A stretch of 64,000 nucleotides of DNA from assembly GCA_021432635.1 (NCBI GenBank), contig MU270039.1, positions 124,001 to 188,000 on the forward strand, read 5' to 3'. Positions 1-64,000 of this stretch are shown here, in pieces. Source of the stretch: Thozetella sp. PMI_491 (lineage: Eukaryota; Ascomycota; Sordariomycetes; Chaetosphaeriales; Chaetosphaeriaceae). Under the pieces are notes generated by a model, which was not told where the DNA came from, did no database searches, and saw nothing but the letters and a program-made list of their open reading frames with translations. The translations under genes and the position numbers were made by a program. Positions within the stretch are counted from its first letter, which is position 1. Each line of letters begins with the position of its first letter.

Positions 1-762
1 CGATTTTGGCATCATATCCGATGACTTCCGTTGCCTGTGATCGTCCAGTGGGTCTAGATTACATCTTTCGATTTGTGGAATAATTCAAGTTGCTCTGGGG
101 AGTTGTCCCACAAACAAGTCCTGTCTGTGGATATGGGGAGGCGGGGAGAATGGGGAGAATGCGGGGAGGCTGGGGACGCAGGAGAGGCTTCCCCTGTAGG
201 TAGTGACGCTAGAGCCTTGGCAACGTCCAATAGCCAAGATCTCTTCCCGACCCGCCAATGGGAGTTGCGACCCTCATCCCAGCCAAGCCATGGCGCGGTA
301 TGTAGCCGATTCCATTTTTGCCTTATCTTGCTCTGGTATATATTTTTCGCCGCGGGGTTCTTTAGATCCCCAGGATCTGCGGGCTGGTCACGTAGAACCG
401 GCACAACCTGGCTTTATTCCTCTATGCTCCGCTCATGCTGCGGTCATTTGTCATGAACGTGATCAGCACGCCGACTACATGGGACGGAAAACTGGATGAC
501 TTCCGAAGAGCGGAAGTAGCTGCGGAGAAGGGGGGGATATTGTTGCCCGGCCATGATGCTCCACACTATCCCTGGGTCTTCGTTGGCAGTGTACCATTGC
601 CCTAGGTTGCGGATAAAAACCCAATGGGTAAAGTTTAGAGAAAGCCTAATGCCCACTTGTTAGAAGGGCCTCTCCGCTTAAGATTCGTTTACATATGACA
701 TCGCACCAAAATCCGGGTGCCTGTCTCGCCCTCAAGCCACTGATTGGTCCGACTTAGACGTG
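1..762. other. Intergenic, no gene recognised
   Basis: Several short open frames cross this stretch on both strands, but none has recognisable protein character and they overlap one another. A G-rich, GGGGA-repeating purine patch lies at about 131-180. The last 100 bases or so form the upstream region of the GH31 gene. Confidence 0.5.
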
Positions 763-3000
763 ATGCGGTACCTGCCATTGGCTGCCGGACTTCTGGGAAC
801 GGTTGCCACAGCGGCCGTCATCAAATCTGGCAACGATAAGCACAAGTACACAGTATCGGTGGCAAGCACCCAGCCCTACGCCTTGCGTATATCACACGAC
901 CAATCCAATATAGTACAAGACATCAAGATCCTTACTGGCAATGTTGCGTCTCAGTCGTACCAGGCAACTCCTGTCTCAGCATCGGATTCGGGAGCCATTG
1001 CAAATGGCGCTGGCCAGATCGATGCGAAATTTGTCACGGATTCGGTCATCAAAATCCAGATCGACACCCAAGGCGCCCAGTATGTGGGTGCCCAGCTATC
1101 GAAGGAGAAGGACGACCTCATGTATGGGGTATGGAGCTACCCGTGGAACGGTACTCTGGCGAATGAAGCCGTCTCTTTCGAATTAAAGGGCATCCAAGAA
1201 GGGCCGGGCATCAACTACTGCAATGCCCGTGCTCCATTCTACTTGAGCAGCGCTGGATACGGTCTCTACATCGACTCGCTCGCCATGGGCACGTTTAACT
1301 TCAGCGCGGGAGACAGCACCAACTTCGTCTTTAACAGCAGCTCTCTTTCCGTCTATGTGGTTCTGCCCAAGTCCCCTTGGGACTTCAAGTCCATCCTGCA
1401 GCAGTTTGGCTCTCTATCCTCGACCATCTTCATGCCACCAGACTCTGCCTACGGTCCCATCATCTTTTCGGACGACTTCAATAAGGACTTCCACGGCTAT
1501 GTTACCAACGCCGCCGAGAACTACTGCGACGTGATTGACCACCTCTATGCCAACAAGATCCGCGCCTCGGCCATGTTTGCAGATCGCCCTTATGCCACCG
1601 GCAATGGATCTTGGGGAAACTTTGACTTCAATTTGACGGCCTACCCCGACCCTATGTCCTTCATCCAGAACCTGACCGACTGGGGATTTGACTTTCAGGT
1701 TTGGGTCTCCAACCGCGCAACGCCCGATACGCTCTTGTGGAACGCGTCACGGGCGAATGGGTGGCAGTTCGACGTAGACCAGACCAAACTCAGAGGTGGC
1801 CTTCCGGGCCCGGCGCTGAATCTTTCTATCGCCGACGCATACAATTGGTTCGCAGACCACTTGAACGTCTTCACAGACCTCGGGGTTAAGGGATACAAGA
1901 TCGACCGGGGAGAGGAGAACGAGATGCCCGTCTGGGAGCAGAACATTCAGCAGCACCACATGCTTGAGATGGTCCACGACAACATGGAGGCCAAATGGGG
2001 CAAGGGCAATTTCTTCAACTTTGCCAGGTCCGCCAACGATAGAAGTCGCAGCCATGCGGCCGTGTGGGGCGGTGATTCCCATGCCAACTTCACGGGGTTG
2101 GCGTACTCGGTCACGGCAGGCATCCGTGCCGGGCTGATCGGCTTTTCTATGTGGGGCTCGGATACTGGCGGCTACATCCGCAAGGGCGCCGAGCAGATTC
2201 CAGCCACGAGCACGCAGCCGCCTACCGAGGAGGTGTGGGCTCGATGGATGCAGTTTGCTGCTTTCAGCCCCATGTACGAGCTGATGCTGGGAACCGGCTC
2301 TACGCCGTGGTACGAATATACGAGCGATCTCGTCAGAGTCTTCGCCGAGACCGCGACCTTGCACCACGAATTGCTGCCCTATCTCCGCAGCCACACGTAT
2401 ACTGCGCACAAGTCGGGTCTGCCCATCATTCGCCCGCTGTGGCTCGAGGAGCCACGTGACAAAACGTCGTGGTCCCAGGTTGCGGATCTCCAATACTTCT
2501 TCGGCTCGGAGCTTCTCGTCGCCCCCATTGTCACTGCTGGGGGAGAGCGCAAGGTCTACTTCCCTGGAGGAGGAAATGTGCAGTATCTCGAGTATATCAA
2601 CAAGACTGCTGTTTACCAAGGAGGGGAAACAGTTTCTGTCCAGCTCGGCGTCCATGACATCCCGGTATACGTCAAGGCAGGCTCGATTATCCCGCGTGGG
2701 GATGTGTTCCGTGCAAACAATAGATGGTCTAATAATTGGGCTCCATGGTTAAACTTGGAAGTATATCCGTCGTGGAACGTCGGATCTACCAACTTTGAGT
2801 ACTACGACAAGGGGGCTGACAAGGTAATCAACGTGACGGTAACTAGCAAGAAGTTCTCCCGAGAGGTTCGGGTCAAGTACGGGTCTATGGGATTCCGGGG
2901 CAACGTGGTTGTCTATACGAAGAACGGGCCTAAAGAGTTTAATCTAGCCCCGGGTGGCGGAGAGGTGGCTGTAAAGAATGTTGTAACTCTATTTGAGTGA
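763..3000 (+). CDS. Secreted GH31 family alpha-glycosidase (alpha-xylosidase/alpha-glucosidase type)
   Basis: A single-exon gene for 745 residues. The first ATG is at 763; the GTG just before it was not used as the start. The N-terminus has a hydrophobic signal peptide (residues 1 to about 18), so the enzyme is probably secreted. The GH31 (alpha/beta)8 barrel fills the middle. The motif GYKIDRGEE carries the predicted nucleophile Asp381, and WGGDSHANF carries the predicted acid/base Asp438. The nucleophile motif has the KxD.GE form known from alpha-xylosidases and related subgroups rather than the WxDMNE form of classical alpha-glucosidases; the alpha-xylosidase preference is inferred from that. 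SMWGSDTGGY is the other conserved barrel block. Several N-glycosylation sequons fit extracellular life. Length is ordinary for the family and no lesion is seen. The likely role is releasing alpha-linked xylose or glucose from plant oligosaccharides. Confidence 0.9.
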   Translation: MRYLPLAAGLLGTVATAAVIKSGNDKHKYTVSVASTQPYALRISHDQSNIVQDIKILTGNVASQSYQATPVSASDSGAIANGAGQIDAKFVTDSVIKIQIDTQGAQYVGAQLSKEKDDLMYGVWSYPWNGTLANEAVSFELKGIQEGPGINYCNARAPFYLSSAGYGLYIDSLAMGTFNFSAGDSTNFVFNSSSLSVYVVLPKSPWDFKSILQQFGSLSSTIFMPPDSAYGPIIFSDDFNKDFHGYVTNAAENYCDVIDHLYANKIRASAMFADRPYATGNGSWGNFDFNLTAYPDPMSFIQNLTDWGFDFQVWVSNRATPDTLLWNASRANGWQFDVDQTKLRGGLPGPALNLSIADAYNWFADHLNVFTDLGVKGYKIDRGEENEMPVWEQNIQQHHMLEMVHDNMEAKWGKGNFFNFARSANDRSRSHAAVWGGDSHANFTGLAYSVTAGIRAGLIGFSMWGSDTGGYIRKGAEQIPATSTQPPTEEVWARWMQFAAFSPMYELMLGTGSTPWYEYTSDLVRVFAETATLHHELLPYLRSHTYTAHKSGLPIIRPLWLEEPRDKTSWSQVADLQYFFGSELLVAPIVTAGGERKVYFPGGGNVQYLEYINKTAVYQGGETVSVQLGVHDIPVYVKAGSIIPRGDVFRANNRWSNNWAPWLNLEVYPSWNVGSTNFEYYDKGADKVINVTVTSKKFSREVRVKYGSMGFRGNVVVYTKNGPKEFNLAPGGGEVAVKNVVTLFE

Positions 3001-4856
3001 GCTAGATAACTAGGTGATTTATAACCCCTGGCAAGACTTTTAACCACCTTCGATCAGAGATGAAAGCAGCGAGATATTTAGCACGACGACACAGTGTCTC
3101 CCTTTTTTAAGATCAAGGCGGTTGTTATCAACGGCAAAGCTAGTCGTACTCCTGGCCAGCCCAGTGGGGAAACGGTTGGGCAAGCCGGGAATACGCTTCT
3201 GTCATAGTTTCGGTATGCCGATTCTATAGCTAGTAAACTTGATAATTATTTTTAAGCAAGAAGTTGCGCAAGCATGAAAGAGTCTAGCTGCCTAGAATCG
3301 AGATTAACTAGTCTTTCTTAGTTACATACGCGAGTCAGCATCCCGTTTCTTTCAAGGCTACTTTTTGGGTCAGACTGCGATCTAGCTTAAATAGCAAATA
3401 CTTGTCAGAGAAGTATAGCGCGCCACTATGTTTGCTACAAAGGAAACGGGCCAAATATTTATATGGCTTGCCTATAGACTCGTGTTAGATATATAGATTG
3501 CATAACTAATACCAGAAGTAACAAAGAAGCGCTCTGTAAAATAACTGAGCTTTAAATGTTCTAGGAAGCGTTTAATTGATGGCTATGCTGTAATTAGCAC
3601 ATTACCCCCCATCGCAGCAGCGGTTCTAGGCCATCCCTAACCCTGGCACTACAGCGCGGCGCAGTCCGTGCGTCACGCTGCGTTACATAGGTACAACCCT
3701 GACACTAGGCTCCACGTTCTAGTTGCTACACATTTCCCTCGCCGTCGGAAATTCCTCTTCACAGCCTTCTAACCCACAATTTCCCACCACATAACATATT
3801 CATTGTCCCACCTTCATATTAGAATATGTTCCGTTATAATTTAATATCTGTTATAACTCCCATCAATGAGTCAATATATGAGATTGACGATAATTCTTAG
3901 CTGATTACAAATATATTACTACTCTGCCGCCAATAGAAACCATTACCCGGAACCATCGTAGAGTGATGGCAGTGGCCATTTCTTTGTCCTATCCAAAGCT
4001 CCTGCTAGTATTACAAATCCTATCTCCTCTCTAAGACGAGTGACTTTGAATAAGTCTACGACGCCGGCGGCGTTTTAGCCGTCTAGAAAGCCGCAAAACA
4101 TTTATAAAGATCAAGGAACTTGTCCTACCTGTCACTTTGAATTATCTTTGAGCTGTTGCTCGAGGGGGAAAAGCTCCCTTGAAGCCATATTTACGGGGCC
4201 GCGAGCTAAATCCTCTCTAGGAGCACCCTGACCCCGGGTGCGTGGGTGCTACAACACGAGCGCAGCCTCGCGCAGGGGTCGCGTCACCCTACGTGACCGC
4301 AACCCACACCCTGATGGGAGATTTCAACACGCAACGCATCGGACTCATTTACACACCTTCTCCTTAAGTCTAAACGCTCAAATTAAAGGTTTAAGTAAAA
4401 TGCATGGCCAGTAATTAATAATGGCCGTTCAAATTTTTCTCATTACTAGACGGCTTTTCGTCTAGAAACAGTCAAATAAATTCAAGGTGATAGATATGGC
4501 TGTGCAGAGTGTGTCGTATTCTGAGACGCGCAAGAGGGAGTCAGGGAATGCCATGCATGAATCATGAACCCCGTCTACCACCAAACCGCTATCTTTTCGC
4601 TGTGGGTCCCAACTCGAGGGGTCCGCTGTTAGCGTTAACTGAAGACGAGACGAATACTACTGAATCCAGGCTTTTCATCTCCGAGGCCCACGGCATTATT
4701 GGTGCTTCGGGTGCACCATTCCATTCGCGTATCCGGCCCTTTTCAGCGAATATGCCGCAAGAAATACACATATAACAAAGCCTAGAGACACGGCTTCACA
4801 CTGCTGCTACCAGCATCCTCTTCGACGCAAGTCCCCCGGAAGAGACCACCGCCAAA
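3001..4856. other. Long intergenic region, partly AT-rich
   Basis: No gene is recognised in these 1.85 kb. The part from about 3230 to 3600 and from 3820 to 3910 is AT-rich with many in-frame stops. A perfect 7-bp inverted repeat (CTAGACG/CGTCTAG, 6-nt loop) lies at 4446-4465, and a related string, CGTCTAGAAAGCCG, is seen near 4080, so short hairpin-forming repeats recur. GC-rich, CGTCAC-containing patches occur at about 3655-3715 and 4215-4310. These could be relics of a small non-autonomous element, but no terminal repeats could be confirmed. Confidence 0.4.
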
Positions 4857-6710
4857 ATGAGACAGACATACGCTGCCGTATTTGCCGCCCTCATCGGCGG
4901 GCAATTCGTGGTACCCGCTAGTGCCTCGAGTTGCTACTGTCTTCCCGGCGATGCGTGCTGGCCAGACGCTAGTACATGGTCTGCTCTCAACGCTACGGTG
5001 AATGGCCGGCTGGTTGCCACCGTACCGATCGGAACGCCCTGCCACGACCCTAACTATAATGAAGGCGTTTGTGAGGCTTTGCAGTCTAATTGGACTCTGC
5101 CTCAGCTCCAGTACGCCGCTTCTCACCCCTTCCCCCTGGGGGGAACCGCTCGATACCTTACAATGTGACTAATCTCACTTCACGTCGCAGCTTGGCTTCG
5201 TCATCGTCTGTGATGCAGTCATACTTTGCGAACCAGAGCTGCTCTCCTTTCACCGCTGAGTCTCAACCTTGCCTTCTCGGCAATTACGTTAGCTACGCCG
5301 TGAACGTCTCGCAGCCCAGCGATGCTGTGGCAGCGCTATCGTTTGCCAAGCAAAATAACATTCGCCTCATTGTGCGTAACACAGGACATGAGTATGGCCC
5401 CCGAACAGCTCTCACCTCTCTATATGTCAGTGGCTCAATCATAACTAACACGATGCTCCTCCAGCTATTTTGGTCGTTCTACCGGTGCCGGCGCTTTGTC
5501 TATTTGGACCCACTATCTTAAAGACATTGAGTTTCAGAACTTTACGGGCTGTAGTTACTCTGGCCCTGCTGCGAAGCTCGGCGCTGGTGTTTCCGGCGCC
5601 GAGGCTCTGACGGCTGCCCACGCCAACAATTATGTTCTTGTCGGCGGGGAGTGTCCCACTGTAGGCCTCGCCGGTGGATACACTCAAGGCGGAGGCCATT
5701 CTTCGTTGAGCACCAGCTTCGGGCTAGGAGCGGACCAAACGCTGGAGTTCGAGGTTCTCACAACTTCGGGCACCATCGTTACCGCCAATGCAAAGCAAAA
5801 CAGCGATCTGTACTGGGCGCTGAGTGGAGGCGGCCCCGGGACGTACGGCATCGTGCTGTCGGTGACGGTCAAGGCCCACCCCGAGGCGACGGTGGGCGGT
5901 GCAAGTTTGGTAATGACAGCCGCGAGTACGACAACGGAGAAATACAACCAAGCCATCTCGATCTTTCATAGCTTGCTGCCCAACATGACGGATCAAGGTG
6001 CCATGGTGGTATACCTCTTTAGCAGCGCATTCTTCGTCATCAAACCCGTCACTGTCTACAACTCCACGGCAGCATATGTTCGTGACACCGTTTTGGCTCC
6101 GTTCACTGCTGCTCTCGCCGACCTAGGGATCTCCGCGTCAACGACCTACACCGAGCTCTCGTACTTCGACCATTACAGCCTGTATATGGGTCCACTTCCC
6201 TATGGCAGCATCGGCGTGGCAGAATACCAGTACGGAAGCCGACTGATCCCGCGGTCTGTCCTCGAGAACAGTAATGACGCCTTCCAAGCGGTTCTGCAGA
6301 ATCTGACTCAGCATGGCGTTACCGCGGCGGGCAGCTCGGCATCCTACGCGCGGCCGGCGGGCGTGAACAACTCAGTTCTGCCAGCATGGCGGAACGCGAC
6401 GGTGCACATGCAGCTGGGAACGGCCTGGAACGAGTCGGCGCCGTTGGCCGACATGGTGGCAGCACAGTTACAGATGACGAACGAATTTGTACCGCAGATC
6501 GAGGCGGTGACTCCCGGGAGTGGTGCCTATGTTAACGAGGCCGACTTTAGGCAGCCGAATTGGCAGGAGACTTTCTTTGGAGAGAACTATGGAGCTTTGC
6601 TAGCCATCAAGGAGAAGTGGGACCCCGAAGGTGTGCTTTACGGGCTTCGGACCATCGGTAGTGATAAGTGGACGGTGGCCAAGGATGGGAGAATGTGTAC
6701 CTCTAACTAA
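4857..6710 (+). CDS. Secreted bicovalent BBE/VAO-type FAD oxidoreductase (isoamyl alcohol oxidase-like)
   Basis: Three exons give 566 residues: 4857-5110, 5191-5391 and 5465-6710, with introns of 80 and 73 bp and good frame closure. A signal peptide covers residues 1 to about 22, followed by the Cys-rich start (SCYCLPGDACWP) typical of secreted fungal members. The FAD-binding PCMH domain follows. Splicing intron 2 restores GHDYFGRSTGAGAL, in which His151 is the expected 8-alpha FAD attachment site. GGECPTVGLAGG supplies Cys215 as the second (6-S-cysteinyl) link, so FAD is probably bound twice. The C-terminal NY/YxxLxxIKxKWDP-type BBE segment is present (ENYGALLAIKEKWDP). The family oxidises alcohols, sugars or natural-product intermediates with O2; the closest described relatives I know are fungal isoamyl alcohol oxidases. 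The substrate cannot be read from sequence. ATG 4857 sits in a good context (gccaaaATGa). Confidence 0.87.
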
Positions 6711-8253
6711 GCCAACTTTGGTGTTTACTATCAAGGTCTAGACGTAACCATTGAAAGTCCATTAAGCAAGAAGGAGGGTGGAGGTGGAGGTGACGACCGG
6801 CGGCATCCCTTAATCTCTGATCGCCTGTGAACTATGGCCAACGATACCCTAGAACAATAAATTCAGCAATTTAATGTACCAGACGCAAGCTTGCCTGACC
6901 CAAGCATATAGATGGAGCTCGACATACCAGTTATTTTCTCGCCATGGTGAATTATAGTGAAATTTATGAAATAATTAAAGCAGCAAAAAAAAAAAAAAAA
7001 ACAACTCGGGTACGTCGAGCCTTGCGTTCGTAACTCGTAAGCCAGGTGCATCCCCAAAGTTTTACCGACAGGAGGGCAGAAGCCTGCTGTCTGATCCCCG
7101 CCCCCCCCCCCCCCCCCTTTCACCAATCCTAGTCAGGTTTAGGCTCTTTATTTCACCGAGTCTTACAGCGAGGATGGGTCGGCGGAGTGAGGTCCGGGGC
7201 CAATCCCAGAGTAAGGAAGAAGCTTACGGGTGCCAAGGAAATCTTTAACCAACAGTTCGGATAGCATACTCCCTACCCTCATAGCTGATCTGAACTCAGT
7301 TCATTTCTTCGGAACTACTGGTGTAGGCGTACTGCTCAATAACAGGGATTGCCCATCTAGCACGCCCTTGTTAAATACTAAGCAGCCTTGCCTCTCAATT
7401 GCTGTCCGAAGAACAAAACGTGTAGGAGATTTGACATGATCTCTAGTAGATGGGACTGTTTTGGTCTCGAACTCTTGCGGAGTTTCACTATTACTAAGAT
7501 CACCCCTTATAGTAGATTTAGGAAGGGATATTATACTATACTCATATTAAGGAGTGAGATTATAATATCCTAATAAGTTCTTTATTGCTACCCTTGTATT
7601 AGTAGTAGTTGGTTTGATCCGCTCACACGACAGCAGCATTAAAAACTTCATCGAGTATTAGAGCAGTGGTGAATTCGCGCATTGGATGGGCCTGGCTACA
7701 GGTCTCACTCCGCATTGCACGGCGCATATGAATCTTTCATCTCCGGGCCTTGATTTGGTCATCACAAACCCTGACGAGAAGGAAACGGCCTTCCTAGGTG
7801 AGAGGAGAAACCCGATCCCCCACAAGTACAAGAGAGAGTGGAGTAGGTTTAATAAGCTTTGCGCCAATCTAGCGTCAAACTCGTCATGTTCCTGCGGATT
7901 TGCTGTTTGAGGCATAGACTGTAGATTCAACCCTGGCACATTCCCCGCTAATTTCGTATTTATCGAATAGGGATGTCGTTTTACTGCTCGGTAACCCAAT
8001 TGGAACCCCCTTGGTGCCATTCCATGACTCAAGATGCCTGAGATGGCGTCGAAGAAAACCCAGGCGTATGAGACGAACGGTTGTTTGGATCAAAGTAGCT
8101 AGTCACTCACCCTGGATGCCACTTATGCAGGGGAGGCAAAAACCCATTCGAGCACATAATGTAGGAAGCTGATCGGCACTACAGCGGAACACAAGGCTAC
8201 AGTAGTTTGTCAACTCTTCGATGATCGCCGACGAGCTCAGTGCTTCGTAGAAA
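6711..8253. other. Intergenic region with homopolymers and AT-rich relic
   Basis: No gene is recognised. It holds a run of 17 A at 6985-7001 and a run of 17 C at 7101-7117, both error-prone for assembly. About 7430-7620 is AT-rich with stop-dense frames, which could be an old repeat degraded by RIP-like C-to-T change. A minus-strand open frame at 7658-8032 has no recognisable domain and was not called. The CFEM receptor promoter occupies the end. Confidence 0.4.
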
Positions 8254-9866
8254 ATGAAGCCCCGAACATATCTGGCGGTGGCTTTTTTGGTCGCCGTCCC
8301 CTGGGCACTGGCAGCGAATTCGACTTCGGGAAGCGGCGTTTCCACGCTGCCTGAATGTGCGGTAGGTAATCTGTTTCTGGATTGCTATTCTCGCACCTCG
8401 ACTGACTCGTGACTCGTGGACCAGCAAATATGCCTTGAGGCAGCTATCGCAAATTCCTCCTGCAACGCCAACGACTCGAGATGCACCTGTACGACGGCGT
8501 CCATTGAAGAACAGTCGTCGGTGTGCATTGCTACCTCCTGCACAGTCACAGAAGCCCTCTGTAGGACACTCGCCCACCACGGCGCACAGAAAACAGCGTA
8601 CAGCCCCTAACTTTGTCGATGCAGTTACCCAAAATGCCACCAAAACAGCCTGCGGCGTCCCCGTGCGCGACAGAACACAGCAGTTCATCACTGTTACCAT
8701 CGTCCTCGGCACTCTCTCCGGGCTCGTTGTCCTCCTCCGCCTCGGCTCCAAATTGGCCATGAAGGTGGAGTACACCATGGACGATTGGTCCGTGTTGGTC
8801 TTGCTCCTCTGTGGCATACCGTCTTCTGTCATGAATGTTATAGGTACCGCAGGACACGGGGAAGGTAGGGATATTTGGACCTTGTCGCCTGATGAGATCA
8901 CGACATTCGGCTACTATTTCTACGTGTTGGAAGTAGTCTACTTTGCTCAGGTGTCGTTGTTAAAGACGTCTTTGTTGGCGTTTTATCTTCGCATCTTCCC
9001 AGGAGAGGCTCGGAAGCTGTTGTTGGCAACTGTTGTCTTCAATGTCTTGTATGGTATCGCGTTCGTGTTTCTGGCTGCTTTCCAGTGCACCCCTGTCAGC
9101 TTTTTCTGGACAGGTTGGGATGGCGAACATGTAGGAAGATGGTACGTTTCCCGACTGGCATCCCTAAGCCCATCCCAAGCAGTGCGCGAGATATCGATTC
9201 CGCTAACAATACTCATACGTAGTCTGAACATTAACTCGATCGGTTGGGCGAATGCGGCTATCAGCATTGCATTGGATGTGTGGATGCTTGCCATTCCATT
9301 ATGGCAAATTCGCAATCTGAAACTCCATTGGAAGAAGAAGGTTGGGGTGGCGATGATGTTCTTTGTTGGCACATTGTGAGCATATCTAGCCCGCCTAAAA
9401 AAGCCGTGAATCTAACATCTGCTCTTATAGTGTTACGGTCGTAAGCATAATCCGACTTCAGTTTCTCGTCGACCTCGGTAGTTCGACAAACCCTACGTTC
9501 GACCAGACCGATGTCTCCATCTGGTCTACCGTGGAGATCAATGTTGGCATCATCTGCACGTGCATGCCATCTCTCCGTCTGTTCTTAGTCCGGTTGTTCC
9601 CTGTTCTAGGTGGCTCATCTCACAACACCCGCGGATATGAGAATTATGGGGACTACGGAAGCAAGTCAAAGGCAATCAGGAGCAAGACCGGGACGTTTGT
9701 TGAGGCTAGAAATAGGCCAACTACGCCCGATCATGGCGGGATCGAGCTTCAAATGATGTACGAGGTCCGATACGACAAGCGAGAGACCGGGGAGGGTGTA
9801 CGAGGCGGAGCTGGTGAGCTGGGGCATAAAGGGGCGGTGGGTTCTACGGGTGATATACCGCCATGA
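8254..9866 (+). CDS. CFEM-domain PTH11-like seven-helix receptor (copy A)
   Basis: Five exons give 449 residues: 8254-8361, 8425-8560, 8625-9141, 9223-9375 and 9431-9866. Introns are 63, 64, 81 and 55 bp, and all phases close. A signal peptide (residues 1 to about 19) precedes a CFEM module with the expected eight cysteines, spanning PECA, QIC, SSC, RCTC, VC, SC and TACG. A seven-helix rhodopsin-like fungal membrane domain follows, with DDW in the first loop and INSIGWANAAISIALDVWMLAIP near helix 5. The cytosolic tail is hydrophilic. The family (PTH11-like receptors) senses surface or nutrient cues upstream of G-protein/cAMP signalling in plant-associated fungi; that role here is inferred. 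The 81-bp third intron is a multiple of three and stays open when read through, but splicing it restores the same GxC-NINS sequence seen in the paralogue at 18.2-19.8 kb. Confidence 0.85.
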
Positions 9867-10022
9867 GTCTTGGGACGGCTGGATAGCGTGTGTTTCGTTT
9901 GAGCACCCCTAATAGCGGCTAATTGGCTCTTAAAAAGGGACAAACTATATCCTACAACCCTCTGTCATCCATGGTACTCTTGCAACACCACCCCAAATAT
10001 AACGGCGTAGCCGCTTAATATG

Positions 10023-12034
10023 TCACACCAAGATGCCCTGCTCGAAACGAGGTTCTTTGCCCAGAACAGCTTCTCCATCCATGAGCCCGTGCACATATGT
10101 GTCACCCACCAGTCGACAACGCACTGGGAGAGCAGAAAGCTCGGCGTCGTGTCCAGTCTCGTTAGACCCCGGGCTCCTCAGGATGAGCGGCATCTTCCCG
10201 CCTGGCAGGACGCAGATATCGTCGCCGGCCTCCGCATCCCGCGGTGCCGGTCCCATATATCCCTTCTCCGAGAGAAAGAATCGGTGCTCAAAGGTCATCC
10301 GCAAGACATGAAGTTGAAAGAAAATAACTTCCTGGCCCCCATAGCCCCCCGGGACTTCGGGTGGTGGGGGCAGGTTGTATTTACTGAGCAGATGTTGAAT
10401 CCACCACTTCTCATAGCAGATGCGCTTGTCCTTAGACACTCGCGTGATATTCCTCATTTGGCCATTATCATCATCGTCGTCATCATCAAAACGGCCGTTG
10501 TACCCTTCATTCGACATCCAGATGTTCGCGTCCCAGCACAGCGTCCGCCAGAACGCGTCTGAGATTGGCACCGTGTCGGAACCGCCGCCGCCACCGACAT
10601 AGGGGCGCGCGGGATGCAGCTCAATGCCCGCCATCTCTCGCCACTCGGGGATCTGGGCAAGCAAGACTTGAGTTTGGAACCCGGATCCTGGTGATTGCGT
10701 GCCGTAGGTCCGGCTCAGGCGTGTCACTTTGTCATGGAAGACGATGGGAGTTCGCAGCTCTCCTCCAGCCACCATATCGTTTATTGGTATGAAGGGCGTC
10801 CCACCACATGCGTTGAACAGAGGCAAACAGCGGATCGTGTAGCTGTTGGCGTCCGCAGCAGCAGTCAATGCTGGTTTGAAGCGGCGATCGACCTTATCGT
10901 TCCAGTTCCAATTAGGAATCCAAGCAGGAAGGCTGTACCCTAACGATCTAGTTCCTCGCTCAGTCCCAGGCTCTTTGGAGTCGACGATTGGCCTAATAAT
11001 ATGACTCAGCGCATCAAGTGATCCAGATGATCTGGGCAGTTCCCTGGTTGTGGCCTCGTGCACTTCCGCATAGCTCAGTCTATAGTCCACCGCGAGCTGT
11101 TCAAGATCGCTACATATGCCAAGCAAGCATTCCATAGACCTTGTCGCGCGGGTCGGTCGCCTCCCGGAGGCGGAAGCGGGAGGAGATGTCCATAAAGTTC
11201 GTATGTTTAGCCCGGCGGCGGCGCAGCCCGAAGATGAGATTAGCGAATCCGGCCGGCCACGCCACGTCGTTGTGCAAAATGATCCCGTCCTCCGACCTCA
11301 GTATCTTCGAGCAGCATTTCCATACGCCGGTGTGAACGATGATACTCCGACAGAACCGCTCCATGACGTCGCCCGGCACCTCGTACCCGTCTCCAAATAT
11401 GAAGATGTTCCGCTTGGCGAGGACGATTTCCTGGACGGTCCAGATGCGCGTCCACCATGGATCGTGGAGCAGGAACATCATATCAAAGAGAATCAGAGTC
11501 CCCAAGGCCGAGCCGCCCGCAAGCGCTGGAAGTGCCGGGTCGGCCCAGTGCAACGCGGGGTTGTCTGCTAGGATATGCATGATGCGCAGCAGCTCGGCGC
11601 CTGTCTCCGGCGACATCGGCATGTAGCTCATCGATATCACCACGGAGTCGGCCATGGAGTAGATGGACCCCATCAAGCGGACCTGAGACGTTCGCTCCTC
11701 TTTGTCGTCTTGATTGATACAGACGGCATCCGCCCAGAGCAGCCGCGGCCGGTTGTGGTGGCGGAGTCTACGGAGCGCCTTCTCAAGGTTCCGGGTAACG
11801 TGGGCGATTTCGCCATCCATGAGGACAGTCGGCTTGTCCTCTGCATCTCCCCAGACGTACGAGAGAGCTTCAAAGGGGGGATAGTCCTCGACGAGGCTCA
11901 CTGTTTCCAGTTCGCATTGAATCTCATCGGCACTTGTTCCCGGAAGCACACGCAGTAAGCGTATCTGCTTCCTTTCCGCATCCAGTGACGTATATATTGG
12001 AGAGAGCAGAATGATTGAAGTTGTTCGAGGTTGT
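10023..12034 (-). pseudogene. HET-domain (heterokaryon incompatibility) gene, frameshifted
   Basis: The 5' half (about 12034-11110) encodes a classic HET domain: IRLLRVLPG, FEALSYVWGD, VTRNLEKALRRLR, LLWADAVCINQDD, and the Q-VRLMGSIYSMA block. After DPRDKVYGML the frame runs into a stop, while the expected continuation GICSDLEQLAVDY is found at once in the next frame (11135 downward to the stop at 10023-10025). The break coincides with a tandem CAAG duplication at 11120-11127; four bases cannot be an intron. The rest encodes a long C-terminal region including a seven-Asp tract. The first exon is not resolved: a likely 3' splice site lies just upstream of 12034, and no ATG precedes the domain in frame. 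HET proteins trigger cell death on fusion of unlike strains. This copy could only make a HET-domain-only product unless the duplication is an assembly error. Confidence 0.8.
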
Positions 12035-13547
12035 CTGAAAAGAGGGTGGTTCTCTAAGATTTGGAGATATTTAGTCCTGAGAGCCAGCCCGCCCTTCTCA
12101 ACTTAGATCCTCTTACCCCGATTAAACGCAGTCAGCCTTACGTTATATTACTGACTGATTTTGCATCCGGTAAGCTCTCCGCATCACATTCTACTTTATG
12201 ATAGGACACCACGTCTGCTGGGTCGGTGGTCTCAATTTTACCATCGATTTGATCACATTGGCCAGCTCTCATTCAGAATGCTCATCATCTCCTTGTCTGA
12301 TGTTATCTAGATACCTAGGCATTCTGCGGCTTCCAACACATCAGCCGGCCTTGACTTAGCTTCCAAACCAAACTTTACATTTCATCCTTCACTGCCTTCA
12401 GCCTGTTAAAGGTATAGTCTATTTTTAATTAACTATAAGATCTATATATTGAGCTGGGGGTAGTCAGTGGATTTTTCTTTTCGCCCAGCGTGGCCCTGGT
12501 ACGGGAGGAACTGCATGGTGGATCCAGACCCTAGTCTGACCAGGCCATGCCAGCTCGATTTGTATAATTAAGTAGTTAAGGGATGCCGTCCTACCTCAGA
12601 GAGGAGGACCATCAATCCATCAATCTATCCATTGCATCATACAGATAGCAATCAACTTCATGCATTCGTTTCCCTAGACAAGACCAACCACAAGACCACT
12701 CTGTACGACCATTACGGGGCTTTGCCCCATTTCTACGTGTTCATCCTGCCCTGGTCAGAGCCCAGCACTCGTTGGATCTCGCATTGGCATGCCCTCTTCC
12801 ACGTACCACTAGACTTACGCTGCTTCAACGGCCCTACCTACGAACTAGATCGCAAGATCGTGGTATTGGTTCCGCGCTGTGGCTACTAGGCTACGGAGTG
12901 TATGGTGGTGTTGTGTGTGTGGGTTGTTCCGCACGTGCTCTGCTTCCTGCTCCCCGTTCTCAATATATTATAAAATAATTAGTATTAGTTATTATAAGCT
13001 ATTAGTTTTATCCAGTAAAATCAGCTGAAATAGGGGTGATAGATAAGCTAAGTATAAAAAGGGTATCCTTTAGTTCTAAATCTATATATTCCTATATACT
13101 AGTATCTACAGCTTACTTCTTTACTATAGCTATAAAAGCTTATCAGTCGTATAAGGTGTATACTAAGAGGACTTTTATATATAGTATTACGTAATATATC
13201 TATAGCATTAACTAGGCTTATAACTATAAGTTAATATAGGACTAATAAAGGTGTAGTAAACGTATAGGCTAGTATTTAACTGTATAGCTATAAAGGTTTG
13301 TAAATAAGTGGTTGAAAGAGAGATGCTTATTTAACCAGCTGCTCTAGAAGCTGGCTGGCTGGCCAGCTATTTATCCTCGTATAGCAGCTGGATCTCGTCA
13401 GCTCTTAGGGAGACCGTTTGTTATCTTAAATCTAAATACAGGGCCGTATTAAGGCAGTGGCAACTAAAAACCAGTAAATATCTATACTAGTAAATATCCA
13501 GTAAAGACCGTGTGCTTTGATCTAGGTCATGTGTCTTTCCGTATTAG
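12035..13547. other. Intergenic region with TA-rich island
   Basis: The first part (12035-12940) contains the unresolved 5' end of the HET gene and no other gene. From about 12960 to 13330 the sequence is strongly TA-rich, with repeated TATAG/CTATA strings and stops in all frames, unlike its surroundings. Composition fits an old repeat degraded by RIP (C-to-T mutation), an inference not tested with dinucleotide indices. The reading frame of the LRR-like gene begins abruptly just after this island. Confidence 0.45.
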
Positions 13548-14545
13548 GAAGTAGGTCCGTTCAACATCAACATTCCGGACCTCGATGGCATCGGCATACC
13601 GCTTGCTGCGGACGCAGAGGCTCTAATGCAGGTGGAGAGTCAAAACAACATCGTCTTTGATTTGCTTTTGTCGCAAACCAGAATGATCGAGCAATTGGAC
13701 GTGGAAGGTTATGACGAGCACCCACTCGGACTATACATGCCAGCGTCTACCCACTTCCCAGTGCTAGATAGCCTTGGGTTAGAACGAAACGGCTTCGACA
13801 GTATCACACCTATTAGACTCGAAGGTTATTCCTCTTTTCTGAAGAAAGGCCCGAACTTAAGCAGCCTCAAGGTTTCCAACTGCGCTTCGTCTCGCGGGAT
13901 CTTCCGCTGGAGAACCTGCGCTTTCTGTATCTTGAATACAGCACTCTCCGCTATCACCATCTCCAGTCGATCGTCAAAGCATGCCCCTGGCTCGAATCTT
14001 TCAGATACTCATCCATAGGGGACCCCGCGGAGTCGGACGCTGAGGATGAGAGAATACAATTCAGTGGGCGTGAGCTCTGCCGCGCTCTGCGGCCCCTCAA
14101 TGCCACTTTGAAGAACCTGGATGTGGACCTCTCGCGCAGCGGGAGGAGCTCGATGGACAAATTTATGGATGATCTGACCGAAAACAGCGCCCTCGAGCTT
14201 ATCTGTCTAGATAGTTATTGCCTCTGTGACCCCTACCGCGTTCCAGTGGGGTTGGACATTGACAATATACTGGCTAAGCTGCTACCCAAGTCGATTAAAT
14301 CGCTGAGCCTGAATGACATCCGCTACAGCCTCTTTCCAGCAGCCTCCCGTCTTCCAGATATGGTAGAAGGGGGATTCTTTCCGAACCTGAAATATTTTTA
14401 CTACTCGGGTCTCGATGGAAGGCTTACCGGTACGGAGTTCAGAGAAAAGTTCAAGAGAGCAGGGGTGAGGGTCCGCGCAGGATGGGTTCGGGGCTGGGGC
14501 ATGGCTAGGGTACCATCGCGTACGGAAATCGTCAAGGCTAGTTAA
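13548..14545 (+). pseudogene. LRR-like (F-box/LRR type) gene remnant, truncated and frameshifted
   Basis: The first open frame (13548 to about 13890) reads as leucine-rich-repeat-like protein: MIEQLDVEGYDEHPL, FPVLDSLGLERNGF and PNLSSLKVSNCASS. At about 13890-13893 the sense continues in another frame as RDLPLENLRFLYLEYSTL and SIVKACPWLESFRYS, running through LNATLKNLDVDL, KSIKSLSLNDI and FPNLKYFYYSGL to a stop at 14545. Dropping one TC of a TCTC string would join the two frames, so a 2-bp duplication is the simplest lesion. There is no N-terminal F-box or start codon context upstream: the frame begins next to a TA-rich island. Fungal proteins with such repeats are often substrate receptors of SCF ubiquitin ligases, but no F-box is visible, so function is not assigned. 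A very short intron hiding the shift cannot be wholly excluded. Confidence 0.55.
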
Positions 14546-14960
14546 ATGGAAAAGCTTCCGAATATATTGCACTCACGAGCAGGCATAAAGACACACAACG
14601 GCGCAATCGAGTTATGGCATTGTGCCGTAGAAAGTCGATATTGAAATATGGGTGCTTGGGGCGTAATCATCTCATTCCCGCGTCCGAGCAAGTCTGCTCC
14701 TAGTGTGGAGGAAACAGAAGGTAGAGGTTGTGAAGTGGAAACGTGCCAACTCCAAACCGCCGTTTCCTAGGGTATTTGGGTATACAGCGATTACTTACGG
14801 TATGAAACCGCGGTGTTAGAATCTCTGGATGGCTCGTTTGGATACCGCACCTCGAGATTCTCCGTGCCATCTTCAATGCCTTGGCACTACGCTGCCGTCC
14901 TGTGCCGTAAGGAATTCCCCTTTCCCAGCTGGCCTAGCGCATCCAGCAAGGGTTCTTGCG
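14546..14960. other. Intergenic, nothing recognised
   Basis: The stretch lies between the 3' end of the LRR remnant and the 3' end of the minus-strand GTPase-like gene. No open frame with protein character, repeat or RNA gene was seen. Confidence 0.5.
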
Positions 14961-16066
14961 TTAAGTTTTCCAAGGATCCGCAGAGTTAGAACTCATTGTA
15001 GTCGTTAAGCTCGATGAAACGCTCTTGTATGAGGCGTCTTGGTCATCAGACAGACTTGGGTGCGGTGACTTTTGGTCCGCCGTCGGCGACCTCGAGGACT
15101 GCCCACCCGCTGGCTTGAAGGCTGTCGACAGCTTACTGAGCCAGCCACGGGTGGCCCCATTCCGCCCCGTGATATCTTTCGATGGCTGTTTCGATGAGCC
15201 CACATAGTCGTGGACTATTCGACCACCCCCTTCCCTCTTTGTATTCCTTCCTTTTGTTGCAGATCCGACCCGCTGCTGCGACCGTAAGTCCTTGCCTCCC
15301 GGCTTGGCTACGGCTGGCGGCTTAGGAATGTCTGACAGCAAACTAGCGAGGAAGTTTTCATTCTCGATGTGGACTTCTGCAGCCACGATGATAATCTGAT
15401 ACAGCATCTTGAGGATCGACTCTGACGTCCCCTCCCCTGTCCTGGCGGAATTCGAAGCAAACGCAGCGCCGATGGATTTCGCCCAAGCCCTTCCTTCATC
15501 GTGCGGTACCTCCCACTCGGCTTCGGGCAAGTCGATCTTGTTGGCCAAGACGAGCACCGGCTTGCAGATATTGACGGACCGGGAAGTTCGCCCGCGTGTA
15601 ACTTCGATCTCGCCATCAAGCTCAGAGTGCAGCTTGACCAAGCTCTCGAGACTCGCGCGGTTGGTGACGTCATACACATAAACGCATCCGTCGCAGTTTC
15701 GTATTGTGTCGCGAACTAGCGCCATTCCACGCTCGTAGCCCTCTTTCTTGAACAGTTGGCCCGGCGCTAGCGTCGTCGCCAACGCATCGATCGAAATTCC
15801 ATGTATCAACTTATCGACATGGTGGCTTCCATCGAAGGATTGGTACATGGGGTTGGTTTCTGCGGCATCCGCACCCTTCCAGACCCTCACCTGTCAACAT
15901 CCGGTCTAGCCGCGGAGCGGGAGTATTGACTTACCCGACTCGCCATTGTATCAAGCCCGACGTTCTGGAAACCGCAGAGCGTCACGCTCTGCGGCCGCAG
16001 GCGTTCACGGCCGGCCGCAAGGAGTTCGGCCGCGGCCTCTTCCACGGTTATCATTCTGTCTGCCAT
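14961..16066 (-). CDS. Ras-like small GTPase-domain protein with degenerate P-loop
   Basis: Two exons (16066-15935 and 15890-14961, intron 44 bp, donor GTAAGT) give 353 residues. The N-terminus reads VTLCGFQNVGLDTMASR, which sits where the P-loop GxxxxGK(S/T) should be, but Lys is replaced by Leu38 and the next position by Asp39. The G3 region reads TTLAPGQLFKKEGYERG rather than DTAGQE. Downstream the fold is well conserved: VRDTIRNCDGCVYVYDVTNR, VLVLANKIDLP (G4, NKID at 161-164) and FASNSARTGEG (G5-like). The last 120 residues are basic, Ser/Thr-rich and probably disordered, with no C-terminal CaaX box. It resembles fungal Ras/Rab-like proteins, but normal GTP binding and membrane anchoring look unlikely. 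It may be a pseudo-GTPase. No frame break is seen, so I call it a gene. Confidence 0.7.
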
Positions 16067-18200
16067 GATGGGGAACGCAGAAGACCTTGATCGGTGAGGA
16101 AGTGTACATCTGAAACCCGACGCAGCGGGGTAAAAACACAGTTGGTATCTGGGGATTCTCCTCTTGCTGTGCCGTGATCTAGCTTTGCTTGAAGAGGTCT
16201 AGTTCGAAGATTCGGACGACGCCGTTGTCATTCATTCCCTGTCACATCCATGCCTAGACGCTCCTAATCATGCCAAGCCGATTCCAAGCTATCACCTCAT
16301 CTTGTCTAATTCCGTTGTTTCCTGAGGTGCAGCTCACCTAGAAGAAATCAATGCACCAAGTGTAAATATTGAGGACATATGTGCACTGCTGGAATGGCAA
16401 CATGGGCATAAAATATAATGCCCACAATTGGGAATATAGGCGGTGATTGGTTTCGATGAGCGTCGTTTATTAACGTTGTCAATCAAGCTTCGATCGAAGA
16501 TCATTGCCTTACCTGACCTAGTTCCTTATAATCGACTCCTGGATTAATTTGATAACGAACCTGGTTCTCGGGTCGACGATGGCAGCAACTTCTCATATTT
16601 ACAGCGTTAACCTTAAACCCACTTCATAAACGATGTAGTTATACCTCTTTATCTAGCAAAGTGTTTTTTGGGTAAGATCTGGTGGCAAAGCATTCATTCT
16701 GGGCTGTTTAAGGGTTGTCTGGGCCTGCGCTATCAAGGGGGCCTATCGACAGTCAAGCTAAGGCTCAATTGTGGTTGGCGGCTTCCGTCCCCTGCACCGG
16801 TAAACGAGGGAGCAAGGTGGCTCCCCCACAAACCGGCACTGGTCGGGTTCGCTGTCTTGCTGTGCCGCGATTGCTTGAACCAGGGCGTTCTACCCTGCTT
16901 AAACACAGGTCTTCCAACTGCCATGTCCGTAGTCGTGTAAACTGCTAAGTGGTAGTCGTAATAGCATCGACGTCAAGCTCAGGATATGATCAGTCAAAGA
17001 AGCAAGCCATGTCTTCGGATCCAGTACCCATGGGCGATATTTGCTGCATCGGAGAAGAGTTACACCACCCACGAAGGGGCACAGGCGCGCCCTACGGGTC
17101 GCATCGACGCCCTTCAAGAGGCCACTGCCGCTTTCTTTCCTCTACTTTCCTACATGTGAAGAAATACGAACTGTGAATAGCTGTGGACTTGTGGACTTGT
17201 TAGCAGGCATTGCTTTGTGTGCAACTCTGCCGAGAATGACCCGAGGACCAGAGCCTCCCTCCCTCGGCGGGATCATACACTCGTGAGCACTCGACCTGGT
17301 CGTTGGGGTCATACACTAGGTTCGGGAAGATCATTCGAGGGAAGATAATGTGTGAATTGCTCCAGCTACCGAACCTCAGATGATTCTAGCAGATTCCGAT
17401 TGTAACACGGAGGCATGCCTCCCGGTGCAGAGTAGGATTGAAAAAAATCTGACGATAAGATAGCATCGATATGTCAGTGCGCCCCGGGATCTATTTATTG
17501 CCCAGGCAAGCCAGGCAAGGGTTGCATCAACGGAGTTCGGCAGATTGGGTCGCTAATGAGCTCCACTCCAGTCGGTCTGCAGTGTAGGCACTTGGGCCGA
17601 CGACACATTGTGTTGTGTTGTTAACTTTTCGACACGACTGCCCGCGGGCGCCATCGATCGAAACCGCCGTCAATTCCCTACTTCGGGGTTTGCTAAGACG
17701 CTACCGTTTAGATACTACTAGAACGACTCTCTACCGTCGCCGGATACCATTCCCGAACAGGGCTTCCCCTCCTTTGGAGATACTCCCCGTGCCAATATAG
17801 TCATAATTCCCCCGCCCACTACTGCCAGTACGAGTAAAATGAAATTGTAGCGCGCTGGGTCGCCTTGTAGGGCTTACGCGTCTTACTTTTGCAGGCGCTT
17901 AATCTTATACCAGCGAATGAGGTCCACACACACATCAGAGTACAGGGATACGGAGAGGGGGTCTTGAACTTGTGCAAAAGTGCGAAAAGTGGCACCTAGG
18001 CTTGCTTACATGTATCGCCGTTTTGGATTTCAAACGAGCGCCGCTATTGGCATCGCAATCTGGCACGAATCACCTCGGCGCGATGATGGGAAAGGAAGAG
18101 ATTGCTTGGGCACCTCGCAGAACCGCGCAATAATTTTCTAAAATTATAGTCTATCTAATTATGAGCCATGAAGCGAATTGACGAAAGGAAATTCAAGTTA
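16067..18200. other. Long intergenic region, no gene recognised
   Basis: About 2.1 kb between the GTPase-like gene and the second CFEM receptor. Small frames exist, for example at 16668-16940 and 17041-17286, but they have no domain, start context or splice partners that I can support. No tandem repeat or element ends were found. Confidence 0.45.
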
Positions 18201-19750
18201 TCATGGTAACCTGTTGTATTTGCCCTCTTGTCCTGCCTTTAGGTTTAGTGTCTGTAGGTGAACCAGATTCGACCCATCCGAGTCGCCATACTCGATTGTG
18301 TACGTCGTCTGGCACACAATCGTCCGGTTGGTGCTGGAAGAGGGCGACCCGTCTTCCCCCGTCGTCTTGCTGCGGCTCCGCCCGGCTGACTTTGGGTTGC
18401 TGGCATACTGATGGTAGTTGTTGGTGTATTGGGACGAGCCAAGCTGCTTGGGGAACAAGCGGACCAGGATTAAACGCATCGTAGGGAGGCATGCGCAGAT
18501 GATGCCCACGTTGATCTCGATAGTGGACCAGTTGGAGACGTCGAATTGATCCCATGTCAGATTGGTCGACGTCGCGAACGAGACGAGCGACTGGAGCCGC
18601 AGAATACTAACGACGGTAACACTGTTGTTGGGTGGTTAGGATTTGGGCTGAGGCGGGGCATTCTTATCCGGTGCAGACTCACAAGGTTCCAACGCTGAAC
18701 ATGATCCCAACGCCAATCTTCTTCTTCCAGTGGAGGTTCAGGCTCCGCAGCTGCGACAGCGGGATAGCCAGCATCCAGACGTCGAGTGCGATGGAGATGG
18801 CCGCATTGGCCCACCCGACCGAGTTAATATTCATACACGATCCCTGGTGTTCGCCGTCCCACTTATCCCAGTAGAACGATATGGGCCGGCATTGGAAGAT
18901 GCCGATGAAGATAAAGGTCAAGCCGTACATGATGTTGAGAGCGACAGTACCCCAGAGGAGCCGCCTAACGAGCGGGGTCGGGAAGATCCGAAGGAAGAAG
19001 AGCAGGAGCGACATCTTCAGTAGGCAGATGAGGGCGAAGTAGATGATCTCGATGATGTAGAAGTAGAAGCCGAACAGGGTGATGGAATCGTACGGGACCG
19101 CCCACACGTCCTTGCCTAACCCGTTTGCCCCGGTGCCCACTACTAACATCACGGTACTCGGTAGACCGGCGAGGAAGGTCAGCACGATGGCCCAGTCGTC
19201 CGACATCATGCCCAGTTTCGACCACAGCTTGAAGGCGACCCGAAGGAGGACGACGGCGCCGGAGAGCGTCCCGAGGGCGATGGCGAGACCGTTGGCGACA
19301 TTAGACCTATCGCGGATGGGTGCATCACAGATCGTTTCCGTGACATTCTTGGTGACTAAAATCACGTCGGTTAGCACCATCCCGTGGGCATGGGAAGGAA
19401 GGGTAGCCATCGATGGCTACGCACACAAGCCCTGCTTCACCGTGCAGTTGAGTGTGACACACTCGGTCACAGCAAGCTGGAGTGGCGCATTCGTGCATAC
19501 ACATGTCGTGTTCGTGGCCTCGCAGGGCGAATTGGCAATGCTGCCGATGAGGCACGTAAGCTAGATCGGAGCCAGCGAGTCAGTCGGATGCAAGGGAGAG
19601 GCTTGGGCCAACTGGGAAAGGGGAATTCCTTACGGCACAGGACGGCAGCGTAGCCAGAGCGGCCACTGTCGAGTCGCTCTGTGCGTAGGCGGCTCGCGGG
19701 GCGAGGGCCAGCAGTGCCAGGCCTAGGCGGAGTAGGATGTTGAGGCCCAT
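18201..19750 (-). CDS. CFEM-domain PTH11-like seven-helix receptor (copy B)
   Basis: Four exons give 448 residues: 19750-19634, 19560-19425, 19355-18683 and 18621-18201; introns are 73, 69 and 61 bp and phases close. A signal peptide ends near residue 23 (AYAQ). The CFEM module has eight cysteines (PSCA, LTC, SPC, TTCVC, TEC, LNC, TICD). The fungal rhodopsin-like seven-helix domain follows, with DDWAIVL, SVGWANAAISIALDVWMLAIP and the LHWKKKIG loop. It is a clear paralogue of the gene at 8.25-9.87 kb: length differs by one residue, CFEM exons are both 136 nt, and the splice joints fall at the same places. It lacks the intron that copy A has before NIN-S-GWANAA. The role is inferred to be surface/nutrient sensing through G proteins, as for the PTH11 group. 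Confidence 0.86.
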
Positions 19751-22700
19751 CGTGACCAGCGATTAGTTCTCGAGCACATCTGGGGAAAGATCACCGCTGT
19801 CAAGTCCCAGATCGGGCGGCCAAAGGATTAAAAGAGATTCGCGGGAGAAAGCACCCTGCTTCCATGCGTGGCCCTGCCCATGTCATGGCAAGCGTGCCAT
19901 GCCTGCGAGGTGGGATTCGTATGCGGTTGGTGGCTCCGCCGGATCGGTGTGGGCAAGCAAACCCACACGTTCTCTGCCCTTCTCTGTAGCCTTCTTCTCT
20001 GGCCACGGTCCACACCAATGACTCCTCGTACGGCCCCGTAGTTCGCCGGCGTGTGTCTTACCCCTTCAGGGGTAGCCAGGCACGGGGATGGGGCCTGCAA
20101 GAGGGTGCGCCAACGCAGGGGGATGACACTTAGCAACCAGCTTCTCTACAATTTGAAGACCCACAGGTGCGGCAGGCTAGCAGTGGCCGACCGATGAGAT
20201 TTCCGGGACAACGGGCCACTTGCCGCATTGAGCAGTCGTGACATGCGAGCACCGCACCAAGGCTTGTATAAGGAAGCTGGCAAAAATTATGTCATGCGAG
20301 CGGAGGTGGTCCTTTTGGCAGGCTGCGCTCGATAGCTTCGATAGTTCACCAGGGGGTGTTGGCCAGCTGCGAGCCGCGGGCGTGTGCATGTGAATAATTA
20401 CCAAGAACCGAGTCCGGGGAAGCACAGACGTGCGTAGCAGGGCCCCTGGAGCGGACGGATTGGCTTGGCGATACGCGGTGCATACGGGGCTAGCTACGAT
20501 ATTCCGCCGCAAGGGCGACGAGGGGGGTGGGCGAAGACGGGAAAAAAAAAATGAAAGGAAGAGGAACAATCAATTATTCCGTAGGGCCGCGACGTGTCGC
20601 CCTCGTGTGGCGTCGGCGCATTCACAGCGACGTAGCACTCGCACATGAATGCAGCCTAGATCTTATCACCAACACGTGTGGATTACAGGGTCGATGGGCA
20701 GCAAGATGCGTGGTCGGCCCTAAAGTCCTGACATCCAAGGTTGCTTTCCGGTCCTTTCTAGGGTTTCTAGGGTCCTGCAAGGGCCGCACACTGCGACAGA
20801 ACCACAGACATCGGCATCTCGGTGGGACGAATGACAGGCGGTACCCACACGACCTCGGAACTTGGGCCGGGGGTTCCCCGGATGGCACGCGACGCGGTTG
20901 GGAAAGTGAGAGCAAGTCTCGTCTCTCGAGCTGGCCCTCGGATACCAGGACGACGCGACATGGCCTGCTGCAGCTTTATTTAAATATATGGTTGAGCTCG
21001 AAACATTGGCTGGGCAGACAGTGAAAGCAACGTCGGGATGGCAGTGTGCATTGCTTTCTCGCCCGTCCCCGCCCCTTTTTGCCTGCAGCCCAGCCCGCGA
21101 CAAAGTCAACCCGAGTAAGCGGGCCGACTCGCACGACCTGCGACACCGGCACGACGGATCGCATCCCCCTCTTCCTTGCCCCCCTTCATGGCACCTCGTC
21201 AGTTCTAGTGAGCCTTGGAAGTCTCGTCAAGGAAAAACCACGCACGCGTCGAAGGCAGGCAGGGTATATGCCCTGTGATATTGACAGCGCCATGCGGGGA
21301 GCACGAAACAAGATTAATCCTTAACAACGAAGCTGGACGGCGATTACGTTCCCCGTTTGGGACGCTTATGGCTTATTCGTAGTGCAGAACGTCGTCAAGG
21401 GGGCTCGTCCGAGCCCCCCAGCTTTTGGGCTACAGTGCTACATGTATGGGGTAAGGCGACTGCCGAAGTAACTATCCGCAAGGCGTATACGAGCATGCTT
21501 TGGTAAAGCGGCACTCTGCTTGCCCTTTCTCAGCCCCTTGGCCGTTGCCATCATGCCACTGTTGGCCGACTAATTACCACACACCGACGGCGCCCACATA
21601 AGCTAACCTAGCAGGAAACCACGCAAACCACGTACTCCGTCGCGGTGGCGCGCGCCCACAAGCCGACCGGCAAGCGAGTCAGGCCTCGGTCCCTCTCTCC
21701 GAACCCACTGCTCCATGCCTTGCATAAGACCAGAACGCTCAATGTAGATTACGGACTATGTTAGTGTCGGACAAACCAGGCACGCCAGGGGCTGGGCGAT
21801 GCGGACGGGGTGTTCGAGGGACAGACGCACTAACTCGAACCCACTTTTTATTTCAGCTCGCTTCCGCTTACTACCTCGTAGGGCATTGAATCGCCGAGGT
21901 CAGCCAGGATAAAACCTTGGTCAACCAGCAGACACGCTCCACCACCATGCGATTTTCGAGCCCCTAACCTAGCTGCTCCATGGGCTCCAGAGAGATCTCC
22001 GAACGCCAGTTCCCGGTCATGAAGCCAGGCAATCCATGGAGGAGATCCGCGCACCCCGCTCTCCATCGCTGTGCCCCTATAGCAGGGCGGCTAATTATGG
22101 CCTTCCGAGAGCAGATTGGCGAGTATTGGCGAGTATTGGCGAGCGATCCCGCGGGATGGGAAGGCGCAATTTTTCCGGTTGCTCGTCGGCCGCTGGCCAG
22201 ATCTAGGCAAAGCTTGCACGCGCGAAGCTAATAATTAGCACAGCGCTCGCTGCAAATCCTTTCCTGGCTGGGATGCTTAGCGGAACTTGTGCACAATAAA
22301 TAGTGCAAGGCACTGCAACCCAGAACAAGATTTTTGTACAGAATCAAGCGGACGCAAAACTACGGCTCTTCTTCCTCGCCATCTTCCACTAGCAGATAAC
22401 GAAGATGAAAGGGGGCCGGCCAAAAAAATTAATTTTTAGCAGCAACGTTCCAGGACGGGCCATTGGATCAGAATCGGGAGTTACATGGAGCCTCTTTGTC
22501 CATCCCAACTTCCCGTTCAAGATACTCTACCGTAATATGTGTGATGTGTGGTAGTCGAAGTGCAGCACTAGTCTTGAGGATACGGCAGCCAAGACGTGAC
22601 TCCGTTGGTCCGACTCCGTCTTTTACAGTACCCCGGTTGGGATGCCAGACGCACTGGTGCCCCCTGGTCCTCCGGCTGAGCACAGGGGATTGAGTCCACC

Positions 22701-23053
22701 GCTTATCGCTACCATACCATCGCATTTGGCACACAAATAAACAGGCACAAAACGAGCTGAGACTCTCCTAGGGAAGGGGAAATTAATTAGGTTACTAACA
22801 CACCGTTGCACTCATAAAACCGTTTGGGTGGCTGCACTTGTTGGCTTACCGGGACACTAAATTAGAAGGCCGCAATTTAAGGCAAGTCTGTTTCGTGAGG
22901 GCGGTTTTGATACACTCAACTGCGCATCTCTAATCTTTAGACCCCATTTTGGAAGGAGAACCAGATTCAATCAAATACCTCAACACATAGTACCTCGCAC
23001 CTATATAGAAGCCCAACTAATTGACGCGATAAAGAGAGCATCCAAGGCTGAAA
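19751..23053. other. Long gene-poor region
   Basis: This 3.3-kb stretch contains many overlapping small frames on both strands but none with recognisable domains or plausible splice structure. A short tandem repeat (three copies of ATTGGCGAGT) lies at 22115-22144. Base composition is mixed and without a marked TA-rich island. I see no transposase, reverse transcriptase or terminal repeats. It may hold promoter sequence for the CFEM receptor, which starts at 19750. Confidence 0.45.
22115..22144. repeat. Short tandem repeat, 10-bp unit x3
   Basis: Three consecutive copies of ATTGGCGAGT, the last with one end change. No gene overlaps it. Confidence 0.75.
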
Positions 23054-24325
23054 CTAAATACCTATCTCAGCTGCTTCCAGCAAGCCACAAAAAGAGCCCC
23101 CCCCCCCAACGCCAAGGAAGAACCTAAAGAACCAATAACTTAGGCCAGTGGCGTGGGACATGTTGATCCTCCTATGTGACTCCTTAAGTATCCTGGGTGC
23201 CCTCGGCATGCTGCAGGCGTCGTATGCTTTGACCGCGTCTGCCAGCGACGTGGCTCGGCAGAGCTGCGAGGCCAGGTCCCAGGCGTCTTTTAGCGCAAGG
23301 CTGGCGCCGTACCCGGAGAATGGAGTGACGGCGTGGTTGCTGTCCCCGATGAAGAGCACCGGCCCGTCGGCTAGGTCGTGACGGAACGGCAGGCGGTCTC
23401 TGGCCGGAAGCCGGGCCACGTCTTTAGGGTCCGTCGCGTCGAGGACGGCCTGGAAGGGCTCGGGAAACTCGCGGCCGAGGATTCGGCAGTCTTCCAACAC
23501 CGCCAAGGCGTCCTCCTCGTTCTGCGCGTTTAATGGCGGCTCAATGGCGTTCAAGCGATAGCTTATACTCCACGCCACGCTGGTCTCGTCGTATGGCGAT
23601 AGGAAACAGGCTATGCCCTTGCCTGATGACAGCAGCATTCCCAGCTCTTATCAAGTGGCTTCGGTACCCCATTCGGGAAGTACGCCCGGCCACCCTTCTG
23701 CATGATACCCGTGTACTGCAATGTGTCGCGTGGTCGGAGGGCAGTCCTTATTTTATTTGATACCCCGTCCGCGACAACGAGAAGATCGCACTCGGCTACC
23801 GCCTGATCATCAGATATCCCGCTGCCGGAGTGCTGGACCTGTACTCTGCCGCTAGCCAGCCTCTTCGCCGCCACGCATGCAACGCTCCAGGTGATGCGGT
23901 CTGGGCCCACAGCGTCGATCAAAACCTTTCGGGGACTCCTCCTTGCCAGCCAGATGCCCGCGGTGGGCAGGCCGCAGGCCGCCTTGAACTTTATGCTGAA
24001 GATCTCGCTCCAAGAACTGTCCCATATCGTAAAGGTGAACTGGTCGCCGAGGCCGGGAACGGCATTTCTCAGAACCTCGTCGAGAATTCCAAGATCCCGA
24101 GCGGCATGCAGGCCGCCGGTCTCGTCGTAGCCGGCTAGGGACAAGCTGTAGCCCTCTCGCTCGGTAGGCACGACCCTTGGATCGCGCTCGTAGATGATGG
24201 CATTAGGGGGCTCTAGCGTAGGGGGCCAGAGCTGTCGAAGGGAGGGCAAAGGAAAGCCCAGACATGCCGGCCCTCGCAACAACGACCGTCTTGCCTGCCA
24301 AAAATTGCCCATTCATTGTGGCCAT
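23054..24325 (-). pseudogene. FAD-dependent monooxygenase (aromatic hydroxylase type), multiply broken
   Basis: The reading starts at ATG 24325 with NGQFLAGKTVVVARAGMSG, the Rossmann FAD-binding strand-loop of group A flavin monooxygenases. The first glycine of GxGxxG is Arg (codon at 24272-24274). After GLSFAL the sense moves to another frame (SLRQLWPP, then IIYERDPRVVPTEREGYSLSL), placing an indel near 24236-24250. It runs on through AECDLLVVADGVSNKIR (DG motif) to DKSWE, then jumps again at about 23636-23645 to MLLSSGKGIACFLSPYDETS, ending with GPVLFIGDSNHAVTPFSGYGASLALKDAWDL, the conserved GD motif for FAD ribose. Two frame breaks plus a lost binding glycine mark a pseudogene. The family hydroxylates aromatic or polyketide-like substrates using NAD(P)H and O2. 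No neighbouring biosynthetic core gene is present. Confidence 0.8.
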
Positions 24326-25221
24326 CTATGCCTCTAGCGACTATCTGCTGTGAATTATATCATCGCGATCGTCACCACCCTCACCATCGCCGAAGCCAAT
24401 GTCCATTCTTATACCTAACGCAATGCTACAAGTCGCATTTTGCCCTCTCGCGGCTCGCGCCCTTGAAGTTTCCGAGTATGAATAATACATATAAGCCTTG
24501 ATGCTCGGGCGCTATAATCGCTGACGAAGCCCCTTACGCAAATGCTGCCGCGGCGTAGGGAGACAACTCCGAGGGTGACTGTTCGTCATCTTTCATTCGT
24601 TGATCCTGTCAGCTGATGTGGCCCTTCGGGCATAACAGCGACCTGCAGCAGAAACAGTGACAAGGCGAGGTGCAGAAAAAAGGCTGTTTTGCGGATATTA
24701 GCGCTGTGAAATATGTGCACCAAGCAACGCACAATTCCTCTATGACCGCTTGCAAAATCGCCCTAGTGCCGATCACGACCTGCCTTCGGCAATGAGTTTG
24801 CCAAGCCTTGTACGCAATGCCCCCTACCATATTGATGCAGCCGGCAGAAGGCAGCCTGGAGAAAATTGAACTAACGCGTAAAATTGGCCAACGATAATAT
24901 ATAGCACCAAATTGAAAGAGAACTAGTTACTGGATAATGATGCTAGTTAAGCAGCCAGCGTTGCATCGTTTGGAACATTTCTGAGGCCCGGTGTAACCCA
25001 AGAGCCAGCATAGCGCAAACTCGCGGATAGGGAGGCGCCTTAGTAAGCTGCAAACGAGCGATGCGGAGGTCACAACTAGACTTGCTAATGGAGGGTTGGA
25101 AAATTATATTAGGCGGGAAGCCACTCAACGGCGCCTGGAGTCACGGACGTGCCATTGACGCATGGCCTTGTGCCGCAAGCCTAGCTGATCAAGTCCTGTG
25201 TGCCGTCTGTCCGGATTCGCC
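24326..25221. other. Intergenic region between divergent oxidase genes
   Basis: About 0.9 kb between the broken monooxygenase (minus strand) and the GMC gene (plus strand), so it should contain both 5' regions. Nothing else was recognised; small frames at 24609-24830 and 24943-25128 lack protein character. Confidence 0.5.
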
Positions 25222-27067
25222 ATGATGTTAATGCGTAAGATCGCCCTCGCCAGCAGCGTCGTTGGGGTATGGGCGTTGCGGGAAGCGGAGGCGGTTAATG
25301 GTTACGACTATGTAAGCACTCACAGTTGCGGAATGCCGGCACGTCGTCTGACCTGTCTAGATTATCGTTGGTGGCGGCACCGCTGGGTCTGCCGTTGCAA
25401 CGCGTCTGAGCCAGGGCCTCCCCGGACTCAGCATCCTGCTCATCGAAGCAGGGCCCGCGGCCTTGGACGAGAACAAGATCAATGTGCCCGGAATGAGAGC
25501 GTCGACGATTGGTGGCCCTCTGGACTGGAACTTCACCACCGTCCCTCAGCCCGGGGGCAATAACCGCAAGTACGGCGCCACAAGGGGCAAGGTCTTGGGC
25601 GGCAGCTCGGCCTTCAACTTCATGCTCTGGAACCGCGCAAGCACGGTCGAGTACGATGCGTGGGAGGAGCTTGGAAGCCCTGGGTGGCACTGGGAATCTG
25701 TCTTAGAGGGCATGATGAAGTCCGAAAACTTTACGGGAAACAGCAGCGCCAGCCGGGGGACCACAGGGCCGATCCACACGGTCATAAACCGCTGGCAACC
25801 GGAGCAGCAAGATCTCTGGTTCCCGGCCATGCACGAATTAGGGCTCTCCCAGAACGTCGACTCGCTGGGCGGCCATCCGCTCGGTGTCATGTACCAGCCT
25901 AATAGCATAAACCCGACAGATTGGAAGCGGTCATACAGTGCAAACTCCTATCTCCCGGCTGCAGGCCCAAATCTGCGCGTGTTGACGGAGACGAGAGTGG
26001 CCAAGGTGAACCTCGGCAAATGCCACGGGAAGTGGGCAGCGACGGGCGTGACGTTGCAGAACGGCACTGTCTTCCAGGCGCGGAAGGAAGTCATCGTGTC
26101 GGCCGGAACCTTTCAGAGCCCAGGGATCCTCGAGCTATCAGGGATCGGTCAAACATCGGTTCTGGAGAACATCGGGATTGAGACGCTCATCGATTTGCCG
26201 GGAGTGGGAGAGAACCTCCAAGATCACTTGAGCATTCGGAACGTCTACCAGCTAAAACCCGAGTACACGTCTCTTGACAAGCTACGCTACAATGCAACCT
26301 ATGCATCGGAGCAGCTGGCACTATGGAACAACCGCGCCCTCTCGCATTACGACTATGGCATCAGCGGCGTGTCCTTCATGAATTGGAAGACAGCGATTGG
26401 TGACGACGCAGCGCTGCTATCCCTGGCTCAAGGCGCCGCTGGGAACTCGACAAACGTTGTGGAGCGCAAGAAGCTTGACCTTGTTCTGGACGACTCGGTC
26501 GCCAAGCTCGAAGTCCTCTTCGGCGATGGGTACACCGGAAATAAGGGATATCCGGCGGCGGGGACTCCACTTTTTGGGCAGGGTTTCTTCGCCATCATCG
26601 GCGTGCTCATGCATACGCTGAGCCGGGGCAGCGTGCACGTCGGATCTGCCAACATCAGTGCCCCGCCGCTTATCGATCCCAAGTATCTCTCCAACGACTA
26701 CGACCTGCAGGCCGCAGTGGAGGCTGCCAAGTATGTCCGGAAAGTGGCGCAAAGCCAACCTCTAGCCGAGGCCTGGGTCTCGGAATATGAACCGGGCCTG
26801 GATGTCGTCGAAACGGACGCGCAGTGGATTGAATATGTGCGCAACAACACCATATCCATCTACCATCCTGCGGGCACGTGTGCGATGCTACCTAGAGAGG
26901 ACGGCGGAGTGGTAGATTCGCGGCTCAGAGTCTGGGGCACCACGAACCTGCGGGTCGTTGACGCGAGCATCATCCCTGTCCTGATTGCTTCACACACACA
27001 GACCGCGGTATATGGTATTGCAGAAGTAGCCGCGCAGATGATCATCCAGGATTGTAACAGGGATTGA
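25222..27067 (+). CDS. GMC-family FAD oxidoreductase (choline/alcohol dehydrogenase or oxidase type)
   Basis: Two exons (25222-25311 and 25361-27067; a 49-bp intron) give 598 residues. Translation may begin at ATG 25222 or at the in-frame ATGs at 25225 and 25231; the short hydrophobic N-terminus suggests secretion. Splicing restores the FAD-binding GxGxxG strand as YDYIIVGGGTAGSAVA. Next come LLIEAGPAALDENK, the GMC signature region RGKVLGGSSAFNFMLWNR, and the second signature SAGTFQSPGILELSGIG. The C-terminal active site is intact: IYHPAGTCAM with His532 and ASHTQTAVYGIAE with His575, a spacing normal for the family. The protein oxidises an alcohol or sugar, passing electrons to O2 or an acceptor; substrate unknown. 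It stands divergent to the broken monooxygenase. No lesion is seen. Confidence 0.88.
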
Positions 27068-28070
27068 GGCTGCAGATGATCTAGACTAGGCCCTTCGTGG
27101 GTGGTAGAAACTTAGCAAGAGGGGAGAAATAAATAGATACTACGAAGCGCTTGGAAGAATATATAATGGTGTTGGCCGCATGCACGAAAGCTGAATACCA
27201 AGCGAAGCACTGTCGTGGCAAATTAACTGGCGGCCATGGCATTTATAGCATGGTCATAAAGGCCGAGCGTGTCGCCCTCCTCGCGGAAAGGTCCGCGGCG
27301 GAATTGCCTTGCACGTTTCCACTGCGGTGGTTCTAGTCAGATTTCAGGGAGTGGGCTGTGATTGTGTAGCTAATGTGTTAAGTAATCGTAAGCGAAGACG
27401 GAGGCAACATGGACGTCCTCATCCATAATCAAGAATAGCTGTTGATTCTGCATGATTAATTTTCTGGCGCCGGATAGTGGCGATAGGAGAGGTGGAAGGA
27501 GAATACACAAGGTCTTGGCAGCACCGTAACACCACATACTTCCATTTTACCCGGCATGACCTGTCTCGCACAATTTCTTGCAAAACTGGGAGTACCATAC
27601 CACCAGTAACACTGAAACCTAGGAATGGGCGACTTTAATCTAACCACGCAGAGAGCAATGTAGTTGTCCCCCCTTGTATGCCCGTGATTCCCAAGAGGCT
27701 GATGCTGAGCGTGCCGTTCCAGACGAAACTGAAGGTAGGACGAGGTTAATGATTTGCTTCCCCACTGGTGACGCCAACATCTGCTCGGTGGCTTGGCATC
27801 TGCTGCTGTGCTTTGCTTATTACAAAACAGTTGCCTGCATTAATACAGAATGGCTTGAATTCTACCTTGCGCAATGAGAGGACCTGCCCAATAAAAACCT
27901 AACAAGAGTAAATTTCTGCCGCAGCCCCAAAAGCTCCACGATGTGAGCACAGCCAGCGGCCCGTACCTTAGTTTTGGAAGAGAAACGGCATCGGGATTAC
28001 TGCTTAAAGTCGATCGATTCGGAGTCATCCAAGCCTAATGAAATTCCCGCCCGGATACTGGGCGAATCAC
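27068..28070. other. Intergenic, nothing recognised
   Basis: About 1 kb lying 3' of the GMC gene and 3' of the minus-strand zinc-finger gene. No coding signal, repeat or RNA gene was seen. Confidence 0.5.
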
Positions 28071-29721
28071 CTAACCCCTACATGTTGCGCAGAATCGATG
28101 TCCGCACGTCGTGCAGGTCGGATTCTCCACCCCGGTAGTCTGGTATGTATTGTAATGCCAGGTGTTGTCGTGGTCGCCGTCACAGAACCATTCCCCTTCT
28201 CTTGCGACTGGTGAATCCCCAACATTGGATCGTTCCTCGTCTGTGACTTCTAAGTCCCCATATTCAGTGTCTCCCGCTTCGGCGGCCTCATCAGTGTCTC
28301 CCGCTTCGGCGGCCTCGTCAGTGTCTTTCTCTTCGCCGGCGGCGTCAACAAGCGGAAGGGCAAAAAGTGATAGATTTTGCTGGTTTCTGCCAACATGACG
28401 CCCATAGGTTTCCAGGGAGGTCAGTTTGCTACCACAAAATGGGCAGGCGACGCCTTTAGTAGCGTCGAGCGGTCGTGCTGCTAGTTTGATGCGTAGCTCA
28501 GTCTCGACCTGGACCATCTCTTCCAAGTGTTCCTGTCTCAGATGGGCTGCACACAGCTCAATAGATGAAAAGGATTGACCACAACCGGAAGGACAAATGT
28601 ACAGGCTCCAGTGATGTTGCTTAATATGCTGTATCCAGTGGTGTCTCCTGGAAAATTCTTGCTCGGGGGCGTTGCAATTGTCTGTAAGACAAATGTACGG
28701 CCGGAGGTCGTCAAAGACGTGTTCTCTAGCAGCGGCCAGTTCTAATTAGCTCCGTATAAACGTATAAACCAGAGTGGCTATGAGAAACATACTTCCAGGA
28801 TGCCCTACCAGTCACAGAAATCATCATGAAACAAAAGGGGCACTCGAACGGCCCTAGGTACGCCGCTTCCGGCAAAGACGGGACCCGACGATTCTTGGAA
28901 TCCGCAGCAGTGGCGAAGGATGTCTGCGTAGCCCCCGACTCGGAATGATCATCTTCGAACACCCTTGGAGCCTGAATTGCGCTGATGTGGTCCTTAAGCT
29001 GTTCAGGGATCGAGGACGCGATGGTGCTTTGGGCAGCAATATCGCCTGCATCCTCGAGGCCGTAGGCGAGCTTATCGTGGTGATTTTTTCGATATTCGAA
29101 ATACTGCCGCCGTCTGGAATTGGCCTTCCCAAGGCGCTCGACCAAATATTCTTCAAGCAGATTGAACGCCTCGCGCACATGCCCGATGTCATACGGCTCG
29201 AAATGCGAAGTGTCGGAGCGCAGCGATTCAACGAATCGATCATGTGGAGCCGGATTTCTTATGGAAACACTAAGGCGCAGGAGGCAGTTGACCACATCCG
29301 TGACACTCGTGGAGATTTGCTCGAGCTCAGTCGTGGGGAAGTCCCCAGGCTCGGCGTCTTCGAGACCTTCATTCTGGTCTTCGTCCTCGCTTGTTTCGGC
29401 TGAGAGCTGGTCCCAAGGAGTTTTACCTCCAGCAGCGATGGCTATAGCATCTCGTAGCAGTGCGGCAAGTTCTTGAAGTAATTTTATTACCTGCTTCTTG
29501 ATGTTCGAAGAGTCTCGTAACCGATAGTCAAGGGAGCTCATTCCCGACTTGTGCGCCCCAATATTGCCAGACCATACTTTAAATCGGGTCTGTTCATCCC
29601 TGATTGTATCGAATGCGACGTTGGTTGTTGATATCTTGGTGTCGATGAAGCTTCTAAAAAGTTCGAGGCACTCACTAACGTGACTTGATATACCGGTCGC
29701 GTGCGGAAGGGAAACAACCAT
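28071..29721 (-). CDS. C2H2-type zinc-finger protein, fungal, unknown function
   Basis: Two exons (29721-28793 and 28725-28071; 67-bp intron, GTATGT donor) give 527 residues. The first 270 residues are mainly helical, with an acidic stretch (ETSEDEDQNEG), and resemble the N-terminal part of a large group of uncharacterised fungal finger proteins. Then come degenerate fingers: FECPFCFMMIS with WKEHVFDDLRPYICLTDNC, RRHHWIQHIKQHH, LYICPSGCGQSF with CAAHLRQEH, and GVACPFCGSKL with YGRHVGRN. After a duplicated TDEAAEAGD acidic repeat there is a terminal zinc-ribbon-like tail (WFCDGDHDNTWHYN, TCTTCGHRFCATC). The splice join WK-EHVF was chosen because it restores the finger. It faces the DUF7580-like gene across 328 bp of shared 5' DNA. 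DNA, RNA or protein binding are all possible. Confidence 0.75.
28264..28317. repeat. In-gene tandem repeat, 27-bp unit x2
   Basis: Two adjacent 27-bp copies differing at one base lie inside the last exon of the zinc-finger gene and encode a duplicated acidic TDEAAEAGD unit. A third copy begins and stops after a few bases. Its length keeps the frame, so copy number could vary without breaking the protein. Confidence 0.8.
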
Positions 29722-30049
29722 CTTGAAATCCTGCCTTGCCTGTACAAAAATAGCTCGTTGAAGCGCCTAGATGAACGACAGATTCCCAAACAAAATCACA
29801 CAAAGTCGTCGATTTGGTCCGCCAGAAGATGCCGTATCTCACATTGCGGGGTTCAACATGGGAAATTCTGTACCCGATCAGCAGCCGTGGCGAATCACAC
29901 GAAGCTGACACAGATGCGTCGATTTGATACATGTTCACGTTGCACCAGTCGGCCGGTCTATTACCCCTCCTCGCAGCCTCGTGGTTCCTACCTCTAGGCC
30001 TCTACGTATCCACGCCTCTAGACGTCCCCTGATAGTTTCCTCTAGAGCC

Positions 30050-31765
30050 ATGTCTGGGTTCGAGATCGCCGGGGTAGTCCTAGGGGGGCTTCCAATTGTC
30101 ATCCAGGGGCTTGAGAGCTACAGTAAAGGTTTGTCAAAGATTCAGAAGTGGCGCAAGTACGATCGAGAGGTCCGCATCCTCGTTCGAAATCTTGAGACGG
30201 AGAGGGTTAAGCTCGAGAATGTGTGCTACATGCTTCTCGTAGGAATCGTTCCGGCGTCCAGGGTCGAGCAGATGGTCCAACACCCGGGCGGAAATCTATG
30301 GCGAGAGAACAAGACACAGGACAAGATTCGTTCTCGCCTTCACGATTCCGCCGCCGTGTTCGAAGAGGCACTTCGCGATATCGACGCCGCTATCCGCGAG
30401 ATACAGAAAAAGATACCGTCGCCCGGGACCAAAATATCCACCTTTAAGAAGACCGCCTTCACCTTGAAACGACCATTCTATGAGGAGCTACTCTTGACCA
30501 TCCGGGTTGATATCGAGAACCTTGAGAAGTTGACGAACCAGAGCATCAAGCTTGAACCTGCAAGAAGGAGTAGGTCTCAAGCGAGACTCTTAAAGACACT
30601 TCGGGAGGTGTCGAAAAGCCTGGACCGTGCCTTCCAGTCTAGTCTCATGTGCACATGCAGGCATGTTGTCGGCATGAAGCTCGAGCAAAGGCCCGCCGAT
30701 AGGTTCTCCTGGGGTGCCCCCAATACGACTGCCGGCTTGGAGTTTCATTTTACCGTCTCGTACAAGGCCGCCGAGCTAGACAAAGAATGTTGGGTGGAAC
30801 TCCTCGCCAAGCTCGTACCAGCAACACGACCCCTTGTCCAAGACCCACCTTTGGGCGCGACAGCCACCTCGCCCACTCCTTCTCGATCCGTCGTCCGCGC
30901 GGTGAGGAGAGTCGCATTCGCAGCTTTTCAGAAACAATCCATTCCAATGACGACACTAATAGAGTCAACAACAAGTGCCCAGATGGACGTGCAAGCGGCG
31001 GGAGTGGGGGCCGCCCGGCTCACGCAGCCTGCTCCGGCAATGAATCTATGTGAAAAGATTAGGAAATCTCAAGAGCAACCAGATAACAACTATTACGGCG
31101 AACTCATTGACCACCAGCAATCTGGTGCCATGCAATACTCGTACGGTGTATATCTGGTTTCCGGGCTGGGAAACAGGACCGGCCCAATGTTGTCTCTAAG
31201 AGATCTGCTAGAATCTCTCGAGGACAATCCCATCTCGCCCTTCCCATACCTCGATCGCCTACGACTTGCAGTTATACTCTCCTACAGCGTTTTACAGCTT
31301 CACAGTACGCCATGGCTTCCCAACATGCTCACCAGTCGGGACATATTCTTTGCGAAACACGATGGCTACCCTATCTTCGAGTCACCATTCATCTTAAAAG
31401 ACCCACAGCGCGACCTCGGGCCATCGCCTCCTCCGAAAACCCCATTCATGCGGAACCCAGCACTTCTTTCATTGGGGGTCTTGCTTGTCGAGCTGATACA
31501 AGGAAAGACAGTCGACGCTCTGCGGACACCCCATGAAAGAGACATGGAATCCACGAGCTCGTCACTACTGGTGGATTTTGTCACCGTCCAGAGGTTGCTC
31601 CCAAGGATACAGATGGCCAGCTCGAATTACGGCACCGCTGTCATGCAATGCACGGACGGAGATTTCCACAGGCATGACGATGCATTAGAGGACGAAGATA
31701 TTCGAGAACAGATCTACTCGGGAGTCGTGGCTTTACTAGAGAAAGATCTAGAGAATTCAAGATAG
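30050..31765 (+). CDS. DUF7580-type fungal protein with kinase-like C-terminal part
   Basis: A single-exon gene of 571 residues from ATG 30050; the frame is open further upstream but without an ATG. The N-terminus (FEIAGVVLGGLPIVIQGLESYSKGL, then IQKWRKYDREVRILVRNLETE) is the hydrophobic-then-helical start typical of fungal proteins of this class and resembles HeLo-like/NACHT-partner N-domains. The middle is helical and charged. The C-terminal 200 residues (YLDRLRLAVILSYSVLQLHSTPWL, DIFFAKHDGYPIFESP, LLSLGVLLVELIQGK) look like the lower lobe of a protein kinase without the HRD and DFG motifs, as in DUF7580 proteins. I recognise the family by memory of its pattern only. Function is unknown; such proteins are abundant in accessory and incompatibility-like regions. 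It is divergent to the zinc-finger gene at 28.1-29.7 kb. Confidence 0.72.
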   Translation: MSGFEIAGVVLGGLPIVIQGLESYSKGLSKIQKWRKYDREVRILVRNLETERVKLENVCYMLLVGIVPASRVEQMVQHPGGNLWRENKTQDKIRSRLHDSAAVFEEALRDIDAAIREIQKKIPSPGTKISTFKKTAFTLKRPFYEELLLTIRVDIENLEKLTNQSIKLEPARRSRSQARLLKTLREVSKSLDRAFQSSLMCTCRHVVGMKLEQRPADRFSWGAPNTTAGLEFHFTVSYKAAELDKECWVELLAKLVPATRPLVQDPPLGATATSPTPSRSVVRAVRRVAFAAFQKQSIPMTTLIESTTSAQMDVQAAGVGAARLTQPAPAMNLCEKIRKSQEQPDNNYYGELIDHQQSGAMQYSYGVYLVSGLGNRTGPMLSLRDLLESLEDNPISPFPYLDRLRLAVILSYSVLQLHSTPWLPNMLTSRDIFFAKHDGYPIFESPFILKDPQRDLGPSPPPKTPFMRNPALLSLGVLLVELIQGKTVDALRTPHERDMESTSSSLLVDFVTVQRLLPRIQMASSNYGTAVMQCTDGDFHRHDDALEDEDIREQIYSGVVALLEKDLENSR

Positions 31766-32087
31766 GCAACTTTGCGGCTTCGCCATCGCCGCGAGCCCAC
31801 CCAGAGCTTCCCCAGGGCGTTTAGCACATGGATATAGCCTCAGCCGTGGAGATAGTTGGGCCGAACCCACAGTGTCAAAGTCCAAAGCGAAGAACTTATC
31901 GTGCCGCGAGTGTATAAAGGAAATGAGAGGAGTTGGATATATACGATAGAAAAGCCATATCGCAAACACGAAATAAATTCCTCTTTAGATCAATGCATCG
32001 CACCCGAGACAAGCAATCTGAAACTGTCTGCATTGACAACAACACAAGCGCTCCATGTACGGTTCTTTCCCTCCCAGAAGTGAAGTT

Positions 32088-32855
32088 ATGTCGCAGAAAC
32101 ACCTACGCTTCGGCAATCGAGTCGCCATTGTGACCGGCTCCGGTCGCGGCCTTGGGCATGAGCATGGATTTCCGCTTGGTCGATTGGACGCAGCTGTTGT
32201 TGCGAACAGTACCACCCCGTCCAAGGCTGAAAAACCCGCCAAAGATATCATCGAAGCTGGCGGGAAGGCTATTGTTCACGTCGGAAGTGTTGCTGGCCGA
32301 GCTGTAGCAGATGCTCTGGTGAAGAAGGCTGTTGATACTTTCGGGCGTATCGATATCGTTATTGACAATGCCGGCTTTGCCAGGCCAGTTGCCTTCGAGG
32401 CTGCCACCAACGCCTTTCTCTCCGAGATGCTGGATGTACATGTCAGAGGAAGCTTCAATGTCACGCAGGCGGCATGGCCCTATATGAAGAGGCAGAAATA
32501 TGGCCGTGTGGTTATGATTACATCGCATTGGATATTTGGCCAGGCACAACAGAGCATATACGCCGTCACTAAGCCGGCCCTCGTCGCTAAGACAATCTCT
32601 ATCGAGGGGAAAGAACATAACATCTTGGTCAACTCGGTTGCCAAGGCAGGATTCACTGATACAATTACGGAGAACACCAATAACGTCCAGGCCCAAGAAC
32701 TTATGAAGAAGTATATTCCCGCAGCTGAAGCTGCTCCTCCGGTTCTGTGGCCGGCCCACGAGGACTGCAAGATTACCGGCGATACCCGGCTCCCATTGGC
32801 CTTCATGAAAGGATCAGGGGCGTGCATGAAGATGTCCTTGACAGCGAGGCGGTAA
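32088..32855 (+). CDS. Short-chain dehydrogenase (SDR), probably degenerate or truncated
   Basis: The open frame gives 255 residues from ATG 32088 (the frame also has an upstream ATG at 32055). It shows the SDR Rossmann fold: RVAIVTGSGRGLG (TGxxxGxG), FGRIDIVIDNAG (NNAG motif with one N changed to D) and IYAVTK (YxxxK catalytic Tyr/Lys). The region holding the catalytic Ser reads ITSHWIFGQAQQS, about a residue short, and the helix after YxxxK also seems shortened (TKPALVAKTISIEGKEHN). After EDCKITGDT the family-typical C-terminus is lost and the frame ends in an unrelated 23-residue tail. The best overall resemblance is to the SDR domain found in peroxisomal multifunctional beta-oxidation enzymes and related free SDRs. 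Whether it is active is doubtful; it may be a young pseudogene. Confidence 0.6.
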   Translation: MSQKHLRFGNRVAIVTGSGRGLGHEHGFPLGRLDAAVVANSTTPSKAEKPAKDIIEAGGKAIVHVGSVAGRAVADALVKKAVDTFGRIDIVIDNAGFARPVAFEAATNAFLSEMLDVHVRGSFNVTQAAWPYMKRQKYGRVVMITSHWIFGQAQQSIYAVTKPALVAKTISIEGKEHNILVNSVAKAGFTDTITENTNNVQAQELMKKYIPAAEAAPPVLWPAHEDCKITGDTRLPLAFMKGSGACMKMSLTARR

Positions 32856-33971
32856 TGGAGGGTCGCAAGGCCTTCCGCCTTTTGCAGTGCCGGTTTGGGT
32901 GGACCTCACCTGGCAGACGCTGGAGCTCGGTTGGCGGAAACAGGCGATGTATCAGATATCTGAGAATGGTCCAAGTATGGGCTTGCGTGACGATAAGGGC
33001 CGTCGTTAGAAAGGAGAGGATGGTGATAGCGTTCATGTTAGTGAAAAGAGGGTCCATTTGAGCCTGTCCCATGGTGACTCAGAAAGGAACTCCCACAGGC
33101 CCTCGTAGGCCGAGACGCCGAAGTAGTCGGAGATATAGTCCGGACCTGATTCGTCCATCCTGTACATGAATGGAAGACAGTAAAGATCTAGGGGCTGTCG
33201 GGAATGGAAAAATCATAATTCTCAGAAACTGGCAGTGAACTGGTATTGCGATTGAGAACCAAGGCTGTCTCTTGGAAGGCTTCGTTGTGGCTGGGGTCCA
33301 CACCCTTGCATTAACTGTGCCTCGAGCGTTCGAGCTCAAGCCGAAAAAATTGAGTCATTATTATTTGTTGGACATCCAGTCGCCGAAATTACACAAAAAC
33401 GCGTGGCCCTTTGAATGGCCCCAACTGGCACCCCCCTGTCACTGCCTTCGGGTGATCCCATTTCATTCGCCCTAGCCCCTTGGGAGTTCGCCTTACAAGA
33501 TGCCACCGCACGAATACTGCCTTTCGCTATGAATTATGCGAGGCGGTTTTGGAACTACCTTCCATATCGGGTCTATCACAATTCTTGATGTAGTTCGCTC
33601 TACCGTGACTATACACAGTTTTCCATTGTCAAGAAACCCCGGGGCCTCCGTCATCGAGTAAAGCTACGTGTAAGCAACAACAAATTGATGACTTTTACAT
33701 CCAAAAGCAAAACACTGAGCGACGTTTACGAGAACATCGAGCCACAGCATAACAGCCCTTGCGAGGTACTCAATTTTTTATTTATTTCTGTAGGGTCTCT
33801 GGCCACCCATGAAAGCCTCGATACGACCCTAGGTAGGCTGGCTCTCGGGCCTAAATAAAGCTGCAGGAAAAAAGTGCACTTTTATGCGCACAGCACTCGC
33901 AAAAAGGGAGAATAGTTCGTTGATGGCCACTAGTGAATCTCCTCGATTTGGTCCCATCACCCACCGGACGA
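32856..33971. other. Intergenic, remnant SDR sequence possible at start
   Basis: No gene is supported. A frame overlapping the SDR end and running to 33061 may contain out-of-frame leftovers of the SDR C-terminus, but I could not align it convincingly. The rest lies 3' of the minus-strand surface-protein gene. Confidence 0.4.
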
Positions 33972-35051
33972 CTAAAGTCGGTTTTCCACCGGCGGCTCCC
34001 CCATCGGTGGTCCTGGATATTGCTCGCTTGGTGGTTCTTGAAAAAATTTGCTCTGATATATCGCGTTCGGTGCTTGCTGGTACGACTCGCTTGGCGGGGA
34101 TGGTGGTACGAACTTCTCATCCTGGGGTACTGTCACGGGCATCGGGGGATCTTGTACTGCCTGGCCTCTTCCCCGGCTGCGCCGACCGAGGTAAAAGGCC
34201 GCGCCAAGCAGTAGTAAGGCTCCGACCGTAGCGCCGACCCTGATGCCGGCGTACACTGCCCCGGCTAGCCCGCCACCGCCATCACTTGACACGGATGAAG
34301 AGGGTGTAGGTGTAGCCAAAGAGAATGAGGCGGTCGATAGCGGAGCCTAAGGAATACTAACATGAGCAACTAAGCGTCGCCGGCGACTTGGCCTGCTTGG
34401 AAAGGGATAGGCTGCTCGCCATGGTAATAATGGTGACTTACCGATGTTGGGTTGTGAAGTATGAACCCATACGCATTCAGCGCGCCTCCTGAGCCACTGG
34501 TCTTGAGAAGTGTGGTGGTAGTGGCGGTTACACCGGCGATAATGGAAATTGACGTCTCGTATATGCGCAACTCTGGTGTGAATAAGGAGGCGCATACCAA
34601 AGTCGACTGCCATGGCCAGTCGACCACGGAATTGCTTTCATATCCCCTAAGTGGCTCGTCAGCACGCGGTAAGGTCTGGCGAGATGGTACCCGCCATAGG
34701 GCGGGCGAGCTAAGCATGGGCATATACGTACAATGGGCAGCAGGTGGCGATAACATCCCCGCCAGGGACAGTTAGGCTGCATGCGGTGGTAAAGCCCGCG
34801 GGACAGACGCCGGGTGAATAGTGGTAGTTGCGCGATGGATTATAGTCGGTCGGAAAGCAGCCATCGGTGGTCAGCGGGCCAGCGATGTCATATCGGCCAA
34901 TGAATTCCTTTTTATCTACGTAGTAATTCTTTTGGAAGGAAGTAGCGCAAGCCGTAGGGAGTGTAACCGTTCGAGCCGATCCATTGATGTGCCCGCTAGC
35001 GGGCAGAGACTGGGTGACGATCGCCAACCCGAACCTTGAGCCTAGAGTCAT
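33972..35051 (-). CDS. Single-pass membrane protein with glycan-rich ectodomain, unknown function
   Basis: Three exons (35051-34732, 34646-34442, 34346-33972; introns 85 and 95 bp) give 299 residues with consistent phases. The start at 35051 is one choice; in-frame ATGs at 35072 and 35183 are possible. The N-terminal part is Cys-containing and extracellular in character (TACATSFQKNYY, TTDGCFPTDYNP, CPAGFTTACSLTV, DVIATCCPLGYES), the CCP pattern being common in fungal surface proteins of this type. A Ser/Thr/Gly-rich stalk (TPTPSSSVSSDGGGG) leads to one membrane helix (VGATVGALLLLGAAFYL) followed by GRRSRGRG and a Pro-rich cytosolic tail. The layout is that of fungal one-TM wall sensors or surface mucins, and no enzymatic domain is seen. 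Its 5' end almost abuts the oppositely oriented broken gene at 35.2-36.1 kb. Confidence 0.65.
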
Positions 35052-35159
35052 GTTCGTAGCCCCAGGAGGCATACCACTACGAACGCATAACGGACCACGC
35101 GCTACATATCCCGACGAGAAATCTGGCTTAGAGGCCGTGAGAAATAGATACCACAGCGA

Positions 35160-36078
35160 CCTGTCAGTTCTGCCGTCTCTCATCGGCAGGCGGATTGGGC
35201 TGCAGGAAAGGGGTTACATCAACCCACTCCTGCTTCCCGTCAATCGCACCACTGCCGGGCGACTTTTTGTGGTGGTATACCGCGCGGGACAGCTAAGCTA
35301 TGCCAGCAAGATGACGGACCCCTTCTTCGCCGCACATGATGACCCGGATGCCAAAGGTTTCTACCCTGACTTCGTGGCCACTACCATGGCTTGCATCGAG
35401 GCGCACCGGCTCTGTCTGGGGTCATCTGGTGCTTGCACCGAGTGGGGTTTCGAATACCGACAAGTGCTCCAGTTACTACCGAACGTGGACGGCGTGACGC
35501 TGCTCTATGCAGACACACTCCAGCAAATGTTTTTGTCAGTGTATACCTTCTTGGCAATGGCAACCGGCGTTCTAGAAATGATCCCGCTCAGGAACATGAG
35601 AGCACAAGACACCGTGCTCGGTTCCCCGTGGGGCGAGTCCATGATTTAGCCGGATAGCACCGACGAGATGTGGGTTCGAGAGGTCAAGCAATGGTTTCAG
35701 AAAACCATTCTGCAGACCGCGCTAGCTATACGGATCGCTGGAGGCTCGGCGTTCAAGCTTCTCAATTTCCTTGTGCTCACGCCGCCGCTTGAGGAAGAGT
35801 ACAACGTTGGAAACTACACTAAGTTTTGCGATCAGATTTTATTCCGAGATTCCGAATATACTAATGTCAACTGGACAATGTTCTGGGCTACTTTATCGAC
35901 GATGGGATTGATCACAGTGCCTAGTATGCTCGTACAATGGAGAGCTGGGATAAGATGGTGGGCCGGATGGCTTCGGAGCCAACTCTTGCTGGCTGCAGCG
36001 GTGTTCCGGAAGGGCCTAACGCTTTGTGCGCAGGCTCTGTCTCGCGCAGCTGGATACATTCGACTCGGTTTGCTGTGA
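35160..36078 (+). pseudogene. Fungal integral membrane protein fragment with in-frame TAG stop
   Basis: A single frame carries protein-like sequence on both sides of a TAG at 35647-35649. Before it: RIGLQERGYINPLLLPVN, YASKMTDPFFAAHDD and CIEAHRLCLGSSGACTEWG, the Cys-bearing extracellular loop known from a large family of multi-pass fungal proteins. After it: WVREVKQWFQKTILQTALAI, LTPPLEEEYNVGNYTKFCDQIL, then the predicted membrane segment LSTMGLITVPSMLVQW and a hydrophobic tail to 36078. The stop lies in an otherwise coherent frame, and no GT-AG intron can remove it; a CAG-to-TAG change is the simplest cause. The membrane helices expected at the N-terminus are missing, because the minus-strand gene occupies the space upstream. 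I therefore call it a 5'-truncated pseudogene; the left limit is approximate. Confidence 0.65.
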
Positions 36079-36652
36079 ACTATTAAATACTTCAAGCAAG
36101 CCGTTGCGCTATTTTTCTTCAGCCGGCAAGGCGCAGAACAAATCGAGTTTGTTGAAAACCTTGGGTAGTAGACAGGACTTTTACATCCTGCTGCCCCCCN
36201 NNNNNNNNNNNNNNNNNNNNNNNNNNNNNNNNNNNNNNNNNNNNNNNNNNNNNNNNNNNNNNNNNNNNNNNNNNNNNNNNNNNNNNNNNNNNNNNNNNNN
36301 NNNNNCCCCCCCCCCCCCCCCCCCCCCCCCCAAAAAAAAACCTAGCAAAATATATTAATATTAATCAAGAATTTTCTTTAAAATATTTAATGAGATTTAG
36401 TGGTTTTATAGTGGTAAGAAAATATACGATTTAGTATATGATGAGGAATTCGTCACTCGCTTGTTACATTGGTCTTTTTCCGCGTCCTGAAATCACGTTC
36501 CACTTAGGTGTCCCAAAGGTACGAAAGTCAAAATACTTAGTTAGAGTAAAACATATATGGGATAAATAAAGTATCTTCATAAACGTAGTCTATACTATGT
36601 GGAATTTTCACTATAACCTTGAGAGTTACCAATTGTAAATTATTCCATGTTA
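36079..36652. other. Intergenic, contains assembly gap
   Basis: The sequence holds 106 unknown bases at 36200-36305, with a short C run on the left and 26 C on the right followed by nine A. What follows is AT-rich and without coding signal. Confidence 0.7.
36200..36305. other. Sequencing/assembly gap (N) inside a poly-C tract
   Basis: The bases are given as N. Flanks are pure C (36194-36199 and 36306-36331), so the gap was probably caused by a long homopolymer. Its real length is unknown. Confidence 0.97.
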
Positions 36653-37660
36653 TTAAGCATGTACATGAACGATAACCTTCCCCCTTGCTCGCCCCTGTCT
36701 TAGTCTGGAATACGCTGCCGGTACGTCCCCAAACTCAAAGGTGTCTGCAATGATGGATCGTACCCTGCCTTCTACCAACCATGTCGCGATCTGTTCAAAG
36801 TACTTGGCGGAATTATCTTGCTTAACGAAGACATATTTCCTCTGGTCGAGGCCTGGCAGCGACGAACAGACAGTCCGAAGAATTATCCTCCCCAGATCAG
36901 ACATTGTCATGCCGACCTGCATAAACCATCCTCCTGGCTTCAGGTACATAGCCCTACTACTGTACAACGATTCAAAGCCCACGTTGTCGATGATGATATC
37001 GAAAACCTGGCCCCCGGAGGTCAACGTCTGAATCAGGTCCGTCGCCGTGTAATCAATGACCTCATCCGCGCCTAGCCGCTTGCACTGGTCAACGTTGGAA
37101 GTTGAACAAGATGTCGTGACATGGAGTCCTAGCGCCTTTGCAAACTGGATCGTCCAGGTGCCTACCCCTCCGCTGCCGCCATTAATGAACACCTTCCAGC
37201 CCGCCTTGCCTACAGCAGGCAAGAGCGACTGGTAAGCGGTCGTTGCGGCCGTGCCCACGGCTGCGGCACTGTCAACTGAGATGCCTTCGGGAAGCGGAAC
37301 GACCTCGGCGTTGTCCGCGACGAGAAATTCTCCCAGAGCACCGAACCGCGGGCCGTTCTTTAGTCCACCAAAAACCAGCTGGCCCTCCTGGAATGCGTGA
37401 TTGTCCGGGTGCTTTGCTGCAACGCGGCCGCAAAAGTCCATGCCGGGCGTCTGTGGGCGTCGCGTCATCAGGCGACCCACCAAAGGTGATTCTGGGATCT
37501 TGAAATCTGCAGGGTTGAGCGCGGCGGTGAGTACTTCGATGAGGAGCTCATTCACGCCAAGTGAAGAGCGGTCCGGCGCTGAGGCCGACTCGTTCAGGAT
37601 GAGCGAATCCTCCATTTTGGTCGCGATGGCATCGAATTGCCATGCCCGCATTGTAGCCAT
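36653..37660 (-). CDS. Zinc-independent medium-chain dehydrogenase/reductase (quinone oxidoreductase/enoyl reductase-like)
   Basis: A single-exon gene of 335 residues. The start is ATG 37660 (MATMRAWQF); the upstream part of the open frame begins only at a TTG. It has the two-domain MDR layout: an N-terminal GroES-like fold (ELLIEVLTAALNPADFKI, TPGMDFCGRVAA) and a Rossmann NADPH domain (VFINGGSGGVGTWTIQFAKALGLHV, the GxGGVG-type loop). There is no four-Cys structural zinc loop or catalytic zinc triad, so it belongs to the quinone-oxidoreductase/trans-enoyl-reductase branch. It probably reduces an activated C=C bond with NADPH; natural substrate unknown. Length is normal and intact. It stands alone, with gene-free DNA on both sides, so no pathway can be inferred from neighbours. 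Confidence 0.85.
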   Translation of the reverse strand: MATMRAWQFDAIATKMEDSLILNESASAPDRSSLGVNELLIEVLTAALNPADFKIPESPLVGRLMTRRPQTPGMDFCGRVAAKHPDNHAFQEGQLVFGGLKNGPRFGALGEFLVADNAEVVPLPEGISVDSAAAVGTAATTAYQSLLPAVGKAGWKVFINGGSGGVGTWTIQFAKALGLHVTTSCSTSNVDQCKRLGADEVIDYTATDLIQTLTSGGQVFDIIIDNVGFESLYSSRAMYLKPGGWFMQVGMTMSDLGRIILRTVCSSLPGLDQRKYVFVKQDNSAKYFEQIATWLVEGRVRSIIADTFEFGDVPAAYSRLRQGRARGKVIVHVHA

Positions 37661-40022
37661 TGGAAGTTCGATGTTTGGCCACTTAGCACCCAATGGATCC
37701 TCTTCTGTTCATGGACGAGACGGGAATGTATGTTATCGAGTGATGGACATAGGCACTTCACAATATGTTAAATTGTAAAGAACCTACAGTGGGAGGAGCA
37801 GGGAATGTTTCGTCTGGTTCCGTATCAAAGGTCTAGATATCTATGTAGCACGGCGGGATGTTTCCCCGATAAAAGTGTCCGAGAATGGTGAACAAGGCAA
37901 AATAAACTTTTCGGATGACTAGGCAGGCGTCTCGATTATCCCGTCTCGGCAATTAAACCGGAACAGTGTCAAGGGTATCGCAGCACCGAGAGCCTCTGTA
38001 TATGGCGATCTTACGAGGCGGCACCTACTGTGTGTACCAAAACTCTCCGTCGTATCTATCTGTAGATTAATAATACTAGTATAGCTTTAGTAGGCCAGCG
38101 TAGAGGCGGGTCCATTGTGCACCCTTCAACCGGCCAGCGTTGAATTAAAAATCTCCCTCTAGCGGCACACTCAATAAACAGCATACAACTTGGCCGCAAT
38201 TACATGTTTTAGTATCTTGGCGGGATTTGGCTTCTAATACCTAAAGGATCCACCATTTCATGAGAGAACTTGGCTGAGGGAACCACAGCGAGCAAATGAT
38301 GACATCACCGTATTTTGTTGCTCGGCCAGGTGCATTATCTTGTCTCTATCAGAGAGCCAGTTTGGAATCATGATTTGACTTCTAGCAATAGCTTTACACA
38401 ACTACCTATCTTACCTATACTAACACAACGGCAAACCGTTACTAGTGGGGATGCGCGCCAATTTTCGATGTCTTTAGGCAGGTCGTTTTCAACGTTACAT
38501 CGATATGCTAGCTGGCAGTACTCGCAGCTCTAATACCGAGTGTATAAATTGTTATGTAGTGGAGCGCTGGGGATGGAGGCTGAATAGGTAATGCGTCTCA
38601 GCCCTAACTTCTGAGGACTTCTAAAAGATAAGCTCCCTGAGAAATTATTTCGAGACCTGCAGGCGCCTCGCCATGTAGTAGGAGCTACCTTGGATTCGCC
38701 ATGCAAGAGAGTAGGATTGTATTAGAACCGATCCTTTTTCATTGGATGCGCAACTTCCCGGATCCTCGGGAGTCACGGCCCTATGCTCCGAGCTGAATGA
38801 AAGCCCACAGGTGGCGGCGAACCAAACATCGCAGCTGGTGCAACTTTGGCCCACTACTGAACTTTGCAGTGCTCGGTTAGTATTTCAGCGTGCTACGGTT
38901 CGGGCAGCATGTCATGGCTACGTAACATGTTCATAGTCTATGTACTTTCTACTCCATGGCTCAACTACCGCGCTACAACTTCCCCGACAACAGTCGTCGT
39001 TCAGATCAGGATTCAACACAGAGCTGCACGAAAGTGTATCATTTTTCGGTAGCTTTTTTTGATTGTAGCTTGAGATTTACCCGTTGATAGGAAGCTTTCA
39101 ATAACGGCAATGGTAGAGTCTGTCCACTAGCATCCACATATTTGCCACTTCCAGATCCGATGTGATCGACACTGAAGAATCTGCATTATCTCTCCTAGTA
39201 ACGCCAAAACCAATTCAATTTGATCAAACAGAATAAAATCTCCAAAGTTCTCTATTACGACCTAGGTGCCGAGATGCCTAGCGCTAAAGTCGCTACCAAA
39301 GCACGCTTGAACGCTGCGAGCCCACCTGCAAATATTTCTGACGTCATGCCAGGATACAATGTTGCTTCTACGGACGTGTCTACCGTCGAAGGATGCTGAA
39401 AGCAGTTCAAAAATGCTGATTCGCCCCACGAACCGTGCAGAAGATTGAGGACCCAACCGCGAGGCGCCGAGAGGTAGCATTGTCGAATCGCTCAGTCTGC
39501 TCAATGGCACCCCGCAATTTTTCATGCTCCTTGCATTCTGATCGACACTTGGGCTCCTTCTTTCGGCGGCGTTTTACTGGTACATATGCACGGCTCGGCG
39601 ATTCTATTCTGACGGCACGCGTCTATAAGTCAGGGCCAAGCACAGCTGCCTTTGCCGGCGCAGCCTCACCCGCACGACCAGGTATTTGTAACATGGCTTC
39701 GTTGGTAATTGCTCGGGCTTAGCGAAGTCCTCCCTCGCTTCCAAAGTTCGTACGCTGGAGAGTGGCATCGTCCCTCCATGTGGTCCAATATATGGCGTCA
39801 TCTAGCTTCACTCTAGCATTGAATAAACAGGAACACTGGGATCATCACATCTTCATCATCATTTTGGACAAAGATTTGAGGCGAGACCAAGAGGATAAGA
39901 GTACTGCTAAAGCTCCAGAAGAAGTTCTAGAGTCGATATGTCAGGCTAGATACCGTATCTTAGACATTTGCCCTCTGAATCATCCATCATCTTGCCCTAT
40001 TTTCACGTTAATAACTTACAAA
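37661..40022. other. Long intergenic region
   Basis: About 2.4 kb between the divergently oriented MDR and BBE-type oxidase genes. Small frames such as 38315-38533 and 39435-39722 have no domain or splice support. No repeat or element ends were seen. Although the oxidase frame is open from 39762, the first part has no signal peptide and was not taken as coding. Confidence 0.45.
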
Positions 40023-41522
40023 ATGTTGCTTCGTTGGCTACTCCTTCTGGAGGTGTTTCAACTCTTAGCTGAACTTGTCATTGCGGATACTTGCTCCACA
40101 CTCGAAGCAACAACAAGCATCGAGGTCACGCGACCTCTTTCTCTGTCGTACACGACCGAGCAACAAGACTACTGGTCCACTTCCTGCGCAGCTCTATTGC
40201 CTACATGTATCATCTTTCCGAAGGATGCTGCAGAGATTGCGGCCATAATTACCGTACTCAATAGTAACGAGGAGAATTTTGCCGTGAAATCTGGGGGCCA
40301 TAACCCTAACAACTACTGGTCTAGCGTCGATGGCGGCCCTCTCATTTCTACTCAACTCCTGGATCAGGTGATCTTGAACCAGACAACAGGCGTCGCAAAG
40401 GTTGGCCCCGGCCTTCGGCTAGACGAAATCGCTAGGGAGCTGGATGGAACAGGGTGGACATTCGTTGGTGGTCGAATCGGGCATACCGGTGTTGGTGGTC
40501 TGATTCTCGGTGGCGGCCTCTCGTATATGTCTACGCAATACGGCTGGGCGGCGTCATCCGTCTTGGAGTACGAACTCGTTCTGCCGAATGGGACAATATC
40601 TCACGTAAACGCCGAAAGCAACCCCGACTTGTTCAAGGCACTCAAAGGCGGCGGCAATAACTTTGGAGTTGTGGTTTCCTACACGTTACAGACTTATCGA
40701 CAAGGGAACGTTTGGGGCGGCAACTTGGTCTTCCTTCGTACTCCCGAGATTGATCTTGCGATGCTCAATGCTGTGCGCGACTTCACAGACTACAATGATG
40801 ACGACAAGGCAGCAATTATTGTCACGGCAGAGCGCGCAGCGGTTGGCGTCGTGGATTCCTGGATCATCTTTCTCTTCTATGATGGGCCATCTCCCCCGGA
40901 TGGACTCTTCAACAACTTCACCAACGCTGACCCTAACCCGCTTCTAAACACCTGTCATGAGCAGTCCTATGCAGACTTGATCGGTGGTAGCAACTGGGTG
41001 ATCGTCAAGGCTTCCAATGTCCAGATCGGAACTGAGACCATTCCGATGCCTCCCGCCGAGCACGGAGAAGCGATGATGGAGGAGCTCCATACCTTCTGGC
41101 GCGGAATCACCGACGGAGTCATGCTCACCCCCGGGATAGTCGCGTCTATTGCCTACCAGCCCTTCTCTCGCCGTATCGCCCAGGAAGCCCGCGCGCGAGG
41201 GGGAGATCTCATTGACGCCGATGATGAGATTGACCGCATGATCATTGAGATGAATTACGCCTTCACCCTTCCGCAAGACTACCCGACAATGGATCAAACG
41301 ATGCAGGACACCTACGGAGGGTACCGAGACCGAGTGCTTGCCTGGCAAGCGAGTGGAGAGATGCCCCAAGGCTACCTTCCGCTTTTCATGAACTATGGAT
41401 TCCACCGCGAGGATTACTTTGCGCGGTTGCGACCGGAGAGTAGAGCGCTTGCGAAGAAAGTGTCTGATGAGGTTGACCCAGACGGTATTTTCCGACTGAG
41501 AACGGGCGGCTGGAAACCATAG
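40023..41522 (+). CDS. Secreted monocovalent BBE/VAO-type FAD oxidoreductase
   Basis: A single-exon gene of 499 residues. The frame is open upstream to 39762, but ATG 40023 begins a clear signal peptide (MLLRWLLLLEVFQLLAELV), so it is taken as the start. The FAD-binding PCMH domain shows FAVKSGGHNPNN with His93 as the covalent FAD site. Where the bicovalent class has a cysteine (GxCxxVG) this protein reads GGRIGHTGVGGLILGGGLS, so only the His link is expected. Conserved blocks NPDLFKALKGGGNNFGVV and the C-terminal FRLRTGGWKP follow. The short C-terminal BBE substrate module with the NYG.H type motif is in weaker form (MNYGFHREDYFARLR). It likely oxidises a hydroxyl or amine of a sugar or secondary metabolite with O2 outside the cell. 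It is a different subfamily from the oxidase at 4.9-6.7 kb. Confidence 0.86.
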   Translation: MLLRWLLLLEVFQLLAELVIADTCSTLEATTSIEVTRPLSLSYTTEQQDYWSTSCAALLPTCIIFPKDAAEIAAIITVLNSNEENFAVKSGGHNPNNYWSSVDGGPLISTQLLDQVILNQTTGVAKVGPGLRLDEIARELDGTGWTFVGGRIGHTGVGGLILGGGLSYMSTQYGWAASSVLEYELVLPNGTISHVNAESNPDLFKALKGGGNNFGVVVSYTLQTYRQGNVWGGNLVFLRTPEIDLAMLNAVRDFTDYNDDDKAAIIVTAERAAVGVVDSWIIFLFYDGPSPPDGLFNNFTNADPNPLLNTCHEQSYADLIGGSNWVIVKASNVQIGTETIPMPPAEHGEAMMEELHTFWRGITDGVMLTPGIVASIAYQPFSRRIAQEARARGGDLIDADDEIDRMIIEMNYAFTLPQDYPTMDQTMQDTYGGYRDRVLAWQASGEMPQGYLPLFMNYGFHREDYFARLRPESRALAKKVSDEVDPDGIFRLRTGGWKP

Positions 41523-41780
41523 TGATAGGGGCCAATTTGGATCTAGAGCGCGAACCTTCCCAGTCTTGCTAAATTGAAATCTTACGCTAGCTCCTGTATC
41601 TATTGACTTAGTAACGAGTAATTTGGAAACAGTGTCCTGCCCGAGAATTGGTTACTTCTCCTAACAACTCCTGATGGGGGGTATTTCTGAGAACGCCCTC
41701 TCCGTACCAAATCCTGCCTCCGAAGAGGAAAACTCGACGCTTGGTTCAACCGCAACAAGCCGAATAATAGCGTTTAGGTA

Positions 41781-44700
41781 TTAAGATTTGGGTTGCTCCT
41801 GAAAGCCACTAGGATCTATCCCGTAGTAAGCCGCGTGCTGCTGGCCCACCGGTAGTTCTATCGGTTGCTGCAACGACTCCAACTCCACCGGCGCTATTCC
41901 TTTTGTCATAGAACTTGTGACATAGACCGCAGCTGACGTGGGCGGCATGGTGACAGCTCCCTGATAGTAAAGGCTGTATTAGCAGCTAGAAAGTGGCAAC
42001 TGGAGCGAAGGCAGGAGCCCTGCACTTACCTGAGACACATTGCCTATCTTCTTGATCCAACCCGTAGCTTTTGCGGGATCGACCCACGCAATTACAACGT
42101 TGTCTTCGTCAGCTATCTTCATGAAAGACATGGCAAACGAATCAGATTTCGCAATAAGCTCTTTCGAGTTTGCTATACGCCTGATGTTGATCGCGGTTGA
42201 ATCGAGGTTGGTGATTCCGTACAGATGGCCTTTATCGTTCACCATGGCCAGTTCGCGGCCAGAGGAGGAGAAGGCTGCGCATTGGATCCGGTTGCCCAGC
42301 TTACTATGCCGACCGGTTGTATCCGTGCGGATTTCGCTCTTGTGCCCGGCCTGAGGTTGAATTAGGACCGGGGTTCCCGACTGCGTCCACGTTGTGACGC
42401 AGACTAGGTCTGCCCCGAGGTTCATGCCTGAGCGAAATACAGCTGACGACACTCCGTTATCCTCGGACTCGTGCAGAGGAACGGGATACCGGCACGACAA
42501 GAGCTCTTGGCATGCCACGAACGGAAACCGCCAGCAGTAGACCTGGATGAGGCCGCTCCTCGCACTCCTGGTGCTTGCTAGGAGGACAAGTCCTTCATTC
42601 GAGAACGACAGCGTTTCCACCGACGGGCAGCTTCTACAGTCGCTATGGTAGGTATCGTGGAGGCGATCTTCTCTCGGCTGCTCCGTATCCGTTGTCTTGA
42701 AGAAGCGGATCATCGATTGTTCGAACCCAACTACGACATAGTTCTCGGATGGGTCGATCGCAATAGTTTTACACCACGGAGATGAGAGCATGCGGTACTC
42801 AACTATGGGGGTCGACGGCTGAGAGAGATCCAAAATTCGCAGCTGCAGTCACGAAGTTAGCGGACCAGGCACGCGGCGATACACATGGGCCCTTTCTTAC
42901 TGTTAGTCTCTGGTCCCTTGTGCCGATGATATACGCGAGATACTTCCCCGACACGGCCGCGAGGATACAGTTGCTTTCTGTTGACACCGCGCGTATTATA
43001 CTCGGAGGAGAGCTTCCGATGTCCCATACTTGTATGACCAGCTGGCCCCAGAAGAGAGCAAGTGTGGAGTTCTGAGATAGCGACACTTTGATACTCTTTG
43101 GTACTTTGCTTCTCCCCCCGTATGACTTCTGTGAGTTCAGCAGCGCTTCCAGAGAGATTGCTTCGGTCTTTTGGGCGTCCAGGGTTGACTCAGATAAAGA
43201 GCTCGTGTCCCCTGACGTGCCGACCGGAGCCTTGTTGGCGTTCCCGAATTTCAGCTTCCACTTCGACTTTCCTTTCTCAGGCGTGGCAAGTTGCACGGTT
43301 CTCGGTGGCGGGGTGAAAACTTGCGAGGGCTCGCTACGCAGCTCGCTAGGTCTACGAAAGTCAGGTGAATAGGATGTCGTTATAGGAGGAGCGGCAGAGG
43401 TATTCAGAGCATTCGAAGCGTAGGCACCGTCTTGGGCGCTGTTCGACGCTTTCGAGCCTAGATATATCGCACTGTCGGCACGCCATGGGTCGGTTCCGAA
43501 GGAGCCACGGGAGTGATTGGGATCAGGAGATAACGGAGACAGCGCCTGGGATGTCGAAAGGTACTGATCCGAGGAGAAAGGTTCCGGAGTTACGAAGTTG
43601 GCCTGGCGAGCCCCGGGGTTACTAGAACCACCGAATCCTTCCTTGAACAACCCGCCCACCTCAGACTTTGGCGGCTTAAGTTCAAACTGCATCGGCAGAT
43701 GCCGCTCTGCGTTGACAGCATCGACGTTGGTCTCAAGGGATGTCAGCAAATCCCATGTCTGTCTGACGAAAGGCACTTCGCGGATAATATTGATGGCCTC
43801 GCCACAATGCAAACATCTAGATGGCATCGGCAGTCGGATCTCGGAACGTCCTGCCAAGTCCGCCTTGAAACGTCCTCTGGTTAGCATTGGCCTATTGGGA
43901 GAAGCAGAGATATTCCTGAATCCATACCGGGATCTTGATCTCAGATAACCTCAGCTGGGAATCGCCTGCAAGATGGCACTCAGGGCAGTTCAGAGCATAG
44001 AGTCCCGGCCGGCCGGTCGAGTACTGGCCGCCCGGCCCATCATGTAAATGTATATTCCCCACCACCTGAGAGATGGTGTGCATAAGCTCCCTGTCGCTCA
44101 CTCGGTGGATGACCTGCCTCTCGGCGAGACGTCTCACGAATGTGTCGAGGGCATCAAGCTCATACTCGTCATCGCTGAGGTACGAGGCGTCTGAATGGGA
44201 TAGCTCGGGTGTGCTCGGGAGGTTGATGCGGAGAATAGCTCCGAAGGTGGATAGCATCTCCACCCTAGACAGATGGGATGGCAGGCGGAGATTGTCGAGG
44301 GCATACAGGATAGCATTTCGAGAGCCTTCGCAGGATGCTTGCAGCTGCGGGTCATGGGTGTTCCCGTTGGCAACGCACTGGACCGATGCACCAAGTAGGT
44401 AATGGGCGATGTCACGCAAGGACAGAAATTGGGATAACCACCCAGAGGTCAAGTCGTCTCGAGGAACGAGTTGGGAGATGTACGCCGGCGACAGAACATC
44501 TGGCAGCGGATACTGGGGAGTCGTCAGCTAACAGCGGCAACTTCAAAGAGGGACGAGACATACCAGATCCATGGCTAGATTTGGTAACTCATATTTCAGT
44601 TTCGGGGGAAGTTCGAGCGCGTTCGGGTTGGTATGGAGCTGGTTCGTTACCTCCTTGCATGCTTCGAGCAGGAAGGACTTGGGGCCCGGGTAACTGTCGC

Positions 44701-45190
44701 ACATCTGCTCGAGGGATCTGTGGACTCGTGCGAACCGCTCTCGCCGCTCGCTCTCTCGCAAGTCGGTAGGCGGCTTCGGGTGCAAGGTGAGGATTCGCAG
44801 TGCGCAGAGCACGCACTCGGCGAGGTATTTGTCTCGCAGCGCCAGGTTGTCCCAGAGGCTGTCTCGCCCTTCGGCCATGACCTGGAGGATGAACTCCACG
44901 GTCCGCAGGGCGACCTCCCAGCTCACCAGGAACCCGAGGTAGCGCCCCACGTGGACGTTGTTTGCGGGGATGGTCAGCCTCTGGAGGTAAAAGAGGGCGT
45001 TGAGCTTGACCAGGAGCGATATCACCAGACGCTGGTGTGCGCCACGGTCGCTAGGATTAGCATAGATCTTCTCTAGCGAGAACCGACCCAGCAACTCTAG
45101 CATGATGTCATCAACGTCGCTGCGAAGGCTCAGGCATCGCCAGACAGTTGCCAGCCGCCCGAGCAGCGGCGACGGCGCTGGACTTGCCAT
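41781..45190 (-). CDS. Large conserved ascomycete protein with helical N-part, zinc ribbon-like middle and WD40-like C-part
   Basis: Five exons (45190-44564, 44512-43950, 43876-42901, 42842-42030, 41960-41781) give 1052 residues with all phases closing. The exon 2/3 joint (donor GTTATC, branch-like GCTAAC before the acceptor) is the least sure. Residues 1-400 are helical (SLRSDVDDIMLELLGRF, ALRTVEFILQVMAEG). Two CxxC pairs, NCPECHLAG and SRCLHCGEA, flank that joint and could form a zinc ribbon. The middle is Ser/Pro-rich and likely disordered. The C-terminal 450 residues read like beta-propeller repeats (STLALFWGQLVIQVWDIG, KTIAIDPSENYVVVGFEQSMIRFF, RIQCAAFSSSGRELAMVND). I recognise it as a widely kept hypothetical of filamentous ascomycetes but know no function. 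A scaffolding role is inferred only from the propeller. Its start faces the permease gene across 750 bp. Confidence 0.72.
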
Positions 45191-45940
45191 GGTGTTGGCT
45201 CGGACACCGGCCGCGCAGTCTCATAGTATTTGATGCCGTATCGCCAAGTCTGACAAGATAAGAAAGACAGTAGTAAGAGGTCAGTATTTTTTTGTTCCTG
45301 GCTCAGGTACCGAGACGTGTCTCGATCAGCTTCCGACCCTGTGGGTGGCCGGCGTCTGGTGGAATTGCGACGAAAGTAGAGGCCCTTCCCTGCCCCTCCT
45401 TCTGCCTATGTGCATTTAACTGATCGACATTCAGCTTTCTTGGCTAGCACAGCCCAAGAGAATGTGTCACTATCTAATCCTGGCTGCTCGGCGCAGATAA
45501 GCCGCTTCGATTGGGCGGTCCCCTGCTGTACTATTCAGCAGTGCAGCCGCACATGCCGCCGAGTGTAACACAACTAGTATACCCCGAGACGCCTAGAGTT
45601 CAACGGTGACGCACGATAGGCAAATAATAAACCCACGCATATGCGAGCTGAATCGGGTCGCCGCAAAGTTGCTCCGTATTACTCGTGTTCGTCTAGTATT
45701 TCCGGAAGCCCCCAATCAAAACGCACGATGGTTGGCCGTCGCAGCCGTTCTGTCCTCTGTGCATCGCGTCCCTGTGGCTGTGTCCCCAGGAGGAAAAATA
45801 AGTACCTAGGTCCGGTAGCGTGTGTCGCTCTACCTCGCTGTGAGGATTCACCTAGTTACTTGTGCTAGCCCGCGCTCGGCGTGCAACGATGCGATTTCTT
45901 CGACATTGCTTGTCTTGCTGAGTACCCAAAGAAAAGCAAA
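45191..45940. other. Shared upstream region of two divergent genes
   Basis: The 750 bp between the large WD40-like gene (minus) and the amino-acid permease (plus) should contain both promoters. No coding sequence or defined binding site was identified. Confidence 0.5.
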
Positions 45941-48495
45941 ATGTATTCCGACAAGTCGGCGACCTCGCCCACGCCCGACGCCATGAGCGGGAGGCAGACA
46001 TACATCGAGCCCGACATGACAGAGAGCATGGAGACGGCCATGCCCAAGGAGCGCCATGAGCGCCGTGGAGAGAGCCTCTGGTAAGAGTCCTACCTTGTAA
46101 CACCAATCGCCATCTTCCGTAATGCTGATAGCTTCCCCTGAAGGAGAGTTCTGAGCGAGAGGCACATCAACGTAAGTCCGTTAGCTTGGTTATAGTGGAT
46201 TAGTGATAAGCGATCTTGCTAACCGGGGGTCATCTGGGATAGATGATTGCATTCTCTGGGTAAGAATTTATAACCTTATCTCAAATTGAACATCGCTAAC
46301 GCAGACAACTCCAGAACAATTGGAAATGGTGCGTTGGGAGGCAACCCCCGCAGCAAACCTAAAAAGCTAATGTGGATCTCCAGGACTGTTTCTCGGGAGC
46401 GGCAAGTCGATTGCATCGGCCGGCCCAGGAGGCGCCGTATTATGCTACGTTCTCATGGGCACAGTTATATCTTCCGTGATTTCTTGTCTCGGTGAAATGA
46501 CTGCTCTAATGCCGGTCAACGCCCCTATGATGGAATTCCCCCGGCGCTTTGTCGATCGAGGCGTTGGCCTTGCGGTTGGCTGGATTTACTGGTGAGCACA
46601 GGAACCCTTACCGAGCCTCGAGAGTCGTTCTGATGCTGCTCAGGTTTGCCTACGCGGTTCTTGCAGCCGACGAACTGGTCGCCGTCTCCAATACTATAAA
46701 ATTCAGCTACAATGACGGAAGGACTGTGCTGGACTGGACCGTAGGCGAGAGCGTTGACAACGCAGTGTGGATATCGGTCTTCTTGGTTCTAGTCATTGTT
46801 ATCAACCTCCTGCCTGTCCGAGTGAGTAGAAAGCCAATCAACAAAGATCCCAGGAGAACGTTGCTCTCTAATATTCGCGTCACATTCAGGTATTTGGCGA
46901 GCTGGAGTACGCGTTCGGCTGCTTCAAGCTGACTTTCATCACCATGCTCATCGTCCTGATGCTGAGTCTTAGCACTATCCAACGTGGGTCCTCCAGCTGT
47001 ACCTAGGGAAGCCGCTCCTTCTAACTATTTCGAAGCGCGAATTGGCGCCTACTATGACGAGCCAATTGGAACCAGATGCAAGTTCTTTCCCATGCCATTT
47101 TCTCCGGTCAGGGTTTCAAGACTAACACGCTTCAAGACTGGAACCTACCTTACTCGTTCTTCAATCCAAATTACTATGTCAAGGACGAAGATAATAACGT
47201 GCAGCGGATCATCAGCGGTTCGTTAGGCACGCTTCTTGGAATGTGGTACGTTTTATACTTTACCCTTTTCACCTCGGCCATAAAAATTCTGTTATCTGAC
47301 CGCTACTACCCCCCACTAGGACTACCTTTATCCGGGTACTATTTTCCTACGTCGGTATGGATATCATGGCAGCGACTGCTGCTGAGAGTCGTGCTCTTGC
47401 CGATGCCGAGAGCATGAAGATGGCGGCACGCAAGATCAACATTCGAATCATCACACTGTACTGCCTTGCAGTTCTGACGGCCTCGTTTGTCGTCCCGATG
47501 GACCACCCTTTCCTCAACGGCGGGGGCCAGTCGGTCGGCTCTCAGTCTATTTTCATCATCGCTGTGGTCGAGGCCGGAATGCCTAACGTAGCACATTTCT
47601 TCAACGCCGTATTCGTCTTCTCGTCATTTACCTGCGCGATCAACTCTATGTACATCGCCTCGCGTGTTCTCCACACTTTGGCTCTGAGAGGTCAGACGGG
47701 GCCGGAGTTCATTACTAGGAGGCTAAGACAATGTCGATCTGGCGTTCCGGTAAGGGCGGTTCTAGTGACGGCCTTCATGATGTTGATAGGATACATGGGC
47801 CGATCGGGCTCGCCTGGGGAGGTAAGCAGAACCCGAAGCCTAGAGATATCTATTGAGCTAACACCGCTGCCAGAGGCTATCGGAACTTGCCAACAACTGC
47901 ACCGTGTCCTGCCTGGTCGTCTTCGTGGCGATCTGCGGAACTTATCTGTTCTTCTACAGAGCGTGAGTGACTCGTTACACACCATAGGAGTCGAGCTTTC
48001 TAACTGTGGATTTTAGATTGGAGGAAGCCAAATTCTCCGGCCATGCCTCCCAAGCCCAAGCTGCTAGTTACGATAGAGATAACGAGCTATATCCATATAA
48101 ATCTCATGGCCAGTGGCTGAAAGCTTCCTATGGTCTAGTAGCGTGCAGCGTGCTACTGTTATTCAATGGTGTGGGCGCCTTCCTGGAGGATCCCTTTGAC
48201 GTCCGCAGATTCGTCTCTGCATATATCAGCGTATGCCCCCTTTATTTATCACTAAGATATCTTTCTAGACTAACGAGTGTAGGTGCCGGTATTTTTGCTT
48301 TTGGTGCTTGGCTACAAGATTCGTAAGCATGGGCTCCGAATTTATAACTACGGGCCGGAGAAGTCGAATGATATCAGTGGCGCAGTTCAGGCTGCGAGCA
48401 CAAAACGCAGGGGAAGGTTGGAGTTCCCCGATAATGGAACTCTGAGAGAGAATGTAAACACGTTCTTGGAGTGGATTTGGGTTTGGATGAAATGA
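45941..48495 (+). CDS. Amino-acid permease (APC superfamily, fungal YAT type) with micro-exons
   Basis: A twelve-exon model gives 619 residues: 45941-46080, 46144-46171, 46243-46259, 46315-46328, 46384-46591, 46644-46821, 46890-46983, 47083-47245, 47320-47821, 47874-47962, 48017-48230, 48283-48495. Exons 2-4 are only 28, 17 and 14 nt, yet together they restore the family start of helix 1: ERHINMIAFSGTIGNGLFLGSG. Later blocks fit too: SCLGEMTALMPVNAPMMEFPRRF, VFGELEYAFGCFKLTF, LFSYVGMDIMAATAAESR, and PYKSHGQWLKASYGLVAC with the final helix VPVFLLLVLGYKI. About twelve membrane helices are expected. The exon 7/8 joint is uncertain, because 46984-47082 could hold further coding sequence. It is a plasma-membrane H+/amino-acid symporter by family; its specificity is unknown. 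It is divergent from the WD40-like gene. Confidence 0.78.
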
Positions 48496-48902
48496 AGTGC
48501 TGAATATGATGACGCGTATCTAGGACTTGGCTTAGGGGACGGCGACACTCTTAGTCGACGGACTGGCGGGGTTTTGGAATAGTTTATAATATGATACCTA
48601 GCATAGAAACAGCAATCAAATTCTTAAACTTGAACAGCCTACTCTATATGCCCGTAGCAGTTCTCTGTTCTTTAAATTCTCAAGCGGCTATCTCAATATT
48701 GTCGACGACTTGTAATACAAGCGGGATAGGGCAACGGCAAGCAACGTCGATTTAAATAATCTACCTTTATAATTCTATCTTGTAGAAATTAGTAGCCAAG
48801 AGAATGTACAAAAAACGCGAAATACTCCTTAGCCAAGAAAAGAAAAGAAAAGAAAAGAAACGGCCAATATAATCCAAAGCCTCGCAAAATTTCGTGCCCC
48901 GT
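48496..48902. other. Intergenic with short AAAAG microsatellite
   Basis: The stretch between two convergent genes carries a pure (AAAAG)-type microsatellite of about five units at 48836-48860. Nothing else was recognised. Confidence 0.6.
48836..48860. repeat. (AAAAG)n microsatellite
   Basis: About five uninterrupted AAAAG units stand between the 3' ends of the permease and the reductase genes. Confidence 0.8.
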
Positions 48903-50137
48903 CTATTTCTGGCCCACTAACTCCAAGTACTGGCTCGCAACGCTGAGAACCTGCTCTTCAAAAGACTTGAACGTGAAACCAAACGTCTTCTCAGCCTTGG
49001 TGCTATCTACGCGAAGAATTGCCGTCGGGGGCCGCTCAGTGGTGTCCACCTTGAAGATGCCCTCCGCTGTCTGCTTGGGGTAGTGCTTCTTGATAATGTC
49101 AAAGGACTCGCTCCACTCAATGCCCTTTGGAGGGTGAGAATTGGCCAGGAAATCCTGGCTTCCACGAATCTTGGGATCAAGCGAGCGAACATGCATCAAG
49201 GCCACATCGTCGACATGGACAGTGACGCCGGGGGAGGGCTGCGTCGATGCCTGGCCAAGAATAGGGCCGATGAGGACGCCATTGGCGCCTTTGCCGATTG
49301 CTGAAGGATCTGTGATGGTTTCATCGCGACCCAGGACGAAAGTCGGTTCAATGTTAATCAGATTAAAGGACGGCTTGTTCTCAGCCATCCACTGCTCCGT
49401 AGCCTCAAAAGCACGCGCCTTGGACGCCGAATATGCGGCCACCCAGTCGGGGTACGGGCCATGGGAAGTTGCACTGCGATGGCTCTCTATAGCGACATGT
49501 TAGAAAATGCCCTAGTTTGAGGCTTTTAATCGAGAAAGGACTGTCTGGTGCATACCATCAATGAGAGTCTCGGTTCCGGCAACACTGAACGATGCAATCG
49601 AGAGAATGGAAGCGGTGATGACAATCCGCTCGATTCCGGCAACCTTGACAGCGGATTCCAGCATCCCCACAGTGCCCCTCACTGCAGGCTGGATGTATGA
49701 GATCTCGTAATCGGTGCCGAAGAGGTCGGGGGAGGCAAACGGCGAAGCCATGTGGATGATGTACTTGACGCCTTTGACGGCATCGTCGTATGCGCCCGGA
49801 ACAGTGATATCTGGGATGATGATTGACTCCATCTGGGAAACATATGGAGAGGCCGACTTCAAGGACTTAATCTTTTCGAATGAGGCAGGGTTCCGGACCG
49901 CCGCGCGGACTCTGTATCCGCCTTGTAGGAGCAAGACTAGGACACGGAAGCCGATAAAGCCGGACGCGCCGGTAAGCTATAGATGGATTAGCATTTGGTC
50001 GATTTAGTGATCTAAATCGAATTAGGTGGCCTCTATCTTTCATAAATAACATGCGAAAGCAGCAGAGAAACGTCCCATAGTGTCGAGATGGGGTTGGATG
50101 AGGGAGTGGTACTCACGAGCACGAGATCGCCCGCCAT
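48903..50137 (-). CDS. NAD(P)-dependent extended SDR, dihydroflavonol-4-reductase/methylglyoxal-reductase-like
   Basis: Three exons (50137-50117, 49976-49556, 49486-48903; introns 140 and 69 bp) give 341 residues. Exon 1 encodes only MAGDLVL and ends at a perfect GTGAGT donor; splicing yields LTGASGFIGFRVLVLLLQGG, the TGxxGxxG NAD(P)-binding loop of extended SDRs. Then come VRNPASFEKIKSL, YIIHMASPF and the catalytic YSASKA (YxxxK). VHVDDVALMHVRSLDP is another typical block. The family includes plant-type DFR homologues and yeast GRE2-like methylglyoxal/ketone reductases, which reduce carbonyls with NADPH in the cytosol; which substrate is used cannot be told. The gene is intact and convergent with the permease. 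Confidence 0.85.
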
Positions 50138-51283
50138 AGCTAGCTGGAGTGGGAGTACTGGTTATAAAGTTGTACAGGGATGTGATATTTTTCGGCCAGA
50201 GTCCGAATTAGGTGTGTGGATTCGATTCTATGTATGTATATGGAACGGGCTGTAGCTGTTGCTGGTGCTTTTCTGAAATTCTTTCGTACAGACATCGACG
50301 ACGAACTCCCCCTTTTATCTTTGGAGCGAAGGCTATCCATGATACCTCGGTGCGCCTGACTGCCGGAAAATAGTTCTAAACATTAGAAATCCAGCTAGAA
50401 GATGCCATCCCGTGGTGATAACAACACAATGGGATGCCCCTGTGTTCACCCTATAGATCGCAACTAGACGTGGTTGGCCAGGGGTCTAACACCCCAAACA
50501 GGATAGGCGAGATCCAGGGCAGTACGTCCCAAAAAGGAAAGGTGTGGACCGGGGCTTTACTGCCCCAAAATGGACGAGCAGCGGCCAGGGCTCTAACGCC
50601 CCAGAAAGGAAAGGTTGGTTTGATCATTAATCAATTAACCCATGGCCGAGCAGAGAGACCATTTGGAGTACCTCAGTCCAGGAAGAGAGTGATCTTGTTT
50701 CTCCTTATTCTCCTTTATCCTAGACAACGTAGAAAAACCATCCAGGAAAGAAACCGTCGACCCTGCTGGCTACCTTCGGGCTTCATTGAGAGGCTTTGCA
50801 GATATCGGGGCTTGAGCATCAAGATTTGCGTATATCCCTGCGCGTGAAGACGTAGCGACCAACTGTACCAACCTAGGCCGTCTGTAGGACCACCGCCACC
50901 GACTGTAACATCTGTGGCTTCGACCACGTCACAGGCCCTGAGTAATCACCCGAGAGGGGCCTGCCGCGGAGGTACACTGCCTTCTCATAGCTTTGGCATT
51001 AACCTCAGTACCCTGCAGCATGCCGTTAACTCCAGATATAGAGCGCAAGCATATTACTCAGACCTGCGACGCATGACGCGCCGCTAGGTTTGAACTGGCC
51101 ACAATTCTCCGCGGATTTGTCGACGCACCCTTTAAAATATCAGGTACCACCGAGAAGCAGGCCGCACACAGAATACAGGTACGACAGGGGTGCGGAACCC
51201 GGTTATAAAGCGTGTCAACCGGGCGCAAATTTGATTATCGGAGTTTCTCGTGTACGTGACGCGTCCGCCACGGGCAGGAGACG
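50138..51283. other. Intergenic region with degenerate minisatellite
   Basis: No gene is recognised. A degenerate repeat lies at about 50475-50616. The remaining sequence to 51283 forms the 5' region of the transcription-factor-like gene. Confidence 0.5.
50475..50616. repeat. Degenerate tandem repeat, ~35-bp unit, about 4 copies
   Basis: The pattern GGGxxTxACxxCCCCA followed by an A-rich GGAAAGG string and a short GGxCCA spacer recurs about four times, each copy diverged and of slightly unequal length. Each copy contains GGGG...CCCC arms that could fold back on themselves. Confidence 0.55.
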
Positions 51284-53068
51284 ATGGCCCTTGCCGAGAA
51301 GCAGTCGTTCGATTTTGTCGGCTATGAAGGTTCCAAGCTCCCTGGGGATCCCAACGTGCGGAGCCTGATCCGACGGCGTGCGATGAAGCACAACGCTGAA
51401 ATCCGAAAGCGAGCTGGAGGCTACGAAAAGCTCAACGTCAGGCAGTACCCTCTTTATGTGTCTAATTTCAAGGCCTTTTCGGGTCAAGGGTCAAAGATAC
51501 ATAGAGGGGGAGTAGACCCCGGATTTGAGGGCCAAACGTATACGGAGTATGACGCAGAGGAGTCCGTGATCGCGAAGGCAAGGCTAACGACAGCCCACGA
51601 CCTCAGAGAGAGAGGCGTTGTCGTAATTATGGATCAATTATCTCGTCCAGTACAGTACCCAGTGTACCCGAAAACTCCAGATTACTCTCTTCTGGATCTT
51701 GCAACGCCACTGACCGTGTTGCACCTGGGCATCAGTACATTGTCATACTTTGGGTCCGAAACCTGCTGCATCGCAAAGACTCTCTCAACTATGCCCACGT
51801 CTGTAGAGAGTAGGCGACTCGTCGCCTTCATTCCTAGCAGATATGGGCGTGTCCCGTCTGTAACGTATGCTACTGATTGTCTAGTACTGCGGTTAGGGCA
51901 GATCGCGCGCGCCGGCAGGCTCGCACTGAAGGAAAATGATATCGCAACCGTGAAGCCTTATATTAAGGCACTACGAGCCCTGCAGGAGTCTATTGATGAT
52001 GAAGATATGAGGATATCCCCCGAGACTCTCTGCGCATCAGAGCTCTTGGGCCTGTTCGAGGTACGCATAACCCCTCTACGGCTTTCACTTCTACTCGGCC
52101 TAACAAAATAATGCCCCTATTAGCTCCTGAATGGGCCATCTGACGTCGAGAAATGGATGCGTCATGCCCGGGGTGCAGCGAAGCTTATCGAGTTACGTGG
52201 TCCAGATCGCTTCAAGACGGACTTCGAGTTGTCCTTGTTCATGACGCATACAGGCCCGATCGTGAGCGGATGCCGTCCAGGTCGAGAGTAAGAAGACGGG
52301 AAACTGATGAGTTTGCTATGCATCTAGATCACCGAAGCGTTCCTTAGCCGCAAGACATGCTTCCTTGGAGAAGAACGTTGGCAGCGTGTGATCCACTCCG
52401 CTATCCGCAACGACTCTTTAGTTCCGCCCGAACAAGCCCCTCTCGTGATAAAGCTATGGGCTAGCCTCAGCAAAGGCCCCAATCTCTTCAAGGAAGTCGA
52501 GAGTGTTATTCTTTCCCCAATCCCCCCAGCAGAAGAAAGACGGGAAGGTCTTATTCAAGTTCTCATCAAAGAGCAAGAGAACCTCAAGATCTGGCTAGCC
52601 ATGGCGGAAGAGTATCAGTTTGGTCAAGCTCATCAGGGCGGGCAAGGCTTCGCGCGCCGCGCTACTACCTTGATGTGGAATTACAAGACTGGGAGGGTTG
52701 CTCCAGAGCGGCAAGTGATCTGGAGGGTGCTACAGGGAACTTTCTTCCTGTGTTGCCTCTTCAAAACGCGCCTCCTGTTCGCTATGGCCCCGTCGCGATT
52801 TCCGGAACTGGAGCTTATTTGCCAAGCCCTGGCAAAGGAAGTCATGGCCATGGGGACCGATCCATCCCTGGAAAGGAAGGAGAGCCTTGTTAGCGGCTTG
52901 TTCATGTCGGAAATTGTCTGGGTGGCGAAGGGGGTCATAGATACCAAGGAAATCTGGTGCGAAGGTCTCACGAAAGGACGCTTAGAGCCGAGCCATGACA
53001 GCTCCGATATGCTAGAAGGCTGGAGATTTGACGCATGGTGCAGCGCCATTGGCAGGAAAGACCGGTAG
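51284..53068 (+). CDS. Fungal transcription-factor-domain protein lacking a Zn2Cys6 cluster
   Basis: Three exons (51284-52060, 52124-52261, 52328-53068; introns 63 and 66 bp, all phase 0) give 551 residues. The N-terminus FDFVGYEGSKLPGDPNVRSLIRRRAMKHNAE is the short basic block that replaces a zinc cluster in one large class of fungal proteins. The rest is helical, in the pattern of the fungal-specific transcription-factor domain 2 group: ATDCLVLRLGQIARAG, HARGAAKLIELRGPDRF, FMTHTGPIITEAF and KTCFLGEERWQRVI. No DNA-binding domain is visible, so it may act through partners or be a diverged regulator. There is no lesion. It is tail-to-tail with the TatD gene. Assignment rests on remembered family pattern. 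Confidence 0.75.
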
Positions 53069-53254
53069 CATTTCGTATATTCTCGTCTTCCCTCTCTCAG
53101 TCGTGTTCATCGCTATACCCGCGCCATACAGACAATTGGAACTCTCTCAGGAAACCATGAGACTCAACGCCGTTTAGGACGAGAAGTGATCGAATCTATC
53201 CTCTATTCGTCTATGCCCTCAATATCAACCTTATATCCCGGCAAAACTTAGCAT

Positions 53255-54335
53255 CTATGCTGAACTTTGCCGCTCACCCAATCCGAACATCCTGGTGCTG
53301 TTGATCCAAGCAGACTCGGCGATCTCATCGACTGTCACGCCCTGGAGCCCAGCAGTGATGTATGCGATTCTATCGATACAGCAGCTCTCATATCGGTTCT
53401 TGACCATACTTCCCAGCACGAACTTGTCCCTCTTCTTACTCGCCGGCAGAGGAGGCGCGTGGACTAGATAACGTTTTGCCACGTCTGAGGTCGGAAGAAT
53501 CTCGCCCCACGGCGCATCGGTCTCAATCTGGAGGCTCTTCAGTGGAATCTGGCTAACCATCTTCAGGCTCTCTTCGTCCTTGAAGCTAAAGCCGTTCACG
53601 CTGATGTCGAAGCCCATTTCCACAAGAGCTAGCATTTCTTCCGCGGTCCCGACAAACGAATGCACAAGCCCGCGCCTCGGTAAATCCGGCAGGTATGGCT
53701 TAATGGTGGCTATAAAGTCGTCGCACGCGGCGCGACAATGCAAAAACAACGGGAGATCCCACTTGTGCGCTACGAAGAGATCGAGCTGGGCTTTGAAGGT
53801 GCGGATCTGGACATCCTTGGGGCATCGTTCCAGCCGGTCGTAGTCCAATCCCAGCTCTCCGAATGCGGCAAGCGGGCACGGATCGAGCTGCAACGCATCC
53901 TGCACAGCCTGGGTTAGCCGGTCAAGGTAGCCCAGCTCTGCCTCGGGCTCGGAAGCGTGGTAGGGATGAACGCCGATGGTGATGAAGCACTGGCTTGGCC
54001 GAGACTTGGCAATGTCTAGGTTGAAGGTAATGTCGCTCAAGGACATGCCCGTGAGCATGACTTTTTCGACGCCAGCGGCCAAGGCCCTGTCCAGGACGGC
54101 ATCAAAGTCCGGCTCGTGATACTTTTTCCCGCGGTATTCCCCAGCAAATTCCTTCGCGGTTGCTGTGACAGCGACCTGGGTATCATCAGCTTCATGTTTT
54201 ACAACTGAAGCAATTCCAGGTCGGTGCATAGACGGCCTGGGTACGATGCTGGATTCTTACATCTGCGAAGCGGAGCTTGGACTTTGCTTTGGGCGGCGCC
54301 GAAGTCGGCAGTTCAGTGGGGATCCCCGAGCTCAT
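53255..54335 (-). CDS. TatD-family metal-dependent deoxyribonuclease
   Basis: Two exons (54335-54261 and 54175-53255; 85-bp intron, GTAAGA donor) give 331 residues. The spliced N-terminus reads KLRFADVAVTATAKEFAGEYRGKK, the place where family members show D-x-G-x-N-L-T-D-P; here that motif is altered. Conserved parts include VEKVMLTGMSL, FITIGVHPYHAS (HP metal-site block), AAFGELGLDYDRL (GE-GLD-D), LPLFLHCRAACDDF (LH-R), HSFVGTAEEM (HSF-G) and LQIETDAPWGEI (ETD-P). These carry the His/Glu/Asp ligands of the amidohydrolase-like barrel. TatD proteins are 3'-5' exonucleases linked to DNA repair and apoptosis-like DNA breakdown. The loss of one N-terminal ligand motif could reduce activity, or the start of exon 2 may differ from my model. 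Confidence 0.82.
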
Positions 54336-55370
54336 GGTGCTGAACGAGGTGCGTCAGTCGCTTGTATCCACGAGGACTCCGCAGGTTCGCCCAGAGAAGA
54401 TCTTGGGGTGCCGCGCAAAACTCGTGGTATTCCTTGCGAGTATCTTATTTTTGGAGGTGGTAGCTGGATGAGGGCTGGTGAAGCACAGAATCTCGGCATA
54501 TCCGCTCCATCACGTGCCGTAGTGGAGCGAAGTGGTCTATGTACTAACTGTAATTATATCTTCTCGGCTCTCTGCCGTCCTGTACAGCAGGCATCGACTA
54601 ATAACAATATCATTTGAAGAAATTGCAGGGAATCTACTAATTGCATGTCGTTGACGACAGTCTTTACTTTTTGCATTTATCATCTCAGGGCCAACTCCTA
54701 TTTGCTGGTATGCCAGATAGTATCACTCATTATCGCTGCAACAAAGCGAATGCCTAAGTACTTGGGTTCTTCGACTTGGCGATATATGTACCAGAGTCCT
54801 ATGTAGGTACTGTTAGACCTCTCTCACGATCTGGGCATCCAAGGTAACCATAGTGTGGCAGGAAAATACGACACATGTCGACATCTGACTGAGTTTGTCC
54901 GCCTGGCGGAGCCAACCATCCCATCCGCCATCCAAGTAGCCCTGCAGGCTAGCATCTGCCTACTTTGGCCCTTAGTCATGAATTGCTTTGTAGTCGCACC
55001 CACGATGCGACCTGAAGTTTGGAGAGCGGCTGAACATTCCGGGCGATGTAACACACAGCCGGGAGAACTACAATAACTGCAAGATCGCGGCGAAGAGTGA
55101 ATGAGTAAGCAAGAGGCATGAGCCGTATGCACGGCCATCTTGGGCCGCTAAAAGAAGACCACTAGTATTGCTCGTCGGACATAACGAGCCCCTGCTTGCA
55201 TGATGCTAATGGTGCAGTAAAAGGTATATGTAGTGCTCTAGTGACCAGTATACATATTCGCCGCTCCGCACACCTGCCTGAGCTTAAGAGCGACTGCGCT
55301 TGAGCCGTTCCCAGCAAGTAGAAGATCGGGCCATTCCAGCACTTATTGCCATATCATCCACACGCGCAAA
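54336..55370. other. Intergenic between divergent genes, nothing recognised
   Basis: About 1 kb holding the 5' regions of the TatD gene (minus) and the disulfide oxidoreductase (plus). No coding or repeat feature was supported. Confidence 0.5.
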
Positions 55371-56795
55371 ATGGCATCCCAGACACCGAAGAAATTCGAC
55401 TACCTCGCACTGGGCACCGGCGAGGCAGGCAAGTACATTGCCTGGATTCTCTCGCGAGATCACGGGAAGAGCTGCGCCGCGATTGAGCGAAAATGGATCG
55501 GCGGCTCCTGCCCCAACATCGCCTGCCTTCCGTCCAAGAACTTTCTTCACTCTGCAAACGTTGCCTACGACCTGCGCCAGGCCTCCTCATATGGCCTTGG
55601 TGCCTATGCCTCGGACACGGAGGCAGTCAAGTCTGACATGGCAGTCGTCAAGGATAGGAAGGTGAAGATGATCCACGGCCCAGGTGGCTTGATGGATCTG
55701 CATCTCGGTCTGTTCAAGGCAAATAATGTGCAAATCATTGAAGGAGAGGGGCGCTTTGTAGGACCTAAGACGATTCAAGTCGGAGATCAGCTCTACACTG
55801 CGGACAACATCGCCATCTCCACCGGCTCGTCCTCCGTGGTCGATGCACGCATCCCGGGATTGATCGAGTCTAAACCGCTTACGCATATCGAGGCGCTTGA
55901 TCTCGATAACCTCCCCTCTCACTTGATCATTCTCGGTGGGGGCTACATAGGCATCGAGTTCGCCCAGGCGTTCCGGAGATTCGGATCCCAGGTGACTGTC
56001 GTGGAGCACAATAAGCACGTGCTAAAGAATGAGGACGCCGATGTGGTTGAGTCACTCGTTGACATCCTGAAGGGTGAGGGCATAGAGTTCCATGTCTCAT
56101 CATCCGTGACACGAGTAGTGGGGACTTCCAGAAATACAGTCTTAGTCACGATTCAGCACGAGGGGAACACGACGCAGATCCAGGGATCTCATATTCTCGT
56201 ATCCGCGGGAAGATCGCCCAACACATCCAACATCGGACTCGAGGAGGTCGGAATCCAGCTCACCGGGACCGGCCACGTCAAAGTGGATGAGCAGCTTCGG
56301 ACGAGCGTAGACGGGGTCTTCGCAGTGGGTGACTGCGCAGGAAGTCCACACTTTACCCACGTCGCATTTGACGACTTCCGTCTTGTCCTGTCTACCATCA
56401 CAGGGGCGCCACGCCCGGGCGGCACCAGCGACCGCCAGATCCCATCGGCGCTGTTCACCACGCCCGAGCTCGTCCACGTAGGACTGAGGGAGCACGAGGC
56501 TGTGGCGCAAGGCGTCAAGTATCGACTGGCCAAGATACCCATGGCGGCGTTCCTTCGCACCCGCACCCTAGGGGACAGCCGAGGCTTCGCGAAGGCGCTG
56601 GTGGAGGCCGATGGGGATCGAATATTGGGGTTCACCGCCCTCGGCCCGTCCGCCGGAGAGCTGTTGCCGGTAGTGCAGCTAGCGATGAAGCTGGGTGCGA
56701 GCTATAAGGACATCGCCAGCCTTATCATCACCCATCCCACCATGGCCGAGGGGCTGGTTGCCCTATTTGGAGCCGTGCCTGCTCGTGCGGTGTAG
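55371..56795 (+). CDS. Class I pyridine nucleotide-disulfide oxidoreductase (lipoamide dehydrogenase/mercuric reductase-like)
   Basis: A single-exon gene of 474 residues. The FAD site LALGTGEAGK is followed by the redox-active motif GGSCPNIACLPSK, with Cys47 and Cys52 in CxxxxC spacing. The NAD(P) domain shows LIILGGGYIGIEFAQAFRRFG. The second FAD motif is VDGVFAVGDCAGSPHFTHVA. The dimer interface supplies ITHPTMAEGL, the His-Pro-Thr...Glu catalytic pair. There is no N-terminal heavy-metal domain and no C-terminal Cys pair, so classical mercuric reductase is unlikely. There is no mitochondrial presequence either, which argues against the housekeeping lipoamide dehydrogenase. It is probably a cytosolic reductase of this fold with an unknown disulfide or quinone substrate. 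Length is normal; no lesion. Confidence 0.86.
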   Translation: MASQTPKKFDYLALGTGEAGKYIAWILSRDHGKSCAAIERKWIGGSCPNIACLPSKNFLHSANVAYDLRQASSYGLGAYASDTEAVKSDMAVVKDRKVKMIHGPGGLMDLHLGLFKANNVQIIEGEGRFVGPKTIQVGDQLYTADNIAISTGSSSVVDARIPGLIESKPLTHIEALDLDNLPSHLIILGGGYIGIEFAQAFRRFGSQVTVVEHNKHVLKNEDADVVESLVDILKGEGIEFHVSSSVTRVVGTSRNTVLVTIQHEGNTTQIQGSHILVSAGRSPNTSNIGLEEVGIQLTGTGHVKVDEQLRTSVDGVFAVGDCAGSPHFTHVAFDDFRLVLSTITGAPRPGGTSDRQIPSALFTTPELVHVGLREHEAVAQGVKYRLAKIPMAAFLRTRTLGDSRGFAKALVEADGDRILGFTALGPSAGELLPVVQLAMKLGASYKDIASLIITHPTMAEGLVALFGAVPARAV

Positions 56796-56970
56796 ACGGG
56801 ATCGGCAGAGGCTGTCATCGTGATTAGCAGTGGAGACGGCCGTTTCTTGAAGGACCTGATGCAACGTGATATAGCGAAAACAATAAACTGTTTAGCATTA
56901 TGTCGGATGTACTTGTGTATTTAGCCTCACCAGCTCTTTCCTCTCTAATGCATAGGCTATGAGCGCTCTT

Positions 56971-59900
56971 TCAGTATGCCCCCTGCCTTTCTTCCCAACT
57001 CGGCGCATTGACCAACTCTACAGCCTTCCGCCCCGTCCAAACAGGCGTCTTTGCCGCAAGCTGAAAGCCGCTCGCCGGGACCTTGGCGCCCGTGTCCTGT
57101 GTTGCCCACACTGCTAGACCGACCCAATTGTCGCCATTGTAGTTGAGGATCCCCTCGGGCACGGGGAAGACGGTCTGCGGGCCGACGTTGCTGACGTAGC
57201 GTCCAAACTGGAACCCGTTAACGTACAACCATGCTCGGTACGGGTTTCCAGCAGCCGCAGCAGTGTCGTTGCCAAAGGTGAAGCTGAGCGGGATGTCGAA
57301 TTTGTCACTAGGCAAATCCAGGGTCAGCTTGGCGGCGTAGAATGCCACGCCAGCCTTGTCCAGCCCAGCAAACGGGCTACCCGAGCCGAATTTGGCGATA
57401 GGCGGCGCAGGCTGGTGGTACCCCTGCCGCTCGACGAATAACCCTCCCTCGTTCAACGGCCCACGTACAGGGTCCGCAAAGTCCTCGCCGCCAAGATTTC
57501 CCGTAAGCTTCCACGTGATATATGTCGACCCGTTAGCAAAGCCGGAGACTAGTTTGTAGTCCAAGATGCCGCGCGCGTCTTTCGTCCAGTCTGCACCAAC
57601 GGACCAATCTTCATCAAGCCCCATATTGTCGATAAGAACAGTAAAGACGTGGGTAGAATCCTTACTGAGGCTGGGAAGTGTGAAGTTGTCTTGGTGCGAT
57701 TGGGAGGCGTCGGTACCTGCCCAACTTCCAATGAAAGCGCCGTCTAGCCACACAGAGGCTCCATATGCGCTGCCTCCCTGCGTGGAAAGGTATAATTGTG
57801 TCTCCGTCCCAGAAGCCGTGAAGTGTCCTCGGTAGAGCAGGGCTCCGGTGTGGTAGCCGTAGTCGGACGCGAATAGAGAGGTCGGGGTCAACAAGGGCTG
57901 CACGTACGTGTTGTTTGTGGACTCGTGGTCCGCATTCGTCCAAGCCGAGTCGTCGTAGTTATCTTGAAGTTCGGGGAGCGAATCGATGTACTTCCAGTCG
58001 AGCTGAGAGAGATCGGGGATGCTCATATCAGGCGCAGAATAGCCAGGATCCACAACCCAGTTCCCTAGACTGTTGACCGAGTACTTCAGAGACTCACTGT
58101 TAACTTGCAACAGCTTGACGCTGGGTGGGACGCCGATAATTTCCAGGCTGGTAGTGCTGTTGAAATCAGCCTGGACTTGCAATGTGGACCCGGTGACTTC
58201 CGCCGAGCGGACAAGATATCCTCCGTTGACTACCAGGGAGTATCCCGGGGTACCGGGAACCCAGTAGTTATACGCAGAGTTTCGGTCTAATTTGCCTATT
58301 AGCATGGGCCGTCTCGAAGGGGTTGAATGCTCGATATGCTTAATCTTACCGAGGATGTAGACTTGGAGACTCCCAATCTGTACCACCCTACGTTCCGTGC
58401 TGGTCTCCCACTGTATCACGACGTATTCTCCGTTTACGTTTTGCGCGGTGACTCCCGTGCCCGTTGCTTGCCAATCCGTAGCTCCGGCAGAGATGCCGAT
58501 TTCGTGCAGTTCTCCGGGCCCGCCATAAACAACCAGAACCGTCCTGTCTCCAAATTTCTGCCAGGTGAAGATCTCCGCTGTTGAGTAGACAACTGTGGCA
58601 TCCCCAACAGGGTAGTCCGTTACGTGAATCTTCGAGTCCCGACGAGAAAGAGTGAGAGATCCCCCGAGCTGCGGAATGGACAAAGTACCGACAGAGGTGG
58701 GCAAGTTGAGGGTGTACGAAGCCGAGCCGGTGTCTTGGTAGTCGGTGTGTCGCACGACGTAAAAGGACCCCTTATTTCCGGTGACTGGTGTCACGGTGAT
58801 CGCCGTGTTTGAGCTGTATGTACCCACTGTGCCGTTTCCCGCTGTCGCGATCAGGTAGCCGGGAGACGCTTTGAGGAATTGGGCTTCAAGTTTAAGCTCT
58901 GAATACTTCTCTCTGGAAACCGTACGGTCCTCGGCGATCACCTGGATCGGATATTAGAGTTTCGAAATTTCAAGACGTTCGAAAACATACCGCAGCATAA
59001 TCGTACGATGTGTAACCGCCGGGATGGCCAAGATTTCCCCAGTTGGTACCTCCGAAAATCTAGAGACATTTAATTGGTATTAGTGATTCTGGGATAGGGA
59101 GGTCGCTAGCGTACCATATAGATGTTGTAGATCGTAACTCCGGCAGCGTAATTATTCTTGTAGAAAACTCGAACCTGTTCCTGGTTGAGAAGTTCTTCGC
59201 ATTGAGGAAAACCCCAGCCTCCCCACGGATCAAACGAGCCCCCCTAGCAAATTATTAGAAAATTATCCTCGCTGAAAGGCAACCTCGGACGTGGTAAACC
59301 GCGTACTTGAAACTAAGTCTTGTTAGGAATGCTTTCCACAGGAGATAGGAGAATCACATACCTCAGGGATCGCGTACGGAGTCGTAGGGCTCTGTTTCAA
59401 GTGTGTCGCGCGCCAGTTGGTAGGCAAAGCGTTTGCTGGCCATACAGTTGGGTTCCCGCAGTCGAACCCAAGCGGATACCCGTCATGGCCCTAGTGATGT
59501 TAGTTTAGTGCTGGCGATTTGCAGCGGCATTTCCTATAGCCATCAACTGGCCAAGGCAATATGGGAGTAATTTGTATGGCCTTTGCGTGTAGCGATATGC
59601 GAAAGAATGGAATTCCAACTCACGTAAATATCGACCTGACCTTCACCCGACCCTGGAACATTGTGGCCCTGAGCAGAGGCGTCGTTGCTGATGAGTGGAA
59701 CAACGATCCCGGCTTTGCGAGCTTGATCCTCAACATATTGCATGTAGGCTGGGTCTGGGAAATAGACCCCCGAGGCGGCGCCCGTGTACTCATTCTCCGG
59801 TTGGTATAGGATCACTGGACCACCATTGGTAATCTGAGCGTCCGCAATGATCTTACCGATGCTCTCCGCGTAGCTATAAACTCGTCAGCGAGTGGGCTGG

Positions 59901-60494
59901 CCCGATACGCCTTCGACAATAGTCTTACTTGTCTGTAGCCGCGAGATAATCGGGATCCGATGACCTCAAATGCCCCTTAATTCGCTGAAGCCAGCCAGGA
60001 AAGCCGCCTCCGGATGCCTCGGCATCTTGACCAGTATTTAGCAGAGCAGGTCATTTTTTCCCCTGCAAAGGTAGAAGCTTACTGATATACGGTCCCGGCC
60101 GAGCAATCAGGTAAATTCCAGCCTCTTTTGCTGCAGCGAAGAACGCCGAGTAGTCGAAAATACCTTTGGCCGAGAAGTGGCCAGGTTTACCTTCCAGCTG
60201 GGCCCAGTGCACATAGAACGAGCAGGTATTTAGGCCGAGTGCCTTGACTTTCTGGAACACGTCTAGCCACAGGGATGGAACGGGAAGCCGGAATGGGTGG
60301 AATTCGCCGCTGAATATCATGAGCCGCTCGCCGTTGATGAAGAGCGAGGAATTGTCCCAGGTGACTACATCTTGCAAGGGGCCGTCTCGTGGATTCTCTC
60401 GGAGATAGAGATTCGGGCGCCCTCGTAAATCCAGCGCGTTCGAGCCTGCGGCGAATAGCAAGAGCCGGGTGGCCAGGCCTGCGAGGAACTTCAT
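56971..60494 (-). CDS. Secreted GH35 beta-galactosidase
   Basis: Eight exons (60494-60083, 60025-59929, 59873-59624, 59490-59362, 59312-59307, 59243-59115, 59059-58991, 58941-56971) give 1020 residues, the usual size of fungal LacA-type enzymes. A signal peptide ([20 protein letters not shown]) is followed by the catalytic barrel: [44 protein letters not shown] (acid/base Glu198) and [14 protein letters not shown] (nucleophile Glu296). The 98-residue spacing agrees with described enzymes of this family. Exon 5 is only 6 nt (TTTCAA) and supplies FQ just after the nucleophile. The last exon encodes the long beta-sandwich and jelly-roll domains ([29 protein letters not shown]). It removes terminal beta-galactose from plant galactans or xyloglucans outside the cell. 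The micro-exon is inferred from family conservation and needs transcript support. Confidence 0.87.
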
Positions 60495-60584
60495 GTTTTC
60501 TTTTTCTCCAGTGCTCTGTGGGGAAGGAAAACCGCCTTCGTGGGAGCGAAGGGCGGCGGAACGCAGCGAAAGCTGGGAGATTCG

Positions 60585-60591
60585 CTTTATA
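60585..60591 (-). promoter_or_regulatory. TATA-like box upstream of the GH35 gene
   Basis: On the minus strand the string GGTATAAAGC lies about 90 bp upstream of the GH35 ATG, a plausible TATA position for a gene with a short leader. It was identified by eye only. Confidence 0.35.
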
Positions 60592-63307
60592 CCAAACCGA
60601 ATGCGACACAAACTTGAACCGTGACATCCGTCATGGAAACGTAAGGTAACCTTGACGCATGCACGTGTGAGGAAGAGAGTGGGCCATATCACGAACCAAG
60701 TTTTTCCGTCGTGTCTCGGTGTTTCCAAAGCTCGAGGGGAATGCATCGGCACGGCAAGTTAGCCAGGTCTGGCCACACCGGCCGGCCACTACGCCGTCCA
60801 CCCTACCGCCGCTGTTGGTTCTGAGGGGCATCCTGGACCCATCCAGCGAATCCTGACTCCGCCTAGTTAATAAACTACCATGTGAAAAAGCAACACAAAC
60901 AACCAGCCAGCCCGTCCGAGTTCCATCACCCGCCACGAGCCGGCATAGGCAGGTCCGGGGTAGGATGGCATCACGCTTGGGCTGCGCACCAATCTGCGGC
61001 CTCCAAAGACGAGCTCCACGCGACCAGGCGGGTCCAGTGCCGAGATTAGTGTTTGTGCATTGTGAGATCCCATCCGCTAATTGGAGATACGAGGGCGTGC
61101 GGAGATGGGGATGTTCAGTGAGGGGAACGCCGGTGGGTGGTATTGCAGACAGCACGCAGTGCGATGATGTACCCCTGTGTTGCCCAAAACCTTGATTATT
61201 GGGCGATCAAAGGGCCGAGGGGCTTCTGAACGGTATGTATCGGCTAATATTAAGCTAGTGGTCAGATGGTGCGGGTTGGAGTCTTGTGCGGGGGAAGGCC
61301 CTCGAGACAGTGGTCACCGGCACACATGTTCATTTGACACAACGTCACTTCACCAGAGTACCCTAGACACGCCATTGTCACAAGGCAAGCTACTCTTCAA
61401 CAAGACAGATGCAGTTCGAAGAAGAGCCCATCCCTCATCATAAGAGCTGCGATCGGTTGCGGCGCCCAGATGCAATAGTCGCTTCATGAATTAGACAATT
61501 ACGGGATAATATAGATGCTATCCAATCGGTACTGGAAATTTATTATATTTCACTGACCTATTGACAACTACTACTCCTTCTGCGTTGCTCAGTGTAAGTG
61601 CAAGTAAGAAGGGGTTACTAGTATCAAGCAAGCATAAGTTTGGGGACATCGGTCGTGGTCGGGTAGACTTAAATGTAGCTGCTGTCGCTTTGTAATTATA
61701 GTAACCGTCCCACAAGCTTGACTTATTAGTAGTCCCTTATGCATCTCGAAAATAGGTTTGTTACAGTATAGTATGCAAGCAAAGTACCTCGATAGTCAGT
61801 GTGGCGATGCTAGTATGCTTCCGGATACGGATTGAGGATGTTGATGAGGCTTCTATTGAGACTGGCCCATGTAACCTCTAAACTGACAATAGAGGTAGAC
61901 CTAACTTAAGGATGCGTAATAACAAAAGCAACCTAGGTGTCATGAACATTCCTTGTCATGTCTCAAGATAAAAGCTTAGGTGGCCCGGGAAGAAATGAAA
62001 TTGGTGACTTAAAGATAGAAGGTCTCTAGAGACTCAAGCCGTTTGTCGAGGCAGTGTAGCGGAAATGTTTAAACCATGCATTAATATCTAACCTGCGGCC
62101 TATTGCAACGACTAACCTTCGTAATTTTCAACTAATTGGAGATATATAGGTAAAAGTTATATCTCTGTATTTATTAAATATCCGCCAAATTTATTGGGTT
62201 AAAAATGGTCGTTTCTGACCTAGATATGGTAGTGTAGGTATAGCACGAGTGAGCAAGCGCAATTGTCTCGCACATCGGATGACATACCCAACATCTTAGG
62301 GAAAAGTGATGAATCAAGCAACTGACACAGAAAAAAGATTGATGTGGTGTGTATACGGAAGTGTACGGAGCCGGCCATTCCGTTGTTCGCGATGATTTCC
62401 CTCACGGCCTGAATCGCGACTACGCCGGTCATTTCATTTCCCTTACCTGTGTCCTTGCCATTGTTTCACAATTTAACCCGCTTCCCTTCTCATACTCAGA
62501 CAAAAGATTATAACCTTAACAATGCAACAGCTATACTACTGCCGGTATTAAAGATGGAATGAGAGATGACGGTACTCTCCAAGCCTAGAAAAGGTATATA
62601 TTTAAGTAGCTGCTGTTCGCTCAGTAAAGCTTACTCTGCAACTCTTCAACATACTTTCTAGTCCATCCTCCCAAATAGAAAAGCGTGCAAGTCTATCTTG
62701 AGGAATAGGGCTAGTCATGCAGTCCTCATCATCCTATGCATCAATAATCCCATCGGCAAGATAGTCAGCTTCAAGGGGATAAAGCGCAGATTCGTCAATC
62801 TGGGCCACAATCTTGGCAATACGGTCGTGTTTTTCATTAGAAGCCGGCGGGCTCCATTCTTCCCATGCAAAACCAAGCTTGCCAACACACTCTATACTAG
62901 CCAACCCCATCGCATTCGGAGATGCACTAGCTTCAGCGAGCCCTTGTGCAAAATTAAGAAACGGATATCTAACTCTACACTCAGATATGTTCTAGCTATT
63001 AGTGAACTCGGCAGGGCTGTATAACTCGACCCTAAAGCCAAATTTATCCTTGATTCGGAGCAATTTTGGTCCGACGCTCACACAACAGCGGCTTAGCTTA
63101 GGTACCTAACGGATATGCGAAGCACTCTCGCGACATTCGGTATGACTCACCCGCTTAAACGAAGAAGGTGGGAAATGATTGGTCCATTGCACAGGTGCAA
63201 ATTTCTGCAATTAGTAGTGTAGAGAAGAGCAATACATAAGGACTGAAGAAAGCTTCCCTTCGTCCTCTCTCTTCTTCTACCGGTACCTAGTCTTAATCCA
63301 CGCGACT

Positions 63308-63382
63308 ATGGACCAAGCTAAAGGTCTTTCCCAAAAGCTCACATACTTGGCGGATTGCCATCTTCATTTGAGACTCAGGAAG
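63308..63382 (+). CDS. Possible first coding exon of a gene running off the window
   Basis: A CT-rich leader (from about 63255) leads to an ATG at 63308 and 25 codons (MDQAKGLSQKLTYLADCH and onward), followed directly by GTATAG, a usable though weak donor. No continuation was found with confidence; the frame at 63557-63826 might be part of it. The sequence could equally be chance. Confidence 0.18.
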
Positions 63383-64000
63383 GTATAGTATGCTTCGAAA
63401 CTTTTCCTTAGCTGTCTTCCTCCTCTCCCCTGATGATACAATCATTCACTCGCCGTTCTGAGTAAATCATGCGGACATTCTACTTGCGGCATTGGTTTCG
63501 CCGTTTCTGAATACACATTTCATCCTAATTCTATCGATTATCTATCTCTTGGTCACTTGCTAATAATCTTCTTCCCCGCGACCGTCTACGATTTAGCCTC
63601 ATCGCCCAAGTCCCCCGCACAGCCGCAACGACAAATACGATTACCTAGAATCTGCGTCGCGAAAGCCCCTCGAGCAAGAAAAATAGAGCGGAAAAACACC
63701 AAATACTCTTACTGTGTAGACGGAGTTGGTGTCTCTATAGGATCGAGCCGGGTCTTGGCTAGACGATCTCTTCGTCGTCAAGCCTCCCGTTTCCAGTATT
63801 TGAGTTGCTTCAACTTGCACGAATAGAACCAGTGTGTTCTAGCTGCATTCAAAGCGGCACGGCATCGCCGACGCCCGAGTGTGCTTGATGCCTTTGATGG
63901 CTGAAAGATTTATGAGTCGTATCTGATATTTTATGGCAGAGGCACAGACCTGGTCAAGCCTACTTTACCTCGCACAAGCTGCCAACTCACCGATACAGCG

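Follow-up and report, generated by a model that had tools for sequence, protein, structure and literature searches.

The window analysed here, a stretch of 64,000 nucleotides from a 72.3-Mb genome in 157 contigs, carries on its minus strand a GH35 beta-galactosidase gene, and it raises the question of whether two residues beside the catalytic nucleophile of this enzyme are encoded by an exon of only six nucleotides, as had been proposed from an initial reading of the DNA (the original prediction). Our comparison of the sequence with its relatives indicates that the gene very probably does carry such an exon, directly after the catalytic Glu codon.

The beta-galactosidase gene and its predicted 6-nt exon

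The features concerned are as follows.

60494-56971, minus strand: fungal GH35 beta-galactosidase gene (gene model, phmmer against PDB, Pfam)
59490-59362, minus strand: exon 4, whose last codon is that of the nucleophile, Glu296 (ATC CCT GAG, IPE; gene model, PDB alignment)
59361-59313, minus strand: intron 4, 49 nt, GTATGT...CTAAC...TTAG (position and phase common to the paralog L016)
59312-59307, minus strand: predicted micro-exon 5, TTTCAA, Phe297-Gln298 (gene model, shuffles, paralogs, spliced alignment)
59306-59244, minus strand: intron 5, 63 nt, GTACGC...CTAAT...CTAG (not in six aligned GH35 paralogs)
59243-59115, minus strand: exon 6, beginning GGG GGC TCG TTT GAT (GGSFD, within GGSFDPWGG; gene model)
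59114-59060, minus strand: intron 6, with the hexamer GTACGC as its donor, identical to that 3' of the micro-exon (gene model)

The gene model encodes 999 amino acids in nine exons (412, 97, 250, 129, 6, 129, 69, 592 and 1316 nt) separated by eight GT-AG introns (57, 55, 133, 49, 63, 55, 49 and 63 nt in gene order). The original assignment to GH35 agrees with Pfam, which finds GH35 (301.6 bits), BetaGal_dom2 (203.8), BetaGal_dom3 (72) and ABD2 (184.2) on the protein, and BetaGal_gal-bd at 26.9 bits, slightly below its cut-off of 27.3. A phmmer search of PDB gives near-full-length matches to five distinct sequences, 3og2, 1tg7, 5ifp, 5ift and 4iug (E reported as 0), all of which we take to be fungal enzymes. 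The fungal multi-domain (LacA) type of GH35 is defined here by a catalytic GH35 domain plus BetaGal_dom2, BetaGal_dom3 and ABD2 and a length of about 1000 amino acids; the 999-aa protein has these domains and this length, and with the micro-exon included its nucleophile Glu is followed by F-Q-G-G, in the form IPEFQGG. Apart from exon 5, the gene encodes an ordinary predicted fungal GH35 enzyme. One loop (VPGTPGYS, residues ~571-578, in 58286-56971) has 14 residues fewer than in three PDB relatives, apparently a true deletion rather than a missed exon, because the loop lies inside one exon. On the plus strand an intron-free 474-aa reading frame (55371-56795, GGSCPNIACLPSK), which by eye resembles pyridine nucleotide-disulfide oxidoreductases, points towards the beta-galactosidase gene and ends 175 bp from its stop codon.

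Both edges of the region at issue lie where they were first placed: the nucleophile codon closes exon 4 at 59362, and GGSFDP opens the following clear exon at 59243. The nucleophile column is identified by the PDB alignment, in which A. niger 5ifp reads IVEFQGG and the altered chain 5ift, presumably the nucleophile mutant of the same enzyme, reads IVQFQGG. In the 118 nt separating exons 4 and 6, TTTCAA occurs once, at exactly the coordinates proposed, with ACTTAG before it and GTACGC after it, and divides the remainder into introns of 49 and 63 nt. Phe-Gln is also encoded by TTTCAG at 59277-59272, but the flanking CC and CG offer no splice sites, so this pair cannot be an exon. By micro-exon we mean an exon of at most 30 nt that is spliced into mRNA, is bounded by AG and GT and has workable introns on either side; the predicted TTTCAA exon has both the AG/GT bounds and the workable neighbouring introns. 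Retention of intron 4, intron 5 or both brings the reading frame to a stop codon (residue 309 or 319), and skipping of the micro-exon leaves a frame open for 997 amino acids, two residues short beside the nucleophile.

Residues at the nucleophile and alternative readings

The original prediction held that the family carries Phe-Gln after the nucleophile, and this is what its relatives display. Of four printed PDB alignments, three have EFQGG and that of 5ift has QFQGG, with no gap at FQ in any. A GH35 search of the genome gave 19 exon-sized matches (the window gene included), from which nine further loci were retrieved. Six of these (L010, L012, L013, L014, L015 and L016) can be aligned over the nucleophile region; five read E-F/Y-Q-G/A-G, and L015 reads E-F-E-G-G. 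For the other three (L011, L017 and L018), tblastn found nothing to match near the nucleophile, and they are excluded from the counts; in L011 the nucleophile part is present according to Pfam, with A-E-Y-Y unbroken by eye. The most similar paralog, L016 on contig C67 (67.4% of 353 residues), has at 2717-2776 a phase-0 intron exactly after the Glu codon (GAG/GTAAGC...ATAG/TTTCAG), and GCG GGC follows. Inclusion of the 6-nt exon at 59312-59307 would restore E-F-Q-G-G as proposed, within the full 999-aa frame and matching the TTTCAG that follows the same intron in L016, which is the strongest independent evidence for the exon. Over a 120-aa stretch the Pfam GH35 score is 87.7 bits with FQ and 76.4 without it.

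How often such an arrangement would arise by chance was estimated by dinucleotide shuffling of the 118 nt, repeated 200,000 times, and counting of the pattern AG-TTYCAR-GT. The pattern appeared anywhere in the stretch in 181 shuffles and, if each intron had to measure 40 nt or more, in 59; a Phe-Gln-like pair (BLOSUM62 sum at least 6) with the same intron limit appeared in 643. On both strands of the 64-kb window AG-TTYCAR-GT has a single occurrence, the micro-exon.

Splice sites were scored against 23 reference introns, six from the window gene (excluding the two at issue) and 17 of 19 from residues 231-385 of the paralogs; two L014 introns of doubtful standing (142 and 72 nt) are not among them. 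The reference donors range from 4.6 to 10.2 and the acceptors from 2.8 to 6.1. Intron 4 has a donor of 6.7 and an acceptor of 3.7, which exceeds only three of the 23 reference acceptors; the intron 5 acceptor scores 5.2, and its donor, CAA/GTACGC at the end of the micro-exon, scores 4.0 and is weaker than all 23 reference donors. The letters GTACGC are also used as donor by one L016 intron, as well as by intron 6 of the same gene. In introns 4 and 5 alike, CTRAY is present without mismatch 10-11 nt upstream of the acceptor; 19 of the 23 reference introns likewise contain a perfect copy somewhere in the scanned stretch. A purpose-built spliced aligner, given four of the six paralog proteins (L010, L012, L013 and L016) as queries, placed the TTTCAA exon with all four at intron penalties of 6, 10, 15 and 20 and joined exons 4 and 6 directly at 25. 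This test is not fully blind, because the paralog proteins were read using the window model that contains FQ.

The plainest competing reading is that the 118 nt are one intron, with 59362 joined to 59243, Phe-Gln lacking and the TTTCAA between AG and GT a coincidence; the enzyme would then have a two-residue deletion in its active site and would probably be inactive. The outer sites are good (donor 6.7, acceptor 5.2), the frame stays open to 997 amino acids, the last branch-like CTAAT would serve a 118-nt intron equally, and the aligner prefers this joining at its highest penalty. However, two residues occupy this place in all six aligned paralogs and all four printed PDB alignments, L016 has TTTCAG immediately 3' of the same acceptor position, only 59 of the 200,000 shuffles reproduce the pattern with introns of 40 nt or more, and an intron of 118 nt would stand against reference lengths of 46-63 nt in 22 of 23 cases (133 nt in the other; the two omitted L014 introns are 72 and 142 nt). 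We consider this reading distinctly unlikely. A stwintron, in which an internal intron interrupts the splice signal of an external one so that the 118 nt leave stepwise, has precedents in filamentous fungi (PMC6616335, excerpted text), but no coding letters remain after its removal, and we set it aside as extremely unlikely because Phe-Gln would still be missing, while two plain introns would account for both residues.

A different micro-exon within the same 118 nt fares worse still. Twelve AG...GT candidates have flanks of at least 35 nt, and those that are in frame and free of stops encode FQ, YA or YAVYH. The YA candidate, TACGCG (Tyr-Ala; acceptor AAG, donor GTTTAC), is in frame, leaves two introns of 56 nt each and costs only 1.9 Pfam bits (85.8 against 87.7 for FQ); but its donor scores 0.1, far under every reference donor, its acceptor (2.8) equals the lowest reference, and neither the six aligned paralogs nor the four PDB sequences with printed alignments have YA at this place. 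It was rejected on its splice-site scores, and its probability is negligible. What has some chance of being true, and is compatible with a genuine micro-exon, is that both forms are made, occasional skipping, as noise or under particular conditions, giving a second protein that lacks two residues and has an impaired active site. Direct joining would use good sites and keep the frame, so skipped transcripts are possible; six is a multiple of three, the micro-exon donor is below all the reference donors, and a glucose-dependent micro-exon of 20 nt is on record from Trichoderma virens Xlr2 (PMC11121469, excerpted text). No sign of regulation is seen in the sequence, however, and we regard this as a tentative possibility.

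Splicing of the micro-exon and comparison with known cases

With considerable confidence we favour a genuine coding exon of 6 nt that is presumably included in most transcripts and results from a second phase-0 intron six nucleotides past the one shared with L016. The phase-0 intron after the nucleophile codon is common to L016 and the window gene, and the second phase-0 intron, six nucleotides further on, would isolate Phe-Gln. Introns of about 50-60 nt probably have their two splice sites paired with each other across the intron (intron definition). Each of the two short introns would be removed as its own unit, in succession, so that the splicing machinery would never have to span the 6-nt exon in order to recognise it; after one of the introns had gone, Phe-Gln would be joined to an exon of normal size. 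An exon of 6 nt is therefore no obstacle if the introns are removed successively, and the original remark that exons this short are hard to splice was probably overstated for introns of such lengths. A more speculative idea, which we think very unlikely, is that the micro-exon acts as a built-in switch by virtue of its weak donor and a length that keeps the frame; if skipped under some condition, it would leave a beta-galactosidase that still folds and binds galactose but has no catalytic activity.

The original prediction also stressed that the micro-exon sits at the active site. Its place beside the nucleophile stands; its unusualness was overstated, since fungal exons of 5-6 bp and micro-exons at glycosidase active sites have been published. 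According to the excerpts of the papers on which this comparison draws, the smallest exons of the bglA beta-glycosidase genes of basidiomycete yeasts measure 5 and 6 bp in two of four tabulated genes, with no position given relative to the active site (PMC9142197); like the window gene these are fungal glycosidase genes with short introns, but they belong to another beta-glycosidase gene, with more introns, in basidiomycetes. The P450 genes of Phanerochaete chrysosporium likewise have exons down to 6 bp (two amino acids) with small introns on either side (PMC1184071), although in a different gene family and again in a basidiomycete. Closest in position are the plant GH32 enzymes (invertases and fructan hydrolases), where a glycoside hydrolase also has a micro-exon at its active site: a 9-nt exon of the invertases, unannotated in rice and maize, supplies part of the beta-fructosidase motif (PMC8831610), and a chicory 1-FEH IIb allele without the 9-bp exon, which carries an active-site residue, is putatively non-functional (PMC4477480). 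The plant exon differs in being 9 nt long and in itself holding the active-site residue, whereas the nucleophile codon of the window gene ends the preceding exon. Xlr2 of T. virens shares with the window gene a filamentous fungal host, a micro-exon and a role in carbon metabolism, but it is a transcription factor whose 20-nt micro-exon has been found glucose-dependent by RNA-seq (PMC11121469). That micro-exon is missing from the JGI gene model, and the abstract describes functional micro-exons as previously undescribed in filamentous fungi (PMC11121469). For ascomycete GH35 genes, intron counts of 5, 5, 8, 6 and 11 are given for A. niger, and the excerpted text does not mention a micro-exon (PMC10287015); no title or abstract opening that we found in the open-licence literature describes a micro-exon in GH35 genes of fungi. 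With tiny exons already known from both fungi and plants, the present case is neat but ordinary. The skipped form, two residues short, would probably be inactive, in keeping with the chicory 1-FEH IIb allele (PMC4477480, excerpted text). Gene finders would probably miss the 6-nt exon and so predict a two-residue deletion in the active site, and cloning of such a predicted gene would probably give a dead lactase.

Paralogs and the origin of intron 5

Since L016 has the same first intron and none after Phe-Gln, the micro-exon appears to be the outcome of a second intron lying six nucleotides past the common one. All six aligned paralogs, L016 included, lack introns in the interval 297-299, and L016 and the window gene have introns in common at residues 170, 253, 296, 341 and 364. 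The tree of the seven rows leaves unsettled the fork among the window gene, L016 and the group of L010, L012 and L013, so that gain of intron 5 in the window gene is the simpler reading, though it may instead have been lost elsewhere. The window gene and its paralog on C67 thus suggest a route by which a micro-exon may originate, a second intron entering six nucleotides from an existing one, and the pair can be compared directly.

An introner-like origin of intron 5 was considered and rejected, near-identical copies being absent: a search of the genome (very common words skipped) returned one match, the intron itself. Similarly, the 221 nt around intron 5 match only themselves in the assembly, in which no second, allele-like copy was found. 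Searches for related loci in viral, bacterial and archaeal collections gave no matches among viral contigs and five pattern matches among genome contigs, none of which was confirmed.

Elsewhere in the catalytic domain of GH35, the paralogs also differ in where their introns lie. An intron at residue 264 is in phase 1 in L010, L012 and L013 and in phase 0 in L016, and one at residue 305, in phase 2, is found in L010 and L012. These differences in position suggest repeated gain, loss or shifting of introns in these genes.
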